Below, one piece after another: positions 1 through 64,000 of a stretch of 64,000 nucleotides of DNA (the first letter of the stretch is position 1; every line of letters starts with the position of its first letter). The notes below the pieces were generated by a model. The model was not told the origin of the DNA and ran no database searches. It worked only from the letters and a program-made list of their open reading frames with translations. A program made the position numbers and the translations under genes. The DNA is from Thermococcus cleftensis (lineage in GTDB: Archaea; Methanobacteriota_B; Thermococci; Thermococcales; Thermococcaceae): the NCBI RefSeq assembly GCF_000265525.1, contig NC_018015.1, positions 1 to 64,000 on the forward strand, given 5' to 3'.

Positions 1-682
1 AGAATTGAAACTTGGGGTTTTTGCAGGTGGGGGAAGTGTTGCCCCATGTTGCAATAAGACTCTGGGAGAATTGAAACATTAGTATCACGGGCAGGCTTAT
101 CGCCCCTGCTACTAGTTGCAATAAGACTCTGGGAGAATTGAAACTAGAGTATCACTTGCTCCACGCCATTGGCTTTAGCCTCAGTTGCAATAAGACTCTG
201 GGAGAATTGAAACTAAGCATTTTTTGCGTTCGTGTCGTATGTAGTCTTAAGTTGCAATAAGACTCTGGGAGAATTGAAACCTGGCAACAGCATAAAGTAC
301 TGCCCACCTGTTACCAAGTTGCAATAAGACTCTGGGAGAATTGAAACGGCTGCCCCCTGGGTACTCTATTACCGCTGCCGTCCTAGTTGCAATAAGACTC
401 TGGGAGAATTGAAACAGTTTAAGAAGGCCGTTTACGACGGAGAGGGCTTTTGTTGCAATAAGACTCTGGGAGAATTGAAACGTTGGCGGCATGAGCGTGG
501 GCGAGGGCATCGTGAACGTTGCAATAAGACTCTGGGAGAATTGAAACATAATCCTTTTGTTTGTATAGTTCACTACTCTTAATGTGTTGCAATAAGACTC
601 TGGGAGAATTGAAAGCTTTCTCTTGCAAAGTCGAGCAAGTCTTTGAGATACTGTTGCAATAAGACTCTGGGAGAAGAGAAAG
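1..682 (+). CRISPR. CRISPR array, trailer end (11 repeats, 10 spacers visible)
   Basis: A 30-base repeat beginning GTTGCAATAAGACTCTGG and ending GAATTGAAAC occurs at 48, 115, 184, 251, 318, 386, 452, 518, 586 and 653, with a partial copy at 1-11 cut by the window edge. The ten spacers are 36-39 bases and all different. The copy at 586 ends in G instead of C, and the last (653-682) is degenerate at its 3' end (GAGAAGAGAAAG). Degeneration on the right and the ATTGAAAC handle at the repeat 3' end put the leader off the left edge and transcription rightward. No cas gene is in the window. The repeat resembles those of Pyrococcus and Thermococcus. Confidence 0.98.
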
Positions 683-819
683 CCTTCCCCTGCCAACTAT
701 TGCGGGCAATGTGCGCTATAATAGGACCGGCTAGAATCAAAGCATTCCCCGCTTAAAGTCAGCCCCTTCGAAGTGCGGAAATCTTTTATCAAACCGCCGG
801 AACTTTTTTTGGTGGTTGC

Positions 820-1167
820 ATGAGGGCCAGAATCGTCGAGCGCTTTAAATTTGAAGCGGCTCACGCCGTGGTCATAGATGGAAAGCCCGAGGAGCTTCAC
901 GGCCACACCTTCAGGCTCGAGGTCGCGGTTGAGGGGCCGCTAAGGAACGGCTACGTCATGGACTTCCTGGAGCTGAGAAAGCTCGTCGAGGAAATCCTTG
1001 AGGAGCTGGACCACCGGAACCTCAACGGCATCTTCGAGAATCCTACAACCGAGAACGTTGCGCTATGGATAGCAGGGGAGGTTGAGAAGCGCCTTTCCAA
1101 TGGCGTAAGACTAAAACGCATAGTCCTCTGGGAGGGCGACGAGAACGGGGTGGAGTTTGAGTTCTGA
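820..1167 (+). CDS. 6-pyruvoyl-tetrahydropterin synthase / QueD family protein (PTPS-III-like)
   Basis: A 115-residue COG0720 (T-fold) protein, the usual length for small archaeal members. The zinc ligands His15, His27 and His29 are visible (AAH and HGH). The family acts on dihydroneopterin triphosphate; members make queuosine/archaeosine precursors or pterin side-chain cleavage products. The catalytic Cys of true QueD (CxxxHGH) is absent; instead Glu24 precedes the histidines as ExxHGH, the pattern of the PTPS-III subgroup. A pterin-cofactor role is therefore as likely as archaeosine synthesis. ATG 820 follows GGTGG, with a TATA-like TCTTTTATC near 781-790. It is apparently monocistronic. 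Confidence 0.85.
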   Translation: MRARIVERFKFEAAHAVVIDGKPEELHGHTFRLEVAVEGPLRNGYVMDFLELRKLVEEILEELDHRNLNGIFENPTTENVALWIAGEVEKRLSNGVRLKRIVLWEGDENGVEFEF

Positions 1168-1211
1168 GAAACGTTTTTATCCACCTCCTGAGAGCTATTA
1201 TTGGTGATATC

Positions 1212-1385
1212 ATGTCTGAGGTTACCTCTCAGCGGGCGCTGGAACTGCACTCTCATCTCCTTAAAGAAGCCCTCGAGCTCAGGAAACTCATTGAGAACAA
1301 GAAAAAAGACGTCCGACCGGGAATGCTCGGAAAAGGGAACGCCGAGGAGTTTAAGAGATACCGGGTCGAGGTGTACGAGCGGTGA
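1212..1385 (+). CDS. small antitoxin-like protein preceding a PIN toxin
   Basis: A 57-residue ORF starting MSEVTSQRALEL and ending RYRVEVYER. It is rich in Lys, Arg and Glu and predicted helical. GGTGA lies 5 bases before the ATG and a TATA-like TTTTTATCC at about 1174-1182. Its TGA overlaps the GTG of the downstream PIN gene (GTGA), the coupling typical of vapBC pairs, so an antitoxin role is inferred from position. I do not recognise an AbrB, MetJ or other named DNA-binding fold in it. Confidence 0.7.
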   Translation: MSEVTSQRALELHSHLLKEALELRKLIENKKKDVRPGMLGKGNAEEFKRYRVEVYER

Positions 1386-1858
1386 TTTTCATAGACTCCA
1401 GCGTTTTGTACAACTACCTGGTAGAGACGAGCCTTACCCATTACGCCGTTGAGATCCTCGAAGCAAAGGAAGGAAAGCTGACATCTGATATCGTCGTTGA
1501 TGAGCTGTTTTACGTCCTCATCAGGAGGCTGGGGGAGAAGGAGTACGGTGCGAGGTCGGTGTGGAGGGTCAAAAAGCTCCTCAAGGATGACGAGGAGTTC
1601 AGGAACAGAGCTTCTGATGTTATCTCGGACATCCTGGCGCTTCTGGATGCAAAGGATGTTCTCCTGGTTTCAGACTCAAGGGACTGGCTGACGGTTGCCA
1701 CCCTCGTTCGCGACTATTCTCTCCTTCCCCACGATGCAAGAATTCTGGCCACTGCCTTAGAGTACAACTGCGATAGTTTAGCCACCCTCGACGAGGACTT
1801 CGCGGGCGTGGGAGAAATAATCCGCCTCCTCCCAGGGGATTTCTGGGGAGAGGGTTAA
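1382..1858 (+). CDS. PIN-domain ribonuclease toxin (VapC-like)
   Basis: A 158-residue PIN protein. It opens MIFIDSSVLYNYL, with the first acidic residue at Asp5, then VVDELFYVL near residue 40, LLPHDARILATAL near 115 and SLATLDEDF near 130. These are the spaced acidic positions that bind Mg/Mn in VapC RNases. GTG start, translationally coupled to the upstream 57-residue ORF. Probable substrate is a tRNA or mRNA, which cannot be read from sequence. It is more distant from the PIN proteins at 10165 and 57380 than those two are from each other. Confidence 0.85.
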   Translation: MIFIDSSVLYNYLVETSLTHYAVEILEAKEGKLTSDIVVDELFYVLIRRLGEKEYGARSVWRVKKLLKDDEEFRNRASDVISDILALLDAKDVLLVSDSRDWLTVATLVRDYSLLPHDARILATALEYNCDSLATLDEDFAGVGEIIRLLPGDFWGEG

Positions 1859-1905
1859 ATCCCCTCTGAGCGCAGGAAACCTGCGTAGGGAACAGACCGC
1901 TTTGA

Positions 1906-2100
1906 GGGCTGAGATTAGATAAAGAAACGAGCGACATCGACATTCTGGTCGACTTCTGTGAGGTCCCATCCTTCCTCAGGTTCATAGAGCTTGAGGAGTA
2001 CCTTGAAGAGCTCCTTGGTGTCAAGGTTGACCTCGTCCTCAAGTCCGCATTGAAACCCGGGATAGCCAGGCACGTGATGCGGGAGGTCGTGTACGTTTAA
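1906..2100 (+). pseudogene. decayed MNT-type nucleotidyltransferase (MntA antitoxin remnant)
   Basis: An open stretch without a start codon encodes the C-terminal half of a minimal nucleotidyltransferase: SDIDILVDF, then FIELEEYLEELLG, ending MREVVYV and TAA. It aligns end-to-end with the intact gene at 62018-62311, which has SDVDILVDF, FIELEEYLEALLG and LREVVYV. The upstream GSxxRG part is gone; a relic resembling RFG precedes an in-frame TGA at 1903-1905. No HepT partner follows. The stop codon overlaps the stop of the DUF192 gene on the other strand. Confidence 0.8.
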
Positions 2101-2570
2101 TGCTCCCTTGCCTTCACTTCCCCCACGCTCTCCGTAAAGGCCATCCCGTTGGTGCCCTTGTCGAATGAGAAGCCATCTGGAAGGGACACCTTCACCGGGA
2201 CGGCCCGCTCCTTCTCCTCGCTCGGGCTCCAGCTTATGAGGTCGCCCTCCTCGACGTCAAGCGCTTTTATAATCCCCACGGGGCCTTCGATTATGTATTT
2301 GGCCGGCTTTCTGGGAGCGTAGAGGCGCCACTTCCTGGCGGTCTTGAAATCGACGACGCGCCTCGTCGAATCGAGCCATATCACGTCTATATCGCTCAGC
2401 ATGAAGAACATGTGGATCGAGGCGTTGGCCTTGGTCTCGGCGGGAAGGATGAAGACAAGGGCATGGTTGACGTGCCTTACCAGCATCAGCCCCCTAAAGC
2501 GCTTGAAAAAGCTGTCGGCAAGCTTTACGGGCCCGTGCCACGTCCGCTCTTTGGTCTCGTTGATGAGCAT
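2097..2570 (-). CDS. DUF192 family protein
   Basis: A 157-residue protein with the DUF192 signature: [11 protein letters not shown] near the N-terminus, [24 protein letters not shown], and an EGDLISW end of the core. The family is a small beta-barrel of unknown function, often with a signal peptide in bacteria; none is seen here. ATG 2570 lies downstream of a TATA-like GGTTATTAAC (about 2590-2600) that faces the prefoldin promoter. Confidence 0.85.
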
Positions 2571-2614
2571 GTTCTTCTCTCGCGTCGGGAGTTAATAACC
2601 CTAACGGCGAAAAA

Positions 2615-2624
2615 CTTTTAAATA
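2615..2624 (+). promoter_or_regulatory. TATA box of the prefoldin operon
   Basis: CTTTTAAATA preceded by an A-run, with the ATG at 2668 about 45 bases on. This leaves a short leader containing GGAGGTGG at 2655-2662. Confidence 0.6.
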
Positions 2625-2667
2625 CAAAAAGTAACTAAAATATGAGAACGGGCCGGAGGTGGTGGGC

Positions 2668-3093
2668 ATGGCGAAGGTAAAGAGAACCCCCGAGAGGATA
2701 CAGGACGAGATAAGGAGCTACCTCGGGGAGATAGAGTACCTCAGGAGCCAGGTCGGGGTCATCGACGCAACCATAAGCAACCTCCGCACCGTCGATGCGA
2801 CGCTTGCCTACATCAAGGAGAAGGGCGAGGGCAAGGAGATATACATCCCGCTCGGCAGTGGCATAGCCATCAAGGGCAAGATAGAGAAGCCTGACGATGT
2901 CATAATGGACGTTGGGGCCGGCATACTGGTCGGGGCGAGCATCGAGGAGGCGAGGGAGAACATCGAGAAGCGCATAAACGCCCTGATGGAGCTGCGCCTT
3001 GCCCTGCTCAGGAAGATAGAGGAGGACGGCAGGAAGGTCACGGAGCTCCTCAAGGAGCTTGAGAAGATGAAGCCCGAGGAGAAGAAGGAGTGA
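2668..3093 (+). CDS. prefoldin alpha subunit
   Basis: A 141-residue protein: an N-terminal coiled coil (TPERIQDEIRSYLGEIEYLRSQ), a central beta-hairpin region with IYIPLGSGIAIKG and VIMDVGAGILV, and a C-terminal coiled coil ending in KPEEKKE. This is the layout of archaeal prefoldin alpha. It forms hexamers with beta subunits and hands unfolded protein to the thermosome. An upstream GTG at 2659 is in frame, but ATG 2668 has GGAGGTGG at the right spacing. The following coiled-coil gene suggests this is the second, paralogous prefoldin set known in Thermococcales rather than the housekeeping one; that assignment is inference. Confidence 0.9.
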   Translation: MAKVKRTPERIQDEIRSYLGEIEYLRSQVGVIDATISNLRTVDATLAYIKEKGEGKEIYIPLGSGIAIKGKIEKPDDVIMDVGAGILVGASIEEARENIEKRINALMELRLALLRKIEEDGRKVTELLKELEKMKPEEKKE

Positions 3094-3120
3094 CCCTTCC
3101 TCTTTTTTGGAGGGTGGACG

Positions 3121-3414
3121 ATGGAGCTGGTGAGGGCGTACGAGAAGGAGCGTGAGCTCCAGAGGCTCAGGGAGCTGAGGGCCTCGCTGGAGCTCAAGCT
3201 GGCGGAGGTCAATGAGGCGAAGAGGTATCTTAAATCCGGGGACAGGAAACTCTACCGCCTCCTCTCGGGCCTCCTGGTGGAGGTGAGCGGAGAAGAGGCG
3301 AGGGAGCACCTTGAGTCAATAGAGATGGCCTACAGGCGGGAGCTGGAGAGGCTGAAAAGGAGAGAAGAGGAGGTACTCGGGGAGCTCAGGGACCTCAGAG
3401 CTCGCCCTTCTTAG
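3121..3414 (+). CDS. prefoldin beta-like coiled-coil protein
   Basis: A 97-residue, almost wholly helical protein. Two coiled-coil arms flank a short segment, KLYRLLSGLLVEVSGEEA, which matches the beta-subunit core where other prefoldins have VYK(L)VGNLLVK. It lies 27 bases after the alpha subunit with GGAGGGTGG before the ATG, so the two probably assemble together. It is shorter than the usual 110-120 residues. Its last 20 bases overlap the 3' end of the oxidoreductase gene on the other strand. Confidence 0.7.
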   Translation: MELVRAYEKERELQRLRELRASLELKLAEVNEAKRYLKSGDRKLYRLLSGLLVEVSGEEAREHLESIEMAYRRELERLKRREEEVLGELRDLRARPS

Positions 3415-3955
3415 CCTTCTCCCCGAGCTCGAAGCCCTTGCGGAGCGCCCTTAAGTTTATCTCCTCGGTGCCCTTTGGAACGGCGTCGAGAACGGCCTTC
3501 TCTATCGCCTCCCTGCTCACGACCCCTGTCCAGGCGGTTAGGATTCCGAGGGTCAAGATGTTCATCGTGAGGCTCAGCCCGGTCGTTTCCTCGGCTATTT
3601 TGGTGAGCGGAAGCGCTATGACGTTGAGCTTCTTCTCGAACTCCAGGTCGCGGTGCGGGACGAGCTCTTCCTCCACAATGATTCTCGCGCCCTCCTTTAC
3701 CGTGTGGAGGTACTTGTTGTAGGCCTCCTGGGAGAAGAAAACCGCACAGTCCGGCTTGAGGGTCTTGGGGTAGTCTATGGGCTCGTCGCTTATGACGACC
3801 TCCGCCTTGCTCGCTCCACCCCTGGACTCAGGGCCGTAAGCCTGGGTCTGCACCGCGTAGAGGTTCTCGTAGACGGCCGCGGCCCTTCCGAGGATAACGC
3901 TCGCCAGGATAACTCCCTGGCCGCCGAAGCCGCTGAAGAGTATCTCCTTCCTCAT
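3395..3955 (-). CDS. 2-oxoacid:ferredoxin oxidoreductase, gamma subunit (second set)
   Basis: About 186 residues of the POR gamma domain: FSGFGGQGVILASVILG at the start, then QAYGPESRGGASKAEVVIS and a C-terminal PKGTEEINLRALRKGFELG. It is the last gene of a seven-gene leftward operon encoding two complete oxidoreductases. In Pyrococcus furiosus the same gene order holds 2-ketoglutarate oxidoreductase followed by XOR, an enzyme of unsettled substrate; this gene corresponds to the XOR set. ATG 3955 overlaps the upstream TGA (ATGA). The in-frame GTG at 3964 is less likely. Confidence 0.9.
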   Translation of the reverse strand: MRKEILFSGFGGQGVILASVILGRAAAVYENLYAVQTQAYGPESRGGASKAEVVISDEPIDYPKTLKPDCAVFFSQEAYNKYLHTVKEGARIIVEEELVPHRDLEFEKKLNVIALPLTKIAEETTGLSLTMNILTLGILTAWTGVVSREAIEKAVLDAVPKGTEEINLRALRKGFELGEKAKKGEL

Positions 3956-4797
3956 TCCTCCCACCCCATCATCTTCTTGGCGCGCCTCTTGTACGCCTCG
4001 TACTCCCTCACGAGACCGGGCCTGTCCCTGTCCACGAACTCGCCGATGACTATCTTGCCCTCAAGCTCCTCCGGCGGCATCTTCTTCGCCTTCGCCAGCG
4101 GGACGGTTATCTTCTGGTACCAGCGGAGAAGCTCTGGAGCCGTCTTCATTCTGTTCCTCCTTCCGAAGCTTATCGGGCACGGAGAGAGGAACTCTACCAG
4201 CGTGAAGCCCTCCTTGCTCAGGGCCTTCTTTATGCTGTTGATTCCCTGGAGGTAGTTGAAGACGCTCCACCTGGCCACGTAGTTGGCTCCGGCGGATACA
4301 GCGAGGTCAGCTATGTCGAAGGGGTTCTCGAACTGGCCGTAGGGAGCGGTCGTTCCGCGCAGGCCCTTAAGGGCGGTCGGCGCGACCTGGCCGCCGGTCA
4401 TTCCGTAGGTGAAGTTGTTGATGAGTATCACCGTGACGTCGAGGTTTCTCCTTATAGCGTGGATGAAGTGGTTTCCTCCGATAGCTGCCGCGTCACCGTC
4501 ACCCATGAAGGCTATTATCTTAAGGTTCGGGTTGGCGAGCTTTATGCCAGTCGCAAAGGCCAGAGCCCTGCCGTGGGTCGTGTGGAGGCCGTCGAAGTTG
4601 ACGAAGCCCGGAACACGGGAGGAACAGCCGATTCCACTGACCCAGACTATCTCGTCCGGGTTGAGGCCGAGGTCGTCTATCGCGCGAAGCGTGTACTGCA
4701 GGGCCGAACCTATTCCACAGCCTGGGCAGAATATCGTCGGGAGCATGTCCTTCCTCAGGTACTTGTCTCGAATATCGTAAGCGGACTTCAGGTACAT
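3952..4797 (-). CDS. 2-oxoacid:ferredoxin oxidoreductase, beta subunit (second set, TPP-binding)
   Basis: A 281-residue beta subunit carrying thiamine diphosphate and one 4Fe-4S cluster. Seen: CPGCGIGSAL near residue 24, SGIGCSS, the HTTHGRALAFATG segment, the TPP/Mg motif GDGDAAAIGGNH ending at NNFTYGMTGGQ, and a late Cys in LSPCPISFG. It decarboxylates a 2-oxoacid to the acyl-CoA with the alpha subunit encoded directly upstream; the stop and start codons abut. The substrate of this second set cannot be told from sequence. Confidence 0.92.
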   Translation of the reverse strand: MYLKSAYDIRDKYLRKDMLPTIFCPGCGIGSALQYTLRAIDDLGLNPDEIVWVSGIGCSSRVPGFVNFDGLHTTHGRALAFATGIKLANPNLKIIAFMGDGDAAAIGGNHFIHAIRRNLDVTVILINNFTYGMTGGQVAPTALKGLRGTTAPYGQFENPFDIADLAVSAGANYVARWSVFNYLQGINSIKKALSKEGFTLVEFLSPCPISFGRRNRMKTAPELLRWYQKITVPLAKAKKMPPEELEGKIVIGEFVDRDRPGLVREYEAYKRRAKKMMGWEE

Positions 4798-5946
4798 TCA
4801 GCCCACCACCCTCTCGACTATCTCCATCGGAGTGTGAACCTCGCCGCCTATCTTGGGTATGAGCTCAACCTCCGCCTTCCCGTTGGCGCCCTCTTTGACG
4901 AGGTGGTAGAGCTGTCCGAGGTTCATCTCCGGGACGTATATCTTCCTCACGCGCTCGGCAAGCTCCTCTATCATGTCGAAGTCGAAGGGCCATATCGTGT
5001 TGAGCTTCAGCAGGCCCGCCTTGATTCCCTTCTCGCGGAGAATCTTAACCGCCCTCACGCCGGACCGGGAAACGATGCCCGTGCTTATTATCGCTATCTC
5101 TGCATCGTCCAGCTCGAAAGTGTTGTAGGTTATGATATCGTGCTTGTTGTTCTCTATCTTTCCGATGATCCTCCTTATGAGCCTCTCGTGGACCTCCGCC
5201 TCAACAGTCCTAGGCCTTCCGCGCTCGTCGTGGGTCAAGCCGGTGACGTAGGTCTTGTAACCCTTCCCGAATATGGGCATAGGCGGAACGCCATCGCCGT
5301 GGAGGTCACCGAACGGGAACTTCGCCTCCTCCTCATTCGCAGGAAGCTTCCTCTCGACCAGCTCTATCTCCTCCGGTCTTGGGATGTAAACGCGCTCGCG
5401 CATGTGGGCTATCTCCGCATCTGTGAGCAGAACGACCGGCGTTCTGTACTTCTCCGCCAGGTTGAAGGCCCTTATCGTTAGGTCAAAGGCCTCCTGAACG
5501 GTCGATGGGCTCAGAACGATGAGCGAGTGGTCGCCGTGCGTTCCCCATATGGCCTGCATTATGTCTCCCTGGGCTGCAAGCGTTGGCTGGCCCGTGCTTG
5601 GCCCCCCGCGCTGGACATCGACTACAACTATCGGGGTTTCGGTCATTACCGCGTAGCCAATGTTCTCCTGCATCAGCGAGAACCCCGGGCCACTCGTTGC
5701 CGTCATCGCCTTCGCCCCTGCCCAGGAGGCGCCTATTATCGCGGCTATGCTCGCTATCTCGTCCTCCATCTGTATGCTCACGCCGTCCACCAGCGGCATG
5801 TAGAGGGCCATCGCCTCGAAAATCTCGCTGGCGGGTGTAATCGGGTAGCCTGCGTAGAAGCGGCAACCAGCGAGGATAGCTGCCCTGGCTATGGCCTCGT
5901 CGCCCTGAATGAAATCGCTCTTACCGACCGGAAACGGGTATCTCAT
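4798..5946 (-). CDS. 2-oxoacid:ferredoxin oxidoreductase, alpha subunit (second set)
   Basis: A 382-residue alpha subunit: FIQGDEAIARAAILAGC, the YPITPASEI segment binding the substrate side, QMEDEIASIAAIIGASW, TATSGPGFSLMQEN and a C-terminal YVPEMNLGQL. It parallels the first-set alpha (7310-8500) over its whole length, so the two sets arose by duplication of the alpha-beta-gamma module. ATG overlaps the TGA of the upstream gamma gene by four bases, suggesting a single transcript. Confidence 0.92.
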   Translation of the reverse strand: MRYPFPVGKSDFIQGDEAIARAAILAGCRFYAGYPITPASEIFEAMALYMPLVDGVSIQMEDEIASIAAIIGASWAGAKAMTATSGPGFSLMQENIGYAVMTETPIVVVDVQRGGPSTGQPTLAAQGDIMQAIWGTHGDHSLIVLSPSTVQEAFDLTIRAFNLAEKYRTPVVLLTDAEIAHMRERVYIPRPEEIELVERKLPANEEEAKFPFGDLHGDGVPPMPIFGKGYKTYVTGLTHDERGRPRTVEAEVHERLIRRIIGKIENNKHDIITYNTFELDDAEIAIISTGIVSRSGVRAVKILREKGIKAGLLKLNTIWPFDFDMIEELAERVRKIYVPEMNLGQLYHLVKEGANGKAEVELIPKIGGEVHTPMEIVERVVG

Positions 5947-6455
5947 TTCGATCCCTCCTCATAACCAACCCTGAAGGCCTTGATGTTTATCTCTTCCGTC
6001 CCCTTCGGAACGCGCCTCTTAATAGCTTCCTCAACGCTCTCTTTCTTCACGACGCCTGTTTTCGCAACGAGGTAGCCGAGGGCAACCATGTTGACCGTCA
6101 GGGCCAGCCCGGTCGTTTCCTCGGCGAGCCTCGTGAAGGGTGCACCTACGTAGTCCCTATCCGGCCTGACGAGATCGGTTTCGATGATCAGGAGACCGTC
6201 CTTCCTGAGCGAGTCCTTGACCGTGTCGTAGCCGAGCTGGTGGAGGGCAACCAAGACGTCGGCCCTCGTTACCATGACGTCGTAGATAGGCTCCTTCGAG
6301 ATTATGACGTCGGCAATTGAGTGGCCGCCGCGCGAGGCCGAGCTGTAGTCCTGGGTCTGGAGGACATTGAGGCCCTCTATCGCAGCAGCTTCACCGAGTA
6401 TGACGCCGGCGAGCACAACACCCTGGCCTCCTATGCCAGCGAACCTAATCTGCAT
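5943..6455 (-). CDS. korC: 2-oxoglutarate:ferredoxin oxidoreductase, gamma subunit (first set)
   Basis: A 170-residue gamma domain: MQIRFAGIGGQGVVLAGVILG, QDYSSASRGGHSIADVIIS, and a PKGTEEINIKAFRVG end nearly identical in plan to the 3395 paralogue. It completes the first enzyme, encoded by delta, alpha, beta and gamma in that order. The 2-oxoglutarate assignment rests on matching gene order in Pyrococcus, not on residues I can read. Confidence 0.9.
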   Translation of the reverse strand: MQIRFAGIGGQGVVLAGVILGEAAAIEGLNVLQTQDYSSASRGGHSIADVIISKEPIYDVMVTRADVLVALHQLGYDTVKDSLRKDGLLIIETDLVRPDRDYVGAPFTRLAEETTGLALTVNMVALGYLVAKTGVVKKESVEEAIKRRVPKGTEEINIKAFRVGYEEGSK

Positions 6456-6458
6456 GCC

Positions 6459-7310
6459 TCACACCTCCTTGAGCCCGAAGTGCTCCTGCACCTCGTCTAT
6501 CAGCTTGTTGAGCTCCTCCGTGAACTCGGGCCTCTTTCTGTTCACTAGCTCTCCTATGATGAACTTGCCCTCCAGCTCCTCTTCGCTCATGTTTCTGGCC
6601 TTGCTAACCGGAACCGAGTTCTTCAGGAACCAGCGGAGCATCTCGGCTGGCTCTTTCATCTTGTTTCTCCTTCCGAACTGGACGGGGCACTGCGAGATGA
6701 CTTCGACGAGCGAGAAGCCCTTAACCGTTAGAGCCTTCTTTATGCTCTCAATGAGCTGGTAGACGTGGGCGGTGGTCCATCTGGCGACGTAGCTGGCCCC
6801 GGCTGCCGCTATCGTCTCCGAAATCTTCAGCGGGTGCTCTATGTTCCTGTAGGGGGTTGTCGTTGTCTTGGCTCCAAAGGGCGTCGTTGGAGCCACCTGT
6901 CCGCCGGTCATTCCGTAGATGAAGTTGTTGACGAGGATTACCGTTATGTCTATGTTCCTCCTCGCTGCATGCAGAAGGTGGTTCCCGCCTATGCTCGCCA
7001 GATCGCCGTCGCCGCTTATGACGACGACCTTTTTGTCCGGCAAACCGACCTTGACGCCGGTCGCGAAGGCTATCGCCCTCCCGTGGGTCGTGTGGAGGGT
7101 GTCAGCCAAGAAGTAGGGAGAGGCTATCCAGGCGGAGCAGCCTATGCCACTGACGACGACCAGGTCCCTCGGGTCGAGCTTGAGCTGGTCTATCGCGTTT
7201 GCAAAGGCGTTGAGAACGGTTCCACCGCCGCAACCGGGACAAAGAGCGGTGGGAAGGGCCTCCTTCCTGAGGTATTTAACCATCGGGTAGCGGGAGTAAA
7301 TCTCGGGCAT
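6459..7310 (-). CDS. korB: 2-oxoglutarate:ferredoxin oxidoreductase, beta subunit (first set)
   Basis: A 283-residue TPP and FeS subunit. Motifs: CPGCGGGTVLNAF, SGIGCSAW, LHTTHGRAIAFATG, GDGDLASIGGNHLLH, NNFIYGMTGGQVAP and a late Cys in ISQCPVQFG. Start codon overlaps the alpha stop (TGATG). The product oxidatively decarboxylates 2-oxoglutarate to succinyl-CoA in amino-acid breakdown and biosynthesis, passing electrons to ferredoxin. Confidence 0.92.
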   Translation of the reverse strand: MPEIYSRYPMVKYLRKEALPTALCPGCGGGTVLNAFANAIDQLKLDPRDLVVVSGIGCSAWIASPYFLADTLHTTHGRAIAFATGVKVGLPDKKVVVISGDGDLASIGGNHLLHAARRNIDITVILVNNFIYGMTGGQVAPTTPFGAKTTTTPYRNIEHPLKISETIAAAGASYVARWTTAHVYQLIESIKKALTVKGFSLVEVISQCPVQFGRRNKMKEPAEMLRWFLKNSVPVSKARNMSEEELEGKFIIGELVNRKRPEFTEELNKLIDEVQEHFGLKEV

Positions 7311-8500
7311 CAGGCAACACCCCTTATCTCGCGCAGAATCTCTTCAACTGTTAAGGGCACACCGCCGATCTTGTTGATCCCCTTCAGCAGGACGTCGTCG
7401 TTGACGTAGCGCTCGACCTCGAGAATCATCTGGCCGAGGTTCATCTCCGGGACGAGAATTGCCCTGGCGCGCTTTCCGAGTTCCCTCATTCTCTCACCGG
7501 GGAACGGGTGGACGGTCTTCGGCACGAAGAGGCCGGCCTTTATCCCTTCCTCCCTCGCCCTGAGAACGGCTCCGAGGGCTGGCCTTGCGGTGACTCCCCA
7601 GCTGACGACGAGTATCTCGGCATCGTCCGTGAAGTGCTCCTCGTACCTCTCGTAAACTTCGCGGTTCTTCTCTATCTTCCGGTGGATTCTCCTCACGAGC
7701 CTGTCGTGGACCTCCGGCGTGTAGACGTCCCTCAGTCCGTTCTCCTTGTGGGTCGAGCCGGTGACGTGGGTGAAGTAGCCGTGACCGAAGAGGGGCATTG
7801 GAGGAACGCCGTCGCCGTGCGGGTCGCCGAAGGGAAGCCTGGCCTCCTCCTCGTTGGCGGGAAGCTTGCGGTAGGTTATCTCCACATCATCAACGTCGGG
7901 AATCTTGACGAGCTCGCGCGTGTGAGCTAAAATCCCGTCGAAGAGGACCACAACAGGCGTCCTAAGCCTTTCGGCGATGTTGAAGGCCCTTATCGTTTCC
8001 CAGAATGCGTCCTGTCCGCTGGTCGGCGAGAGCGCGACTATCGGGTGGTCGCCGTGGGTTCCCCACCTGGCCTGGAAGAAGTCGCCCTGGGCACCTTTCG
8101 TCGCCTGTCCTGTGCTCGGTCCGCTCCTCTGGACATCAACGAGAACGAGCGGCGTCTCCGTCATCACAGCGTAGCCAAGGTTCTCCTGCATTAGGCTAAA
8201 CCCTGGTCCGGCCGTTGCCGTCATGACCTTGAATCCGGTCCACGAGGCACCTATCATAGCGGCTATGCTCGCTATCTCGTCCTCCATCTGGAGGTAGTAG
8301 CCGTGGAGCTTAGGAAGCTCGCGCGCCATCGTCTCCGCTATCTCGCTCGACGGAGTTATTGGGTAGCCTGCGTAGAAGCGACAGCCGGCGAAGAGCGCGC
8401 CGTAAGCGACCGCCTCGTTGCCCTGCATGAAGTAGTTGCCGGGCTTGTAGAGCTTTCTAAGGAGCCTGACCTGCTCCGGCTCGTCACCGCGGATTATCAT
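7310..8500 (-). CDS. korA: 2-oxoglutarate:ferredoxin oxidoreductase, alpha subunit (first set)
   Basis: About 396 residues: YFMQGNEAVAYGALFAGC, YPITPSSEIAETMA, QMEDEIASIAAMIGASW, TATAGPGFSLMQEN, HGDHPIVALSP and VPEMNLGQMILE near the end. ATG 8500 lies two bases after the delta TGA with GGTGG five bases upstream; the in-frame GTG at 8509 would place the ribosome site inside the gene. It has an N-terminal extension of about 17 residues relative to the second-set alpha. Confidence 0.92.
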   Translation of the reverse strand: MIIRGDEPEQVRLLRKLYKPGNYFMQGNEAVAYGALFAGCRFYAGYPITPSSEIAETMARELPKLHGYYLQMEDEIASIAAMIGASWTGFKVMTATAGPGFSLMQENLGYAVMTETPLVLVDVQRSGPSTGQATKGAQGDFFQARWGTHGDHPIVALSPTSGQDAFWETIRAFNIAERLRTPVVVLFDGILAHTRELVKIPDVDDVEITYRKLPANEEEARLPFGDPHGDGVPPMPLFGHGYFTHVTGSTHKENGLRDVYTPEVHDRLVRRIHRKIEKNREVYERYEEHFTDDAEILVVSWGVTARPALGAVLRAREEGIKAGLFVPKTVHPFPGERMRELGKRARAILVPEMNLGQMILEVERYVNDDVLLKGINKIGGVPLTVEEILREIRGVA

Positions 8501-8502
8501 GC

Positions 8503-8775
8503 TCACCACCTTACCGCGATGGCGAAGTCCGGGCAGAGGAGCTCACAGAGCTTGCACTTGACGCACTTCTCGGCGTGAACCGGAACCGGATAATGCACGC
8601 CCTTCTCGCTCAGCTCCTTGCTCCACTCGAAGACCTTCCTCGGGCACATCTCGACGCAGATTCCACAACCCTTGCAGAGAAAAGTGTCCACGTCGATTTC
8701 AACAACCCCTTCCGCCTTCCCGGTAACGAGGTAGTTTTCCTTCACGACCACGGTCTTTCCTTCGACATCTGCCAT
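8503..8775 (-). CDS. korD: 2-oxoacid:ferredoxin oxidoreductase, delta subunit (2x 4Fe-4S)
   Basis: A 90-residue ferredoxin-like subunit with two clusters: CKGCGICVEMCP and CVKCKLCELLCP. First gene of the seven-gene operon and the only delta subunit for two alpha-beta-gamma sets. Start MADVEGKTVVV at 8775 is chosen because the longer reading from 8817 would begin inside the TATA box; GGGTGA lies just before it. Confidence 0.93.
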   Translation of the reverse strand: MADVEGKTVVVKENYLVTGKAEGVVEIDVDTFLCKGCGICVEMCPRKVFEWSKELSEKGVHYPVPVHAEKCVKCKLCELLCPDFAIAVRW

Positions 8776-8817
8776 AATCATCACCCGCGATTTGCTAACC
8801 CCGTTTACGTTTGTCAA

Positions 8818-8852
8818 AATTTAAAGGTTTCGTGGGCGTACAGGAACGTACA
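8818..8852 (-). promoter_or_regulatory. promoter and possible operator of the KOR/XOR operon
   Basis: On the minus strand CCTTTAAATT (8818-8827) is a good TATA box, 43 bases from the chosen korD start. Just upstream on that strand is a direct repeat TGTACG-TTCC-TGTACG (8837-8852), ten bases apart, which could be a regulator site. A second TATA-like CGTTTATAACG lies near 8872-8882. Confidence 0.55.
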
Positions 8853-8924
8853 TCAGGGAGTCACGGGGGACGTTATAAACGAGCCGAAAAGAGAACGGTT
8901 AAAGGCTCAAAAAACGAAACGGCT

Positions 8925-9899
8925 TCACCAGGTTATCAGTTGCCAGTCCAAGAGTCCGTTCTCGACGATGTAGCTCCACTTTTCGCGACACTCGGGCTTG
9001 AGGTTCTCGATGTAGCTGATGTCCTGCGTCGCGGAGAACTTCTTTATTGCCTTTCCAATGGCCCTATCGTAGTCGGTGAGACAGTTGTGGGGGCCCCTTT
9101 TGGAACCGGCCCCAACGGGGTCGCTGAGGATCCTCTTGTTCGGGAAGCGCTTCTTAGCCCAGATAATGACCTCGACCGCACTCCAGAGCCAGGGCGGGCG
9201 GTATTCACCTTTTTCCCAGAGCCTCTCGTAGAGGGTTCCCTTCTGAATGTCCGTTATGTTTATCGAGAAGGTGTCCGTGTATGGCTCGGCTTTGATTATG
9301 CTCTCCCTGACGTCCTCTATACCGTCTCTCTCGCTCAGGAAGATGGGCTTGAGGAGGAGGTAGGTTTTGACCCTCGCCCCTGCCTCGTGTGTTATCTCCG
9401 CCGCCCTAACGAAGTCCTCGAAGGTGTTGCCCTTGTTGATGGAGACGTCTGCTATATCATTGTTGGCCGTTTCGAGGCCGATAGCGACCTCAAAGTGCTT
9501 GTCGGGGACTATCTCGGCCAGCTCCTTGACTGCATCGTAGCGAACCAGCTCGCTCCTGCTCTCTATGACTATCTCCTCGACGTTGTCCATCTTCGCCAAG
9601 ATCTCAAAGATTCTCCTCCTCGTCTCGGGCTTCAGCTCGCCGTTGTCGAGGAATGAACCCGAGGTGAACATTCTCACGGCGAAGGGGCCCTTTTTGCCCT
9701 CGATTCTCTTGAGGGCCTCTTTAACGTAGTCCACTATCGCGTCCTGGCTCCACCTAACCTTGGGAGCGGCCGTTGGATATGCGCACATGTAGCAGGCCTG
9801 GTTAATCCTGAAGCGGTAGCAGCCGATGGTCGGGAGGATTATGAAGAGCGCCGTTCCCGGCTTTCCAGCGACGTTGTCCTCGCTCGTCCAGTAGGTCAT
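8925..9899 (-). CDS. radical SAM protein, probable archaeosine synthase subunit RaSEA
   Basis: A 324-residue radical SAM enzyme. The cluster motif is Cys27-x8-Cys36-x2-Cys39 in LPTIGCYRFRINQACYMCAY, the wide spacing and LPTxGC context of the COG1244/TIGR01210 family (RaSEA). RaSEA works with ArcS to turn the lysine adduct of preQ0 at tRNA position 15 into archaeosine. Later landmarks are MFTSGSFLDNGE and ESRSELV. ATG 9899 follows GGTGGGAG and a TATA-like CTTTAAAAACC near 9929-9940; the much longer upstream reading runs through the opposite-strand toxin-antitoxin genes. tgtA, the preceding enzyme of the pathway, is at 44912. Confidence 0.78.
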   Translation of the reverse strand: MTYWTSEDNVAGKPGTALFIILPTIGCYRFRINQACYMCAYPTAAPKVRWSQDAIVDYVKEALKRIEGKKGPFAVRMFTSGSFLDNGELKPETRRRIFEILAKMDNVEEIVIESRSELVRYDAVKELAEIVPDKHFEVAIGLETANNDIADVSINKGNTFEDFVRAAEITHEAGARVKTYLLLKPIFLSERDGIEDVRESIIKAEPYTDTFSINITDIQKGTLYERLWEKGEYRPPWLWSAVEVIIWAKKRFPNKRILSDPVGAGSKRGPHNCLTDYDRAIGKAIKKFSATQDISYIENLKPECREKWSYIVENGLLDWQLITW

Positions 9900-9989
9900 T
9901 CTCCCACCTAAGAGCGGGTGGTGAATAGGGTTTTTAAAGGTGAGGGAAGGTTTAAATCGGTCCAGGTTGAGTTCCATCTTGGTGAGAAG

Positions 9990-10184
9990 ATGGAGGAAGT
10001 TACGGAAGTCCACGTTGTGATTAAAACTTCTCAGAAAAACGCCGAGAGGCTCAAGATTGAACTGGCGATGCTTCAGGGGAGGTTGAACGTTGAAGAGGCA
10101 CTTAAACGCGCCAGAGGAGCCATGAAGGGAGCAAAACCCTGGCAGGAGCTGGAGGCGGAAATGTATGATGAGCTTGTTCCTTGA
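9990..10184 (+). CDS. VapB-like antitoxin
   Basis: A 64-residue protein. The C-terminal PWQELEAEMYDELVP matches the end of the antitoxin at 57813-57995 (GWEELEAELYEEL), which likewise precedes a PIN gene. ATG 9990 follows GGTGAG; the longer in-frame reading from 9918 covers a TATA-like GGTTTAAATC at about 9949-9958. It overlaps the toxin start by 20 bases. The conserved acidic tail probably wraps the PIN active site, an inference from other VapB proteins. Confidence 0.8.
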   Translation: MEEVTEVHVVIKTSQKNAERLKIELAMLQGRLNVEEALKRARGAMKGAKPWQELEAEMYDELVP

Positions 10185-10626
10185 CAGCAACGTGTTTGTT
10201 GAGTACTTTCGTGGGAACCAAGTGGCGGAGCAACTCGTTGAGAAACTGTTTACGGGGAGATACCCCCTTTTCATAAACGACGTTGTTTACAACGAAGTGC
10301 TGTTTATGTACCTTAAACACAAAACTGGCAAGAGCTACTGGGATCTAAAAAAGCACCCGGAGCTGGTTAAAAAGGCAGGTAACGAATTCGTGGACTCCAT
10401 ATTGCCTCTTCTTGCGTTTCCTAAGTTTCTGGACACAACGAACGAAATAATTGTGGAGGCACTTACGATTGTAACAACCCACGGCCTTCTCCCAAGCGAC
10501 GCTTTAACCCTCGCAACTGCAAAATACTATGGACTCGATGGCATAGTAACCCTCGATTCCGACCTGCTCAAGGTCGCACCACGCGAGGGCCTCTCGGCGA
10601 TTTCAAGAGCTGAGGACCTGAGGTGA
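10165..10626 (+). CDS. PIN-domain ribonuclease toxin (VapC-like)
   Basis: A 153-residue PIN protein: LFLDSNVFVEYFRG near the N-terminus, FINDVVYNEVLF near residue 37, LLPSDALTLATAKYYG near 110 and IVTLDSDL near 130, giving the conserved acidic set. ATG ATG at 10165/10168 leaves the exact start open. It is clearly paralogous to the PIN toxin at 57380-57835 (shared FINDVVxxEV and LLPxDAL.LATA.YYG). Confidence 0.88.
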   Translation: MMSLFLDSNVFVEYFRGNQVAEQLVEKLFTGRYPLFINDVVYNEVLFMYLKHKTGKSYWDLKKHPELVKKAGNEFVDSILPLLAFPKFLDTTNEIIVEALTIVTTHGLLPSDALTLATAKYYGLDGIVTLDSDLLKVAPREGLSAISRAEDLR

Positions 10627-10630
10627 TTCC

Positions 10631-11404
10631 ATGAGAATCCTCCTCACCAACGACGACGGCATCTATTCCAACGGTCTGCGCGCGGCGGTGAAGGCCCTGA
10701 GCGAGCTCGGCGAGGTCTATGTCGTTGCTCCGCTCTTCCAGAGGAGCGCGAGCGGTCGGGCGATGACCCTCCACAGGCCGATAAGGGCCAAGCGCGTGAA
10801 CGTCCCCGGCGCGAAGATAGCGTATGGCATAGACGGAACACCGACCGACTGCGTGATTTTTGCCATCGCCCGCTTCGGCGACTTTGATCTGGCGGTCAGC
10901 GGGATAAACCTCGGCGAGAACCTCAGCACGGAGATAACCGTCTCCGGAACGGCCTCGGCGGCGATAGAGGCTGCCACCCACGGGATTCCAAGTATAGCCA
11001 TAAGCCTTGAGGTCGAGTGGAAGAAGACCCTCGGCGAGGGGGAGGGGATTGACTTCTCGGTTTCAGCACACTTCCTGAGGAAAATAGCAACGGCGGTCCT
11101 TGAGAAGGGCCTGCCTGAAGGGGTGGACATGCTCAACGTGAACGTCCCTAGCGACGCCAGCGAGGAAACAGGCATAGCGATAACGCGCCTCGCGAGGAAG
11201 CGCTATTCTCCGACGATAGAGGAGAGGATAGACCCCAAGGGCAACCCCTACTACTGGATCGTTGGCAGGCTCGTCCAGGAGTTCGAGCCGGGCACGGACG
11301 CCTACGCTCTGAAAGTCGAGAGAAAGGTCAGCGTCACGCCCATAAACATCGACATGACTGCGAGGGTTGACTTTGAGAACCTTCAAAGGCTTCTGAGCCT
11401 GTGA
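10631..11404 (+). CDS. surE: 5'/3'-nucleotidase SurE
   Basis: A 257-residue SurE with the metal site TNDDG at residues 6-10, VYVVAPLFQRSASGRAMT, GTPTDCV and SGINLGENLSTEITVSGTASAA. It dephosphorylates nucleoside monophosphates. It starts four bases after the toxin stop, with GAGGTGATTCC upstream, so it may be read from the toxin transcript as well. Length is normal. Confidence 0.95.
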   Translation: MRILLTNDDGIYSNGLRAAVKALSELGEVYVVAPLFQRSASGRAMTLHRPIRAKRVNVPGAKIAYGIDGTPTDCVIFAIARFGDFDLAVSGINLGENLSTEITVSGTASAAIEAATHGIPSIAISLEVEWKKTLGEGEGIDFSVSAHFLRKIATAVLEKGLPEGVDMLNVNVPSDASEETGIAITRLARKRYSPTIEERIDPKGNPYYWIVGRLVQEFEPGTDAYALKVERKVSVTPINIDMTARVDFENLQRLLSL

Positions 11405-11494
11405 ATTTACGTTCTGATATCACACCGTGTTACACAAAGTGGGGAACAGGACTCAGCTTCGTTTTAAACATCTTCGTTAAACAAAAGGTTTATT

Positions 11495-11638
11495 TTGGGA
11501 TTGGAGGATATATCCAATGGTGTTCCCCCTGAAGAAGTGGTGGTTCATGATGGACGGGACATGCGCGAACACTATCTTGCATGGGGCAACTGGGGCTCCG
11601 GGACTCACCTTGTCAGGATAGTCCCAAAGAGGAGGTGA
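11495..11638 (+). CDS. possible small protein (47 residues)
   Basis: A TTG-start reading frame ending GNWGSGTHLVRIVPKRR then TGA. A TATA-like GTTTTAAAC near 11461 lies about 30 bases before the TTG, fitting a leaderless message. The final codons carry the GGAGGTGA that serves the next gene at 11643, so the two would be coupled. It could instead be the relic of a longer gene. Not recognised. Confidence 0.4.
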   Translation: MGLEDISNGVPPEEVVVHDGRDMREHYLAWGNWGSGTHLVRIVPKRR

Positions 11639-11642
11639 GCCA

Positions 11643-12110
11643 GTGAAACTTAGAGAATTCCTTCTTCACATTTTTGTCCTTGCCTCAGCAACGGCGTGGG
11701 AGCTTTTCCTCGCATACAACGCACCCCGGCTGGACGACTACTACATCAAAGGCGGAATGATTCATCTGAGCAGTGGAGTCATCAAATGCTGGAGGGAGTA
11801 CTCACCATCATTAACTTTTGTCATTCTCGTTCTCCTCCCCGCTCTCGTCTTGCTCGTCATGTATCTCCTCTTCAAGAAAGCCACCCTGAAGAAATCGGGT
11901 CTCGCGATTGGAGTGCCCGTTCTGCTGGTGGTTCTCGTCTCTCTCATAAACCCCGATAGTTCTCTCTTGATCCTGCCCGTCATCTCCGTCGGCGTTGGTG
12001 CTGTGCTCGGGGAAGAAAAAGGAGAGAAGGCGTTGCTCGCTATCGAGGGCCTTTTGCCGGGTTTTGTTGTGATTACGATAATACTCAGCGGGCTTGCGGT
12101 CAGCTGCTGA
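11643..12110 (+). CDS. integral membrane protein, unknown
   Basis: A 155-residue protein with about four or five hydrophobic helices: residues 5-25 (FLLHIFVLASATAWELFLAY), about 57-78, 85-103, 107-121 and 132-153. GTG start five bases after the preceding TGA, with GGAGGTGA upstream. No family recognised. It lies between two possible small ORFs, which may form one small operon. Confidence 0.7.
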   Translation: MKLREFLLHIFVLASATAWELFLAYNAPRLDDYYIKGGMIHLSSGVIKCWREYSPSLTFVILVLLPALVLLVMYLLFKKATLKKSGLAIGVPVLLVVLVSLINPDSSLLILPVISVGVGAVLGEEKGEKALLAIEGLLPGFVVITIILSGLAVSC

Positions 12111-12126
12111 TGGAGGGGAGAGGGTT

Positions 12127-12237
12127 TTGAAAATACGGGTGAGGAGAACGGATAAAGCCCTCTGGGCGGTCCCAGCCGTCCCGAGCTTCATCGCCGTCTC
12201 GATTGTGGTGCACATGGGTCTAGCAGTGAGTATATGA
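12127..12237 (+). CDS. possible small membrane peptide (36 residues)
   Basis: TTG start seven bases after GGAGGGGAG; reads MKIRVRRTDKALW, then a hydrophobic AVPAVPSFIAVSIVVHMGLA to TGA. One membrane segment is predicted. It starts 16 bases after the preceding membrane gene and its stop abuts that of ftsY on the other strand. Support is the ribosome site, the spacing and the hydrophobic profile only. Confidence 0.35.
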   Translation: MKIRVRRTDKALWAVPAVPSFIAVSIVVHMGLAVSI

Positions 12238-12238
12238 T

Positions 12239-13144
12239 TCACCCCTCCCCAAAAATCCTCTCCACGAACCACTTCTCGTCGAAGGGCTTTAAGTCGTCGT
12301 AGCCCTGGCCGACGCCGACGAAGAGTATCGGCGCCCCAATCGCGTGGCTTATGCTCAGCGCCGCACCGCCCCTCGCGTCCGCATCGAGCTTGGTGAGGAT
12401 CACCCCGTCTATCTTAACGGCTTCGTTGAACTGCTTGGCCTGCTCCACCACCGCGTTGCCCGCCAAACTGTCGCCCACGAAGATGACAAGGTCTGGTTTG
12501 GTAACGCGGACTATCTTCTTCATCTCGTCCATGAGGTTCCTGTTCAGCTCGTTCCTCCCGGCGGTGTCTATGAGGACGACATCAACACCCCTGGCCTTCG
12601 CGTGCTGGATCGCGTCGTAGGCCACCGCCGCCGGGTCGGCGCCGTAGGAGTGCTTTATGACCTTCACCCCAACGCGCTTCGCGTGCTCCTCGACCTGCTC
12701 TATTGCCCCTGCTCTGAATGTATCGCTCGCCGCTATGACAACGCTCAGACCGTTCTTCTTGAGCCAGTGGGCGAGCTTGGCTATGGTTGTTGTTTTCCCG
12801 CTCCCGTTGAAGCCGACGAAGGCTATGACGAAGGGCTTCTCCTCCTTGGAGCGTATCATCTCCAGGAGGTCAATCCTTTTCTCGGGCGTGAGAACCTCCA
12901 GGACGGCCTCGCGGACGGCCTCCTCAACTATGGCCTTCTTGTTGGTTCCTATCTTGACCTTCTGGCCAACGAGCTTTTCCTTTATTCTCTCCTTCAGCTC
13001 CTCGACGGTCTCAAGTGCAACGTCCGCCTCGAGGAGCTCTATCTCCAGGTCCCAGAGGGCGTTCTCGACGTCCTTCTCGCTTATCTCGGTCTGGGAAACC
13101 TTCTCCACGAATGAGCCTAACTTCTCTTTCAGCTTTCCGAACAT
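12239..13144 (-). CDS. ftsY: signal recognition particle receptor FtsY
   Basis: A 301-residue SRP GTPase: an N-domain helical bundle (residues 1-95), G1 GFNGSGKTT at 111-119, [17 protein letters not shown] near 197, and [14 protein letters not shown] near 265. The bacterial acidic A-domain is missing, as is normal in archaea. It docks SRP-ribosome complexes at the membrane. ATG 13144 has GGTGGGAG at good spacing; the GTG at 13153 is an alternative. Confidence 0.96.
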
Positions 13145-13174
13145 TGCTCCCACCGGGAGAGGAGAGGGGGAGGC

Positions 13175-13185
13175 GGTATATAAAG
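13175..13185 (-). promoter_or_regulatory. ftsY TATA box
   Basis: CTTTATATACC on the minus strand, 31 bases before the ATG, gives a short leader carrying GGTGGGAG. Confidence 0.65.
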
Positions 13186-13243
13186 CCCTCGGCGATAGCT
13201 GGTGTCATCACCGCTCAGACCCGAAGCCACTCGTCATCGGGCG
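13186..13243 (-). ncRNA. candidate C/D-box guide sRNA
   Basis: On the minus strand, in order: GATGA (13234-13238, weak C box), CTGA (13215-13218, D' box), a three-base gap, a perfect C' box GTGATGA (13205-13211), 12 bases, then a weak D box CCGA (13189-13192). The D'-C' spacing is typical of Thermococcales guides. A TATA-like GGTTTATTAA on the same strand near 13266-13275 would start RNA at about 13242. The weak outer C and D boxes and the overlap with the ftsY promoter make this tentative; the rRNA or tRNA target was not identified. Confidence 0.35.
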
Positions 13244-13281
13244 CTCCACTGTTCATGCCATATCTCTTAATAAACCGCGCG

Positions 13282-13737
13282 CTAGTACCTCCTCACGTAG
13301 GTCTTGCTCTCCACCACCCTGCCGTTTTCGAGCCTCATCACATCGACCCTCTCGAAGCCCACCGTTTCGCGCTTGTAGGCGATGAGGTAGTCGATGTGGT
13401 TCCGGATTTCATAGCGCGTTATCGAGTCCTTCACGTACTTGTGCTCGTAGAGGAGCACCAGCTTGTCCCGGTGCTTCGCCAGCCACTCATTGAGCCTCTC
13501 GCGCTCCGCCTTGGGCCGCGATAGAGGGTCCACCATGAGGTAGACGTCGAAGTCGTCGCTCTCGAAGGGGCTGCCTATGTAAGCATCACCCCCCACCTGG
13601 AACGGAAGATACTCTGCCAGCACGCGCCTTCCTGACTTGCTCCAGGCATTGATGTATATCCTCGCAAGTCTCTTCCCGTCTCCAGTTATTAAAACGGCTC
13701 CCGAGTCCAGTTCGGCTATTCTCTTCAGCATTGTCAT
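13282..13737 (-). CDS. hypothetical protein, Thermococcales-type
   Basis: A 151-residue soluble protein. It has AVLITGDGKRLARIYINAW near the N-terminus, SDDFDVYLMVDPLSRPK in the middle and a basic C-terminus. No catalytic motif recognised; GDGKRLA is not a proper P-loop. ATG 13737 is one of several closely spaced starts (GTG 13740, ATG 13728). A TATA-like TTTTAAC lies near 13765. Divergent from the nucleoside transporter operon. Confidence 0.6.
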   Translation of the reverse strand: MTMLKRIAELDSGAVLITGDGKRLARIYINAWSKSGRRVLAEYLPFQVGGDAYIGSPFESDDFDVYLMVDPLSRPKAERERLNEWLAKHRDKLVLLYEHKYVKDSITRYEIRNHIDYLIAYKRETVGFERVDVMRLENGRVVESKTYVRRY

Positions 13738-13802
13738 CACAAAAAACTTTTACTCAATGGTTAAAATTCTTTCTCGAATTTTCGGTTTTTACGTGACCGC
13801 AA

Positions 13803-13812
13803 ACTATATATT
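13803..13812 (+). promoter_or_regulatory. TATA box of the nucleoside transporter operon
   Basis: ACTATATATT, 41 bases before the lipoprotein ATG; the leader carries GGGGTGTT. Confidence 0.65.
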
Positions 13813-13853
13813 CCGTACGGAGTTATACCTTTGAAAACTCGCGGGGTGTTACC

Positions 13854-15083
13854 ATGAAAAGGTGGTTGAGTCTGTTTTTAATCGGCCTTCTGGCCATAAG
13901 CGTCGTGGCCAGCGGCTGCATTTCCCCCGGTGGAGAGGAATCCACCAAGGGCGCCATCGCCATCGTCTATGACGTCGGTGGCAGGGGTGACCTGAGCTTC
14001 AACGACATGGCCTATCTCGGTGCCAAGAGGGCGGCCGAGGAGTTCAACCTTGACCTGGTTGAGATGCAGAGCAACAGCGAGGACGACTACGTGAAGAACC
14101 TCGAGACCCTCGCCGCCCAGAAGAAGTACCTCGTCATAATCGCGGTCGGCTTCATGATGACCGACGCTGTCAAGCAGGTCGCCGACGAGTACCCCGACCA
14201 GAAGTTTGCAATCATCGACGGCTACATTCCCGACAAGGACAACGTTATGAGCATTCTCTTTAAGGAGAACGAGGGTTCCGCCCTCGTCGGTGCTCTCGCT
14301 GGTCTCATAGCGGCCAACGACGGCAAGGACAAGGTGGGAATCGTTCTCGGAATGGAGATACCGGTTCTCTACAAGTTCGAGGCTGGCTACCGCTTCGGCG
14401 TTAAGTGGGCCGAGGACTACTACAAGCAGAAGGAGGGCAAGGACGTTGCCATAGACGTCCTTTACCAGTACACCGGAACCTTCAACGACGCCGCCAAGGG
14501 TAAAGCCGCCGCCAGGGCCCAGCTCGCCCAGGGTGCCTGGGTCATCTACCAGGTGGCTGGAGGCACCGGCCTCGGCGTCTTCGATGCGGTTGCGGAGGTC
14601 CTCGACTCGCAGGGCAAGAAGATGGGACCGCCCTTCGCGATAGGCGTTGACTCCGCCCAGGACTGGATAAAGCCGGGAGTCATAATAGCCAGCATGATGA
14701 AGCGCGTTGACGTCGGTGTCTACACCGCCGTCAAGGACGCCGTCGAGGGCAACTTCAAGGGTGGCATAGTCGAGCTTGGCCTCAAGGAGGGCGGCGTTGG
14801 GATAAGCACCGTCGATGACGTCATGGCGATGTTCGACTCCCTGCCTGAGGACACCCAGCAGCAGAAGCTCAAGGATCTCGGCTTCAACAGCAGGGACGAG
14901 CTCAAGCAGTACCTCGAGCAGACCAGGGCCCAGGTTCCCGACTGGGTATGGGACGCCGTCAAGGAGCTCCAGGACAAGATAGTCGCCGGCGTCATTAAAG
15001 TGCCCGCCCCGATGGACCAGGAGGGCATCCAGAAGGTCAGAGAAGCCAAGACCTGGCAGGAAATGATGGAGCTAGCCAGCTGA
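13854..15083 (+). CDS. BMP-family nucleoside-binding lipoprotein (ABC transporter)
   Basis: A 409-residue exported lipoprotein: a signal peptide with lipobox VASGC (Cys22), then the BMP/PnrA fold: IVYDVGGRGDLSFNDMAYLGA, VGALAGLIA, and GPPFAIGVDSAQDW near residue 265. It should capture a nucleoside outside the membrane and deliver it to the permeases encoded downstream. A C-terminal extension of about 90 residues (from DDVMAMFDSLPEDTQQQK on) is longer than in bacterial homologues. The operon matches Bacillus nupNOPQ in gene content and order. Confidence 0.92.
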   Translation: MKRWLSLFLIGLLAISVVASGCISPGGEESTKGAIAIVYDVGGRGDLSFNDMAYLGAKRAAEEFNLDLVEMQSNSEDDYVKNLETLAAQKKYLVIIAVGFMMTDAVKQVADEYPDQKFAIIDGYIPDKDNVMSILFKENEGSALVGALAGLIAANDGKDKVGIVLGMEIPVLYKFEAGYRFGVKWAEDYYKQKEGKDVAIDVLYQYTGTFNDAAKGKAAARAQLAQGAWVIYQVAGGTGLGVFDAVAEVLDSQGKKMGPPFAIGVDSAQDWIKPGVIIASMMKRVDVGVYTAVKDAVEGNFKGGIVELGLKEGGVGISTVDDVMAMFDSLPEDTQQQKLKDLGFNSRDELKQYLEQTRAQVPDWVWDAVKELQDKIVAGVIKVPAPMDQEGIQKVREAKTWQEMMELAS

Positions 15084-15107
15084 GTTTTCCCCTTTCTTTT
15101 CTCACCT
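15084..15107 (+). terminator. T-rich attenuator-like stretch after the lipoprotein gene
   Basis: GTTTTCCCCTTTCTTTTC between the binding-protein and ATPase genes. Archaeal termination uses T-runs, so partial termination here would give excess binding protein over transporter. Inferred. Confidence 0.4.
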
Positions 15108-15123
15108 TTAGGGAGGTGCGGCA

Positions 15124-16662
15124 ATGGAACGGACACCGATAATCGAGATGAAGGGAATCGTCAAGGTATATCCCGACGGCACGAAGGCCCTCAAGGGGGT
15201 TGATTTGACCGTTTACAAGGGCGAGATTCTGGGTCTCCTCGGCGAGAACGGTGCCGGAAAGACCACCCTTATGAAGATCCTCTTTGGAATGCTCCACCCC
15301 ACCTCTGGTAAAATCCTTATCAACGGCGAGGAGGTTCGCTTCAGAAGCCCCTCCGATGCCATCGCCCACGGCATTGGTATGGTTCACCAGCACTTCACGC
15401 TCGTTGAGGTTTTCGACGCGCTTCATAACATAATCCTCGGAATGGAGGGTCACGGACTGTTTTCCAAGATAGATGTGGATAAGGCCCGGCAGAAGCTCCA
15501 GCGCCTGATGGACGACCTTAACTTCCAGGTCCCCCTCGACGTCCCCGTTGAGGACCTTCCCGTTGGAGTCCAGCAGAGGATAGAGATACTCAAGATGCTT
15601 TACCGCGACGTCGATGTCCTTATCCTGGACGAGCCCACCGCTGTTCTCACCCCGATAGAGGTCGAGGAGCTCTTCAGGGTTCTGAGACAGCTCAAGGAGG
15701 AGGGCAAGACGATAATCTTCATCAGCCACAAGCTCAACGAGGTCATCGAGCTGACGGATCGCGTTACCGTCATAAGAAAGGGCGAGGTCATAGGTACCGT
15801 TGAAACCAAAGATGCAACCCCCCAGCTCCTGGCCAAGATGATGGTCGGAAGAGACGTGGTTCTCAGGATAGAGAAGCCCCCCAAAGAACCGGGAGAGCCG
15901 ATACTCCGCGTTGAGAACCTTAGGGTCAAGGGCGACAGGGGAGAAGAGGCAGTCAAGGGGCTGTCCTTTGAGGTTCGCGCGGGGGAGATATTCGGCATAG
16001 CCGGTGTTGAGGGCAACGGGCAGACGGAGCTCATCGAGGCCATCTCCGGACTCAGAAAGGTCGAGGGAGGGAAGGTCTATCTCCAGGGCAATGACGTCAC
16101 GGGCAAGGGTCCGAAGGAGCTTTACGACCTTGGAATGGCCCACATACCCGAGGACAGGACGCACATGGGCCTTATCCTCGACATGACCGTCACGGAGAAC
16201 TCGGTTCTGGGGCTCCACTGGAGGAAGAAGTTCCAGCGCTTCAGGGGAGTTATCCACTGGGGCAAGGTCAGGGAACACGCGAGGGCGCTGATAGAGCAGT
16301 TCGACATCTCGGCCCCCGGGACGGAGGCGCCGGTGAAGAGCCTGAGCGGTGGAAACCAGCAGAAGCTGATCGTCGCGAGGGAGGTCAGCAAGGAACCGGT
16401 GTTTATCATCGCCGCTCAGCCCACTAGGGGAGTAGATGTCGCATCGACCGAGTACATAAGGAACTATCTAATCAGGCTGAGGAACGAGGGCAAGGCCGTT
16501 CTGCTCGTCTCAGCTGACCTTGATGAGATCCTCCAGCTCAGCGACAGAATGGGGATCATCTACGAAGGTGAGTTCATGGGAATCGTGAAGCCCGAAGAGG
16601 TTACCACTGAGGAGATAGGAATGATGATGGGAGGTATCCGCTATGAGGAAATCAGGAAGTGA
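15124..16662 (+). CDS. nucleoside ABC transporter ATPase (two NBDs)
   Basis: A 512-residue double ATPase of the sugar/nucleoside class. The first domain has Walker A GENGAGKTT (40-48), MVHQHFTL as the Q-loop and Walker B VLILDEPTAVLT. The second has the degenerate Walker A GVEGNGQTE and a clear signature LSGGNQQK. Asymmetry between the two halves is usual in RbsA/NupO-type proteins. GGGAGG precedes ATG 15124. It overlaps the next permease by 20 bases. Confidence 0.93.
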   Translation: MERTPIIEMKGIVKVYPDGTKALKGVDLTVYKGEILGLLGENGAGKTTLMKILFGMLHPTSGKILINGEEVRFRSPSDAIAHGIGMVHQHFTLVEVFDALHNIILGMEGHGLFSKIDVDKARQKLQRLMDDLNFQVPLDVPVEDLPVGVQQRIEILKMLYRDVDVLILDEPTAVLTPIEVEELFRVLRQLKEEGKTIIFISHKLNEVIELTDRVTVIRKGEVIGTVETKDATPQLLAKMMVGRDVVLRIEKPPKEPGEPILRVENLRVKGDRGEEAVKGLSFEVRAGEIFGIAGVEGNGQTELIEAISGLRKVEGGKVYLQGNDVTGKGPKELYDLGMAHIPEDRTHMGLILDMTVTENSVLGLHWRKKFQRFRGVIHWGKVREHARALIEQFDISAPGTEAPVKSLSGGNQQKLIVAREVSKEPVFIIAAQPTRGVDVASTEYIRNYLIRLRNEGKAVLLVSADLDEILQLSDRMGIIYEGEFMGIVKPEEVTTEEIGMMMGGIRYEEIRK

Positions 16663-17695
16663 GCTCATCGGGTCGATAAACCTCCGTCCCTTCGTCGAAA
16701 GCCTCATAGCGATATTCGTCGGCTTCCTCATCGGAGGAATCGTCCTCCTAGCCTTCGGCTACAACCCCTTCGAGGCCTACTACTGGCTCTTCCAGGGTGC
16801 TCTCGGCTCGACGAGGGGCATAGCCTCCACCCTTAAGTACGCCACGCCCATAATGCTCACCGCGCTGACCTTTGCCATAGGCACCAGGACGGGAATATTC
16901 AACATCGGTGCTGAGGGCTCCTTCTACTTCGGCGCAATAGCCGCGGTGATATTCACCAACATCTGGCCCAACATGTGGTTCGGGCTGGCAATGGGAATGC
17001 TTCTCGGAGCGCTCTGGGCACTTCCTGCAGCGGTTCTCAAGGTCTACCGCGGAGTTCACGAGGTCATATCCACGATAATGCTCAACTGGATCGGCTGGTT
17101 CTTCGTGCTCTGGCTCATAGTCGGACCCTACGCTAACCCCAATGACCCCAACAAGACGATAAGGATTCCAGTCGAGGCCAGAATGCCTGAAATAGGCTAC
17201 GGCCTTTCAATAGCTATAATCTTCGCGGTCCTAGCCTCTGTGCTGACGTACTTCCTGCTCTGGCACACCACAACGGGCTTTGGAATGCGCGCCAGCGGAA
17301 TGAACGAGAGAGCAGCGCGTTATGCCGGAATGAACCCCAAGAGAGCTGTCATGTGGTCCTTCCTCATCGGCGGTCTGCTCAGTGGACTCGGCGGCGCGAT
17401 GAAGATAATGGGCGAGGGACCGACCTACGCCATAAGTCAGGGAGGAGCGAACATCTACGGCTTCGGCTTTGACGGAATAGGCGTTTCTCTCGTCGGCAGG
17501 AACCACCCGCTTGGCATAATCCTCGCGGCGCTGTTCTTCGGAATGCTCCGCGCGGGAACGGCACTGATGCAGGCCGAGGCCCAGGTTCCGCTCGAGATAA
17601 TCAAGGTCATACAGGGAATAATCGTCATAACCGTCGCCGTGCCGAGCCTTTATGATCTCGTTAAGAAGGCCTTCCACAGGGGGGCTGCCCAATGA
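16643..17695 (+). CDS. nucleoside ABC transporter permease 1
   Basis: A 350-residue BPD_transp_2-family permease with about ten membrane helices. Seen: IAIFVGFLIGGIVLLAFGYNP at the N-terminus, FNIGAEGSFYFGAIAAV, the cytoplasmic coupling segment GFGMRASGMNERAARYAGMN, and FGFDGIGVSLVGRNHPLG. It pairs with the second permease. ATG 16643 lies seven bases after GGAGGT inside the ATPase gene. Confidence 0.92.
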   Translation: MRKSGSELIGSINLRPFVESLIAIFVGFLIGGIVLLAFGYNPFEAYYWLFQGALGSTRGIASTLKYATPIMLTALTFAIGTRTGIFNIGAEGSFYFGAIAAVIFTNIWPNMWFGLAMGMLLGALWALPAAVLKVYRGVHEVISTIMLNWIGWFFVLWLIVGPYANPNDPNKTIRIPVEARMPEIGYGLSIAIIFAVLASVLTYFLLWHTTTGFGMRASGMNERAARYAGMNPKRAVMWSFLIGGLLSGLGGAMKIMGEGPTYAISQGGANIYGFGFDGIGVSLVGRNHPLGIILAALFFGMLRAGTALMQAEAQVPLEIIKVIQGIIVITVAVPSLYDLVKKAFHRGAAQ

Positions 17696-18585
17696 GCGCA
17701 GGTGATGTCCTCACCATACTGTTCACCTCCCTGATGGCCATGGTGCCGATAGTGCTCACGAGCGTTGGCGCCGCATGGAGCGAAAGGGCTGGAGTGGTCA
17801 GCATAGGCTACGAGGGCGTCTTGCTCATAAGCGCGTTCTTTGGGGCCATCTTTGCCGAGCTAGCCGGAAGCGCGGTGGTCGGTCTCATCGGCGGCGTCAT
17901 AGTGGGAATCCTCCTCGGAATGCTCCACGGAGCACTCACGGTTTACCTCAAGGGCGACCACGTCATACCGGGCATAGGCATCAACCTCCTCTCGCTTGGT
18001 ATAGTCCCCTTCGGAATCCTCGCCTACTGGGGAACCGCCGGTCAGCACCAGCTCCCAGAGGACGCCACGATGTGGCACCTGGCGACCCCCTATGGGGAGC
18101 TCAGCCCGATGGTCCTGGTGACCATAATAATAGCCGTGGTGACCTGGTGGGTGCTTTTCAAGACCCCCCTCGGACTGCGTGTCAGGGCGGTGGGTGAGAA
18201 CCCGGAGGCAGCGGACGCTCTCGGAATAAACGTCGAAAGGTACCGCTTCTGGTCCACGGTCTATGGACACGCTTTGGCTGGCCTCGGCGGGGCCTTTATG
18301 AGCGTGGACTGGCTCGGGCTGGTGCACAAGACGATGTCGGGCGGCAGAGGTTTCATAGCCCTCGCCAACATGGTCTTCAGCGGCTGGAACCCCCTCATCT
18401 CGCTCATCGGTGGCTGGCTCTTTGGGTTCTTCGAGGCGCTGGCGGCTTGGCTGGCACCGAAGCACATAATCCCAGGGCAGTTTATCCTGATGCTGCCCTA
18501 CATAATGACCCTCATCATAGTGGCGGGGATTATAGGCAGGGCCAGGCCGCCGAAGTGGGACGGAAGGCCCTACAAGCGCGAGTGA
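17692..18585 (+). CDS. nucleoside ABC transporter permease 2
   Basis: A 297-residue permease of the same family: SVGAAWSERAGVVSIGYEGVLL at the start and GLRVRAVGENPEAADALGIN as the coupling helix. ATGA overlap with the first permease. It is shorter than its partner, as in NupQ versus NupP, and ends the operon before a T-rich stretch. Confidence 0.92.
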   Translation: MSAGDVLTILFTSLMAMVPIVLTSVGAAWSERAGVVSIGYEGVLLISAFFGAIFAELAGSAVVGLIGGVIVGILLGMLHGALTVYLKGDHVIPGIGINLLSLGIVPFGILAYWGTAGQHQLPEDATMWHLATPYGELSPMVLVTIIIAVVTWWVLFKTPLGLRVRAVGENPEAADALGINVERYRFWSTVYGHALAGLGGAFMSVDWLGLVHKTMSGGRGFIALANMVFSGWNPLISLIGGWLFGFFEALAAWLAPKHIIPGQFILMLPYIMTLIIVAGIIGRARPPKWDGRPYKRE

Positions 18586-18606
18586 TTATTCCATTTTTCA
18601 TTTTTC
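18586..18606 (+). terminator. T-rich terminator of the transporter operon
   Basis: ATTCCATTTTTCATTTTTCC directly after the last permease stop and before the convergent metal-binding-protein gene. Confidence 0.55.
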
Positions 18607-18630
18607 CGGCCAGGAAAACAAAAAATGAAG

Positions 18631-19626
18631 TCACTTCTTCAGAACCACCCCCAGGGCCGTCCCGAGGACGAGCCCCACCACGAGGGAGACCAGCACGTAT
18701 CGCCCAACGTCCTCCCTCTGGACGGGCCCCGTTTCGGGCTTTTCTCCGCCCAGCGCCTTAAGAACAGCTGCGCTGTTCTCAACCAGCACTTCCGTGTAGG
18801 GCCTGTCGCTCCAGAAGACCGTTATCTCTGCCAGTGGCTTTCCGCTCTTTGCCGCCAGCTCCCTCGCCGCGTCCTTCATCTGGTCCGGGCTGTCCCTGGC
18901 GTAGACTATGAGATCCGCTCCCTCGGCCGCTGGCACGAGGTCGTCCACACCTATCGCCGGAACCTCCTCCTCGGGCTTTATGGCGGCGGTTGCCTTTATT
19001 CCAAGCCACTCGATGGCGTACTGGTCAGGGGGCATCTGAATGACCGCGGTTTTGTTGCCCTCAACCAGCGCCCTGTAGGCTTCCACTATCGCCCTAACCC
19101 TGCTCTCGAAGTCCCGGTACCTTGCCCTGTAAAGCTCGGCTCCGGAGGGGTTAGCCTTCTCGAGCGCCTTCTCGGTTGCCCGCGCTATGGCCAGCGCGTT
19201 GGTGGGGTCAAGCCAGACCCCGTGGGGATTGTCTTTGTTGTTGTACCAGTACTCGGGGAGATAGCGGAAGCCCTCGCGCCTGTAGTCGTCGAGGAAAAGC
19301 GCCTCCCCGGTTATTGTTCCCTCATCAATCAGTTCGGCTATCTTCTTCTCCACGGGCAGGTGGCCGCCGGTCGTCACTATAACACTGGCCTTTCCGAGGA
19401 GCTCTATCTGGCCCGCGGTCAGCTGGTACTCGTGCGGATCCGCCCCGGGAGGAATGAGGTAGACGACCTCAACGGAGTCTCCGAAGGCGTCCCCGACTAT
19501 CGCGGCGAGGGGGGCTATGCTCGTCACCACCAGGGGGCTTTCGGGTGATGCCCGGGACAGGGGGACGAGCGCGCCCACCAACATCATCGCGGTGAGAATA
19601 ACCACTGCAATCCTTCCCGCCCTCAT
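18631..19626 (-). CDS. metal ABC transporter-type substrate-binding protein (ZnuA/TroA fold), membrane-anchored
   Basis: A 331-residue cluster A-I binding protein. It has an N-terminal signal peptide (about residues 1-26), metal-ligand regions ADPHEYQLT, GGHLPVEKK and NPHGVWLDPTNA, a second lobe (IQMPPDQYAIEWLGI), and a C-terminal membrane helix (YVLVSLVVGLVLGTALGVVL) ending in KK. Such proteins bind Zn, Mn or Fe outside the cell. No permease or ATPase is nearby, so it either serves a distant transporter or only holds metal. Divergent from the secreted protease at 19718. Confidence 0.85.
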   Translation of the reverse strand: MRAGRIAVVILTAMMLVGALVPLSRASPESPLVVTSIAPLAAIVGDAFGDSVEVVYLIPPGADPHEYQLTAGQIELLGKASVIVTTGGHLPVEKKIAELIDEGTITGEALFLDDYRREGFRYLPEYWYNNKDNPHGVWLDPTNALAIARATEKALEKANPSGAELYRARYRDFESRVRAIVEAYRALVEGNKTAVIQMPPDQYAIEWLGIKATAAIKPEEEVPAIGVDDLVPAAEGADLIVYARDSPDQMKDAARELAAKSGKPLAEITVFWSDRPYTEVLVENSAAVLKALGGEKPETGPVQREDVGRYVLVSLVVGLVLGTALGVVLKK

Positions 19627-19717
19627 TTTCGGTCACCCGAATCCGGTTCGCTCACGTGCTTTAAAAGCTGTCGGAAGCTTTAAATACCCGTCGTCCAAAA
19701 TACCACCGGGTGTCGTG

Positions 19718-21508
19718 ATGAAGCGACTGTGGGCTTTAATAATCCTTGCACTCCTCATTGCAACCACCGCGCCGCAGGCAGCCGGCTACAACGTGACCGG
19801 AAAGGTGAGCGTTGAGATAAGCCCCAACTCGGAGCTGCTGAGCGTCGTTTACTACCTCGCCTTTGGCCGGGGCGACCCCTTCGTCATAGACCGCGGGGGC
19901 TACCTCGATGAGGTTGATCGTTACTTCGCCCCCTACAGGAACCACCGCGCGGTTCAGATGCTGCGGGAGCACCTTGAAAACACCTCTTCCATCTCGGAGA
20001 GGGATCTTAGGCTGTTCTACACCGAATACTACCTCCTTCTCTGCACGGAACCGCCCGAGCTCCAGCCCTGGGGAAACATCGACGACCCCTGGACGCTCGA
20101 CTTCATCGAGGCCCTGAGGGACTTCGCCAGGGAGAGCGACTTCATGACCTTTTACAGAACCCACCAGGATTACTACTGGGAAGACCTCGGGATATACACG
20201 AACGCGCTCTCGCTCCTGCCACCGGACGAGTTCATGGGCCGCTACACCGACGTTTCCAACGTTCGTTTCGAGTTCCTGCACCCGTTCCTGGTGGCGATAC
20301 ACGGCCACAGCTTCAATCCCCTCAGGGACGGCGTCCAGATATACGGGGCCGGGGGAATGGTGCCGCTCGTGAGACGCGACCCCCAGAGGACTGCCTGGAG
20401 CTACAAGACGGCGAGGGACACGATGTTCGGCCTGCCCCTCAACAGGGACTACGTGAACAACACGGGCCTTGACGAGCTTATCTACCTGGGCTTCGTCTAC
20501 CACGAGCTTGGCCACGACATTACCCTGCCGGGTCTCTACGCCAGCTACGGCGACACCTACTCGCTGGCCTACCTGGAGGACACCATAGAGGAGGACATGC
20601 CCTACCTCGCGCGCTACGACATTCACTTCTGGGACAGGACTGGAATGATATACGAGGGCTTCGCCGACGGCTGGCTGGACTTCGCGCTCTCCAACGTGGA
20701 CCCTGACTACGCGGCTTTAGCAGTGTGGCTCCAGAGGGCCTGGGGCGAGTTCTGGATAGACGAGGTGCTTCAGCTTTACAGGAAGTACACGGCAATGAGC
20801 GTCCAGAACTCCGTCCCTCTGGGGGAGTACGTGGACGAGATGCTCGTGGACCTGAGAACCATGATTCCTCCAGATAAGGCGTGGGAGCTTTACAGCGAGC
20901 GCGTCCCGGTTACACCGCTGAGGGCCTTCGACAGGGGCGCGGTTGAGGGAGAGGTCATAGTCGTTTACGGAACCCAGAATCCGGATCCCTCTGGAGTGGA
21001 GAGGGACAGGGAGACGGCCGAGGCCATAGCCGAGAACCTCAGGGTCTTTTACTCCCAGTGGGACGGGACGGTGGAGGTTTCGATCAAGGCTGACGTGAAC
21101 GTCACCGGCGATGACCTGGGATCGAACCTGGTGCTGGTCGGAGGGCCTTACTCAAACTCGCTCGTCGATGAGCTGGACGAGCGCTTCCCGCTGCGCTTCG
21201 TCCCTGTCGGGAGCGACCGCTGGGTGCTGGAGAAGAGCCCTGACTGGGAGGTCCACTCCTACGTCCTGACTGGGGACGAGGAAGACCCCGTTATCACGGG
21301 GGATCTCGGCAGCATCACGGGAACCGCCGTGATAATGGCCGTGAGGAACCCCTACAACCGGGCGAACTACATCGTCTGGGTGGCAGGGGAGAACAGGAAC
21401 CTGACAGCGCTTTTCCAGAACCCGACGTACTACCTGAGCAGCTACGAAATATGGAGTGAAAAGGGAATAGAGATGGGATTCTACGTTCAGTCTCCCTGTG
21501 CTTCCTGA
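19718..21508 (+). CDS. predicted secreted zinc metalloprotease
   Basis: A 596-residue exported protein. Signal peptide in residues 1-22 (LWALIILALLIATTAPQAAG), a long N-terminal domain, a zinc site HELGH at residues 262-266, and a possible third ligand at Glu313 in YEGFADGW, then a C-terminal domain with VVYGTQNPDP and LVLVGGPYSNSLVDEL, the latter like an S-layer-associated segment. It resembles the DUF4932 group of HExxH proteins; the substrate is unknown. ATG 19718 is preferred over the long upstream reading because CTTTAAATAC (about 19678-19687) is its TATA box. Its 3' end overlaps the opposite gene by 22 bases. Confidence 0.75.
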   Translation: MKRLWALIILALLIATTAPQAAGYNVTGKVSVEISPNSELLSVVYYLAFGRGDPFVIDRGGYLDEVDRYFAPYRNHRAVQMLREHLENTSSISERDLRLFYTEYYLLLCTEPPELQPWGNIDDPWTLDFIEALRDFARESDFMTFYRTHQDYYWEDLGIYTNALSLLPPDEFMGRYTDVSNVRFEFLHPFLVAIHGHSFNPLRDGVQIYGAGGMVPLVRRDPQRTAWSYKTARDTMFGLPLNRDYVNNTGLDELIYLGFVYHELGHDITLPGLYASYGDTYSLAYLEDTIEEDMPYLARYDIHFWDRTGMIYEGFADGWLDFALSNVDPDYAALAVWLQRAWGEFWIDEVLQLYRKYTAMSVQNSVPLGEYVDEMLVDLRTMIPPDKAWELYSERVPVTPLRAFDRGAVEGEVIVVYGTQNPDPSGVERDRETAEAIAENLRVFYSQWDGTVEVSIKADVNVTGDDLGSNLVLVGGPYSNSLVDELDERFPLRFVPVGSDRWVLEKSPDWEVHSYVLTGDEEDPVITGDLGSITGTAVIMAVRNPYNRANYIVWVAGENRNLTALFQNPTYYLSSYEIWSEKGIEMGFYVQSPCAS

Positions 21509-21798
21509 GGTTCTTCCCTTTCTTCCGAGTCGCTCCTTATGTGGGGCTTGCCGATAGCTATTGTGAAGCCCTTGAAGGAATCGTCCTTCCTGTTGAACTC
21601 TATCGCCAGGGGGAGGCCGTTGTCCTCGTTGAATACTATCCTTACGATCCTTGCCCTTGAGTGGTCGTTCAGGTAGTTCTCCTTCAGGCTCTCGTAGTTG
21701 TCTATGACCTCGTCGATGCTCTCGCTGTGCATCTCGTAGATCTCCCTTGCGTAGACGCTGTGGTTCTTGATCTCCCGAACCTTCTTCTCCCGGTCCAA
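21487..21798 (-). CDS. hypothetical small protein
   Basis: A 103-residue charged protein: DREKKVREIKNHSVYAREIY, VIDNYESLKENYL, then FNEDNGLPLAIEFN and an acidic tail. Probable TTG start with GGAAGTGG before it. It begins 12 bases after the phosphoribosyltransferase stop, so it is the second gene of that operon. No family recognised. Confidence 0.65.
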   Translation of the reverse strand: MDREKKVREIKNHSVYAREIYEMHSESIDEVIDNYESLKENYLNDHSRARIVRIVFNEDNGLPLAIEFNRKDDSFKGFTIAIGKPHIRSDSEEREEPQEAQGD

Positions 21799-21810
21799 GG
21801 TACCACTTCC

Positions 21811-22458
21811 TCAGGCTTTGCGCCACTTGCCTTCCCTGAACTTAAAAACCTTCCTGCGCTCCGCCATGCGGAGGGCTTCCTCCAGCCTGCCCTTAGGCAC
21901 CTCCATGCCGTGAAGCTCCCTGAACAGTTCGATGATTTCATCAGTGGTCAAAGCTTCCTTCTCCTCAAGGAGGTTGCCAACGAGGTTGATCATGTCCTCG
22001 ACGAAGTTCCACGGGAAGACTATCCACGCCCAGTCGATCTCCTCGCCGTAGTAGTCCGGCTTGAAGCGGGAGCCCTTGATCGTGAGGAGCGTGGCGACCC
22101 TTATCTCAGCGGGCCCCTTGCCCTCGATGTAGTTCTTGGCGAGCGTCAGGCTCTCGCCCGTGTCACTGATGTCGTCGACGATGAGGACCTTCTTGCCGCT
22201 AAGGTCGTAGCTGGTGCCGTACCTGAGCTTTGCCTTGCCGTCAGGGGTAGCCGTGACCCCCCAGTGCTCGACCTTGAGGCTAACCAGGTCCTTGACGCCG
22301 AGGTAGTCGCAGTAGAGCCTCGCCGGAACCCAGCCGCCGCGGGCGAGGCCGACTATGACGTCTGGCCTCCAGCCGTCCTCTAGAACCTTCCATGCACCTT
22401 CCTTGGCCCATCTTTCTATGTCCTCCCAAGAAGCGAGATACGCCGGAAACTTCTTCAT
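21811..22458 (-). CDS. phosphoribosyltransferase (COG2236-type)
   Basis: A 215-residue type I PRTase. The PRPP-binding motif VLIVDDISDTGES lies at about residues 91-103, and RPDVIVGLARGGWVPARLY forms the first loop. The last 65 residues (LTTDEIIELFRELHGMEVP and following) look like a winged-helix or helical cap absent from hypoxanthine PRTases. Probably purine-base or nucleotide salvage; the base is not readable. Starts ATG 22458, facing the CRISPR leader-like region. Confidence 0.85.
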   Translation of the reverse strand: MKKFPAYLASWEDIERWAKEGAWKVLEDGWRPDVIVGLARGGWVPARLYCDYLGVKDLVSLKVEHWGVTATPDGKAKLRYGTSYDLSGKKVLIVDDISDTGESLTLAKNYIEGKGPAEIRVATLLTIKGSRFKPDYYGEEIDWAWIVFPWNFVEDMINLVGNLLEEKEALTTDEIIELFRELHGMEVPKGRLEEALRMAERRKVFKFREGKWRKA

Positions 22459-23041
22459 TTGGATTTCCCTTAACGGAGCAGGGGGAAGGTTATATTTAAG
22501 CGTTGCGGCAGGAACTTTGACGTAAAAGTGGCAAAAGGCGGGGCGATTGGCCCGTCTTAATTAGCCCGTCCCGCCAGCATCACGCTCGGACACCCGCGCT
22601 AGGGATAGGGGGCGCTGTCGTCCCGGATATCCCGGAAATCTACTCTCCGAAGCCCTGGGAAATTGGTTTCGAAGGTTTTGAAATCGTTACGTTATGTTAC
22701 AGTTTGGCTGAAATTCTATAACGGATTTTCCCCAGAGATCTGGAGGAGCAGGGAGACGGCAGAAAGCTGACGCTGCCTTGTGGCGATTGTTTCTTTCCAG
22801 ATTTAATCGGTTTTCTTGGTTTTTTGGCTCTTTTAGCCCTTTTAACAGCCACGGAAATTGGGTGTGTGTTTTTGTGCATTGGGAAAATTGGGCTGTTAAA
22901 GGCGAGTTTGGGGGTTAAGCTCTCGTACCGGTCCGTGGATTCGGGCTTTCTATCGGCCGGTTTCGGTTAGGTTTCCGGAAAGGCCTAAATATTCGAGACT
23001 GCATAGGGCTTTACCAGGCGAACGGGCGGAATCCCCGCCCT
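22459..23041 (+). promoter_or_regulatory. long non-coding region with CRISPR-leader features
   Basis: A 583-base stretch without a credible gene directly before the two-repeat CRISPR. It holds a 10-base inverted repeat TTTAACAGCC (22841-22850) / GGCTGTTAAA (22891-22900), AT-rich tracts, a TATA-like CCTAAATATT at 22984-22993 that would start RNA near 23015, and a stem GGGCGG/CCGCCC (23024-23040) right against the first repeat. Length, promoter and position suit a Thermococcales CRISPR leader. The GC-rich part around 22540-22640 (GGCGGGG...CCCGCC) may be structured RNA, unproven. Confidence 0.55.
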
Positions 23042-23137
23042 GTTGCAATAAGACCCTGGGAGAATCGGAACGCGGCTCTTTAGCCGTATACGCAAAAATC
23101 GTTACGCGTTGCAATAAGACCCTGGGAGAATCGGAAC
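23042..23137 (+). CRISPR. mini-CRISPR: two repeats, one spacer, variant repeat
   Basis: Two identical 30-base repeats at 23042-23071 and 23108-23137 flank a 36-base spacer. They match the array at the window start except for three shared transitions: position 14 T to C, 25 T to C and 27 A to G. The 3' handle thus reads ATCGGAAC instead of ATTGAAAC. The orientation is the same as in the main array, and leader-like DNA lies on the correct side. Confidence 0.85.
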
Positions 23138-23238
23138 AGAATATTTTCTGGGATTAATACGCTCTCGAAAGTGTGGTGACCGGTCGTGGCTCAAAAAACC
23201 GGGGGAGTAAACTAAGCCCGGCCAAAGAGGGAAAGAGA

Positions 23239-24669
23239 TCAAACCCGGATCCTCTTCCAGACAGTCCCCTGTGGTGTGTCCTCGAGTTGGATTCCAAGGT
23301 TCCTGAGTTCGTCCCTGATTCTGTCCGCCAGGGCGAAGTTCCTCTCCTTCCTCAGCTGGGCACGGACATCTATGAGGAGCCTTATCAGCTCTTCCTCCTC
23401 GCCCGCCCTCTGCTCCCTGAAGTAGTCCTCGAAGATGCCGAAGACCTCGCTAACGATTCTGAAGAACTCCCATGCCTTCCTCAGCACGCTCTCCTTCGGG
23501 GTCTCGACCTCTGTGAGGTAGCGGTTCACCGCGTTGCTCGCCTCGAAGACGGCCTTTAAAGCTTCGGCCGTGTTGAAATCGTCGTCCATCGCCTCGTAGA
23601 ACTTCCTCCCCGCGTCCCTTATGGCCTCGTAGGCCTCGAACTCCAGCTTTTCCCAGCGGAAGGAAATCTCTGCCCTCTCCATCGCCACGCGAATGTTCTC
23701 GAGGGTGTTGTAGAGCCTCTCGAGGTTGTTCTTCGCGTGCTCCATGCCCTCCTCCGTGTAGTCGAGGGGTGAGCGGTAGTGCCTCTGGAGAATGAAAAGC
23801 CTTATCACCTCGGGGTCGTAGCGCTCGAGCATTTCTCTAATAGTCACGAAGTTACCGAGGCTCTTGCTCATCTTCTCGCCGTTCACCATCAGGAATCCCG
23901 TGTGGAGCCAGTAGCGAACCCACTCGTGGCCGGTGCAGGCCTCGCTCTGGGCTATCTCGTTCTCGTGGTGCGGGAAGATGAGGTCGTTGCCGCCGCCGTG
24001 AATGTCGAAGCTCTCGCCGAGGTACTTGGTGCTCATCGTGGAGCACTCTATGTGCCAGCCCGGCCTCCCCTCGCCCCACGGTGAGGACCACTTCGGCTCG
24101 CCCGGTTTAGCCTTCTTCCAGAGGGCAAAGTCCTCGGGGTTCCTCTTGCCCTCCCCGGGTTCGACGCGTGCGCCCTTCACGAGATCCTCCAGCTTTATCT
24201 TGCTCAGCTTGCCGTAGTCCTTGAACTTCCTGACCTCGAAGTAAACGCCGTCAGAGCCTTCGTAGGCGTAGCCCTTCTCCTGGAGCTTCCTGACGAACTC
24301 TATGATGTCCTCCATGTGCTCGGTGACGCGCGGGTATATGTCGGCCGGCTTGACCTTTAAAGCCCTCATGTCCTCGAGGAAGTAGCGCAGGAACCTCTCG
24401 GCCAGCTCCTTCGGGTCCTCGCCGGTCTCATTCGCGCGCTTGATGATCTTGTCGTCTATGTCCGTGAAGTTCATCACCATGAGAACGGTGTAGCCCCTGT
24501 GCTCGAGATAGCGCCTGATGACGTCGAAGGCGACGTAGGTCCTCGCGTGGCCGAGGTGGGTGTAATCGTAAACCGTAGGCCCGCAGACGTACATCCTGAC
24601 CTCGCCCTCGCGGAGCGGCCTGAACTCCTCCTTCTGCCTCGTGAGGGTGTTGTACACTCTTATGGCCAT
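23239..24669 (-). CDS. cysS: cysteinyl-tRNA synthetase
   Basis: A 476-residue class I synthetase: HLGH (HIGH motif) at 38-41, KMSKS at 266-270, and zinc ligands including Cys29, Cys209 and the HGGGNDLIFPHHENE segment. The C-terminal helical domain is complete, ending TPQGTVWKR. It charges tRNA-Cys. Monocistronic and divergent from the FKBP gene. Confidence 0.97.
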   Translation of the reverse strand: MAIRVYNTLTRQKEEFRPLREGEVRMYVCGPTVYDYTHLGHARTYVAFDVIRRYLEHRGYTVLMVMNFTDIDDKIIKRANETGEDPKELAERFLRYFLEDMRALKVKPADIYPRVTEHMEDIIEFVRKLQEKGYAYEGSDGVYFEVRKFKDYGKLSKIKLEDLVKGARVEPGEGKRNPEDFALWKKAKPGEPKWSSPWGEGRPGWHIECSTMSTKYLGESFDIHGGGNDLIFPHHENEIAQSEACTGHEWVRYWLHTGFLMVNGEKMSKSLGNFVTIREMLERYDPEVIRLFILQRHYRSPLDYTEEGMEHAKNNLERLYNTLENIRVAMERAEISFRWEKLEFEAYEAIRDAGRKFYEAMDDDFNTAEALKAVFEASNAVNRYLTEVETPKESVLRKAWEFFRIVSEVFGIFEDYFREQRAGEEEELIRLLIDVRAQLRKERNFALADRIRDELRNLGIQLEDTPQGTVWKRIRV

Positions 24670-24825
24670 CTTCTCACCACCGGAGGAACTTTGGAGGGTT
24701 CTTTTATTAGGTTATCGCCCTCCCTTTGGCCAGGTTTGCGTGGCTTGGAGGGTTCCCCCAGCCAGCAAAAGCTTAAAAAGCAACCCCCTCAATCCGGGGT
24801 AGAGCAGTAAAGGGAGGTTACGATG

Positions 24826-25875
24826 ATGAAGGTTCAGAAGGGAGACGTCATAAGGCTTCACTACACCGGAAGGGTCAAGGAGACCGGTGAGATATTCGAC
24901 ACCACTCACGAGGAGGTCGCCAAGGAGGCCGGGATATACAGCGAGAAGGGCATATACGGTCCGGTTCCGATAGCCGTCGGAGCTGGCCACGTCCTCAAGG
25001 GCCTCGACGAGCAGCTGGAAGGCCTTGAGGTTGGCAAGAAGTACGAGATAATCGTCCCGCCCGAGAAGGGCTTCGGAAAGCGCGACCCCAAGCTCATCAA
25101 GACCTTCACCCTCGGACAGTTCAGGAGGCAGGGCATACTTCCCTTCCCGGGAATGCCGATTGAAATAGAAACCGAGGGCGGCAGGAAGCTCAAGGGGAAG
25201 GTTCTGACGGTCAGCGGGGGCAGGGTTAGGGTCGATTTCAACCACCCCTACTCGGGCAAGCACCTGGTTTACGAGGTCGAGGTCGTTGAAAAGATTGAGG
25301 ATCCGATAGAGAAGGTGAAGGCCCTCATAGAGCTCCGCATGCCGATGGTCGACCCAGAGAAGGTGGTCATCGAGGTCGGCGAGAAGGACGTCACCGTCGA
25401 TTTCAGCAACGCCGATCTGGACAAGAACACCCTCGTCCTCGGCGAGATACTCCTCGAGAGCGACCTCAAGTTCATAGGCTACGAGGAGGTAACCTTCAAG
25501 CCCTCCGTTGAGGAGCTTCTCAAGCCGCCGGAGGAGACCTCAGAGGAGGAAACTGAGGTCATAGAGCTCGAGGAGGAAGTCAGCGAGCCGCTCGTCGAGA
25601 AGACCGAGGAAAAGGAAGAGACCGAAGAGAAGACCGAGGAAGTCAAGGAGGATAAGATAGAGGTCGAGGAGAAAGCTGAAGAGCAGGAGGAGAAGGCTGA
25701 GAAGTCAGAGGAGCCAGAGGAGTCCAAGGAGAAGGCCGAGGAAAAGCCCAAGAAGACCAAGAAAACCACCAGAAAGAGCACCAAGGGCAGGAAGACCAGG
25801 AGAACCACCACCAAGAAGACCACCAGCAAGAAGAAGACCAAGGCGGCCGAGGAGAAGGAGTCCAAGGAGGAGTGA
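24826..25875 (+). CDS. long FKBP-type peptidyl-prolyl isomerase with acidic and H1-like basic tail
   Basis: A 349-residue SlyD-like FKBP. Residues 1-150 hold the FKBP domain with the inserted chaperone flap (VIRLHYTGRVKETGEIFDTT, AVGAGHVLKGLDEQLEG, PPEKGFGKRDP, FNHPYSGKHLVYEV), followed by the domain seen in the long archaeal type to about residue 230. The next 75 residues are almost only Glu, Lys, Val and Thr, and the last 45 are Lys/Thr/Arg-rich (KKTKKTTRKSTKGRK), like a histone H1 tail. GGGAGGT precedes two possible ATGs (24823, 24826). TATA-like CTTAAAAAG near 24769. Confidence 0.93.
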   Translation: MKVQKGDVIRLHYTGRVKETGEIFDTTHEEVAKEAGIYSEKGIYGPVPIAVGAGHVLKGLDEQLEGLEVGKKYEIIVPPEKGFGKRDPKLIKTFTLGQFRRQGILPFPGMPIEIETEGGRKLKGKVLTVSGGRVRVDFNHPYSGKHLVYEVEVVEKIEDPIEKVKALIELRMPMVDPEKVVIEVGEKDVTVDFSNADLDKNTLVLGEILLESDLKFIGYEEVTFKPSVEELLKPPEETSEEETEVIELEEEVSEPLVEKTEEKEETEEKTEEVKEDKIEVEEKAEEQEEKAEKSEEPEESKEKAEEKPKKTKKTTRKSTKGRKTRRTTTKKTTSKKKTKAAEEKESKEE

Positions 25876-25908
25876 AAGGCTTTTATCCTCCTTCCCAAAC
25901 TTTTCTCC

Positions 25909-26511
25909 ATGCGGCTTAAGAACAACCCCTACGCTCTCTACCTCCTCTCGCTCCCCTTTATCCTCGCCGTCAGGTACAGCGGCGGTGACCTTTTTAGCTG
26001 GGCGGTTTACAACACCCTCTTCTACTTCGCCCTTCCCCTAGTCTTGGCGTATGCCCTAGGCTTCGAACGGGGGGAGCTGGGGGTTCGAGTGGGGGCCCTT
26101 AAAGAGTACCGCTGGGCCCTGCTCCTCTTCATCGCCTCCCTGCCCCTGAGCATTTACGGGGCAACGCTGCCGGAGATGAAAGCCTACTACCCGATATTCG
26201 ACTTCTCCGGCCCCCTGGACTTCCTGCTCAAGGAGCTGGCGGTAGGGGCGATAATGTTCGCCCACGAGGCATTTTACAGGGGGATACTTCTGTTCCCTCT
26301 CGCCAGGAGAAACGAGTGGCTCGGCATACTCGCCCAGGACGTCCCGTACGCCCTCGTCCACATCGGAAAGCCGGGCATAGAGGTTCCCTATTCGTTCGTG
26401 GCGGGAATAGTCTTCGCCAAACTCGACCTTCGGGCCGGGAGCTTTCTCCCCAGCTTTCTCCTCCACTGGCTCGGGGCGGTGCTCTTCGACGTCCTATGTG
26501 TCCTCCTATGA
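25909..26511 (+). CDS. CPBP-family intramembrane protease
   Basis: A 200-residue protein with about six membrane helices. The CPBP motifs are visible: HEAFYRG (first motif, with EA in place of the usual EE), ALVHIGKP (second motif His) and LLHWLGAVLFD (third). Homologues include Rce1 CAAX proteases and bacteriocin-immunity proteins. The substrate here is unknown. TTTTATCC 22-30 bases before the ATG suggests a leaderless message. Confidence 0.8.
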   Translation: MRLKNNPYALYLLSLPFILAVRYSGGDLFSWAVYNTLFYFALPLVLAYALGFERGELGVRVGALKEYRWALLLFIASLPLSIYGATLPEMKAYYPIFDFSGPLDFLLKELAVGAIMFAHEAFYRGILLFPLARRNEWLGILAQDVPYALVHIGKPGIEVPYSFVAGIVFAKLDLRAGSFLPSFLLHWLGAVLFDVLCVLL

Positions 26512-26549
26512 GGCGAAATGGATATTAGGGATCAGTCCCAAGAGACCTT

Positions 26550-27302
26550 ATGCTCGGCGCCGAAGTGTACCTGAAGGGCCGGTACTGGGAGGTTGATCTC
26601 CTGCGCGGTATCGGAATAACGATGATGGTGGTCTCAAACTTTGTCACAGACCTCTGGCTCTTCCTCAACTACTCCGGGCACCGTACGTTCTGGTTCGCCT
26701 TCGCAGTCACCACCGCCTCGATATTCGTCTTCACATCGGGCCTCTCATTCTGGATAAGCTATTCCCGAGCGATAAAGAGAAACCCCCAACCATACAGGAA
26801 GTATTTCCGGCGCTTTATCAAGCTCTTCGGCCTTGGCATGCTCATAACCCTGGTCACCTCACTCCTCCCGGGCAGAATGACGATTCACTTTGGAATCCTC
26901 CACTTCCTCGGCGTGGCTACGCTCCTGGCTATCCCATTTCACCGGTTCGGGAGAAAGAACCTTTTCTGGGCCTTCTTTTTCCTCCTTAGCTATTCCCTGG
27001 TAAGGAACCTCCACGACGGCCTGCTCCTCCTTCCCCTGGGCATCACGCCCGAGGACTACTTCGCTCCCGACTACTTCCCGATCTTCCCCTGGTTTGGAGT
27101 TTACCTACTCGGAATGACCGCGGGGAGCGTTTTCTATCCCACCGGCGAGAGGAAGGTCCGCCTGCCCACGCCGGAGAATCCGCTGGTTCATCTCGTAACC
27201 TTCGCCGGGAGACACACCTTGGCGATCTACCTCCTCCATCAGCCTGTTCTCGTGGCCCTGCTTAGACTTATCCACGGCCCGATTCCGGGGCTTCCAATAT
27301 AA
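26550..27302 (+). CDS. DUF1624 / HGSNAT-like membrane protein
   Basis: A 250-residue polytopic protein beginning with the family signature RYWEVDLLRGIGITMMVVSN, then about seven further helices and a C-terminal TLAIYLLHQPVLVALL resembling acyltransferase-3 proteins. The family is related to heparan-alpha-glucosaminide N-acetyltransferase and may acylate an envelope sugar. It starts 38 bases after the CPBP gene; no clear ribosome site is seen. Confidence 0.8.
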   Translation: MLGAEVYLKGRYWEVDLLRGIGITMMVVSNFVTDLWLFLNYSGHRTFWFAFAVTTASIFVFTSGLSFWISYSRAIKRNPQPYRKYFRRFIKLFGLGMLITLVTSLLPGRMTIHFGILHFLGVATLLAIPFHRFGRKNLFWAFFFLLSYSLVRNLHDGLLLLPLGITPEDYFAPDYFPIFPWFGVYLLGMTAGSVFYPTGERKVRLPTPENPLVHLVTFAGRHTLAIYLLHQPVLVALLRLIHGPIPGLPI

Positions 27303-27340
27303 CCGGAAAATTTAAAAGGCTTATTCCAACTTCAGATCGT

Positions 27341-27979
27341 ATGAGGGTGGAAATCAGAGCCGTGCCGGAGGATAACAACCCAAAGGAGTGCATAAAGAAG
27401 GCCGCACTGGAGGCCCTCGTGGACGAGACGGTCCGCGTTCCCGGGAGCTTCACGAGTGCACTTTTCCACCCAAGACCCTGGGAGCGTTTTAAGGAATGCA
27501 CCCGACCAAGGGCGAGTGTCGAGTTCTCGGCCGGGGGTTTCTTCATCGCCCGGGGCGAGGAGGACTACCTGAAATTCGCGGAAGGAATTTTAAGCATCGG
27601 CGCCCTCGCAAGGGGCAGGTTCGGGAGGGCCCTCCAGCTGGCGGAGCTGACCGGAACGCGCCTACTGGCGGACCCTGTTGATGAAGGAATACGACTGTCG
27701 TTCGCGGGCTTCTACGGTGTGGTGGGGCTTTCCCCTGGAGGGGTAACCTTCTCGACGGAAGATTCGGCCGTACGGGTTCCCCTTGGAGATTTTCTCAGCG
27801 CCGAGGAGTGCTTCCTAAGCTCCCTCACCTTTGACCTCGGAGAGCTCTTTGAGGTCTGCTCAAAGCACGGGCTTGAGCGGGCGTTCCTTGAGAACACCAG
27901 GCAGGTGAGGCTTCTCCTGAAGGTGGTTGGCTATGAGAACGGGCTGGAAGATTGGGACGGGAAGGGAATCCCTCCTTGA
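27341..27979 (+). CDS. hypothetical protein
   Basis: A 212-residue soluble protein, not recognised. It contains five Cys, a region FSAGGFFIARGEEDYLKFAEGILSIGALARGRFG, and a hydrophobic core FAGFYGVVGLSPGGVTFSTED. AATTTAAAAGG about 27-35 bases before the ATG suits a leaderless start. Its 3' end overlaps the next gene by 47 bases, suggesting paired function. Confidence 0.65.
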   Translation: MRVEIRAVPEDNNPKECIKKAALEALVDETVRVPGSFTSALFHPRPWERFKECTRPRASVEFSAGGFFIARGEEDYLKFAEGILSIGALARGRFGRALQLAELTGTRLLADPVDEGIRLSFAGFYGVVGLSPGGVTFSTEDSAVRVPLGDFLSAEECFLSSLTFDLGELFEVCSKHGLERAFLENTRQVRLLLKVVGYENGLEDWDGKGIPP

Positions 27980-29066
27980 GAGTCTCGCGGAGCTGGCGAA
28001 GACCGGGGACTTCCTTGAGTACCTCCGCCTCGAGTGGGACGACTACGGAATTTTAAGCCTCTGGCGGGGCGACCTCCCCGTCTTCGGGGCGGACGTCTTT
28101 CTCGGGAGCGCGCTGGAGGAGCTTGCGTTGCTGAACTTCCACCTTCTCGAAGTCAAGCCGTCCCTCGACCTCGGCGAGCTGAGGAGAGGAAAGCTCGAGG
28201 ACGACCCGTACAGAAAAGCCCTCGCGGGGAAGAACTTCGATGCGTTCCTTGAGGAGCACCCCGTGGTGAGCCTCGGCTCCTACGACCCCTGGATAGACCT
28301 GCACCTGGTGAGGAACGGGAAAACCCTTAAGGTTCTCTCCCTCGAGTGGTATGGGCCACACCAAGAGCTCTACTTCGAGGTCCCCCTGGAGGAGTGGCTC
28401 GATTCAACTGTGAGACTCTTCGCGATGATAGTCAGGGACTTCGAGAGAATGCGGGAGACGCTCCTCAGGTACGGCCTCGTGAACGCTCCCCGAAAAATTG
28501 GGCGATACAGGACCCTTTTGAGGGGACTCCTCGACGCCCACCCGATTGATATTGACGCCCTTCCGCCAGCCTACGCCCCCTGGGAGGTGGAGGAAGTCCT
28601 GAGAACGGCCTCGAACTTCCTGTTCCGGGGGAGTGTGGAGGGGGCAAAGTGTGTCCTCGACTCGCTCGAAAACCCCAACCACTACAGGCAGGCCCTTTTC
28701 AGAATCCACGACAAACCCGGGAGGCTTGAAAGTCTCTACCGCCTTCTTGAAAAGCCGTACCGCCCCGAGATGTTGTCTCATCTGGCCTACCTATATGCCG
28801 TCGATGGAAGGCCTGGGAGAGGAGAGGCAATAGCCGCCGAGGTCGGGAGCGATGCCGCTTGGTGGAACCTCGCCCTTGGACTTTTGAACACCGGGAGTTA
28901 CGGAGATGCCCTCAGAGCCGCGGAGAGAATCAAAAACCCCTGGCTTAGGGGGAAAATCCTTCTCAGAACCTATCTTGACCGGCGGGAGCTGGCTGAGGAG
29001 ATAAAGGAGAGAGCGCCGGAGCACGTGAGGGTCTTCATCGAGGAGAGGGAGAAAGGAGAACCCTGA
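27933..29066 (+). CDS. hypothetical protein with C-terminal TPR-like helices
   Basis: A 377-residue protein, not recognised. The N-terminal 170 residues are mixed alpha/beta (SLESLAELAKTGDFLEYLRL, YDPWIDLHLVRNGKTLKVL). Residues about 210-370 are repeated helices of tetratricopeptide type (AWWNLALGLLNTGSYGDALRAAERI). ATG 27933 is preferred over the TTG at 27927 because GGTGG lies six bases before it. The last 32 bases overlap thiDN on the other strand. Confidence 0.6.
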   Translation: MRTGWKIGTGRESLLESLAELAKTGDFLEYLRLEWDDYGILSLWRGDLPVFGADVFLGSALEELALLNFHLLEVKPSLDLGELRRGKLEDDPYRKALAGKNFDAFLEEHPVVSLGSYDPWIDLHLVRNGKTLKVLSLEWYGPHQELYFEVPLEEWLDSTVRLFAMIVRDFERMRETLLRYGLVNAPRKIGRYRTLLRGLLDAHPIDIDALPPAYAPWEVEEVLRTASNFLFRGSVEGAKCVLDSLENPNHYRQALFRIHDKPGRLESLYRLLEKPYRPEMLSHLAYLYAVDGRPGRGEAIAAEVGSDAAWWNLALGLLNTGSYGDALRAAERIKNPWLRGKILLRTYLDRRELAEEIKERAPEHVRVFIEEREKGEP

Positions 29067-30330
29067 CTCTCTCCACCACCTCCCGCGCGTCCCGCCCGAA
29101 GATCAGGATCATCGGCTCCTTGCCCCAGTCCCCGAGGTGGTAGATTACGTCCGGCCTTTTTCCTGCCCTTCTTACGGCAGTCTCTATGCCCCATTCCATC
29201 GTTCCTCTCTCGGCCCTCTTAACCTCCTCGGGCTCCTCCCTCCTGTCGTAGAATGAAACGACAAAGCCAAGCCGTTCAGCCCTCTCCACCAGCTTCCCGG
29301 AGTAGCGCAGGTTCAGGACGGCCCTTACCTCGGGGTAGAACTCGCGCATCTTGAGCAAAGCCCTCCTCAGATGGTCGCTGGCGTTCAGCTCAATCGGGCC
29401 CACGGGCTTAACCGTTTTCCCGTAGCGGACGATCCTGCCCTTCACCGCGAAGACCTCTCCAAGGGCAGTCGCCAGCGCGAAGTTAGTGCCCACCTCCGGA
29501 ACGTGAGGGTTGAGTTTTTCGCCGAACTTCACGAGTTCTTGAACTGCCCTTTCAAGCTCTTCCCTGGCCCTCCAGCGGTGGGCGTCTCTCTGGAACTCCC
29601 AGAGGGGATTGACGGCCTTTGCCTCGGCCTTTGAGAACCTTATAGCACCTTCAACGAAGCGTTTGGCCCTTTCCACCGCCTCTGGAAGCTCAAGGCCCTT
29701 CGCCAGAAAAGCGGCCAAAGCCGAGGAGAAGGCACAGCCCGTCCCGTGGGTGAAGCCATCAACCCTTTCCCCAGGAAACTCGAAGAACTCCCCGTTCCAG
29801 TAGAGGACGTCGGTTAGGTTCAGGTGGCCGCCTTTGACGATCACCGCCTCGGCCTTCAGAGTTTGGGCTATGATCCTCGCCGATTCCCTCATGTCCTCGA
29901 GGGAGTGGATTTTAAGACCGCTTAGAGCTTCGGCCTCCGGAACGTTGGGGGTGACTATTGAGCCCTTCACGAGAACCTTGAGCGACCCGATGTCGTCGAT
30001 GAGCCTCTCACCGGTGCTCGAAGCCATCACCGGATCGAAGACCCTCGTTAAGTCCTCCGTTTCCTTGGCAACGACCTTGGCTATCCCCCCGCTCCCGAGC
30101 ATGCCCACTTTGACTGCCTTAATATCAAAGTGCCCCCTAACGGCCCGTATCTGGTCCCTCAAGGCCTCCGCTGGTAGGGGAAAATAGCCGGAAACCCTCT
30201 CGGGGTTCTGGTAGGTGACCGCTGTGAGAATCGGCAGTGGATGCTCACCCAGAGCCGAGACCGTCTCGATGTCGGCTTTAATGCCCGCTCCCCCGCCGGT
30301 GTCGAGGCCTGCTACAATCAAAACGGCCAT
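29035..30330 (-). CDS. thiDN: bifunctional HMP kinase / thiamine-phosphate synthase (ThiD-ThiN fusion)
   Basis: A 431-residue fusion. Residues 1-255 are ThiD, a ribokinase-fold HMP and HMP-P kinase (LIVAGLDTGGGAGIKADI, GSIVTPNVPEAEALSGL, VIVKGGH, DGFTHGTGCAFSSALAAFLA). Residues about 265-430 are ThiN, the archaeal thiamine-phosphate synthase domain (VPEVGTNFALATA, GPIELNASDHLRRAL, DVIYHLGDWGKEPMI). It joins the pyrimidine made by ThiC to the thiazole made by Thi4. ATG 30330; a longer in-frame reading runs into thi4. Confidence 0.95.
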   Translation of the reverse strand: MAVLIVAGLDTGGGAGIKADIETVSALGEHPLPILTAVTYQNPERVSGYFPLPAEALRDQIRAVRGHFDIKAVKVGMLGSGGIAKVVAKETEDLTRVFDPVMASSTGERLIDDIGSLKVLVKGSIVTPNVPEAEALSGLKIHSLEDMRESARIIAQTLKAEAVIVKGGHLNLTDVLYWNGEFFEFPGERVDGFTHGTGCAFSSALAAFLAKGLELPEAVERAKRFVEGAIRFSKAEAKAVNPLWEFQRDAHRWRAREELERAVQELVKFGEKLNPHVPEVGTNFALATALGEVFAVKGRIVRYGKTVKPVGPIELNASDHLRRALLKMREFYPEVRAVLNLRYSGKLVERAERLGFVVSFYDRREEPEEVKRAERGTMEWGIETAVRRAGKRPDVIYHLGDWGKEPMILIFGRDAREVVERVRVLLSPSPR

Positions 30331-30334
30331 TCCA

Positions 30335-31087
30335 TCACCCCAGCTTTTCGAGGATTTCGAGGGCCGCTTTCCTCCCGCTGAGGAACATTCCGCCGAATAT
30401 CGGGCCCATTCTCGGGGCACCGGCTATCGCGTTAGCGGCCATTCCAGTGACGTAGAGACCGGGGAAGATTTCCCCCGTGTGCTTGACCGTGAGCTCCTCG
30501 CCCCTCTCGGCCCACATCGGGCCCTCTCCAGGAACCTTGAGCAGGCCCCTCTTAACGAGGTGCTGGCTTATCTGCGCCCCGTGACCGGTTGAGTCGATTA
30601 CAAACTTCGCCCCGACGGTGAGCGGGTCCACGTGGAGGCCCGTCATGAGAACCGGCGTCCAGTTGATTACTATCCCGGCCACGCGGTTCTCCTTCAGAAC
30701 CAGATCCTCGACCTCTATCATGTTGAAGAACCTCACGCCGGCCTTTACAGCCTTGCTCGCTATCGTCGTTGCCGTCTCGATGGCATCGGCAACGTAGAGG
30801 CCGTTCCTGAAGGGCCTGTAAGTTATCCCGAACTCGTCGAGGATTTCTCTGGCTTCCTCCTGGACGACTATCCTGTTGAAGCCCATCGCGCCGCCCCAGA
30901 TTCCGCCGCCGATGGAGAGCTTCTTCTCGAAGATTGCCACCTTTGCACCGCCTTTGGCGAGGTAGTAGCCGGCGACCATTCCTGAAGGACCCGCGCCCAC
31001 AATAGCGACGTCGAGGCTCAGGCTTTCGAGAAGCTCGGCCGTGTAGGCCTCGATTATCGCCCTGCTTATCTCCATCTCCCTCATCAT
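30335..31087 (-). CDS. thi4: archaeal thiazole synthase (Thi4 family)
   Basis: A 250-residue FAD/NAD-fold protein: GAGPSGM at 31-37, FEKKLSIGGGIWGGAMGFN, and a C-terminal GMAANAIAGAPRMGPIFGGM. The residue that in yeast THI4 is the self-sacrificing Cys is His152 here (TGLHVDPLT). This is the pattern of catalytic archaeal enzymes that take free sulfide, so the product is probably adenylated thiazole made from NAD, glycine and sulfide. Operon with thiDN (four-base gap). ATG 31087 follows GGGTGG. Confidence 0.92.
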   Translation of the reverse strand: MMREMEISRAIIEAYTAELLESLSLDVAIVGAGPSGMVAGYYLAKGGAKVAIFEKKLSIGGGIWGGAMGFNRIVVQEEAREILDEFGITYRPFRNGLYVADAIETATTIASKAVKAGVRFFNMIEVEDLVLKENRVAGIVINWTPVLMTGLHVDPLTVGAKFVIDSTGHGAQISQHLVKRGLLKVPGEGPMWAERGEELTVKHTGEIFPGLYVTGMAANAIAGAPRMGPIFGGMFLSGRKAALEILEKLG

Positions 31088-31098
31088 AGCCACCACCC

Positions 31099-31171
31099 AA
31101 AACCTTTTAAGCCGCGGTAAAAACTGAGTTTTGAAATTTAAAAACTTTGTTATAAAGGGGTTTTAAAACCG
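31099..31171 (+). repeat. 73-bp direct repeat, left copy (thi4 promoter)
   Basis: It matches 32850-32922 at 71 of 73 positions in the same orientation. It contains AAGCCGCGGT, a near-palindromic core AGTTTTGAAATTTAAAAACT (31127-31146) and the palindrome GGTTTTAAAACC. Read leftward, the core supplies a TATA box for thi4. Beyond its right end, CGGGTGGTGA echoes the thiC ribosome site, as if a thiC start had once followed. Confidence 0.9.
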
Positions 31172-31201
31172 CGGGAAACACGGGTGGTGAAAAAAGAGGA
31201 A

Positions 31202-32788
31202 TCAACGTTCGTGATCCGAAGAGACGTTTTCTGGGCAGTAACCTGTACGGGGGTCGCAGGGAGGGTTGTAGCCAGAATTTCCAGGAATGAAAATGTCTCC
31301 GAACATTCCGGTCAGGGGATACCTTTCACCCTTGTACTCAAACAGCACTTTGCTCGCGTATATCGTTGCTTTCACCGGTGTATCTAGATACTCCTCAGCG
31401 TCCTTTATGGAGACATCAACAGTGACGAGAGATGACTCCTCTAATTCTTTGGTTATTCCAACCGCGATTGCGAGGGTAAATGGTGAGACTTTCACATCGC
31501 CCTTTCCGATGACACCGAGCACGGGTGCCGAGGCGGAAAACAATGGTAGGGTGCTGACTTCTTGCCTAACCGTGAACGTGGAAATGCTGAGACCACCGTG
31601 ACCACTATTTTCTATCGCTTCTCTCCAGTACCGGTGAACGAACCACATTGTCCTGCTCATCGGCCCACCCTCCCTGTCGGGCCAGCCGGGTTCGACGTAT
31701 CTCCTCAGTCTCATGTCCTTTTCGTCGGGCTTTCCGAGGACAACGTACGCATAAGTGTCAAGTGGACGGTAGTGCTCGGCCCTTCCGTTTATGTAGTCGA
31801 CTCTATACAGTTGGTACTTGCCGAACGTAACGCTACCTTTAATTCCTGCCCCAATGACGGTGGGGGATACAAGCTCGTGTCCCCATATCCTCACCTCTGA
31901 CTTTGGAATCCTGAGCGAGTTTTTGTTTATCGTGTACGAGTAACCGAGTATCCTTCCCTCAATAGAACCGCCGGTGTTTTCGGTTTCAACCGCCCCAACT
32001 GCCGAGAACGCTAGCTCGGCCCGGTTTGTCGTTACCGCACTGTAATCTAGGGAGATGACAATGTCGTTTATTTTGCCCGTGTCCCCGGTTACCTGGAATG
32101 CCGCCACGGGAATGATGCTCGCCCTTCCGAGGGTTTTTTCGGGAAGCCACTCGAAGCAGTACCTGGAGCGGTCACTGCCTACCCAGAACTCCGGTGAACA
32201 CTGCGGTTTTCCAATCTCCGGCAGCGGTGTGTTAGGTTCTATCCCCGCTGAGGCCCCAGCTTCTCCCGGCTCTTTTAGGAGCTCTTTGACTCTGTCTTTC
32301 CCGTAGAGCCTCCCCATGACGTCCTCATCGATGTCAATCCTGACCCACAGGTTCTCAAGCAGGTTCTCGACGTCTATCGGGACTGTCGTCATGAAGTAGT
32401 CCAGGTTGCCCTCCTCGTCCTGAACGGTTCCGAGGAGAAGGAGGGACGGCTTCACGCTGTCGGGGCTGAGGTTGTTGGCGACCAGATAGCGGTTCCAATC
32501 GCGCATGACGCCGAGTATCGCCCTGTACTCTATCTGGATTTTGCCCCTTCCGGAGTAGGTGCCCAGGTACTTCAGAGAGCCGTTGGGCATGAGGGCCGAG
32601 ACGGAGACCGATGCGTAATCGTCCGTTGGGAGTTTGACCTCGAAAGACGGCTCGAAGATAAAGCTCCTGTAGTAGTCCACCTGTGCACCATAGTACTCGA
32701 CGGACTCCACTGGAATCTGAGAGGCGGCAAAGACCGCCCCTAATACTATGGTTAGTATTAGGAGAAGGACTGCCAACACTCTTCTCAT
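31202..32788 (-). CDS. secreted protein of unknown function, within a repeat-flanked insertion
   Basis: A 528-residue protein with an N-terminal signal peptide (VLAVLLLILTIVLGAVFAAS, residues 4-23) and no later membrane helix. The rest looks beta-rich: VSVSALMPNGSLKYLGTYSG, SLDYSAVTTNRAELAFSAVGAVE. Paired cysteines occur in PQCSPEFW...RYCFEW and in PPCDPRTGYCPEN near the end, which may form disulfides. ATG 32788 follows GAGGTGACC. Its 1.6 kb lies between two 73-bp direct repeats, separating thi4 from thiC. Family not recognised; possibly an envelope or virus-derived surface protein. Confidence 0.75.
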   Translation of the reverse strand: MRRVLAVLLLILTIVLGAVFAASQIPVESVEYYGAQVDYYRSFIFEPSFEVKLPTDDYASVSVSALMPNGSLKYLGTYSGRGKIQIEYRAILGVMRDWNRYLVANNLSPDSVKPSLLLLGTVQDEEGNLDYFMTTVPIDVENLLENLWVRIDIDEDVMGRLYGKDRVKELLKEPGEAGASAGIEPNTPLPEIGKPQCSPEFWVGSDRSRYCFEWLPEKTLGRASIIPVAAFQVTGDTGKINDIVISLDYSAVTTNRAELAFSAVGAVETENTGGSIEGRILGYSYTINKNSLRIPKSEVRIWGHELVSPTVIGAGIKGSVTFGKYQLYRVDYINGRAEHYRPLDTYAYVVLGKPDEKDMRLRRYVEPGWPDREGGPMSRTMWFVHRYWREAIENSGHGGLSISTFTVRQEVSTLPLFSASAPVLGVIGKGDVKVSPFTLAIAVGITKELEESSLVTVDVSIKDAEEYLDTPVKATIYASKVLFEYKGERYPLTGMFGDIFIPGNSGYNPPCDPRTGYCPENVSSDHER

Positions 32789-32849
32789 TTGGTCACCTCG
32801 ATAGTTTGTTTTATTTACAACTTCAAAAAGTTTTCGATCGAGCACTCCA

Positions 32850-32922
32850 AAAACCTTTTAAGCCGCGGTAAAAACTAAGTTTTGAAATTTAAAAACTTTG
32901 TTATAAAAGGGTTTTAAAACCG
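32850..32922 (+). repeat. 73-bp direct repeat, right copy (thiC promoter)
   Basis: It differs from 31099-31171 only at two G/A positions. The core AGTTTTGAAATTTAAAAACT is at 32878-32897 and, read rightward, places a TATA box about 40 bases before the thiC ATG. Its left flank CACTCC resembles a worn version of the thi4 ribosome-site region CCACCC beside the other copy. Confidence 0.9.
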
Positions 32923-32932
32923 GGTGATGGGA

Positions 32933-34213
32933 ATGACCCAGCTTGAGGAGGCCAAACGCGGGGTAATCACGGAGGAGATGAAGTTCATCGCCGAGAGGGA
33001 GGGGATAAGCCCCGAAAAGCTCAGGAGGAGCGTGGCGAAAGGACACACCGTCATCTTCCGCAACGTCCGCCACGACTGGGTAAGGCCGGTCGCGGTTGGC
33101 AATGTCGTTCGCGTCAAGGTGAACGCCAACATAGGCACCTCCCGCGACATCGTCGATGTCAGGGCCGAGATAGAGAAGGCCAAGGTGGCCGTCAAGTACG
33201 GCGCCGACACGATAATGGACCTCTCCACCGGCGGTGACCTCGACTCCATAAGGAAGGCCATAATGCACGCCGTCGATGTGCCAATAGGGACGGTTCCAAT
33301 CTACCAGGCCGCCGAGGAGATGCTCGCTAAAGGAAAGGCGATCATTGAGATGAGCGAGGACGACATGTGGAGGGCCGTTGAGAGGCACTTCCGGGACGGC
33401 GTTGACTACACGACGATACACGTTGGAGTAACCAAGGAAGTCGTCGAGAAGATGAAGAGGACGAAGAGGATCGTCGGCATGGTCTCGCGCGGCGGGACTT
33501 TTCTGGCGGCGTGGATACTCCACTGGGGCGAGGAGAACCCGTTTTACAGGGACTACAACTACCTCCTAGAGCTCGCTAGGGAGTACGACGTCGTTCTCAG
33601 CCTCGGCGACGGGCTTAGACCGGGTGGACTTCCCGATGCCGGCGACGAGCTTCAGATGGCGGAACTCTACACCCTCGGGAGGCTCGTTAAAAAAGCCAGG
33701 GAAGCCGGCGTTCAGACAATGGTCGAGGGGCCGGGCCACGTGCCCATAGACCAGATACCGGCGCAGGTGAAGCTCGCGAAAGTTGCCACGGACAACGCGC
33801 CCTTCTACGTCCTGGGTCCAATAGTTACCGACATCTTCCCGGGCTACGACCACATTACCGCGGCCATAGGAGGGGCGATAGCCGCTCTAAACGGGGCTGA
33901 CTTCCTCTGCTACGTAACGCCCGCTGAGCACCTCGGACTTCCGACGGTCGAGCACGTTCGCGAGGGGGTCATAGCTGCCAGAATAGCGGCCCACGCCGTA
34001 AACCTGACCCGCTTTGAGGCGGATTTTAGAAAGGACTACCTCATGAGCGTCGCGAGGGGAAGGCTCGACTGGGCGAAGCAGTTCGAGCTGAGCGGGGACA
34101 GGGAGATGTTCGTCGAGATAAGGAAGGAAAGGCCGACTAAAACAGAGGCCTGCTCGATGTGCGGCGACCTCTGCGCGATAAAGCTTATCCAAGAGATGCT
34201 CCGGAAGGGGTGA
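32933..34213 (+). CDS. thiC: phosphomethylpyrimidine synthase ThiC
   Basis: A 426-residue radical SAM enzyme that rearranges AIR, a purine intermediate, into HMP-P for thiamine. Landmarks: VNANIGTSRD, DLSTGGDLDSIR, VSRGGTFLAAWIL, SLGDGLRPGGL, VEGPGHVPIDQIP, and the C-terminal FeS motif CSMCGDLC. ATG 32933 has GGTGA five bases upstream; ATG 32927 is an alternative. Four bases separate its stop from purC, so HMP and purine synthesis from the same precursor are co-transcribed. Confidence 0.95.
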   Translation: MTQLEEAKRGVITEEMKFIAEREGISPEKLRRSVAKGHTVIFRNVRHDWVRPVAVGNVVRVKVNANIGTSRDIVDVRAEIEKAKVAVKYGADTIMDLSTGGDLDSIRKAIMHAVDVPIGTVPIYQAAEEMLAKGKAIIEMSEDDMWRAVERHFRDGVDYTTIHVGVTKEVVEKMKRTKRIVGMVSRGGTFLAAWILHWGEENPFYRDYNYLLELAREYDVVLSLGDGLRPGGLPDAGDELQMAELYTLGRLVKKAREAGVQTMVEGPGHVPIDQIPAQVKLAKVATDNAPFYVLGPIVTDIFPGYDHITAAIGGAIAALNGADFLCYVTPAEHLGLPTVEHVREGVIAARIAAHAVNLTRFEADFRKDYLMSVARGRLDWAKQFELSGDREMFVEIRKERPTKTEACSMCGDLCAIKLIQEMLRKG

Positions 34214-34217
34214 GAGC

Positions 34218-34877
34218 TTGGAGCTCGTCTACTCTGGCAAGACGAAGGACGTCTACGAAGATGGACCCTACCTAATCTTCCACTTCAAGGACACCGTCCT
34301 TGGCAGAGATGGGAGAGAAGACAGCGGAGGCAACGAGGTGATCGGCGAGATGGCGGGAAAGGGGAGCCTCGTTTTGGAGCAGACGGAGTTCTTCTTCCGC
34401 CTCCTTGAGAGAAACGGCGTAAAGACGCACTTCGTCGGGCGGATTGACGAGAGAAAGGCGCGCTTTCTGAAGGCCGAGAGGATTCCGCTGGAGGTCATTT
34501 ATCGGGAACTCGCCTACGGGAGCTTTCTGAGGCGCTATAAAGGCTGGGCAAAGCCATTCCAGAGGCTCGGGGTAGTTGAGTTCACCCTGAAGGACGACTC
34601 CCTCGACGACCCGCCCATAGCCGAGGAGGCAGTGGTCGCCCTTGGAATCGCGAGCGAAGAGGAAGTCAGGGGGATGAAGGAAACGACGAGGAAGGTGGCA
34701 AGAATCTTGAGGGAGTTCTTTTCCTCAAAGGGCCTCCAGCTCGTTGACTTCAAGCTCGAGTTCGGCAGGCTCGATGGCCGGCTGACCGTTATAGACGAGC
34801 TGAGCGGGGACACGATGCGCGTCGCGAAAGACGGGCGAATCCTAACCCGTGAAGAGCTCTCGGAGGTGGTAGAGTGA
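34218..34877 (+). CDS. purC: SAICAR synthetase
   Basis: A 219-residue PurC: MELVYSGKTKDVYEDGPYLIFHFKD at the start, NGVKTHFVG, PLEVIYRELAYGSFLRRY, LVDFKLEFGR and IDELSGDTMR. It condenses CAIR with aspartate in purine synthesis. TTG start with GGGGTGA overlapping the thiC stop. It overlaps purP by four bases. Confidence 0.95.
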   Translation: MELVYSGKTKDVYEDGPYLIFHFKDTVLGRDGREDSGGNEVIGEMAGKGSLVLEQTEFFFRLLERNGVKTHFVGRIDERKARFLKAERIPLEVIYRELAYGSFLRRYKGWAKPFQRLGVVEFTLKDDSLDDPPIAEEAVVALGIASEEEVRGMKETTRKVARILREFFSSKGLQLVDFKLEFGRLDGRLTVIDELSGDTMRVAKDGRILTREELSEVVE

Positions 34878-35806
34878 TCCTCTCGACGATAGCTTCACAC
34901 TCCTCCCTCCAGATCCTCCTTGGGGCCAAAGACGAAGGGTTTAGGACGAGGCTCTACGTGAAGCCCGAAAGGAGGGCCTTCTACGCCTCCACGAGGCTCG
35001 CGGACGAGCTCATCGTCACGGAAGACATGGGCGCGATCCTTGAGGACGATGGGATAGTAATCCCGCACGGCTCCTTCGTCGCTTACCTCGGGCTTGAGGG
35101 GATAGAGAAGGCTAAAACCAGGTTCTTCGGCAACAAACGCTTCCTGAAGTGGGAGACGACCTTTGAACTGCAGGACAGGGCCCTGGACGCGGCCGGAATT
35201 CCTAGGGTTGAGGTTATCGAACCAGAGGAGGTCAGGCAGGATAGGCTCTACTTCGTCCGGATTGAAGGCCCGAGGGGAGGGAGCGGGCACTTCCTGGCGA
35301 GGGGCGAGGAGCTTGAGGAGAGACTGGGGAACATCGAGGCCAAGTTCAGAATCGAGGGGTTCATACCGGGCGTTTACCTCTACGTCCACTTCTTCTACTC
35401 TCCGATTCTCGGGAGGCTCGAGCTCCTTGGAGTCGATGAGCGAGTGCTTATAGCCGATGGAAACGCCCGCTGGCCGGTAAAACCGCTCCCCTACACCATA
35501 GCGGGGAACGTCGGCGTCGCTTTGAGGGAGTCGCTCCTGCCGAGGCTCTACGACTACGGCCTGGCCTTCGTTGAGGCGATGAAAAAGCTGGAGCCACCCG
35601 GGGTAATCGGCCCCTTCGCCCTCCACTTCGCCTACGATGGAAACTTCAAGGCGATAGGCTTCGCCTCACGGATAGACGGCGGTTCCAACGCGCTCCACTG
35701 GTACGGACGGCTCTACTGGGACGAGCCGATGAGCGTGGGCAGGAGGATAGCGCGGGAGATAAGGCTCGCCCTCGGGGAGGAGAGGCTTGCGGAGGTGGTA
35801 ACTTGA
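34874..35806 (+). CDS. purP: FAICAR synthetase PurP (formate-dependent)
   Basis: A 310-residue ATP-grasp enzyme of the archaeal PurP family: IASHSSLQILLGAKDEGFRT at the start, PHGSFVAYLGLEG, GPRGGSGHFLARG, FIPGVYLYVHFFYSPIL, VIGPFALHFAYD and RIDGGSNALHWYG near the end. It formylates AICAR using formate and ATP, replacing bacterial PurH. Probable GTG start within the purC stop. Thermococcales carry more than one PurP-like gene; this one's placement next to purO supports a true role. Confidence 0.93.
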   Translation: MILSTIASHSSLQILLGAKDEGFRTRLYVKPERRAFYASTRLADELIVTEDMGAILEDDGIVIPHGSFVAYLGLEGIEKAKTRFFGNKRFLKWETTFELQDRALDAAGIPRVEVIEPEEVRQDRLYFVRIEGPRGGSGHFLARGEELEERLGNIEAKFRIEGFIPGVYLYVHFFYSPILGRLELLGVDERVLIADGNARWPVKPLPYTIAGNVGVALRESLLPRLYDYGLAFVEAMKKLEPPGVIGPFALHFAYDGNFKAIGFASRIDGGSNALHWYGRLYWDEPMSVGRRIAREIRLALGEERLAEVVT

Positions 35807-36393
35807 CCTACACGGGCAGAACCCTGGGGATCGGTCTGATGGAAGGCAAGCCCTTCGCCTTCTACCTCCTCTGCTCCCGCTCCTTCCCTAGGAGGAAGGC
35901 AATCGTGAGAGAAAACGCGGTCTACATCGAGAACTTAACAGAGACGGACAACCCCTACGTCAGCTACCCCGTCGTGAGGCTCCTCGATGAGTACGCCGTC
36001 GTCACCAACGGTCTCCAGACGGACTTCATTGCCCAGGCCCTCGAGTGGGAGAGCCCCAAGAAGGCCCTGGTTCACGTTTTGGACGCCCTCGATTACGAGA
36101 GGGACGATTACAGCACGCCGAGGATAGCCGGAATAATCGGGACCGGCGGGAAGGGCTGGCTCGGCTTCGCGGGCAGGGACGAGTTCTGGGTGAAGAGGCT
36201 GGGGCTGAAGGAGGGGAAGGCCTTTGTTACAGCGACCTACAACCTGGGCTTTGCCGAGCTGGACTTCCCGGCCTTTGAGAGCGCTGAGGAGCTTGCCGAG
36301 AGGGCCACGGAACTGCCCTTCGAGAAGAAGGTGCTCGCGGTTGGAATAGTGAAAGAAAGGAAGGGGTGGGGGCTGGCTTGGTTCAGTCCCTGA
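35803..36393 (+). CDS. purO: archaeal IMP cyclohydrolase PurO
   Basis: A 196-residue Ntn-fold IMP cyclohydrolase: TYTGRTLGIGLMEGKPFAFYLLCSRSF at the start, NPYVSYPVVRLL, VVTNGLQTDF, YSTPRIAGII and YNLGF. It closes FAICAR to IMP, the last step of the pathway encoded here. TTG start in the four-base overlap with purP. Its last 11 bases overlap ribH on the opposite strand. Confidence 0.92.
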   Translation: MTYTGRTLGIGLMEGKPFAFYLLCSRSFPRRKAIVRENAVYIENLTETDNPYVSYPVVRLLDEYAVVTNGLQTDFIAQALEWESPKKALVHVLDALDYERDDYSTPRIAGIIGTGGKGWLGFAGRDEFWVKRLGLKEGKAFVTATYNLGFAELDFPAFESAEELAERATELPFEKKVLAVGIVKERKGWGLAWFSP

Positions 36394-36844
36394 GTTTTTT
36401 TATGAGGTTCGCCATCTCCAGCGTTGCCATAGCGTACTCGAAGCCCTTGTTGCTCTTCACCCCTGCCCTGTTGAAGCCCTGGAGCTCGTCTTCCACGGTT
36501 ATCACACCGAAGATAACAGGAACGCCCGTGTCGAGCGAAACCTTGACAACGCCCTTGGCAACCTCATTGGCAACCAGATCGAAGTGCTTGGTTTCACCTC
36601 TAACAACAGCACCGAGGGCCAGAACCGCGTCGTAGCCCCTTTCGGCGAGCTTTTTGGCGGCGAGCGGTATCTCAAAGGAACCCGGGACCTTCACGACGTC
36701 TACCCTCTCCACGCCATGCCTCTCGAAGCAGTCGAGTGCTCCCTTAAGGAGCTCTTCGGTGAGGAGGTCGTTGAAGCGGGCAACGACGATGCCAATCCTC
36801 AGGCCCTTTCCTATAAAGGCCCCTTCGATTGTTTTTACCTCCAT
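36383..36844 (-). CDS. ribH: 6,7-dimethyl-8-ribityllumazine synthase
   Basis: A 153-residue lumazine synthase: GIVVARFNDLLTEELLKGAL, VPGSFEIPLAAKKLAERG, ALGAVVRGETKHFDLVANEVAKG and the FGVITVEDELQ segment. It makes the lumazine that riboflavin synthase dismutates. ATG 36844 follows GGAGGTGG. Last gene of the ribD-ribE-ribBA-ribH operon. Confidence 0.96.
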   Translation of the reverse strand: MEVKTIEGAFIGKGLRIGIVVARFNDLLTEELLKGALDCFERHGVERVDVVKVPGSFEIPLAAKKLAERGYDAVLALGAVVRGETKHFDLVANEVAKGVVKVSLDTGVPVIFGVITVEDELQGFNRAGVKSNKGFEYAMATLEMANLIKKLRD

Positions 36845-36855
36845 CAAACCACCTC

Positions 36856-38016
36856 CTAAACCTCGAAGGGCAGCCTGTGGCCGAGCTTCTCAGCCTTCAC
36901 CCTGAGGTAAGGTCTGTTGTGCTCCGTAACCTCGCCCGGAGCTGGAATGATCTCAACGACCTCGATTCCGAACTCCTCGAGGGCTTTGGCTTTTGCCGGG
37001 TTGTTGGTGATTAGCTTGACCTTGGAGACTCCCAAAGCGCGGAGCATCTGGAACGCAGCTTCGTAGGTTCTCTCGTCGGCCTTATGGCCGAGCGCATCGT
37101 TTGCCTCAACCGTGTCAAGGCCCTTATCCTGGAGCTCGTAGGCCTTTATCTTCTCCTTCAGGCCTATTCCCCTGCCCTCCTGGTCCATGTAGAGGAGTAT
37201 GCCCCCCTCCTGGGCTATCATCATTAGGGCATGGGCCAGCTGACTGCCGCAGTCGCACTTGAGAGAGGCCAGGGTGTCCCCGGTCAGGCATTTCGAGTGG
37301 ATCCTTACCAGCGGAACCTCACCGTAGGGCTCCTTCACTATCGCCACGTGCTCCCTGAAGTCCAGCTCGTTGTCGAAGGCTATGATTCTGAACTCGCCGT
37401 AGCGTGTCGGTAGCCTTGCGTTGGCGTAAACCCTTATCAGTTGCTTCCTCCTCACGAACTCCTTCCAGACGTCGTCGGTTGTGAGGACTGGCAAACCGTG
37501 CTCCCTCGCGAAGTTGAGCGCGTAGTCCCTGTTGTGGGAGTCGCCTTCCTCGTCGAGGATCTCCACTATCAGGGCGTAGCGTTTGAAACCAAGGAACTCC
37601 ATAAGCTCCAGCGAACTCTCGGTGTGCCCCCTCCGCCTGTTGAGGCCCACTCCCCCGAGGAGGTGCAGATGGCCCGGGTAGCGGAAGGCCTTAACACTCA
37701 GCCCCTCGGCGATTTTTCGAGCGGTTAAAGCCCTCTCCTCCGCTGTTATCCCGGTGAAGGTTTCGCTGTAATCAACCGGAACCAGAAAGTTCGTCTCACC
37801 TTCCTTGCTCAGGAGCGGAAAGAAGCCCCTCTCTAGGGCCTCGTCCATGTCCATCGTGAGGCAGAGAAGCCCTTTGGCCGAGAGCATGAAGTTGACGACC
37901 TCGGACGAAGCTATCTCGGCAGGGTAAACCAGATCGGCCTCAAACTCCCTCCCCTCGTCTATCAGAACGACCGGCTTCCCATCGAGCACAGCTTTCCTAA
38001 TCTCCCCCCAGTTCAT
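36856..38016 (-). CDS. ribBA: bifunctional DHBP synthase / GTP cyclohydrolase II (RibBA)
   Basis: A 386-residue fusion. Residues 1-195 are DHBP synthase (VVLIDEGREFEADLVYPAE, RYPGHLHLLGG, RRGHTESSLELM). The rest is GTP cyclohydrolase II with the zinc motif CLTGDTLASLKCDCGSQL and MDQEGRGIGLKEKIKAYELQ. Fusion of both activities is the bacterial arrangement; many archaea use separate RibB and ArfA/ArfB instead. ATG 38016 overlaps the original ribE stop (ATGA). Confidence 0.95.
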   Translation of the reverse strand: MNWGEIRKAVLDGKPVVLIDEGREFEADLVYPAEIASSEVVNFMLSAKGLLCLTMDMDEALERGFFPLLSKEGETNFLVPVDYSETFTGITAEERALTARKIAEGLSVKAFRYPGHLHLLGGVGLNRRRGHTESSLELMEFLGFKRYALIVEILDEEGDSHNRDYALNFAREHGLPVLTTDDVWKEFVRRKQLIRVYANARLPTRYGEFRIIAFDNELDFREHVAIVKEPYGEVPLVRIHSKCLTGDTLASLKCDCGSQLAHALMMIAQEGGILLYMDQEGRGIGLKEKIKAYELQDKGLDTVEANDALGHKADERTYEAAFQMLRALGVSKVKLITNNPAKAKALEEFGIEVVEIIPAPGEVTEHNRPYLRVKAEKLGHRLPFEV

Positions 38017-38570
38017 GTTCCCGCCTCCATGATGCGCTTCACGTATCTGGCCAAAACGTCGATTTCGTAGTTCACCTTCTTCCCGGGCCTCAGAAGGCCG
38101 AGGTTGGTCTTTTCGAGGGTATAGGGGATTACCTAGATCCAGAAGCGGTTTGATTCCACCCTCGCAACAGTCAGGGAGACGCCGTTCAGGGCTATGGAGC
38201 CCTTCTCGGCAACGCCCCACCTCTCGGCCGGCATCTCGAAGGCCATCAAGGTAGTGTTCCTTGAGCTCCTTGCCGTCAGAAAGCGAACCGTCCCGTCCAC
38301 GTGGCCTGTAACTATGTGCCCGTCGAGCCTTTCGCCGAGCTTCAGGGCCCTTTCGAGGTTCACCACCTTCGCCCCCCTCAGGTTCGTCCTCCTCAGCGTC
38401 TCCTCGCCGACGTCGAAGGTCGCTATCCTCCCATCGAACTCGACCACCGTTAGGCAGGCCCCGTTAACGGCGACGCTGTCCCCGGGTTTGACCTCAAAGG
38501 GCAACTCGACGTGGAGCCTTCCAGCAGAGTAGTGGGCCCTTCCCGTTCCCTCAACGATCCCGCTGAACAT
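38013..38570 (-). pseudogene. ribE: riboflavin synthase (bacterial type) interrupted by an in-frame TAG
   Basis: From ATG 38570 (MFSGIVEGTGRAHY) the frame encodes two lumazine-synthase-type barrels: VNGACLTVVEFDG, then GHVDGTVRFL and LNGVSLTVARVESNRFWI. It meets TAG at 38133-38135. The same frame then continues with VIPYTLEKTNLGLLRPGKK and YEIDVLARYVKRIMEAGT to a TGA at 38013 that overlaps the ribBA start. The full length would be 185 codons, normal for the family, and homologues have a sense codon where TAG stands. Either a recent nonsense mutation, a sequencing error or readthrough; the truncated product lacks the C-terminal substrate-binding and trimerisation part. Confidence 0.9.
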
Positions 38571-39633
38571 TTCCACCACCGGGATAAGCCGTCACGAGGA
38601 AGCTCTCACCGAGCCTCTCCAGCGATTCTATCTCAAGAACTGGGGCGTCGCTGGCCGTTTCGACCTTCAGGCACTCGAAGGGCTTGATTCCGTTGCCGAA
38701 GAGCTTCGGCCCGTAGAAGAGGTAGAACTTGTCCGCAAAAGCCAGGAACTCGCAGGCAATCCTTCCGCCCTCTATCAGAACGCTGTCAATGCCGAGCTCG
38801 CCGAGCTTCCTCAGGATTTTCTCTGGCTCGGTTATCGGGTATGCCTCGGCTATGCCTTCGAAGAGCTCCGGCCTCTCGGTGAAGAATATCACCCTCCCGT
38901 CCTCGAAGAGTCTGAACCTCCTTCCCGCCTTAATCGCCTCCGCAACCCTTCCGGAGCGGTCGAGGATTACCTTCACCTTCTCCGGGCAGTTATCGAGCCG
39001 GCAGTTGAGCCTCGGGTTGTCTGCTAGAACCGTTCCGGAGCCGACCATTACGGCCATGTGCCTCCTCCTGAGCTCCTGGACCTTCAGCCTCGCCTTTTCT
39101 CCGGTAATCCACTGTGAAGAGCCATTTTCGGTTGCGATGAAGCCGTCCAAGGTAAGGGCGAGCTTTATCGAGACGAAGGGGGTTCCGGTGGTTATGTACT
39201 TGATGAAAATCTTGTTGAGCTTCCTCGCCTCCTCCTCCAGAAGGCCTACCTCGACCTCTATGCCTGCTTTCCTCATCTTCTCGATTCCCCTGCCGGCCAC
39301 GGGGGGGTTGGGGTCTTCCATGGCAACTACGACCCGCTTGAACCCCTCCTCTATTATTCTGTCGGCGCACGGCGGCTGCTTCCCCCAGTGGGAGCAGGGT
39401 TCGAGCGTTACGTACATAGTGGCGCCCCTGACGTCGTGGCCCTTCCTCTTGGCGTCTTCTATGGCGTTCACTTCCGCGTGCTTCTCTCCGAAGCGCTGGT
39501 GCCAGCCGAGGCCGATTATCTTCCCGTTCTTAACGATGACGGCCCCGACCATGGGGTTTGGGTTGACCCAGCCCTCCCCTTTTCTCGCGAGCTCAAGCGC
39601 GAGCCGCATGAACCTCTCGTCTTCCGTGCTCAT
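38551..39633 (-). CDS. ribD: riboflavin biosynthesis deaminase/reductase RibD
   Basis: A 360-residue fusion. The deaminase has the zinc site His52-Ala-Glu54 with Cys80 and Cys89 (PCSHWGKQPPC). The reductase follows from about residue 150 (VSIKLALTLDGFIATENGSSQWITG, GSGTVLADNPRLNCR, VLIEGG). It converts the GTP cyclohydrolase II product to the ribityl amine. First gene of the operon; it overlaps ribE by 20 bases. The TATA CTTAAAAG about 20-28 bases before ATG suggests a leaderless message. Confidence 0.95.
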   Translation of the reverse strand: MSTEDERFMRLALELARKGEGWVNPNPMVGAVIVKNGKIIGLGWHQRFGEKHAEVNAIEDAKRKGHDVRGATMYVTLEPCSHWGKQPPCADRIIEEGFKRVVVAMEDPNPPVAGRGIEKMRKAGIEVEVGLLEEEARKLNKIFIKYITTGTPFVSIKLALTLDGFIATENGSSQWITGEKARLKVQELRRRHMAVMVGSGTVLADNPRLNCRLDNCPEKVKVILDRSGRVAEAIKAGRRFRLFEDGRVIFFTERPELFEGIAEAYPITEPEKILRKLGELGIDSVLIEGGRIACEFLAFADKFYLFYGPKLFGNGIKPFECLKVETASDAPVLEIESLERLGESFLVTAYPGGGNVQRDR

Positions 39634-39642
39634 GGTTGAGCG

Positions 39643-39700
39643 TTTGTTCCGAAACTTTTAAGGTTTTGTTCCGATTTTAGAACAACAAAACTTTTTTATG
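39643..39700. promoter_or_regulatory. divergent ribD / prolyl oligopeptidase promoter region with repeated operator-like motif
   Basis: TTTGTTCCGA occurs at 39643-39652 and 39665-39674, 22 bases apart, on either side of the ribD TATA box (CTTAAAAG on the minus strand, about 39654-39661). A half-inverted GAACAA follows at 39680-39685. This layout suits a repressor dimer blocking TBP. CTTTTTTATG at 39691-39700 is the TATA box of the rightward peptidase gene. Confidence 0.5.
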
Positions 39701-39731
39701 CCCTTCGCCGAACGTTAAGATGGTGGTTTTC

Positions 39732-41582
39732 ATGGAGGACCCCTACCTGTGGATGGAGAACCTGAGGGACGAGCGCGTTCTCAGTCTCGTTGAGGAGGAG
39801 AACGCTCGCTTTAGGGAGTTCATAGGAAGCCTCAGCGACGAGCTCTTCCCCGAGGTCTGGGAGTACTACTCAATTCCGACGCTTCACCAAGCGAGGCTGA
39901 CGGAGGAAGGCGTAATAGCGATGTACCGCGAGAGGGATAGACAGGTCATCAGATGGCTCGGAGGGGAGGTGATAGTTGATTCAAAGGATCTCGAGAGGGA
40001 ACTCGGCGACGAGGTTCTCCTCCAGGGCTTCACAGCAGATGAAAGGGGGAAGCTCCTCACCTACAGCTTCTCCATCGGCGGGGCGGACGAGGGGATAACG
40101 AGGGTAATCGACCTCGAAACGAAGGAAGTAATCGACGAGTTCAGGCCCTCCGTCTGGAACGTTACCTTCCTGGAAAACGGCTACTACTTCTCCCGCTTCT
40201 ACAGGCACGGCGAAACCCCGGACGGCGTTAAAGCCCCAGCGGTGAGGCTCTTCTGGAAGGGGGAAGATGGGGAGAGGCTCGTCTTCGGCGAGGGCCTCGG
40301 CTCAGGCCACTTCATCTCGCTGAGGAAGGGCACCGACGGGAAGACGGCGATGGTCACGGTGACCTTCGGCTGGAACAGCGCCGAGATCTACGCCGGGCCG
40401 ATAGACAGGCCAGGGGAGTGGAGGAAGGTCTACTCGGCGGACGTTCCGGTCGAGCCAATCGACGTGATCAACGGAAGGCTCTACCTCCTCACGAGGGAGG
40501 GGAAGGGTCTTGGAAAGGTTATAGCCATAAAGGACGGGGAAGTCAAAGAAGTAATCCCCGAGGGCGACTTCCCGCTCGAGTGGGCAGTTCTGGTTGACGG
40601 CAAAATCCTCGCCGGCAGGCTCGTCCACGCGAGCCACAGGGTTGAGGTTTACTCGCCCGACGGGGAGAAGCTCGACGAGATAACCTTCGACCTTCCGGGG
40701 AGCGTTTACCCGCTCGACACAGATGGGACGAGGGCGCTCATAAGGTATGAGAGCTTCACCGTCCCCTACAGGCTCTACGAGTTCGACGGTGGGCTTAGGC
40801 TTGTAGAGGAGCAGAGAATCAACGGGAACTTCAGGGTCGAAGAGGACTTTGCCACATCGAAGGACGGGACGAGGGTTCACTACTTCCTCGTGAAGGGGGA
40901 GGGGGACGAGAAGAAAGCGTGGGTCTTCGGTTACGGCGGCTTCAACGTTGCCCTAACCCCCCGCTTCTTCCCGCAGGTGATCCCCTTCCTAAAGCGCGGC
41001 GGAACCTTTGGAATGGCCAACCTCCGCGGTGGGAGCGAGTACGGCGAGGGGTGGCACAGGGCGGGAATGAGGGAGAACAAGCAAAATGTCTTCAACGACT
41101 TCATAGCCGTGCTCGAAAAGCTCAAAGCCGAGGGCTATCGCGTTGCCGCCTGGGGAAGGAGCAACGGCGGGCTTCTGGTCTCAGCTACGCTCGTCCAGAG
41201 GCCGGACGTGATGGACTCGGCCTTGATAGGCTACCCCGTCATAGACATGCTCCGCTTCCACAAGCTCTACATCGGGAGCGTCTGGATTCCGGAGTACGGA
41301 AACCCCGACGACCCGAAGGACAGGGAGTTCCTTCTTAAATACTCCCCATACCACAACGTCAGGCCGGCGAGCTACCCGCCGACGCTCATCTACACGGGTT
41401 TACACGACGACCGCGTCCACCCTGCTCATGCGCTCAAGTTCTTCATGAAGCTGAAGGAGCTCGGAGCGCCGGTTTACCTCCGCGTTGAGACCAAGAGCGG
41501 GCACATGGGGGCATCGCCGGAGACGAGGGCTAGGGAGCTGACCGATTTGCTAGCCTTCGTGCTCAAGACTCTCCATACCTGA
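39732..41582 (+). CDS. prolyl oligopeptidase
   Basis: A 616-residue S9 peptidase, the length of the Pyrococcus furiosus enzyme. An N-terminal beta-propeller precedes the alpha/beta-hydrolase domain. Catalytic residues: Ser477 in WGRSNGG, Asp560 in LHDDRVHP and His591 in KSGHMG. It cuts short peptides after proline and should be cytoplasmic, as no signal peptide is present. ATG 39732 (MEDPYLWMENL) follows GGTGG; the upstream in-frame ATG at 39720 is less likely. Confidence 0.95.
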   Translation: MEDPYLWMENLRDERVLSLVEEENARFREFIGSLSDELFPEVWEYYSIPTLHQARLTEEGVIAMYRERDRQVIRWLGGEVIVDSKDLERELGDEVLLQGFTADERGKLLTYSFSIGGADEGITRVIDLETKEVIDEFRPSVWNVTFLENGYYFSRFYRHGETPDGVKAPAVRLFWKGEDGERLVFGEGLGSGHFISLRKGTDGKTAMVTVTFGWNSAEIYAGPIDRPGEWRKVYSADVPVEPIDVINGRLYLLTREGKGLGKVIAIKDGEVKEVIPEGDFPLEWAVLVDGKILAGRLVHASHRVEVYSPDGEKLDEITFDLPGSVYPLDTDGTRALIRYESFTVPYRLYEFDGGLRLVEEQRINGNFRVEEDFATSKDGTRVHYFLVKGEGDEKKAWVFGYGGFNVALTPRFFPQVIPFLKRGGTFGMANLRGGSEYGEGWHRAGMRENKQNVFNDFIAVLEKLKAEGYRVAAWGRSNGGLLVSATLVQRPDVMDSALIGYPVIDMLRFHKLYIGSVWIPEYGNPDDPKDREFLLKYSPYHNVRPASYPPTLIYTGLHDDRVHPAHALKFFMKLKELGAPVYLRVETKSGHMGASPETRARELTDLLAFVLKTLHT

Positions 41583-41587
41583 TTCTT

Positions 41588-41600
41588 TCCACCTTTTTGT
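41588..41600 (+). terminator. T-run after the peptidase gene
   Basis: TCCACCTTTTTGT shortly after the stop codon; a probable archaeal termination tract. Confidence 0.35.
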
Positions 41601-41686
41601 AGTTCCAATTGGCTCACTGCCAGGACTTCAGCGTCTCGAAAGGTTCTTATATTTGTTGGCGGATTATTCTATACTAGGGGAGTGTC

Positions 41687-42391
41687 ATGGACATCTCGCG
41701 GATCCCCACCGGAATTCCGGGGCTCGACGCTATGCTCAAAGGAGGCCTCATACCAGGTAGGGTGTATCTCGTCAAGGGGGCGCCTGGAACAGGGAAAACG
41801 ACCCTCGCCGTGCACTTCGCCATAGCGGGCGTCGCCAACGGTGAGAACGCCCTCTACGTGACCCTTGAGGAGCCGGCCGAGAACCTGAAAACGGATATGA
41901 GGCTCCTTGGTTTTGATCTCAACGACCCGCATTTTACGCTCATCGACGCAACTCCAACCGCAGAGCGCTACGTTCTGATAAGCGATTTCTTTGAGGAGTT
42001 CGCCTCGAACATCGAGAAGATGGCCGACGCGATCAAGAGACAGTTCCAGGAGAGAAGGTACACCAGGATAGTTATCGACCCCATCACGATGCTCAAGCTG
42101 ACGGCAACGAAGGAGATGGACTACCGCAGGGCTTTTCTAAGCTTCATCAAGACCATGATGCGCCTGAGAACCACCGTTCTCCTCACCTCCGAGATGGAAA
42201 GGACCGACATAGAGGAGTACCTCGTGAACGGGGTCATTGAGCTGAAGACCTTCAGCATGAATGGGCGGCTCTCGAGGGGGATACGCATAACGAAGTTCCG
42301 CGGCAGTGCCTTCGACGACGCCATAAGACCCTACGAGATAACGGAAAGGGGCATAGTGGTTCATAAGGATAGGGTCCTTACCCTCCCCTGA
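41687..42391 (+). CDS. KaiC-like RecA-superfamily ATPase
   Basis: A 234-residue single-domain KaiC-family ATPase: ISRIPTGIPGLDAMLKGGL, Walker A GAPGTGKTT at 31-39, YVTLEEPAENLK, Walker B IVIDPITML near residue 126 and LTSEM. Similar single-domain proteins in Pyrococcus have known structures but no settled role; signalling or regulation is usual for the family. TCTTATATTT at about 41645-41654 is its TATA box. Confidence 0.88.
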   Translation: MDISRIPTGIPGLDAMLKGGLIPGRVYLVKGAPGTGKTTLAVHFAIAGVANGENALYVTLEEPAENLKTDMRLLGFDLNDPHFTLIDATPTAERYVLISDFFEEFASNIEKMADAIKRQFQERRYTRIVIDPITMLKLTATKEMDYRRAFLSFIKTMMRLRTTVLLTSEMERTDIEEYLVNGVIELKTFSMNGRLSRGIRITKFRGSAFDDAIRPYEITERGIVVHKDRVLTLP

Positions 42392-42474
42392 TTCACGATT
42401 TTCAAAAACCCAACGTGGAAGGTTCTTTTAGCAAACTTTTTAAGTGCCGATGATGAACCGAATCCGGTGGGAGA

Positions 42475-42783
42475 ATGGAAGGAGTCGAGAAGCTTGAGAG
42501 GGTTCTCGGGGAGTTCAACAGGCTCCACGGGGCGGAGGCGAGGGCGAGAATAGTTGAGATGAAGGGTGACGAAGTTATCATCGAGTTCGAGGGCTCATTC
42601 TGCGCCACCTGCGGGCTGTACGACTACTTCGACGACATCAGGTGGGAGGCGAGGGACTTCGGCCTGGAAATCGAGCCAGTAGAGGTTTTGGAAGCTGAGG
42701 AGGACGACTTCGAGCACGGGCGGTACGTGGTGAAGTACCGGATCGGCGGGAAACCAGTCCTTGACATCGTCGGTAAGGATTAA
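42475..42783 (+). CDS. hypothetical protein with CxxC motif
   Basis: A 102-residue acidic protein. The middle reads VIIEFEGSFCATCGLYDYFDD, with CxxC in a context faintly like a NifU C-terminal domain, but it is too diverged to assign. TTTTTAAGTGCC about 35 bases upstream may be the TATA region. It may share a transcript with the glycosyltransferase. Confidence 0.6.
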   Translation: MEGVEKLERVLGEFNRLHGAEARARIVEMKGDEVIIEFEGSFCATCGLYDYFDDIRWEARDFGLEIEPVEVLEAEEDDFEHGRYVVKYRIGGKPVLDIVGKD

Positions 42784-42806
42784 AACCTTCCCCCAGATCT
42801 TTGTCC

Positions 42807-43856
42807 ATGAACCCCCTAACCGTAGCACTCGCGCTCATCTTCCTCTGGGACGGATACTTCTTCATTAATTACATAATTAGCCTTTTCCGCAATTACAGAA
42901 TTCGGGAGTGGGAGCCGAAGGTTTCCATAATAATCCCTGCCTACAACGAGGGGGAGCGGGTTCTACGGGCCATCAACTCGGCGCTTGGGCAGGATTACCC
43001 TGACATCGAGGTTATTGTAATCGACGATGGAAGCGAGGATAACACCTTTGAGGTTGCCTCCTCGGTCAAGAGTCCCGTGCTGAAGGTATATCGGAAGGAA
43101 CACGGCGGAAAGGCGAAGGCCCTGAACTTCGGCCTCTTGAAGGCTTCAGGGGAGGTAATAATCACGACCGACGCCGACAGCTACCTCGAACGGGAGGCGG
43201 TGAGGGAGCTGGTGAGGCGCTTTTATTCCGACGAGGTTTTGGGAGTTGGCGGACAGGTCAGGGTAATGGGGGATTCGTTCCTAGAAAGGGCGCAGGACGC
43301 GGAGCACCTCAGGATAGCGATGTTCCGCAGGGCCAAAGAGCTCGACAACCTGAGCCTCGCCCCGGGTCCGATAGCCGCCTTCCGCAGGGAGGCCCTTGAG
43401 AGGATCGGCGGCTTCGTCGAGGACATCGTTGAGGACTACGCAACGACGAAGGCCGTTAAAGAGTTTGGAAAAGTAGTCTACGCCCCTCGCGCGAGGGTAT
43501 GGACAAAAATGCCGAAGAGCCTCGCCGTCCTCTGGCGCCAGAGGAAGCGCTGGTTTCTGGGAGACCTGAAGAACCTCGGCGGAGGGTTCACCAAGGACCT
43601 GGCTTTTCTGCTCGCCTCGGACGTCGTGGCCTTCCTTGATGTAGTTGTGCCGCCGCTTCTCCTCATTACTGGCAACTTTGCCCTCTTCGCCCTCTGGTGG
43701 TTCTTCGAGACCTTCACGATGCTTTTACCCACTCTCTTCGAAGGCGGCAGATTGATAAACGCACTCCTCTTTCCGCTCATTGTCTGGTTCTGGGCGGCAT
43801 TCTACTTGGTGCTCCACATCTACGGCTATCTTGCGGTGCTCCTGCGGAGGGCATGA
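42807..43856 (+). CDS. membrane-bound processive family 2 glycosyltransferase
   Basis: A 349-residue GT2. One N-terminal membrane helix, then the GT-A domain with IIIPAYNEGERVLRAINS, VIDDGSEDNT, the DxD-type TTDADSY, VEDYATTKAVK (acceptor base) and RQRKRWFLGD, the Q/RxxRW motif of processive enzymes such as cellulose or hyaluronan synthases. About three C-terminal helices follow. It probably makes or extends an envelope polysaccharide. ATTAAAACC about 27 bases before ATG 42807 suggests a leaderless start. Confidence 0.88.
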   Translation: MNPLTVALALIFLWDGYFFINYIISLFRNYRIREWEPKVSIIIPAYNEGERVLRAINSALGQDYPDIEVIVIDDGSEDNTFEVASSVKSPVLKVYRKEHGGKAKALNFGLLKASGEVIITTDADSYLEREAVRELVRRFYSDEVLGVGGQVRVMGDSFLERAQDAEHLRIAMFRRAKELDNLSLAPGPIAAFRREALERIGGFVEDIVEDYATTKAVKEFGKVVYAPRARVWTKMPKSLAVLWRQRKRWFLGDLKNLGGGFTKDLAFLLASDVVAFLDVVVPPLLLITGNFALFALWWFFETFTMLLPTLFEGGRLINALLFPLIVWFWAAFYLVLHIYGYLAVLLRRA

Positions 43857-43901
43857 CGCAATTTGGGGCGAAATCCTTTTAAGTGCTCACTTCCGTGCTA
43901 C

Positions 43902-43939
43902 ATAGACTATATAGATTATTAGGCAACAAATAGACTATA
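43902..43939 (+). promoter_or_regulatory. promoter region of the phosphate permease with a repeated motif
   Basis: ATAGACTATA occurs at 43902-43911 and again at 43930-43939. The first includes a TATA-like CTATATAG whose start point would fall near 43935. The second lies where a bound protein could block initiation. Confidence 0.4.
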
Positions 43940-43949
43940 GTGATGCGCA

Positions 43950-44870
43950 ATGATTGTGTTGGTGCTCCCGGCGGTGTTCATGGCATGGGCGATAGGGGCC
44001 AATGACAGCGCGAAGGCCGTCGGAACTGCCGTTGGTTCAGGCGTGCTCGGCTTTAAGAGAGCCGTGCTGCTCATAGGAATCTTCACAACGCTTGGCGTTC
44101 TTATAGGCGGTTCTGGCGTTTCCGGAACGATTTCCGGGCTCGCCGAGGGTATGTCCGCGGGCGAGGTCGGTCTCGTCCTCTTCAGCGCCGCTTCGGCGGT
44201 AACACTCGCAAGCCTCTGGGGGAGGCCGATCTCGACCACCCAGTCCATAATCGGCGGCCTCGTCGGGGCTTCCCTTGCCCTTGGACTGCCGGTCGACTGG
44301 TGGACGGTTGGAAGGATAGTGGCCGCGTGGGTCCTCTCACCGCTCGTCGCCGCGCTCTTTGCGGTGGCGGTCTACAGGCTTTACAAACCCGTGCTTGGGA
44401 GAATAAAATGCCTGAGAAACCTTGAACTGACCCAGAAGTGGCTGGTTTTCACCGCTTCTGCCTTCTCGGCCTTCAACCTCGGTGCCAACGAGCTTTCGAA
44501 CGTCGCCGGACTGATGGAGGGCCTGGGAATCAACGGCCCCTTCAAGCTGGTTCTGGCCATTACCCTCGCCCTGGGGGCGCTAACCTTCAGCTACGAGGTC
44601 ATGATGACCGTCGGGAGGGATATCTCACCCCTCGGTCCGACGTCGGCCTTTTCAAGCCAGTTCGGTGCATCTCTGGCGGTGAGCGCGGCGAATCTCATTG
44701 GTCTGCCGGTCAGCTCCGGTCAGGCCATAGTTGGAGCCATCAGCGGCCTCGGCATCTACAAGGGGGAGCGCGTGAATCTCAAACTCATCGCCGGAATCGT
44801 GAAGGGCTGGGTGGTAGCTCCGGTCTTCGCCGGCGCTTTCTCCTACGTCCTCATGGCCCTTCTGGCTTAG
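43950..44870 (+). CDS. PiT-family phosphate permease
   Basis: A 306-residue polytopic permease. Both PHO4 signatures are seen: GANDSAKAVGTAVGSGVL at the start and GANELSNVAGLMEG near residue 175, with RPISTTQSIIGGLVGA and GLPVSSGQAIVGAI. It imports phosphate with H+ or Na+. It is shorter than most PiT proteins because the central loop is small. No PhoU-like gene adjoins. Confidence 0.92.
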   Translation: MIVLVLPAVFMAWAIGANDSAKAVGTAVGSGVLGFKRAVLLIGIFTTLGVLIGGSGVSGTISGLAEGMSAGEVGLVLFSAASAVTLASLWGRPISTTQSIIGGLVGASLALGLPVDWWTVGRIVAAWVLSPLVAALFAVAVYRLYKPVLGRIKCLRNLELTQKWLVFTASAFSAFNLGANELSNVAGLMEGLGINGPFKLVLAITLALGALTFSYEVMMTVGRDISPLGPTSAFSSQFGASLAVSAANLIGLPVSSGQAIVGAISGLGIYKGERVNLKLIAGIVKGWVVAPVFAGAFSYVLMALLA

Positions 44871-44911
44871 GCTTTTAAACCGACCGCCGAAGGTTCTTGA
44901 GGTGTTGCGAG

Positions 44912-46651
44912 ATGGTCGAGTTCAAGTTTGAGGTAAAGGCGAGAGACGCCGCGGGAAGGATAGGGAAGCTGACCGTTAACGGGAAAACCGTGGAGACCCC
45001 CGCCATAATGCCGGTCATCAATCCGAAGCAGCTGATAGTGACGCCGAAGGAACTGAAAGAGATGGGTTTCGGCATGATCATCACCAACTCCTACATCATC
45101 TACAAGACGCCTGAGCTGCGCGAGAAGGCGCTTGAAGTTGGAATCCACCGATTGCTCGACTACGACGGCATCATCGAGGTCGATTCCGGCTCCTTCCAGC
45201 TCATGCGCTACGGCGAGGTCGAGGTCACGAACCGCGAGATAATCGAGTTCCAGGAGAGGATAGGCGTTGATATAGGCACGTTCCTCGACATTCCGACCCC
45301 GCCCGACGCACCGAGGGAGAAGGCCAAGGAGGACCTGAGGATAACCCTTGAGAGGGCGAAGGAGGCTGAGGAGGTTAAAAACATTGCCATGAACGCGGCC
45401 GTGCAGGGTTCCACCTATCCGGACCTGAGAACCTACGCCGCTAAAAAGCTCAGCGAGATGAACTTCGAGATTCACCCGGTGGGAGCCGTCGTCCCTCTGA
45501 TGGAGAGCTACCGATACAGAGACTTGGTGGACGTGGTGATAGCTTCAAAGCTCGGTTTAAGGCCCGACAGGCCGGTTCACCTCTTCGGTGCGGGCCACCC
45601 GATGATTTTTGCCCTGGCCGTGGCGATGGGGGTTGACCTCTTCGACTCAGCGAGCTACGCCCTCTACGCCAAGGACGACCGCTATTTAACACCAGAGGGC
45701 ACCAAGAGGCTTGACGAGCTGGAGTATTTCCCATGCTCCTGTCCGGTGTGCTCGCGCTACACGCCCCAGGAGCTCCGCGAGATGCCGAAGGAAGAGAGAA
45801 CGAGGCTTTTGGCCCTTCACAACCTCTGGGTAATCCGCGAGGAGCTGAACAGGGTCAAACAGGCGATAAAGGAGGGAACCCTCTGGGAGCTCGTCGATGA
45901 AAGGGCAAGAAGCCACCCGAAGATGTTCGCGGCCTACAAGCGGCTGCTGGAGTACAGAGATTATCTTGAAAAGAACGAACCGGTGACCAAGGCGAGCGCC
46001 TTCTTCAAGGTGAGTGAGGAAGCTATGGGCTGGCCGATAGTCCAGCGCGCCAAAGAGAGGGCTGAAAGGGTTGCCAGAAAGTTTCCCGAGAAAGTTAGCC
46101 ACCCTATCTTCGGCGAGATTCCCAGGTATCTGAGCCTGAGCTACCCCTTCGCCCAGAGCGAGGGCGAGGAGGACTTCACAATAGAGAAGCCGAGGAAAAG
46201 TGAAGCGAGGAAGTACGTCATGGCCATAGCGGAGTACCAGTTCGGCGAAGGGGCCGGCGAGGCTTTCAAAGATGCCTTCGTCGAGCTTTCAAGGAAGACG
46301 GGCATGCCGAGGCAGATAAAGGCGAAGGGCAAGCACCTCGCAACTTTCAGAGCGGAGGACGGTTTGCTGACCCTCGGCATCGAGGGAGCAAAAAGGCTCC
46401 ACGAGGTTCTGCCGTTCCCGAGAATGAGGGTGGTTGTGAACTCAGATGCAGAGCCCTTCGCGAGGCGCGGAAAGAACGTTTTCGCCAAGTTCGTGGTCGA
46501 TGCAGACCCCTCAATCAGGCCCTACGACGAGGTTCTCGTGGTGAACGAAAAAGACGAACTCCTGGCGACGGGACAGACGCTCCTGAACGGTGAGGAGCTG
46601 AAGGTCTTCGGGAGCGGTTTGGCGGTGAAGGTTAGGAGGGGAGTCGGTTAA
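44912..46651 (+). CDS. tgtA: archaeosine tRNA-guanine (preQ0) transglycosylase
   Basis: A 579-residue TGT that swaps guanine 15 of tRNA for preQ0, committing it to archaeosine. Catalytic domain: VDSGSFQLMRYG with the general Asp, FLDIPTPPDAP, and the zinc cluster CSCPVCSRYTPQEL. The C-terminal part ends in a PUA domain (VLPFPRMRVVVNSDAEPFARRGKNVFAKFV). ATG 44912 lies eight bases after GAGGTG; CTTTTAAACC across the preceding stop is the TATA box. Its end overlaps the opposite gene by four bases. Confidence 0.96.
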   Translation: MVEFKFEVKARDAAGRIGKLTVNGKTVETPAIMPVINPKQLIVTPKELKEMGFGMIITNSYIIYKTPELREKALEVGIHRLLDYDGIIEVDSGSFQLMRYGEVEVTNREIIEFQERIGVDIGTFLDIPTPPDAPREKAKEDLRITLERAKEAEEVKNIAMNAAVQGSTYPDLRTYAAKKLSEMNFEIHPVGAVVPLMESYRYRDLVDVVIASKLGLRPDRPVHLFGAGHPMIFALAVAMGVDLFDSASYALYAKDDRYLTPEGTKRLDELEYFPCSCPVCSRYTPQELREMPKEERTRLLALHNLWVIREELNRVKQAIKEGTLWELVDERARSHPKMFAAYKRLLEYRDYLEKNEPVTKASAFFKVSEEAMGWPIVQRAKERAERVARKFPEKVSHPIFGEIPRYLSLSYPFAQSEGEEDFTIEKPRKSEARKYVMAIAEYQFGEGAGEAFKDAFVELSRKTGMPRQIKAKGKHLATFRAEDGLLTLGIEGAKRLHEVLPFPRMRVVVNSDAEPFARRGKNVFAKFVVDADPSIRPYDEVLVVNEKDELLATGQTLLNGEELKVFGSGLAVKVRRGVG

Positions 46652-47397
46652 GCATTTTCCTTCAGATACTCTTTGTATCCCTTCTTTTTCAGCCAGCTTT
46701 TGACGTCATCGGCGAGCCATTTTGAAGGAACTGGTTTCCCTACGGACTCCTTGTACTTCTCAAAGACCTTCTCACAGTTTTTATTGAAGTTCTTGCACAA
46801 GTATTGGTAGCTAATCACGACGAGAAGGAGGTAAAAACGCCTCAGGAACCAGGGGCCGTTTTCACACTCCTCGTTGCCTTCGCACTCCCTGCTGTCCCGT
46901 AGAGCCTTGAGATACGGTCTCATTGCTAAGAAGGATTCCAGGATTAAACCCGCGTACTGCTCCTGAATGAACCAATCTCCAACGAAGTCGCGGTAGATGA
47001 AGTAACCGACGCGGTTGAGAACTCTGCTTGCATCGCTTACTGCTTTTACCCTTTCTTCATCTTTTAGGAAATCGCCACTTGCAGGACCAACAAGCACTCC
47101 GCCAGAAATCCGTCCCGCTTGGAGGTCCTCCGCGTGCCATCGTTTGATTTTACTTATGTTTTCCTTGAGGTTCTCGTCCATCATTTCGTAAACCTCGCTG
47201 ACTGCTTCGAAGTTAAGTTCCTTCAGCGCTATGTCAAGCTCGTAGATTGTCACCGCCATCATCACCGTGGCGAGGGTCGATGCAAGCGTGAGGATTACAA
47301 TGGTCGTGTTGATGTCTCTCGTGATGGCCCAAGTTGCTCCCGTTGCAATTAAAATGAGAACCGCCGAGAGACCCGCGAGGAGTTTAATCCTATCCAT
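46648..47397 (-). CDS. membrane-anchored hypothetical protein
   Basis: A 249-residue protein with two N-terminal membrane helices (LLAGLSAVLILIATGATWAI and IVILTLASTLATVMMAVTIY) and a soluble helical domain: VSEVYEMMDENLKENISKIK, RVGYFIYRDFVGDWFIQEQYAGL. A cysteine-rich RECEGNEECENG loop and a Lys-rich tail follow. The soluble part resembles DUF4760-like proteins, but the match is weak. Its promoter is shared with the tRNA. Confidence 0.7.
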   Translation of the reverse strand: MDRIKLLAGLSAVLILIATGATWAITRDINTTIVILTLASTLATVMMAVTIYELDIALKELNFEAVSEVYEMMDENLKENISKIKRWHAEDLQAGRISGGVLVGPASGDFLKDEERVKAVSDASRVLNRVGYFIYRDFVGDWFIQEQYAGLILESFLAMRPYLKALRDSRECEGNEECENGPWFLRRFYLLLVVISYQYLCKNFNKNCEKVFEKYKESVGKPVPSKWLADDVKSWLKKKGYKEYLKENA

Positions 47398-47427
47398 GCC
47401 AATCCCCCAGATAATAATGCGAAAACG

Positions 47428-47437
47428 TTATAAATTT
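47428..47437. promoter_or_regulatory. shared TATA box of tRNA-Val and the divergent membrane gene
   Basis: TTATAAATTT lies 23-32 bases before the tRNA and 31-40 before the opposite ATG. It reads as a TATA element in both directions. Confidence 0.6.
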
Positions 47438-47459
47438 TCCAGCGTTCCCGAAGGTGGGC

Positions 47460-47536
47460 GGGCCCGTGGTCTAGACGGTTATGACGCCACCCTTACAAGG
47501 TGGAGGTCCGGGGTTCGAATCCCCGCGGGCCCACCA
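47460..47536 (+). tRNA. tRNA-Val (anticodon UAC)
   Basis: The seven-base acceptor stem GGGCCCG pairs with CGGGCCC. The anticodon arm CCACC-CTTACAA-GGTGG gives UAC, reading GTA and wobble valine codons. The T arm is CGGGG-TTCGAAT-CCCCG, the discriminator is A and the CCA end is encoded. No intron. Confidence 0.97.
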
Positions 47537-47917
47537 GTTACAAACTTCGCCTGCGCGAAGTTTGATCAAGGTTCGTAGCTCCTTCTTGAAATGCCGGTTT
47601 CCAGGGGGTTTCTTATTATTGGAGCAGTTTAGTGTGGAGAATTGCTTTAAAAGCCTCTTTGTGTAGGGTTTGCTTTCTTTTGATGCCCTTCGGACATCTT
47701 TTCGAAGTCAAACCCCTTTGCAAGGAATCTTTGGAGGTTCTCACAGGAAAAGTTGACCTCGAGTTTAGAAACCCACCCTCAGAGTGCAACATTATAAAAG
47801 AGCTACCAACTTTTGGTCAAGTTTTCTTAAAGCTTGCTCTGTACTCTCAAACCCCCGTAGTGGGGGTTTTGCCCCCACGCCCCCGAAAACTTTGCCTGCT
47901 TTCTGTAATAACCCGCT
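47537..47917. other. gene-poor stretch after tRNA-Val with two strong hairpins
   Basis: No credible gene in 381 bases; the longest rightward frame lacks a ribosome site and family features. A perfect 10-base stem CAAACTTCGC / GCGAAGTTTG with a CTGC loop (47541-47564) follows the tRNA and may terminate it. AAACCCCC / GGGGGTTT (47849-47869) lies downstream of the leftward ATPase gene and could end its transcript. No tRNA-3'-end duplication or integrase was found to mark an integration. Confidence 0.6.
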
Positions 47918-49006
47918 TTATCTCCGCAACGCGAACTCTAACACGGGGTCGGCTATGTGGTAGGTAATGTTCCTGCCGTTGATCTTTTTCTCTATAAACG
48001 AGGCCTTGAGGAGGGCATCAAGGAGCCTGGCGAGGGTAGCGTCTGTTATCTCGCGCTTTTCCGCTTTTTCAAGCTCCGTCTTCAGCTTGCTCCAAGTGTT
48101 TCTTCCGCGAGCTATTGCGTGGAGAACGGTCAAATATCGCTTTCTTGCGAGGGGTCTCTTCTCAAGGAAGCGATCAAGCTCTCCCAAAGCCATCTTCGAC
48201 GCTTCTTCAAGAACCCTATCCACTGTTTTTCTGCTCAGTCCCTCCCTGAGAGAGATTACCCCGAATTTAACGAGCCACCCAACTATGCCGTCAAGCCTGT
48301 TGACTGCGTCTTCCAGAATTCCACTGGGGGCTTCTATTCCTGCCTGTTCAAAGCCTTTACGTAGAAAATCGATGCTCTGCTCTCTTGAGAACCGTGAAAG
48401 CTCTATCTCGTGAAAAATTCTCCCGTAAAGGGGGGCAGTGGGGTCCTCAATACCTGCGAAGTCATAGAGCAGTCCGACCTCACTTCCGGTTAATATGAAG
48501 CTCGTCTCTCCATAGTCATAGAAATGGGCTATCAGTGAAGCCAGCTCCTTTCCGGCTGGCCCTCTAATCTCCTGAACCTCATCGAACGCTATTACAAACC
48601 CCTCGCTTTCAAGGGCGGAGATCAGGGAATACAACGTTTCGGGGTTCTTCCACGAGAGCGAGACTCCCACACCGGAAATCCTCACACCTTCTATGAGCCT
48701 TATCTTGTCCTTCACTCTTTTGAGGAGGGGAGCGTTTTTCGATAGGTATTCGTTGAGTGCCGCTTGAAAGCGGAGGTATAGGTCGCGCCTTGAGTTGGGA
48801 TTCACCCCCCTGAGATCAACTATAACGTGGGGGAGTTTCGCTTCGTTGAGGGCCACCCTTAGGAGGGAGGTCTTCCCAAGCCTGCGTATTCCTTTGAGCA
48901 GTATGAGGGGCTTCCGTGAGTTTATGGCACTTAGTAACTCTTCCAACTCCTTCTCCCTGTCATAGAGGTCCTCTCTCCTGACCTTGGGTCTCTCATCAAA
49001 GTACAA
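47918..49006 (-). CDS. archaeal AAA-type ATPase (MoxR/SSO-type ATP-binding protein)
   Basis: A 362-residue archaeal-ATPase-family protein: RPKVRREDLYDREKELEELL at the start, Walker A KGIRRLGKTSLLR, Walker B FVIAFDEVQEI, sensor ILTGSEVGLL, and a C-terminal winged helix (RITYHIADP-like INGRNITYHIADPVLEF). Such ATPases are numerous in Thermococcales and often lie near mobile DNA; their function is unknown. TTG 49006 with GGGGTGG is preferred: the ATG at 49033 lies only about 12 bases after the TATA box CCTTTTTAAC (49041-49050), so would precede the RNA start. Confidence 0.8.
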   Translation of the reverse strand: MYFDERPKVRREDLYDREKELEELLSAINSRKPLILLKGIRRLGKTSLLRVALNEAKLPHVIVDLRGVNPNSRRDLYLRFQAALNEYLSKNAPLLKRVKDKIRLIEGVRISGVGVSLSWKNPETLYSLISALESEGFVIAFDEVQEIRGPAGKELASLIAHFYDYGETSFILTGSEVGLLYDFAGIEDPTAPLYGRIFHEIELSRFSREQSIDFLRKGFEQAGIEAPSGILEDAVNRLDGIVGWLVKFGVISLREGLSRKTVDRVLEEASKMALGELDRFLEKRPLARKRYLTVLHAIARGRNTWSKLKTELEKAEKREITDATLARLLDALLKASFIEKKINGRNITYHIADPVLEFALRR

Positions 49007-49051
49007 ACTACCACCCCGATAGTATACTATCATCCAGATAGTTAAAAAGGT

Positions 49052-50197
49052 TTAGGTGGATCTCTTCTCTTCCTCTGGGAACTTCCAGCTCTTCGTTATC
49101 CGCGTCACGTTCCGGACGAGGGCCTTCTCCTCTGGGTGCCTTGAGACGAACTCCTCCAGGAAGGAAATAAGCTCGTCGTAGGCCGGCTTGTCTATCGGGA
49201 ACGGCACCCTGTCTTTACCGCCAACGGCGTAGGTGAACTTGAAGGGGTCGGGCGGGTGAGTTACGGGGTCCTTCCAGCTCGGGTGGACGTCGTAGACGAG
49301 TTCAAGAACGAGCGACAGGGCTCTAAGAGTGCTTGGGCCGAGGCCCTTCAGGAGAAGGAACTCTTCATAGTTCGAAACGCTCAGCTCGCGGGCGAACTCT
49401 AAAGCTCGCTTGTTCAGCTCAAACCTTCCCAGACTTTCGTAGCGCTTCATAATGGAAACCTCATCGACATCGCGGGGCTTGTAGTAGACGAGCGGCCGGT
49501 AGCCTTTGGCGAGCGCTTTCAGGCTCTCAAGCTCGCGCTCTATCTTAACCGGGCTCTCCTGGACCACGTCGAGGAGCGTCTTCTGATACTCCCTCGATTC
49601 TTTCGATACCGTGTTCAGGGCGAACTCTCTCCTCAGACCGGAGATGGCACTGTGGGGGTCGAGGGTAAAGGTTTCGGCGTCGAACCAATGGAAGCGCCTC
49701 GCCATCCTTTCGGCCTCGTTCATGCCCTGCTGTACCACCGCCCAGTTGCCCTCCTCATCGAGGAAGAAGACGTGGTGGTAGAGCTGGTAGCCGGTCTGGA
49801 GTGCAACCGTGTCAACTTTGGCCACAAGCCTCGATGTCCTCACGTAGGGTTCCGGGTCGAGTTCGTAGAGTTCGGCTATGGTTTTCAGCTCCTCTGGCGT
49901 GGCGCGGCTCTTCTTCCCCTTGCCCCCTGCAGCTTTCACGCCAAGCTCCTCCCTCCAGAGGGCGTCCTTTATCATGCCCGCCGTTACGGTCGTCGAGCCT
50001 GAGGAGTCCCAGTCCATTCCGATGACGTTGTTGAAGGCCTGGAACCACACCGGGTCGGAGAGTCTCTCCAGGAGTCCCTTGGTGCCGTACTCCTCAACCG
50101 CCAGGATCAGAACTAACCGGGTGAGCTTTCTCATTCTTTGTGCTAGCCACGCGGGAACGCGGCCGCCGTGGAGGGGCAGATCGGCTACGTTCCTCAT
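49052..50197 (-). CDS. DUF763 protein
   Basis: A 381-residue member of a family named from archaea and thermophilic bacteria: MRNVADLPLHGGRVPAWL at the start, IGMDWDSSGSTTVTAG, FALNTVSKESREYQKTLLDV and a helix-hairpin-helix-like KGLGPSTLRALSLVLE near residue 300. The last suggests nucleic-acid contact; the function is unknown. ATG 50197 stands about 27 bases after CGTTAAAAC (50220-50228), fitting a leaderless message. The longer upstream reading only mirrors serK. Confidence 0.82.
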   Translation of the reverse strand: MRNVADLPLHGGRVPAWLAQRMRKLTRLVLILAVEEYGTKGLLERLSDPVWFQAFNNVIGMDWDSSGSTTVTAGMIKDALWREELGVKAAGGKGKKSRATPEELKTIAELYELDPEPYVRTSRLVAKVDTVALQTGYQLYHHVFFLDEEGNWAVVQQGMNEAERMARRFHWFDAETFTLDPHSAISGLRREFALNTVSKESREYQKTLLDVVQESPVKIERELESLKALAKGYRPLVYYKPRDVDEVSIMKRYESLGRFELNKRALEFARELSVSNYEEFLLLKGLGPSTLRALSLVLELVYDVHPSWKDPVTHPPDPFKFTYAVGGKDRVPFPIDKPAYDELISFLEEFVSRHPEEKALVRNVTRITKSWKFPEEEKRST

Positions 50198-50365
50198 CGA
50201 AGTTATATAACCGTCCGGAGTTTTAACGCTTGTCCCGGAAGAATCTTCATTGTTATTGTACCAAAAGCGCAGAATCATCGGGTGGTCTTGGTCATATGGG
50301 GGGAAAGCCTTTTTATCCCTGGTCCCGATTCTCCTTCGCCGGTTAGGCTCACGGAGGGTTTGAAG

Positions 50366-51094
50366 ATGGGAGTTGAAAAGGTTCCGAAGTACGATATCCC
50401 GACCGTCAAGGTGGACTACGTCTTCATAGAGCTCGACAAGATGAAGCCCCACGAACAGCTCGTCCAGAAGGAGCTCGAGGCATTCATCGAGAGCGTCACA
50501 GGCTCCGGTCTCTTCTGGAAGCCGATGCTCCTCGCCAAGATTCCGGGAACCGACGAGTACCTCATCGTCGATGGCCACCACCGCTGGGCAGGCCTCCAGA
50601 AGCTCGGAGCGAAGAGGGCTCCCTCCGTCATACTCGACTACTTCAGCGACGACGTCAAGGTCTACACTTGGTACCCTGCCTTCAAGGGAAACCTTGAGGA
50701 GGTTCTTGAGAGGCTCAAGGCAGAGGGGCTTGAGGTGGTCGAGGATCCCGAGGCGGAGGAGAAGGCCGAGAGGGGAGAGATTGCCTTTGCCATCGTCGGT
50801 GAGAAGGTCTTCGCCGTTCCGGGTGGTCTTGAAGAGCAGAAGAAAGTCAGCAAGGTTCTCGACGAGATGAGCGTCGAGGGCAGGATCGAGCTCATCTACT
50901 ACGGCCTCAAGGAGGACGCTCGCGAGGATATGGCCAAGGGCGAGATCGACTACGTCTTCATCAGGAAGGCCCCAAGCAAGGAGGAGGTCATGGAACTCGT
51001 CAAGCGTGGTGAGGTCTACTCCCCGAAGACCACCAGGCACGTCCTGCCCTTCAACCCGGACAAGATCGACGTCAAGCTCGAGGAGCTGTTCTGA
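50366..51094 (+). CDS. serK: ADP-dependent free L-serine kinase SerK
   Basis: A 242-residue ParB/Srx-fold kinase matching the Thermococcus kodakarensis serine kinase almost throughout. Glu30, the catalytic base there, is present in MKPHE, and LIVDGHHRWAGLQKLGAK forms the nucleotide site. It phosphorylates free serine with ADP, giving O-phosphoserine for cysteine synthesis. ATG 50366 follows GGAGGG; CCTTTTTATCC at about 50307-50317 is the TATA box. Confidence 0.95.
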   Translation: MGVEKVPKYDIPTVKVDYVFIELDKMKPHEQLVQKELEAFIESVTGSGLFWKPMLLAKIPGTDEYLIVDGHHRWAGLQKLGAKRAPSVILDYFSDDVKVYTWYPAFKGNLEEVLERLKAEGLEVVEDPEAEEKAERGEIAFAIVGEKVFAVPGGLEEQKKVSKVLDEMSVEGRIELIYYGLKEDAREDMAKGEIDYVFIRKAPSKEEVMELVKRGEVYSPKTTRHVLPFNPDKIDVKLEELF

Positions 51095-51182
51095 AACCTT
51101 TTAACCCCTTTTTCCTATCCTCACCGCCGATGACGAGGGATCAACCGGCTGATTGGTGATGAGCAGTCCAGGAGGCCGAGGC

Positions 51183-51842
51183 ATGATTAGGGGATTGATA
51201 TTCGACGTTGATGAAACCCTGGTCTACTACGAGGGTTATACCCTGAAGAGCTGGTACGAAGAGGTCGGACGGCCAGCAATGGAGAGGCTCGGCGTGGTTC
51301 TCGACTGGGAAACCTTCAGGCGGATCGTGAAGGGTGAGCTCTCGAGAAGGTACGTCGAGCGCTTTGGCATAGACCACGTCGAGTTCTGGAAGGCGATGGA
51401 CAGGGCAAACAGGGCCTACCGCGAGAGGCTCCTACGCGAGGGAAAGATCAAACCCTTCCCGGACGTTGAAGCCCTTGGAGAGCTCAGGAATCTCGGGCTG
51501 AAGCTTGCCGCGGTGAGCAACGCCTCCCAGGACAACACCGAGCTCGTTTTGGGGGCCTTTGGGCTTGATAAGCATTTTGACGTCGTATTCGGGAAGGACT
51601 ACTCCTATCTGGACGGCGTGAAGCCGAGCCCCTACCTCGTGAACAAAGCTTTGAACGCCCTCAACCTGAAGCCCGGAGAGGTTCTCCTCGTTGGCGACAG
51701 CTCAAACGACGTCTTAGCCGGTAAAAACGCGGGGATAAAAACGGTAAACGTCACGCGCTTTGAAAGGGTCGATGGGGCCGACCACTACGTCGAGAACCTC
51801 TGGGAGCTCGTCGAGCTCGTGAAAAAGATGCTGGGGACTTAG
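51183..51842 (+). CDS. HAD-superfamily phosphatase
   Basis: A 219-residue HAD hydrolase: motif I DVDET (residues 8-12), motif II SNASQDN, a Lys in GVKPSPYLVNKALN and motif III VLLVGDSSNDVLAGKNAG. A helical cap lies between motif I and II, as in phosphoglycolate phosphatase-like enzymes; the substrate is not readable. ATG 51183 follows GGAGG; the GTG at 51153 is less likely. Confidence 0.9.
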   Translation: MIRGLIFDVDETLVYYEGYTLKSWYEEVGRPAMERLGVVLDWETFRRIVKGELSRRYVERFGIDHVEFWKAMDRANRAYRERLLREGKIKPFPDVEALGELRNLGLKLAAVSNASQDNTELVLGAFGLDKHFDVVFGKDYSYLDGVKPSPYLVNKALNALNLKPGEVLLVGDSSNDVLAGKNAGIKTVNVTRFERVDGADHYVENLWELVELVKKMLGT

Positions 51843-52612
51843 TCCCCGTAAAACTCCTTCTCGAAGACGTCTATCCCGACCTCGAGACCGTCGAGCCAGT
51901 CGAGGAACTTGCCAACGTTCTCGTCCCGGAATATCGCACCGTGCTGGGGAGCTATGACCTTGGGCTTCAGCTTCCTGATTGAGCGAACCCATGCCCTCAG
52001 CGCCTTGGTTGAGCTCATGTAGCGCCTGTGGAAGGCCTCCATGTGCTTAACGTGCTCCTCGAAGTCCTCGACGAAAAGGTACCACTCACCCTCCGGAAAA
52101 GCGGCCGCACCTATGTCCGTGCTGAAGAGTATTCCGCTCTTCTCGTCGTAGAAGGCGAAGTTACCTGGACTGTGGAGATAGTGGGCGGGGACTGCCCTTA
52201 TCACGGAGTTTCCGAGCTTGAACTCCATTCCCCCGTCAGGGATTCCGATCGTCCTTCCGGCGCTCAGCACGGCCATGTGGGGGATGAACCTAACCCAGAG
52301 CTCCGAGACGGCCACCTTGGCCAAGGGTGCGTACTCGAACCACAGGTTCAGGCCGGCGACGACGTCCGGGTCCTGGTGGGAGTACATGAGGTACTTTATC
52401 TGCGTGGGTGGGATTAGTGACGAGACGTTCCTCAGCACCCTCGAGAAGACGAAGAAGCCCCCCGGCTCCACCAGCGCCCCCTCGTTGCCGTCTATCACCA
52501 GGTACTGGTTGGTGAGTATCCCCTTCTCGTCTTCGGCCTCCTCTATGCCGAGCCAGTAAACCTTGTGTTCCCCGTCGTCGTAGAGCGGGTAGCTGTTCAT
52601 GTTCCTTATCAT
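51839..52612 (-). CDS. MBL-fold oxygen-binding diiron (ODP-like) protein
   Basis: A 257-residue metallo-beta-lactamase-fold protein. It keeps NQYLVIDGNEGALVEPGG, the family-specific SHQDPDVVAGL in place of HxHxDH, HYLHSPGNFAFYD and APQHGAIF. This is the metal site of the flavodiiron core without a flavodoxin domain, as in ODP oxygen sensors; a role in O2 or NO handling is inferred. ATG 52612 lies one base after the preceding stop with GGAGGTG upstream. Its end overlaps the HAD gene by four bases. Confidence 0.82.
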   Translation of the reverse strand: MIRNMNSYPLYDDGEHKVYWLGIEEAEDEKGILTNQYLVIDGNEGALVEPGGFFVFSRVLRNVSSLIPPTQIKYLMYSHQDPDVVAGLNLWFEYAPLAKVAVSELWVRFIPHMAVLSAGRTIGIPDGGMEFKLGNSVIRAVPAHYLHSPGNFAFYDEKSGILFSTDIGAAAFPEGEWYLFVEDFEEHVKHMEAFHRRYMSSTKALRAWVRSIRKLKPKVIAPQHGAIFRDENVGKFLDWLDGLEVGIDVFEKEFYGD

Positions 52613-52613
52613 C

Positions 52614-53408
52614 TCAGGCACCTCCAACTGGAACCCATACATTCACCATGTACGCCCCCTCGATTCCGGAGACTATCTCGAGGGCCTCCCTGGCGGTGTT
52701 CTCGTCCTCAACCTTGACAACCCTGCTACCGTTCTGGTCCCGGTACTCCACCGCGAGCACCTGGCTGCCCCTCAGGAGGAGCTTGAAGGACCTGCTCCCG
52801 TCCTGGGTGACACCGGAGACGTAGAGGACGCTGTCGCTCAGTCTGTCACGGATCTCCGTTATGACATTCAGCAGACCGCCCTTCTGGACTATGTGGAGTC
52901 CGCTGTGCACCATCTTTGACTTGGACAGGAACGTCGCCACGCTCATCGGGTCGGAGAAGTCTACTCCATCGACGATACTTGATGAGGCCGATGGTGACGG
53001 GATCGGACCAAGGTTCTCAGCTAGCTCCTTCAGGCTCTTGGCAATCCCCTTGGTGAGTATCTCAAGGGGCTTTCCTAACAGGAGTTCCCCTCTTCCCTGG
53101 TACGAGAGCTCGACGTTTGCGGTAACGCTCTTTTGCCACTCTTTTAACGTCACAGTAGCCGTCAAATGGCTCTTTCTACCAATTCCCTCGTAGATGTAAC
53201 TACTGCTGTCGGTCATTACAGTGAACGCGTAGGTGTCTCCAAACTTGAATACAAATCTGGGTAGTAGTATCTCCGCTTGAACGCCGTTCTTAGTACTCAC
53301 CTTCACCACATAGGGCCAGTTTGTGATGAACTGAGGTGCGTCTTCCAGTATTCTTTCAATGTTCTCCCGGGGAGCGTTTATCTCCACGGAGGTCTCTCTG
53401 CGCTTCAT
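52614..53408 (-). CDS. hypothetical protein with SRPBCC-like N-terminal domain
   Basis: A 264-residue protein. The first 125 residues look like a START/SRPBCC beta-grasp (VEINAPRENIERILEDAPQF, KSVTANVELSYQGRGELLLG, followed by a long helix). A Ser-rich linker (PSPSASSS) leads to a second domain with LLRGSQVLAVEYRD. The fold call is from pattern only. Middle gene of a three-gene leftward operon with ATGA overlap. Confidence 0.6.
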   Translation of the reverse strand: MKRRETSVEINAPRENIERILEDAPQFITNWPYVVKVSTKNGVQAEILLPRFVFKFGDTYAFTVMTDSSSYIYEGIGRKSHLTATVTLKEWQKSVTANVELSYQGRGELLLGKPLEILTKGIAKSLKELAENLGPIPSPSASSSIVDGVDFSDPMSVATFLSKSKMVHSGLHIVQKGGLLNVITEIRDRLSDSVLYVSGVTQDGSRSFKLLLRGSQVLAVEYRDQNGSRVVKVEDENTAREALEIVSGIEGAYMVNVWVPVGGA

Positions 53409-53776
53409 ACGACCTCACCCAGGACTTCCTGAAGGCGAAGATAGGCACCCTCCACGCCTTCCAACGGGTTTACCGGCACGAGGAAATACACCCTGTGGTC
53501 GTCTCTGAAGGTCAGTCGTCTTTCCATGTCGTGGAACACTACCTCAACTTCCATTCCAGTTATCCTGTCCCCCATGAGCTCAAGTATCCCGACGAGGTGG
53601 GGTACTGCACCCTCTGGGGGTTCACTCATATGTCCCCATATGCGGTAAAGATGCCCAAACGGATCAAAGGTCCAAACGGGTGAAGTTCCAACAGTGTTCT
53701 TCACTTCGGATATCATTTCTTTACACCTTGTGAATTTCACAATTTCTTGTAGCCTAGACAAAAGTGGTAGGTTCAT
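53405..53776 (-). CDS. hypothetical protein
   Basis: A 123-residue protein, not recognised: SRLQEIVKFTRCKEMISEVK, FDPFGHLYRIWGHM, MEVEVVFHDMERRLTFRDDH. It overlaps the SRPBCC-like gene by four bases and begins their operon. GTTTAAACC about 20-28 bases before the ATG suggests a leaderless start. Confidence 0.65.
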   Translation of the reverse strand: MNLPLLSRLQEIVKFTRCKEMISEVKNTVGTSPVWTFDPFGHLYRIWGHMSEPPEGAVPHLVGILELMGDRITGMEVEVVFHDMERRLTFRDDHRVYFLVPVNPLEGVEGAYLRLQEVLGEVV

Positions 53777-53860
53777 TTTTTAAACCTTTGGTTTAAACTT
53801 CGTAACATTTGAATTTAAAACTTCGAAATTCTTACCTTTGATCCGTGATACCTCATTATC

Positions 53861-53870
53861 CTTATATACA
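53861..53870 (+). promoter_or_regulatory. TATA box of the SPFH operon
   Basis: CTTATATACA. It overlaps the first in-frame ATG at 53870, so translation must begin later, at 53897 or the next two ATGs. Confidence 0.6.
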
Positions 53871-53896
53871 TGAAGAAACAAACTGACCAAGTCGTG

Positions 53897-54919
53897 ATGA
53901 TGATGGAACCCCAAGGCTTTAGATGTGAGAGGTGCGGTGCGCCTCTCGAGGTGTCTCCCGAGACGATAGTAGCGGTCTGCCCATACTGCGGTTTTCCAAA
54001 CCACATAAGTGGCAACCTGAAGACTGAGAACATTCACATCGTTCCAACGATGGATAAAAACGCCATAGCCAAGGCCTTCTGGAAGCGCGTTGAGAGGGAC
54101 TTCGACCTGAAGAGGATGAAGGAACAGATTGAGATAGTTGACATCGAAGGCCACTACGCCCCTTACTGGGTGGGCGATGTTCACGTCGAGGGTGACGTCG
54201 AGTACATGGTGCGCGAGGAGGAGTGCCACACCGATTCCGAAGGCGAAACCCACTGCCACACGGTAGAGAGGCACTACCATGACCACGTCGATGAGACCCT
54301 CGGCCTAATAGGCTCCGCGAGGAGGCAGGTCAAGAGCTTTGGCGTTGACGACATAATCGCCCACTACTCCCGACACAGGCCAAAGGGAAAGAAACTCCTC
54401 GAGCTGGACGAGGGGGAGTGGGGCAGGATAAAGCTGGAGGTACTCAACACGGAGATGGACGAGGTCCAGGCCAAGATGATGATGCGGGAGGACGCCATAG
54501 ACGTCATAAGGAACCGCTATTCGGCCAAGGCGGACAGAATAGAGCGCTTCGACGTAACCGCCGACGAACCGAGGAACGTCTCCCTGATTCTCCTCCCGAT
54601 GTGGACGGTCTACTATAAACACGAGAACTCGATATACCACGCCGTCTTCGCTGGCTGGGACGGAAAGGACGTAGCCGCCACCGAGCCCATGCCGATCTGG
54701 AGGCGCGCCCAGTACATGGCAGGCATAGTCCTCGGCGTCCTGATAGGTGCCGCTGGAGCTGCCTACGGCGGTGCCAACGGCTCCGCGATGGTCTCGTTGC
54801 TCTCACTGATAATCGGCGCCGGCGCGGGAGGCTACTTCGGCTCGCTGGTTCTGGAGGGACAGAGGACGGAGAGGAGCACGGGATTCATGGGGAACTTCAT
54901 GGGAGGGCTTAAGAGGTGA
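53897..54919 (+). CDS. zinc-ribbon membrane protein (first gene of SPFH operon)
   Basis: About 340 residues. N-terminal zinc ribbon (FRCERCGAPLE...VCPYCG); a soluble domain with a His/Cys-rich loop (EECHTDSEGETHCHTVERHYHDH) that could bind metal; LPMWTVYYKHE before the membrane; then two C-terminal helices (AGIVLGVLIGAAGAAYGG and SLLSLIIGAGAGGYFGSLV). The plan matches YdjG/YdjH-type proteins encoded beside SPFH proteins in Bacillus. The start is set by the TATA position. Confidence 0.72.
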   Translation: MMMEPQGFRCERCGAPLEVSPETIVAVCPYCGFPNHISGNLKTENIHIVPTMDKNAIAKAFWKRVERDFDLKRMKEQIEIVDIEGHYAPYWVGDVHVEGDVEYMVREEECHTDSEGETHCHTVERHYHDHVDETLGLIGSARRQVKSFGVDDIIAHYSRHRPKGKKLLELDEGEWGRIKLEVLNTEMDEVQAKMMMREDAIDVIRNRYSAKADRIERFDVTADEPRNVSLILLPMWTVYYKHENSIYHAVFAGWDGKDVAATEPMPIWRRAQYMAGIVLGVLIGAAGAAYGGANGSAMVSLLSLIIGAGAGGYFGSLVLEGQRTERSTGFMGNFMGGLKR

Positions 54920-54924
54920 TTCAG

Positions 54925-55818
54925 ATGGAGGTTCAGTGTCCAACCTGCTCGGCCAGGTTCAAGGTTCCCGACACGGTGAGCGTGGTAACGTGCCCCTACT
55001 GCGGAACCACCTTCCACCTGGAGACCGGGGAAGAGGCCGGAGAGCACTTCTTCTTTCCGCCGATGAGGAAAGACGCCGGTGGTGTTCTGCTCAAGTTCCT
55101 CTCAAGGCAGTACGGTGCTCCGGCCGACATAACCGGGGCAAAGGTGACTAAAAAGGAACTCCACTGGGTGCCGGTTTACTTCTTCTACCTCCACGGGAAG
55201 AGCAAGCGGTGGGGGACGATAGAGGAAGTCCGCTTCGTGGGAATACCCGCTGGCTCGCCCTTCAGGGAGCTTCTCAGGGACTATCCCTTCCCCATCAGGG
55301 GCAAGCGCTTCTTCGATGAGGCAGTGGTCAAGAAGGGCAGGTACTACGAGCCGGAGATATCGAGGGAAGAGGCGGAGGCTATGGCGAGGAAGCTCATCGA
55401 GAGTGCGTTGCTGAGCGAGGCCTCGCAGGAGGACAAGTCCCTGGGCGACTTTGAGATAGAGGTGAAGTACCAGGGACTCGTTCACTATCCCCTCTGGGAG
55501 GTTCACTACGAGTACGGTGGGGAGGGCTTTGCCGGCTACGTCGACGGCACCGACGGGAGGGTCGTTCAGGCGGAGTACCCGCTCATGAGCGGGGCGAGGA
55601 AGAAGGCCAGCCTCCTGGGGGCAGGTGTTCTCGGCGCGGGCCTGGTCTTCGGCATAGCCGCGGCCGGCATTTACGGGAGTGCCTGGGGCCTCATCGGCGG
55701 ACTCATCTCAGCTGGCGCCGGAGCCTTCGGCATATTCCGGAAAGGGGCCGTGAAGAGGAGGAAGGTAAGCGAGGTTATGAGGCTCAACAGGGGCAACCTG
55801 TATTTCAAGCCTATGTGA
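54925..55818 (+). CDS. zinc-ribbon membrane protein (second gene of SPFH operon)
   Basis: About 297 residues with the same plan as its upstream neighbour: a ribbon (QCPTCSARFKV...TCPYCGTTFHL), a soluble domain with HWVPVYFFYLHGKSKRWGTI and LVHYPLWEVHYEYGG, and two C-terminal helices with GAGVLGAGLVFGIAAAGIYG. The two genes look like an old tandem duplication. ATG 54925 has GAGGTG upstream; the in-frame GTG 54916 overlaps the previous stop. Confidence 0.72.
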   Translation: MEVQCPTCSARFKVPDTVSVVTCPYCGTTFHLETGEEAGEHFFFPPMRKDAGGVLLKFLSRQYGAPADITGAKVTKKELHWVPVYFFYLHGKSKRWGTIEEVRFVGIPAGSPFRELLRDYPFPIRGKRFFDEAVVKKGRYYEPEISREEAEAMARKLIESALLSEASQEDKSLGDFEIEVKYQGLVHYPLWEVHYEYGGEGFAGYVDGTDGRVVQAEYPLMSGARKKASLLGAGVLGAGLVFGIAAAGIYGSAWGLIGGLISAGAGAFGIFRKGAVKRRKVSEVMRLNRGNLYFKPM

Positions 55819-55828
55819 GGTGTTGGTT

Positions 55829-56323
55829 ATGGGAAAGGAAACATCGATAGTTGAGAAGCTCGAACTCGTCATACCGGGCTTCCACGGTTACAAGAAGAAG
55901 GAACTCATAAGGGAGGACGACAGGCTCGTCCGTGGAAAGGTGGCTGACACTCTTGCCCTGGCCAGGAGGGAGATGGAGCGGGCTCTACAGCGCTGCGCCA
56001 TGGTAAGCTGTGCCCAGCTAGTGGCTATAGACAACCTGAGAAAGAAGCTCATGGCCCTGGAGAGCAGGGTGAGGCACGCGGAGGCCGGTTACAGGGGCTA
56101 CTTTGACAGGGTGAAGTTCAAGGAGGAGGAGCTCAACAGGCTCTTGGAATACGACGCCAAGATGATAGAGCTGGCCGAGGAGATACTGAACGAGGTTAAG
56201 GCCCTGAACGGCCAGATAGCGAACCCACAGGCTCTGGGCATGGCCGTCCTGAACCTCGACGACAAGCTGGTGAACTTCGAGGAAGTCCTTGGCAAGAGAA
56301 TGAGCTTCGCGGCGGGTGAGTGA
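55829..56323 (+). CDS. coiled-coil protein (third gene of SPFH operon)
   Basis: A 164-residue, almost all-helical protein: SIVEKLELVIPGFHGYKKKEL at the start, then LALARREMERALQRC, NLRKKLMALESRVRHAEAGY and a third long helix to the end. Length and heptads recall a trimmed PspA or ESCRT-III-like protein, and it takes the place PspA holds beside ydjGHI in Bacillus, but I cannot confirm homology. Confidence 0.68.
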   Translation: MGKETSIVEKLELVIPGFHGYKKKELIREDDRLVRGKVADTLALARREMERALQRCAMVSCAQLVAIDNLRKKLMALESRVRHAEAGYRGYFDRVKFKEEELNRLLEYDAKMIELAEEILNEVKALNGQIANPQALGMAVLNLDDKLVNFEEVLGKRMSFAAGE

Positions 56324-56324
56324 G

Positions 56325-57311
56325 ATGGCTCAGGTCATAGAGTGGGTAAACCCCGGTGAGGACGAGATAATCTGGCGCTACCCCAACGAGGTCATCAAGT
56401 GGGGCGCCCAGCTGATAGTCCACGAGTACGAGGTAGCGGTCTTCATGCGCGACGGCAAGATCTACGACGTTCTCGGCCCCGGAAGGCACACGCTGACGAC
56501 GCAGAATCTTCCACTCCTCTACAGGCTCGTTGGCGGTTCAAACAGCCCGTTTAAGGCGACGGTGATTTTCGTCAGCATGAAGCAGTTCCAGGGGCGCTAC
56601 GGAGGAGAAACGCAGACGAGGGAACTCGCCCCGGTCAAGTACTACGGTGTCTACTGGTTCAAGGTCGCTGACCCCGTTCTTTTCATCACCGAGGTCGTCG
56701 GTGGCCAGAGCCTCTACGACACTGCTGACGTCACCAAGTTCATTCGCGCCTACTTCAACGAGGGCATGATGAAGCACCTCAGCGCCTACTCAATCGTCGA
56801 CCTCTTCCAGAACCTCGACATGGTCAGCACGCAGGTCAAGGTGAAGCTCATGGAGGACTTCCGCAGGCTCGGCCTTGAACTGGTCGATGTGAAGATTGAA
56901 GGTGTGAACACGACCGACGAGTGGCGCCAGAGGCTCTTCTGGATAATGCAGACTGGCAATGCCCAGGCTGTTATGCAGATGGACACCGCGAAGCAGGTCG
57001 CGGCGGAGCTTGGGAAGAGCGAGGGGGCCGCGATAGGCACGGGAATGGTGGTGATGCCCCAGCTCCTTCAGCAGCCGGCTCAACCAGCACAGCCGGCACA
57101 GCCCTACGCCGGTGGGGGCGTTCCGCCTGCAGGATACCAGCAACCGGCTCAACAAGCGGGCCAGGAGATATGCCCCTACTGCGGCAAGCCGATTCCAGCC
57201 GGAGCGCGCTTCTGCCCCTACTGCGGGCACGAGATCAAGCGCTGTCCCAACGGCCACGTAGTCCCGGAGGGGGCGAAGTTCTGCCCGGTCTGCGGGGCGA
57301 AAATAGAGTGA
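56325..57311 (+). CDS. SPFH/band-7 domain protein with C-terminal double zinc ribbon
   Basis: A 328-residue YdjI-like protein. Residues 1-230 are the SPFH domain: GEDEIIWRYPNEVIKWGAQLIV, VLGPGRHTL, VKYYGVYWFKVADPVLFI, GLELVDVKIEGVNT. A low-complexity Pro/Gln/Ala linker follows (QQPAQPAQPAQPYAGGG). Then come two ribbons: ICPYCGKPIPAGARFCPYCG and RCPNGHVVPEGAKFCPVCG. Lacks an N-terminal membrane helix, so it must be held at the membrane by partners. ATG 56325 is next to the previous stop. Confidence 0.88.
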   Translation: MAQVIEWVNPGEDEIIWRYPNEVIKWGAQLIVHEYEVAVFMRDGKIYDVLGPGRHTLTTQNLPLLYRLVGGSNSPFKATVIFVSMKQFQGRYGGETQTRELAPVKYYGVYWFKVADPVLFITEVVGGQSLYDTADVTKFIRAYFNEGMMKHLSAYSIVDLFQNLDMVSTQVKVKLMEDFRRLGLELVDVKIEGVNTTDEWRQRLFWIMQTGNAQAVMQMDTAKQVAAELGKSEGAAIGTGMVVMPQLLQQPAQPAQPAQPYAGGGVPPAGYQQPAQQAGQEICPYCGKPIPAGARFCPYCGHEIKRCPNGHVVPEGAKFCPVCGAKIE

Positions 57312-57312
57312 G

Positions 57313-57332
57313 CTTTTTTCTTTACACTTTTA
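57313..57332 (+). terminator. T-rich terminator of the SPFH operon
   Basis: GCTTTTTTCTTTACACTTTT right after the last stop codon. Confidence 0.55.
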
Positions 57333-57379
57333 GGGCAACGTTCGGGGGCTTGAGACAAGACGTTTCGGGCTGCTTCTGT

Positions 57380-57835
57380 CTACAGCTCTTTAATAGACGT
57401 CACCAGCTTAATCCCCTCTCCCCTACAGGCGCTCTTAAAGTCCCGGTCGAGGGATACGAGGGTATCAACGCCGTAGTACTCGGCAGTTGCGAGTATGAGT
57501 GCATCGTTCGGAAGCAGGCCGTATGTCTTTGATACGCGGAGGGCTATTGTAGAGATGTCGTAGTTCACTTCAAGGAAATCTGGAATCGCGAGCATGGGGA
57601 GCACGACCCTCTCGAACTCCTCCACGGCCTTGGAAACTTTTTCAGGGTTCTTCTTGGCGCTCCAGTATGAACCAGCCCTTATGCGTATGAAGTGGTACAT
57701 AACCTCGCTGAAGACAACGTCGTTTATGAAGACCCTCCAGTCCGAGCGCAGGAGGCGTGAAAGTATGTCCTCCGCCTCACCGTCCCCTTTGAGTGCCTCG
57801 ATGAAAACGTTGCTATCCACCAGAAAGCTCCTCAT
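57380..57835 (-). CDS. PIN-domain ribonuclease toxin (VapC-like)
   Basis: A 151-residue PIN protein: FLVDSNVFIEALKG, FINDVVFSEVMYHFI, LLPNDALILATAEYYG and LVSLDRDF carry the acidic active-site set. Close paralogue of the toxin at 10165. It overlaps its antitoxin by 23 bases and lies downstream of the SPFH operon on the other strand. Confidence 0.88.
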   Translation of the reverse strand: MRSFLVDSNVFIEALKGDGEAEDILSRLLRSDWRVFINDVVFSEVMYHFIRIRAGSYWSAKKNPEKVSKAVEEFERVVLPMLAIPDFLEVNYDISTIALRVSKTYGLLPNDALILATAEYYGVDTLVSLDRDFKSACRGEGIKLVTSIKEL

Positions 57836-57995
57836 AGAGCTCAGCCTCCAGCTCTTCCCAGCCCTTGGAGGTTTTCAGGTAGCCGAAGGCCCTCTTCAAG
57901 ACCCCGTCCACGTTTGCCCTCGCCTCGGCCCTGAGCTTATCCATCCTAACCCGCCATTCGAGATCCATCCCCATTTTTCCTTCAACGTTCTCCAT
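57813..57995 (-). CDS. VapB-like antitoxin
   Basis: A 60-residue protein: LRAEARANVDGVLKRAFGYL, then GWEELEAELYEEL, the same tail as the antitoxin at 9990. ATG 57995 follows GGGTGAGGGG. An in-frame ATG at 58007 is the alternative. Confidence 0.78.
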   Translation of the reverse strand: MENVEGKMGMDLEWRVRMDKLRAEARANVDGVLKRAFGYLKTSKGWEELEAELYEELSGG

Positions 57996-58108
57996 CCCCT
58001 CACCCATTACAGGTTTGATGGCCGGGGAGTAAAAAGGCTTTCCCCGATTTCTCAGTCGCCTATTAAAGGACGGGAAAATTCAAAGGGTGGAATCACGGTC
58101 TTGGTGGC

Positions 58109-58327
58109 TCACTTCCCCAGCTCACCCTTCGGCCTTAGATACTCCTCCTTCGTGAGGGGAAAGTCCCTCGCCGCTTTGAGGAAAGAATTTACCAGCTTCA
58201 CCTGCTGGCTGAAGACCTCATCGGGGTTCTCCTTGAGCCATTTAACGTAGAGCCTTATGAAGGCCAGCCTCTCCTCCATGTCGCGCTTGGAACGGGACTT
58301 CAACGCCGAGCCTCTTTGCGTACTCAT
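58109..58327 (-). CDS. hypothetical small helical protein
   Basis: A 72-residue basic protein: RDMEERLAFIRLYVKWLKEN, VFSQQVKLVNSFLKAARDF and LTKEEYLRPKGE. The pattern recalls small ORFs found beside toxin-antitoxin genes in Thermococcales, but no family is assigned. It stands alone between the VapBC pair and the unknown cluster. Confidence 0.55.
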   Translation of the reverse strand: MSTQRGSALKSRSKRDMEERLAFIRLYVKWLKENPDEVFSQQVKLVNSFLKAARDFPLTKEEYLRPKGELGK

Positions 58328-58488
58328 GAAGAGCCCTCCGGTTCAGGTTCTCTTTAGTTACCCTTATACCCGTGCTCACACCAGTGGAGACTTCGAGGGG
58401 CAGCTATTTATGGCTTTCCTTCGGGGCGAAAGGGTTTTATCCTTTGAGGAGTAAGTTTAGATATCTACCTGGGTGAAGTTAGGTGGTG

Positions 58489-59853
58489 ATGCCTATCGGG
58501 GATCTCGTTGCCATTGTAACCGCCCCGAACTACCCGAAGATCGACGACAGGGTTGATCTCGCCAAGGAGGTTGGCAGAAGGATATTTGAGGTTGCCACCG
58601 GCCAGAAGACCGAACAGCAGAACACCCAGGGGGCAGACACGGTCAACGAACCCGTAGCCGGCTGGCAGCCATTCGTTGACGGCTCCAAATACTGCTACCT
58701 CAAGGGCCAGGGCCAGACCGACTACACGGTGAAGGTCTGCTCAGAAAACGGCTGGCCCGTCTGGATAAGGAATGCTGACGACTGGCAGGACAAGGGTTGT
58801 GACGATCTGCGCAACCTCGTCCAGAGCACATACCCTGCCGACGACTACCAGAGATACCTGCTGACGGTGAAGTTCAAGGGAAGCGAGTGCGAGGGCCTGC
58901 AGGGGTATGGGGTTGCATATATCGAGCACTGGCAGAACATGATGAACCCGCTGAAAAACCCAGCAGGCATTGGTGTATATGCGGCTGCCTGTGGAACGAC
59001 GACAACCATATGCTATGCCGCAATGACGGCAGGAACTGGGGGCATAGGTGGTGCGCTATCCATCGGCAAATGGCTCAAAGACTTGGGATTCTGCGCCCTT
59101 GCCCCTGCACTGGGCGGTTGGTTTGCAAGCCAGCAGATAGCGGAGAGTAAAACAAAAGCGCAGGCAAGCTTCATACTTGCCCAAACGCTTGGAACGGGAG
59201 AACTCATAACTGCCAAGTATGCTGTGCTACCGACCGTTCAGATATCCCGGCTCAGGGGTGCGATACGTGGCGGTGCAGATCTCGTAAAAGCAGTGTCAAA
59301 GGATACTGCCAAGTTTGACGACTTCGTAAAGCTGGGACTAAAATACACTGAAACAGCCGACCAGTTTGAAAAGATCGCCAGTCAGTTCCCAAGGCTTGCA
59401 GGAGTCCGATCGGCGGGAGCATTCGTCACAGACGATGCAGACGATATATTGAGGCTCCTTGCCGCATACGGCAAAACTCCATCCGCCGAAAAGCTCGTTG
59501 AAATTGGAAGCAGGTTGAAAATAAGGAATGCCGCAGAACTGGCAAAAACAGAGGCTGGAAAAGAGAAATTAATAGAAAACATAGTTACAAAGTTGCAGAG
59601 ACAAAAAATAGGCGATGCTGCAAACAAAGCGTTCAAGGGAATGGATGACGAATTACGGAACATAGCAAAGAGGGAGTTTAAAGCAAGCTTCGTATGTGGT
59701 GCTGCAGGAGCCGTTGCCGGAACCCTTAGCTACTATGCACTCATAGCCGAGACGGGAACAATAACAACGCCAAATTTGACAGTAGAAATAGACAACATCT
59801 TTGATGCGATGTCCGTTGCAGTTAGCAACAACAGAATAGATGTGGGGGCGTGA
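58489..59853 (+). CDS. unknown protein with internal membrane segments, first gene of accessory cluster
   Basis: A 454-residue protein, not recognised. No signal peptide. Residues about 60-150 hold Cys-containing strands (KYCYLKGQGQTDYTVKVCSE, KGCDDLRNLV, KGSECEGLQGYG). Two hydrophobic stretches lie near 165-190 and 195-215 and one near the C-terminus (VCGAAGAVAGTLSYYALIAE), with a charged helical region between (residues about 260-400). From about 59150 codons become AT-rich (AAA, ATA, ACA) unlike the neighbours, suggesting transfer. ATG 58489 follows GGTGG. The next ORF begins four bases after its stop. Confidence 0.65.
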   Translation: MPIGDLVAIVTAPNYPKIDDRVDLAKEVGRRIFEVATGQKTEQQNTQGADTVNEPVAGWQPFVDGSKYCYLKGQGQTDYTVKVCSENGWPVWIRNADDWQDKGCDDLRNLVQSTYPADDYQRYLLTVKFKGSECEGLQGYGVAYIEHWQNMMNPLKNPAGIGVYAAACGTTTTICYAAMTAGTGGIGGALSIGKWLKDLGFCALAPALGGWFASQQIAESKTKAQASFILAQTLGTGELITAKYAVLPTVQISRLRGAIRGGADLVKAVSKDTAKFDDFVKLGLKYTETADQFEKIASQFPRLAGVRSAGAFVTDDADDILRLLAAYGKTPSAEKLVEIGSRLKIRNAAELAKTEAGKEKLIENIVTKLQRQKIGDAANKAFKGMDDELRNIAKREFKASFVCGAAGAVAGTLSYYALIAETGTITTPNLTVEIDNIFDAMSVAVSNNRIDVGA

Positions 59854-59856
59854 GGG

Positions 59857-60159
59857 ATGATAGTACTTGCCACAAAGCACAGAGGCAATGATATGTTGGA
59901 AAGGGGGTATCTGAATGGCTTTTTCAACAATAATGAAAAAACTGCAAAGATGTGGCGGCAACTAATCGAATATATTCACCCTGAAGGTGAAAAGGCACTG
60001 GAAAAGTATGAAAAACTCGAGAGAGAGATCTTTTGGTGCTGGGATAGGTATTGCGAAACCGATAGTAAAGCACGATCTTGCGTCAGCCACAAAGCTCTCT
60101 CTCTGGATGAAAATATTCAGCGAAGCAGCAGCAAGTATTCTTGGCATAACGCCGCATGA
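59857..60159 (+). CDS. 5' part of an unknown gene, frame lost at a (GA)5 tract
   Basis: ATG 59857 follows the stop of the previous gene with GAGG upstream. It reads MIVLATKHRGNDMLERGYLN and EKALEKYEKLEREIFW, then loses protein-like character until TGA at 60157. The likely break is the tract (GA)5 at 60019-60028: moving to the next frame there continues into SFGAGIGIAKPIVKHDLASA of the 636-residue ORF. One missing GA unit would explain it. It could be a frameshift mutation, phase variation, programmed shift or sequencing error. Confidence 0.55.
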   Translation: MIVLATKHRGNDMLERGYLNGFFNNNEKTAKMWRQLIEYIHPEGEKALEKYEKLEREIFWCWDRYCETDSKARSCVSHKALSLDENIQRSSSKYSWHNAA

Positions 60160-61897
60160 CTTTATTACCATATTACAGCTAGAAGATACCGATAGTAATT
60201 TTCAGCCATGGAACCACAACAGCGACGATCCGCTTGGAATAAACTGGTTCCTCATAGAAGAAACGCTAAAAAAAAGCAAATATACTGAGAAAAAACTTGG
60301 TAGAAAAATAACTGACGAAGATTTGGCAAAGCTACGAGAAGTTGCGCAAGTTACAGCGAAACTCGTGGATGCATGGGGACCCGACAACGTAGACCATGCA
60401 ACGATCTGGCTGGCATACGGGAAAAAGATGGATGATTTGAAAGAGTTCATAGAAAAAGAGGCAAAGGACCCTGAAAAAACACTACAATATTTGGAAGAAC
60501 TGCGACAGGTTCTGCACAAGCACATAAAACCAAAGGGGATCCAACCGCCTGCTAAAGGTGCCCCCACCACTAAGATCATCACCCAGAAGATCCCCTCAGA
60601 AGTGGAGGAAGCATTCAGGACGTTGAATGGTCTAGACATAAACATAAAACTGGAAACGGGGGACGTGGAGGAGAGGAAGTCGAAGATCTTCTCTTGGCTG
60701 GTGAAGAACGGGTTAATAGAAGTCGGAGAGGAGAACGGGAAGCCCGTAGTGAAGGCATCCGACAAACTCAGGGAGATACTGGGGAAGCAGAACCCGAAGG
60801 CAGTGGCGGCGATGATAAAATGGGCGGCGGAGGAAGAGGGGACCACATTAGAGCACGTGGAGCCCGTGGCAAAGGTGCTCGCCGCTCTGGAAGAGTTCAG
60901 GCAGATAAGCAAGAAGAAGGACCCTGCACTGGCAAAGGCGTTGGAAAAGGCCATGAAGAGCAAGCACACCATCAGGGAAATATACTACATGCTCCAGGGG
61001 GTCCACACACCGGAGGAACTATCCCAGAAGTGGAGCGAGAAGTTCGGCACGATAAGCCTTGTACAGATGTTTGAAAGGTACCCCGAACTGGCAAAGGCAA
61101 CCCTCGATGGAATAGAAAACGCCAAGGAGAACTTCCCGCCGGTTCCCGCCGAGTGGGCGAAGCTCATCGATGCGTTGGAGAGGGGAGAACTTTCAGCGGA
61201 TGAGCTGAGGAGGAGAGCTGGGATAGAGAGGATGTTCTTCAGCGCCCTTGAATCCCTCGCCATCAGGGGACTTCCAGAGGACGGAAAGGATGTAGTGAAT
61301 ATAATCGACGAAATCCTCGACCGCTCCGCCAAAATGCTTCCTTGGGCCGGCGATGTTCCAAAGGATCTAAGGACAGAGACTGAGGAGCTTTCGCTGATGC
61401 TGGCCTTGATGAAGGACGGGAACTTCGTCGAGAGGCTTGAGGCCGAGCTCGCGCCGATAATCGAGAAGATACCCGAGAGCAGGAAGGTTGGCCTCTTCAG
61501 ACGCGAGTCCCCGAGGAGGAAGGTCGAGGACTTCGTGGGGCTGCTAATGGAGGGAGAAATCGGAGAGGAGAGGGCCGAGAAAAAGGCCAGGGAGCTGGTG
61601 GAGTACCTGGGGGAATACATTGGTGACGAAGCCGAGGGTTTCGTTGAACGCCTCCTGCTCCCCTACAGGGCAAAGAGGCTCTTAAACCGCTACGGCAACA
61701 CGGAGGACTTCCTCTTCGAATACTCCCACGGACGGGCGGCAAGGCTTCTCATAGTTGAGGCTCACCTTGCCGAGACAATAGAGCCGGATGCACTGGTCAA
61801 GCCCCTCATTGGAATGCCGTCCCTCTCGGGCAGAAAACGGGTTCCTCCAAGGAAGTTGAAGAAAACCGAAGAGCTCCTCAGAAAAATCCTAGGGTGA
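59987..61897 (+). CDS. unknown helical protein, second gene of accessory cluster
   Basis: Open from GTG 59987 (636 residues), but the first 14 residues are probably out of the true frame; the real protein likely begins at 59857 and joins here at about 60028, giving about 680 residues. It is soluble, very charged and helical: DEDLAKLREVAQVTAKLVDAW, LEELRQVLHKHIKPKG, a winged-helix-like KIFSWLVKNGLIEVGEENGK near residue 235, then long helices to KKTEELLRKILG. Codon use changes at about 60560 from AT-rich to the normal GC-rich pattern, a mosaic. Not recognised. Confidence 0.65.
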   Translation: MKRHWKSMKNSRERSFGAGIGIAKPIVKHDLASATKLSLWMKIFSEAAASILGITPHDFITILQLEDTDSNFQPWNHNSDDPLGINWFLIEETLKKSKYTEKKLGRKITDEDLAKLREVAQVTAKLVDAWGPDNVDHATIWLAYGKKMDDLKEFIEKEAKDPEKTLQYLEELRQVLHKHIKPKGIQPPAKGAPTTKIITQKIPSEVEEAFRTLNGLDINIKLETGDVEERKSKIFSWLVKNGLIEVGEENGKPVVKASDKLREILGKQNPKAVAAMIKWAAEEEGTTLEHVEPVAKVLAALEEFRQISKKKDPALAKALEKAMKSKHTIREIYYMLQGVHTPEELSQKWSEKFGTISLVQMFERYPELAKATLDGIENAKENFPPVPAEWAKLIDALERGELSADELRRRAGIERMFFSALESLAIRGLPEDGKDVVNIIDEILDRSAKMLPWAGDVPKDLRTETEELSLMLALMKDGNFVERLEAELAPIIEKIPESRKVGLFRRESPRRKVEDFVGLLMEGEIGEERAEKKARELVEYLGEYIGDEAEGFVERLLLPYRAKRLLNRYGNTEDFLFEYSHGRAARLLIVEAHLAETIEPDALVKPLIGMPSLSGRKRVPPRKLKKTEELLRKILG

Positions 61898-62017
61898 GGA
61901 AAGTGCTCAGCATACGCGGGACGCAGAATAATGCTCTGGTATGTCCTTTCCCTGCCGTTCATCCTGTGATGGGCGAAAACCTTTTCTTTATTTATGCAAA
62001 GAATACCAACGATGGCA

Positions 62018-62311
62018 ATGCTGACCCTTGAAGAAATTGAGAGCATTCTGACAGCCCACAAGAAAGAGCTTAGGGAGCGCTTTGGAGTAAGGGAAATAGG
62101 GGTGTTTGGCTCCTACGTCCGGGGAGAGGCAAAGGAAGACAGCGACGTTGATATTTTGGTGGATTTTGAAGAGATACCCTCTCTGCTGAAGTTCATAGAG
62201 CTTGAGGAGTACCTCGAAGCGCTCCTCGGTCTCAGGGTTGACCTCGTTATGAAGTCCTCCCTCAAGTCGGGCATAGCCAAGACTGTTCTCAGGGAGGTAG
62301 TCTATGTATGA
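62018..62311 (+). CDS. mntA: MNT-type nucleotidyltransferase antitoxin (MntA)
   Basis: A 97-residue minimal nucleotidyltransferase. GSYVRG at residues 31-36 and the catalytic DSDVD (Asp43 and Asp45) are intact. MntA proteins add AMP to a Tyr of HepT to silence it. ATG 62018 stands about 25 bases after the TATA-like TTTATTTAT (61987-61995), suggesting a leaderless message; the ATG at 61994 overlaps that box. A decayed relative lies at 1906-2100. Confidence 0.88.
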   Translation: MLTLEEIESILTAHKKELRERFGVREIGVFGSYVRGEAKEDSDVDILVDFEEIPSLLKFIELEEYLEALLGLRVDLVMKSSLKSGIAKTVLREVVYV

Positions 62312-62640
62312 AACGCTCTCATAAGGACTACTTGGAGGACATAGCCGAAGCCATCGAGCTGATTGAGGAGTTCACGAGAGAGATCTGTTTTGAGGACTTT
62401 CTCTGCGACAAAAAGACCCAGTTTGCGGTGATAAGAGCGCTGGAGATAATTGGCGAAGCGTCGAAAAACATCCCTAACGACTTCAAGAGACTCCACCCGG
62501 AGATTCCTTGGAGGGAAATGGCTCGAATGCGTGACAAGCTTATCCACGCGTACTTTGGCGTTGACGTTCGAGTGCTTTGGAAAACAGTGAAGGAAGATAT
62601 CCCCTCTCTAAAAGGAAAATTTGAGAAGCTTAGGAAGTAG
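62308..62640 (+). CDS. hepT: HEPN-domain ribonuclease toxin (HepT)
   Basis: A 110-residue all-helical HEPN protein. The active site R75-DKLI-H80-A-Y82 is the full Rx4HxY motif, including the Tyr that MntA modifies. Four-base ATGA overlap with mntA. A type VII toxin-antitoxin pair; HEPN toxins cut RNA. Confidence 0.9.
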   Translation: MKRSHKDYLEDIAEAIELIEEFTREICFEDFLCDKKTQFAVIRALEIIGEASKNIPNDFKRLHPEIPWREMARMRDKLIHAYFGVDVRVLWKTVKEDIPSLKGKFEKLRK

Positions 62641-62641
62641 C

Positions 62642-63661
62642 TTAAATCCTAGACTTCTCCTCGATGTAAGCCCTCATCAGCTCCTTCGTCGCGAGCAGGC
62701 CCTTGACGTGCGTCCTCTCCATGCCGTGGCTTGCATGAACCCCGGGTCCGATTAATGCAACCCTGAAGTCCCAGCCGGCCCTCAGAGCCGCTGAACCGTC
62801 GGAGCCGTAGTAGGGGAAGACATCGACCACGTGCGGTATGCCCCTCTCCTCGGCAAGCTCGATAAGTCTGGTAGTCATTTCGTAGTCGTAGGGCCCGCTT
62901 GAATCTTTGGCCGCTATGGAAACGGCCGTCTCCTTTCCGTAAACGCCTTCGCCGACCACGCCCATGTCCACGACGAGAAGCTCCTCGGTGGTGGGTGGAT
63001 AGCCAGCTGAACCGCCGTGGCCGACCTCCTCGTAGGGCGAGAAGAAGAAGGCCACCGGGAGCCTTTCGAGGGTTTCGGCTCCAAGGTCAAGCATGAGGTC
63101 TATCATCACAGCCACGCTCGCCTTGTCGTCGAGGAAGTGGGCCTTGACGAAGCCATTGACGTACTCGAACTTCGGGTCGAAGGCTATGAAGTCGCCCGGT
63201 CTGATGCCAAGTTTTTCAGTGCCCTCTTTCTTCTCGACAAGCTCGTCTAGCCTTATGTACATGTTCTCCTCCTTGCGCTCCTTCTTTCCGGCTTCCCTGT
63301 TCACGTGGACGCTGGGGTTCCTGAGGAGGAGCGTTCCACGGTACTTCTTCCCCGAGCGGGTGATTATCGTGCAGTACTCACCTTCAAAGGTCGGGAGAAG
63401 GAGTCCGCCCACCCTCGTGAAGCTCAAATGCCCGTCGGGCAGGATTCCCTTCACCATCGCGCCGAGGGTATCAACGTGGCCCGCCACGACGAGCTTTGGC
63501 TCGGGGTGGTTGCCCGCTATCAGGGCGCCCTTGTTGGTGTAGTACGTCCTGATTCCTGCCGCGTTGAGCTTCCTCTCTATGTGGGCCAGGACTTCCCTCG
63601 TGTAGCCCGTTGGGGAGGGTATCTCAAGGATCTCCTTCAGAATCTCGACCACTCGCTCCAT
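62642..63661 (-). CDS. M42-family aminopeptidase (TET-type)
   Basis: A 339-residue M42 peptidase. Metal and catalytic residues are visible: VAGHVDTLGAMV, AHFLDDKASVAV, SPYEEVGHGGSAG with the Glu-Glu pair, VVDMGVVG and PGVHASHGMERTH. These proteins form dodecameric tetrahedra that trim peptides released by the proteasome. The specificity (acidic, basic or hydrophobic residues) cannot be read. ATG 63661; its stop lies one base from hepT's. Confidence 0.93.
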   Translation of the reverse strand: MERVVEILKEILEIPSPTGYTREVLAHIERKLNAAGIRTYYTNKGALIAGNHPEPKLVVAGHVDTLGAMVKGILPDGHLSFTRVGGLLLPTFEGEYCTIITRSGKKYRGTLLLRNPSVHVNREAGKKERKEENMYIRLDELVEKKEGTEKLGIRPGDFIAFDPKFEYVNGFVKAHFLDDKASVAVMIDLMLDLGAETLERLPVAFFFSPYEEVGHGGSAGYPPTTEELLVVDMGVVGEGVYGKETAVSIAAKDSSGPYDYEMTTRLIELAEERGIPHVVDVFPYYGSDGSAALRAGWDFRVALIGPGVHASHGMERTHVKGLLATKELMRAYIEEKSRI

Positions 63662-63710
63662 TTAGACCACCGTCTAAAGAGAGGTCGGGGAGTTGAAAAG
63701 GGCATCGGTT

Positions 63711-64000
63711 TCAACCAACCAATGCGCTGAGAGCCATGAACAGTCCTATCACCATCATGGTCAGCACGAAGGTGACACTTATCGCCTCCTCGGCCTTGAG
63801 CCTGTACTGAGCGAGGATAGCGTTGGCCGCTATCGCCGGCGGCATCGAGGCCTCGACTAGAACGGAGTAGAAAACGTCCGGCGCCGCCCAGCGGAGGGTA
63901 AGGAAGACGAAGGCGAAGGGAATCACTATTCTGAAGAGTCCGACCTCAGCGAGCCTGCGCCAGTCGAAGCTCCTCAGCGTTATCCGCGAGCCGAAGTATA
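63711..64000 (-). CDS. AEC-family permease, C-terminal part (runs off the window)
   Basis: The frame is open to the window edge, so this is the last 95 or so residues of a longer gene. Three membrane helices are seen: FRIVIPFAFVFLTLRW, an amphipathic ASMPPAIAANAILAQYRL that is the AEC signature, and VTFVLTMMVIGLFMALSALV. Relatives export auxin or carry malonate and other organic acids. An apparent ATG at 63926 is internal. Confidence 0.75.
   Translation of the reverse strand, partial: YFGSRITLRSFDWRRLAEVGLFRIVIPFAFVFLTLRWAAPDVFYSVLVEASMPPAIAANAILAQYRLKAEEAISVTFVLTMMVIGLFMALSALVG

Follow-up and report, generated by a model that had tools for sequence, protein, structure and literature searches.

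The divergently oriented genes thi4 and thiC of Thermococcus cleftensis are separated by a single gene predicted to encode a secreted protein, which we have named spp, and a near-identical copy of the thi4/thiC promoter lies on either side of this gene. The reading we favour, with a probability of about 0.7, is that the interval holds a one-gene accessory cassette that would have entered once, with duplication of the promoter, that was later exchanged by homologous recombination, and whose gene would be regulated by thiamine. The locus lies in a window of 64,000 nucleotides, the whole stretch of DNA that was analysed, from a genome designated G000 below. The window covers bases 1–64,000 of its contig. 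The locus has the following features, where L and R denote the left and right promoter copies.

30335 to 31096, minus strand: thi4, sulfide-dependent ADP-thiazole synthase (TIGR00292, 301 bits)
31099 to 31171: L copy; its leftward arm serves thi4, its rightward arm now runs antisense into the 3' end of spp
31103 to 31111, minus strand: TATA-like box CTTAAAAGG of thi4, L copy (from the sequence; kept in relatives)
31120 to 31132: palindrome AAAACTGAGTTTT, L copy, candidate thiamine-regulator operator
31137 to 31145, plus strand: TATA-like box TTTAAAAAC, L copy, in the arm that formerly served thiC (from the sequence and relatives)
31202 to 32788, minus strand: spp, 528 amino acids, N-terminal signal-like hydrophobic segment, no known family
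32791 to 32799, minus strand: ribosome-binding site GAGGTGACC of spp (from the sequence; homologous leader in relatives)
32850 to 32922: R copy; its rightward arm serves thiC, its leftward arm, once that of thi4, now points toward spp
32854 to 32862, minus strand: TATA-like box CTTAAAAGG, R copy, presumed promoter of spp (conserved in every R copy)
32871 to 32883: palindrome AAAACTAAGTTTT, R copy
32888 to 32896, plus strand: TATA-like box TTTAAAAAC of thiC, R copy (from the sequence and relatives)
32936 to 34213, plus strand: thiC, phosphomethylpyrimidine synthase (NF009895, 618 bits; TIGR00190)

The curated models listed confirmed the identities of thi4 and thiC. An earlier note on this DNA had described a 73-bp same-orientation repeat, and this was borne out: 31099–31171 and 32850–32922 differ at two positions and are the only two copies of the thi4/thiC promoter found in a search of the 1,950,313-base single-contig genome. 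With an E-value of 1.4e-29 for the second copy, the repeat is far beyond chance, and a repeat search extended it to 31096–31176 and 32847–32927, with 94% identity over 81 nt. What had been taken for a near-palindromic TATA core is instead a perfect 13-base palindrome, AAAACTNAGTTTT, located at 31120–31132 and 32871–32883 between two separate TATA-like boxes. The unsplit interval of relatives has the same order, with a TATA-like CTTAAAAGG toward thi4, the palindrome CAAAACTNAGTTTTG, and a TATA-like TTTAAAAAC toward thiC. Worn traces of the gene starts had also been proposed beside each copy; that of thiC beside L is credible, because genome G054 retains AAAACCGGGTGATTGAAG, nearly the thiC leader, next to its left copy, while that of thi4 beside R is too weak to uphold. 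In the L copy, the arm that used to serve thiC is conserved as well, with no visible gene left to drive, so conservation of an arm alone is no proof of function; its upkeep may reflect either an antisense transcript or gene conversion.

We examined 94 Thermococcaceae genomes, 48 of which have divergent thi4 and thiC genes. The site is empty in 37 of the 48, with a single promoter copy in a gap of 71–90 bp, and in 10 it is filled by spp in the same place and orientation, with a promoter copy on both sides in every case (10/10). The remaining genome, G043, has two copies ~820 bp apart, and the insert between them has been remodelled and carries another small secreted ORF instead of spp. In the closest empty site, that of G039, the flanks are ~84–100% identical to the window per 100 bases, and the single copy corresponds to the left side of L joined to the right side of R. 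These 37 unsplit relatives, G039 among them, support the earlier proposal that one shared promoter was split and duplicated. Neither of the two findings that the earlier note had named as refuting it was seen: no relative carries spp between thi4 and thiC without both promoter copies, and strong matches to the repeat element in the relatives searched fell at thi4-thiC only, with none at unrelated loci. The homologue search that had been suggested for the protein recovered spp in ten species; this sharing of the cassette, the horizontal movement of the gene, the different cargo of G043 and the placement of spp behind the old thi4 arm had been missed.

Individual genomes depart from this pattern. 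In G058 (L220, contig C138, 5073–5477), a decayed thiC fragment with stop codons adjoins a decayed spp fragment, both having been lost together in a lineage that lacks an intact thiC. In G060, thi4 is on a separate contig (L218, C65; L219, C71), where a second spp 3' end, 98% identical, lies beside it; the sequence break falls at the repeat, and the second 3' end comes either from a variant strain or from a tandem array that includes a third copy of the promoter.

The gene trees and flank comparisons demonstrate, at the level of sequence, that spp has moved horizontally between species. The presence of spp requires eight state changes on the rpoB tree, and the two genes group the genomes differently: rpoB joins G022 with G016 and G064 with G054, whereas spp joins G022 with G064. 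In AU tests, rpoB rejects G022+G064 (p 6e-55) and G016+G069 (p 8e-39), and spp in turn rejects G054+G064 (p 1e-72) and G016+G022 (p 0.001). At the DNA level, spp is 99.2% identical in G070/G071, 95.5% in G022/G064 and 89.6% in G016/G069, while the flanking thi4 and thiC genes of these three pairs are 75–90% identical; in G070/G071 the dS of spp is 0.008 versus 0.474 for the adjacent thiC. Thus spp is discordant with both the core gene and its own flanks, the pattern looked for if cassettes are exchanged by homologous recombination.

The ends of the exchanged tracts can be placed in these pairs. In G016/G069, identity climbs from 64–82% to 94–100% at the L copy and drops again inside spp, and the alleles are therefore mosaic; for this one pair, the alignment places an exchange junction at the left copy. 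For two of the three pairs, the right-hand end of the tract lies within the insert or leader, not the R copy. The breakpoints of G022/G064 are inside the insert, including on the left side, and in G070/G071 a breakpoint in identity falls near the R copy. Inspection by eye found the variant GGCYCRCTAAAAAC of the repeat in four R copies, in one L copy and in 0 of 40 single copies, a distribution to be expected where the insert carries some of the R copy along when it moves. In G016 (L112, L023), thiC groups with that of other species (G038, G040 and G028) but thi4 falls elsewhere; the thi region as a whole therefore recombines between species, and the repeats are not the sole arms. In Pyrococcus furiosus COM1, homology down to 40 bp recombines (PMC5099854), and the Thermococcus integrase IntpTN3 catalyses recombination whose outcome is that of homologous recombination, with segments of 104 bp sufficing (PMC5495485). 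It is therefore plausible that the promoter copies serve as arms alongside thi4 and thiC. Unlike the IntpTN3 system, the cassette has no integrase, and its ~73-bp repeats are under the length reported for that enzyme.

The composition of spp was also compared with that of thiC. GC3 is 47–64% in spp and 71–79% in thiC, spp being AT-richer at third positions in every genome with both measured. The gene is mostly under purifying selection (omega 0.12–0.34); the omega of 0.92 for G070/G071 rests on very few changes, and one of the two alleles has a stop codon. This allele, at the thi locus of G070 (L098), has an in-frame TAG at 99.2% DNA identity to the intact G071 gene and is a very recent pseudogene.

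An alternative history, which we consider improbable, is that the ancestor of the genus already had spp between two promoters and that recombination between the repeats deleted the cassette repeatedly, with little horizontal gain. Direct repeats do offer a clean route to deletion, the empty sites resemble the left side of L joined to the right side of R with one copy, and the adjacent decayed fragments of thiC and spp in G058 would fit such losses. As no recognisable scar was found at the empty sites, loss of the cassette is inseparable there from its never having been present. However, the history of spp disagrees strongly with that of rpoB, and pairs of genomes share a near-identical spp where their thi4 and thiC sequences differ; transfer is therefore required at any rate of loss, and as a complete account this history is already contradicted by the gene comparisons. 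Under the single-entry reading, loss by recombination between the repeats would still be likely as one part of the traffic at this site.

It is much less probable that the insert is a mobile element with a long target-site duplication or an integrase att site, for which the promoter was the target. Integrases of archaea are known to leave duplicated att sequences tens of bases long, and the target sequence does flank the insert as a direct repeat, as it would around IS elements and MITEs. Against this, ORF, repeat and Pfam checks of the insert revealed neither a transposase or integrase nor terminal inverted repeats, in agreement with the earlier note, which had seen no transposase; spp is its sole full-length gene and has no Pfam match. 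No homologue of spp was found in plasmid and viral collections, and close homologues, all ten of them, are at the thi4-thiC locus. Unlike IS elements and MITEs, the insert is restricted to a single locus and has a repeat that is far too long; at 73 bp, a target duplication would greatly exceed the sizes known for archaeal IS elements. Searches of Pfam, NCBIfam, PADLOC, PHROGs and the PDB returned nothing useful for spp, and an AlphaFold2 model from a two-sequence alignment had a pLDDT of 36.5 and a pTM of 0.30.

The spp proteins of the thi locus form one clade with 100/100 support, apart from family members elsewhere that include two paralogues in G000, and one founding insertion is therefore likeliest. 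Where the spp inserts meet the R copy, their edge sequences (AAAAAGTTTTCGATTGAGCGCYCCAAAAACC and variants) are homologous to one another. The G043 insert (L107) shares its left edge with the spp inserts, the 3' end of the gene included (0/200 shuffles reach its score), and in the position and orientation of spp it carries an orphan 184-aa secreted ORF, for which no homologue was found in the family and which profile comparison indicated to be unrelated to spp. At the right edge of this insert, resemblance is limited to the final bases ahead of the repeat; farther in, similarity is not above that of shuffles. A single origin is thus well supported, and one founding insertion that was later remodelled in G043 is the simplest account; a circle with the gene and a promoter copy on it, integrating by a single crossover, would produce exactly this layout. 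That related genes inserted repeatedly and independently into the same promoter, duplicating it anew each time, is very unlikely: the second ORF between two copies in G043 and a within-genome L/R identity slightly above that of shuffled pairs (P 0.009) point that way, but gene conversion accounts for the latter, the junctions are homologous across spp inserts, the G043 insert retains the 3' end of spp, and the proteins are a single clade. The two G000 paralogues, at C1:1778520-1780070 and C1:1261926-1263431, are ~45% and ~33% identical, respectively, and their loci have no long flanking direct repeats and no flanking promoter copies.

On the single-entry reading, a member of a Thermococcaceae secreted-protein family would have entered the divergent thi4/thiC promoter once, and duplication of the promoter on entry would have left both thi genes with an intact copy. 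Since then, homologous recombination would have brought the cassette into further genomes and probably also removed it, the homology arms being the promoter copies and the thi genes on either side.

The position of spp suggests how it may be regulated. Exact matches to AAAACTNAGTTTT in this genome are confined to the two promoter copies, and a one-mismatch site at ~646,914 (L234) lies directly before the gene for a two-domain ABC permease that is ThiP-like but below ThiP cut-offs. There the palindrome falls between a TATA-like box and the permease start codon, where a repressor would be expected to block transcription. Across 61 genomes of the genus, CAAAACYNRGTTTTG is found almost only at thi4-thiC or before the ThiP-like permease gene, with a few sites unplaced; G000, G021, G043 and G044 have it upstream of the permease gene, and a reversed control pattern gave matches in two genomes. 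A riboswitch search at the locus found no riboswitch and one sub-threshold match. The genome also encodes a 298-aa HTH_3+ThiN protein of ThiR architecture (ThiN 146 bits, HTH_3 24 bits), and ThiR is named as the regulator of the thiamine genes of P. furiosus (PMC10746257). Because the palindrome is shared with the permease gene, a ThiR-like protein is encoded and ThiR is so named in P. furiosus, the palindrome is probably a thiamine operator, and ThiR probably binds it. The leftward arm of the R copy, which serves thi4 in empty genomes, now faces spp, with this gene located downstream of it, and from the anatomy and conservation of the site we infer that spp is probably regulated by thiamine. 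The leftward arm of R would then drive spp, and the palindromic operator, probably bound by ThiR, would place it in the thiamine regulon.

Comparison with known systems brings out what would be particular to this site. Locus-specific exchange of accessory genes by flanking homologous recombination is a property of bacterial surface antigen and capsule loci, and the thi4-thiC site resembles these in its interspecies swapping of alleles at one locus, mosaic genes, conserved arms and empty sites; it differs in that its arms include duplicates of a promoter on which both neighbouring genes, and probably the cargo as well, depend. An archaeal ThiR regulon with an HTH-ThiN regulator was reportedly described by Rodionov et al. 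in 2017 (cited in PMC10746257). The HTH_3+ThiN protein, and the palindrome shared by thi4/thiC and the ThiP-like transporter gene, are like this regulon, a likeness in regulator architecture and in the sharing of a palindrome; a gene for a secreted protein controlled through the palindrome would be an addition to it. More tentatively, the duplicated divergent promoter may itself be the working part of an exchange site that traps genes: a gene arriving between the copies would gain thiamine control, the thi neighbours would keep their promoters, and the cargo, be it an allele of spp or the secreted G043 ORF that is unrelated to it, could be swapped or cleanly removed via the copies. We regard this extension as possible but hold it well below the single-entry reading.

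The locus would thus represent an archaeal case in which an accessory secreted-protein gene joins a regulon by lying between two copies of a native divergent promoter, leaving its neighbours undisrupted. With empty and filled sites across many relatives, some of them tractable, both the regulation and the exchange are directly testable. The spp family is fast-evolving and horizontally exchanged, and an apparent link with control by vitamin B1 offers a first hint of what it does.
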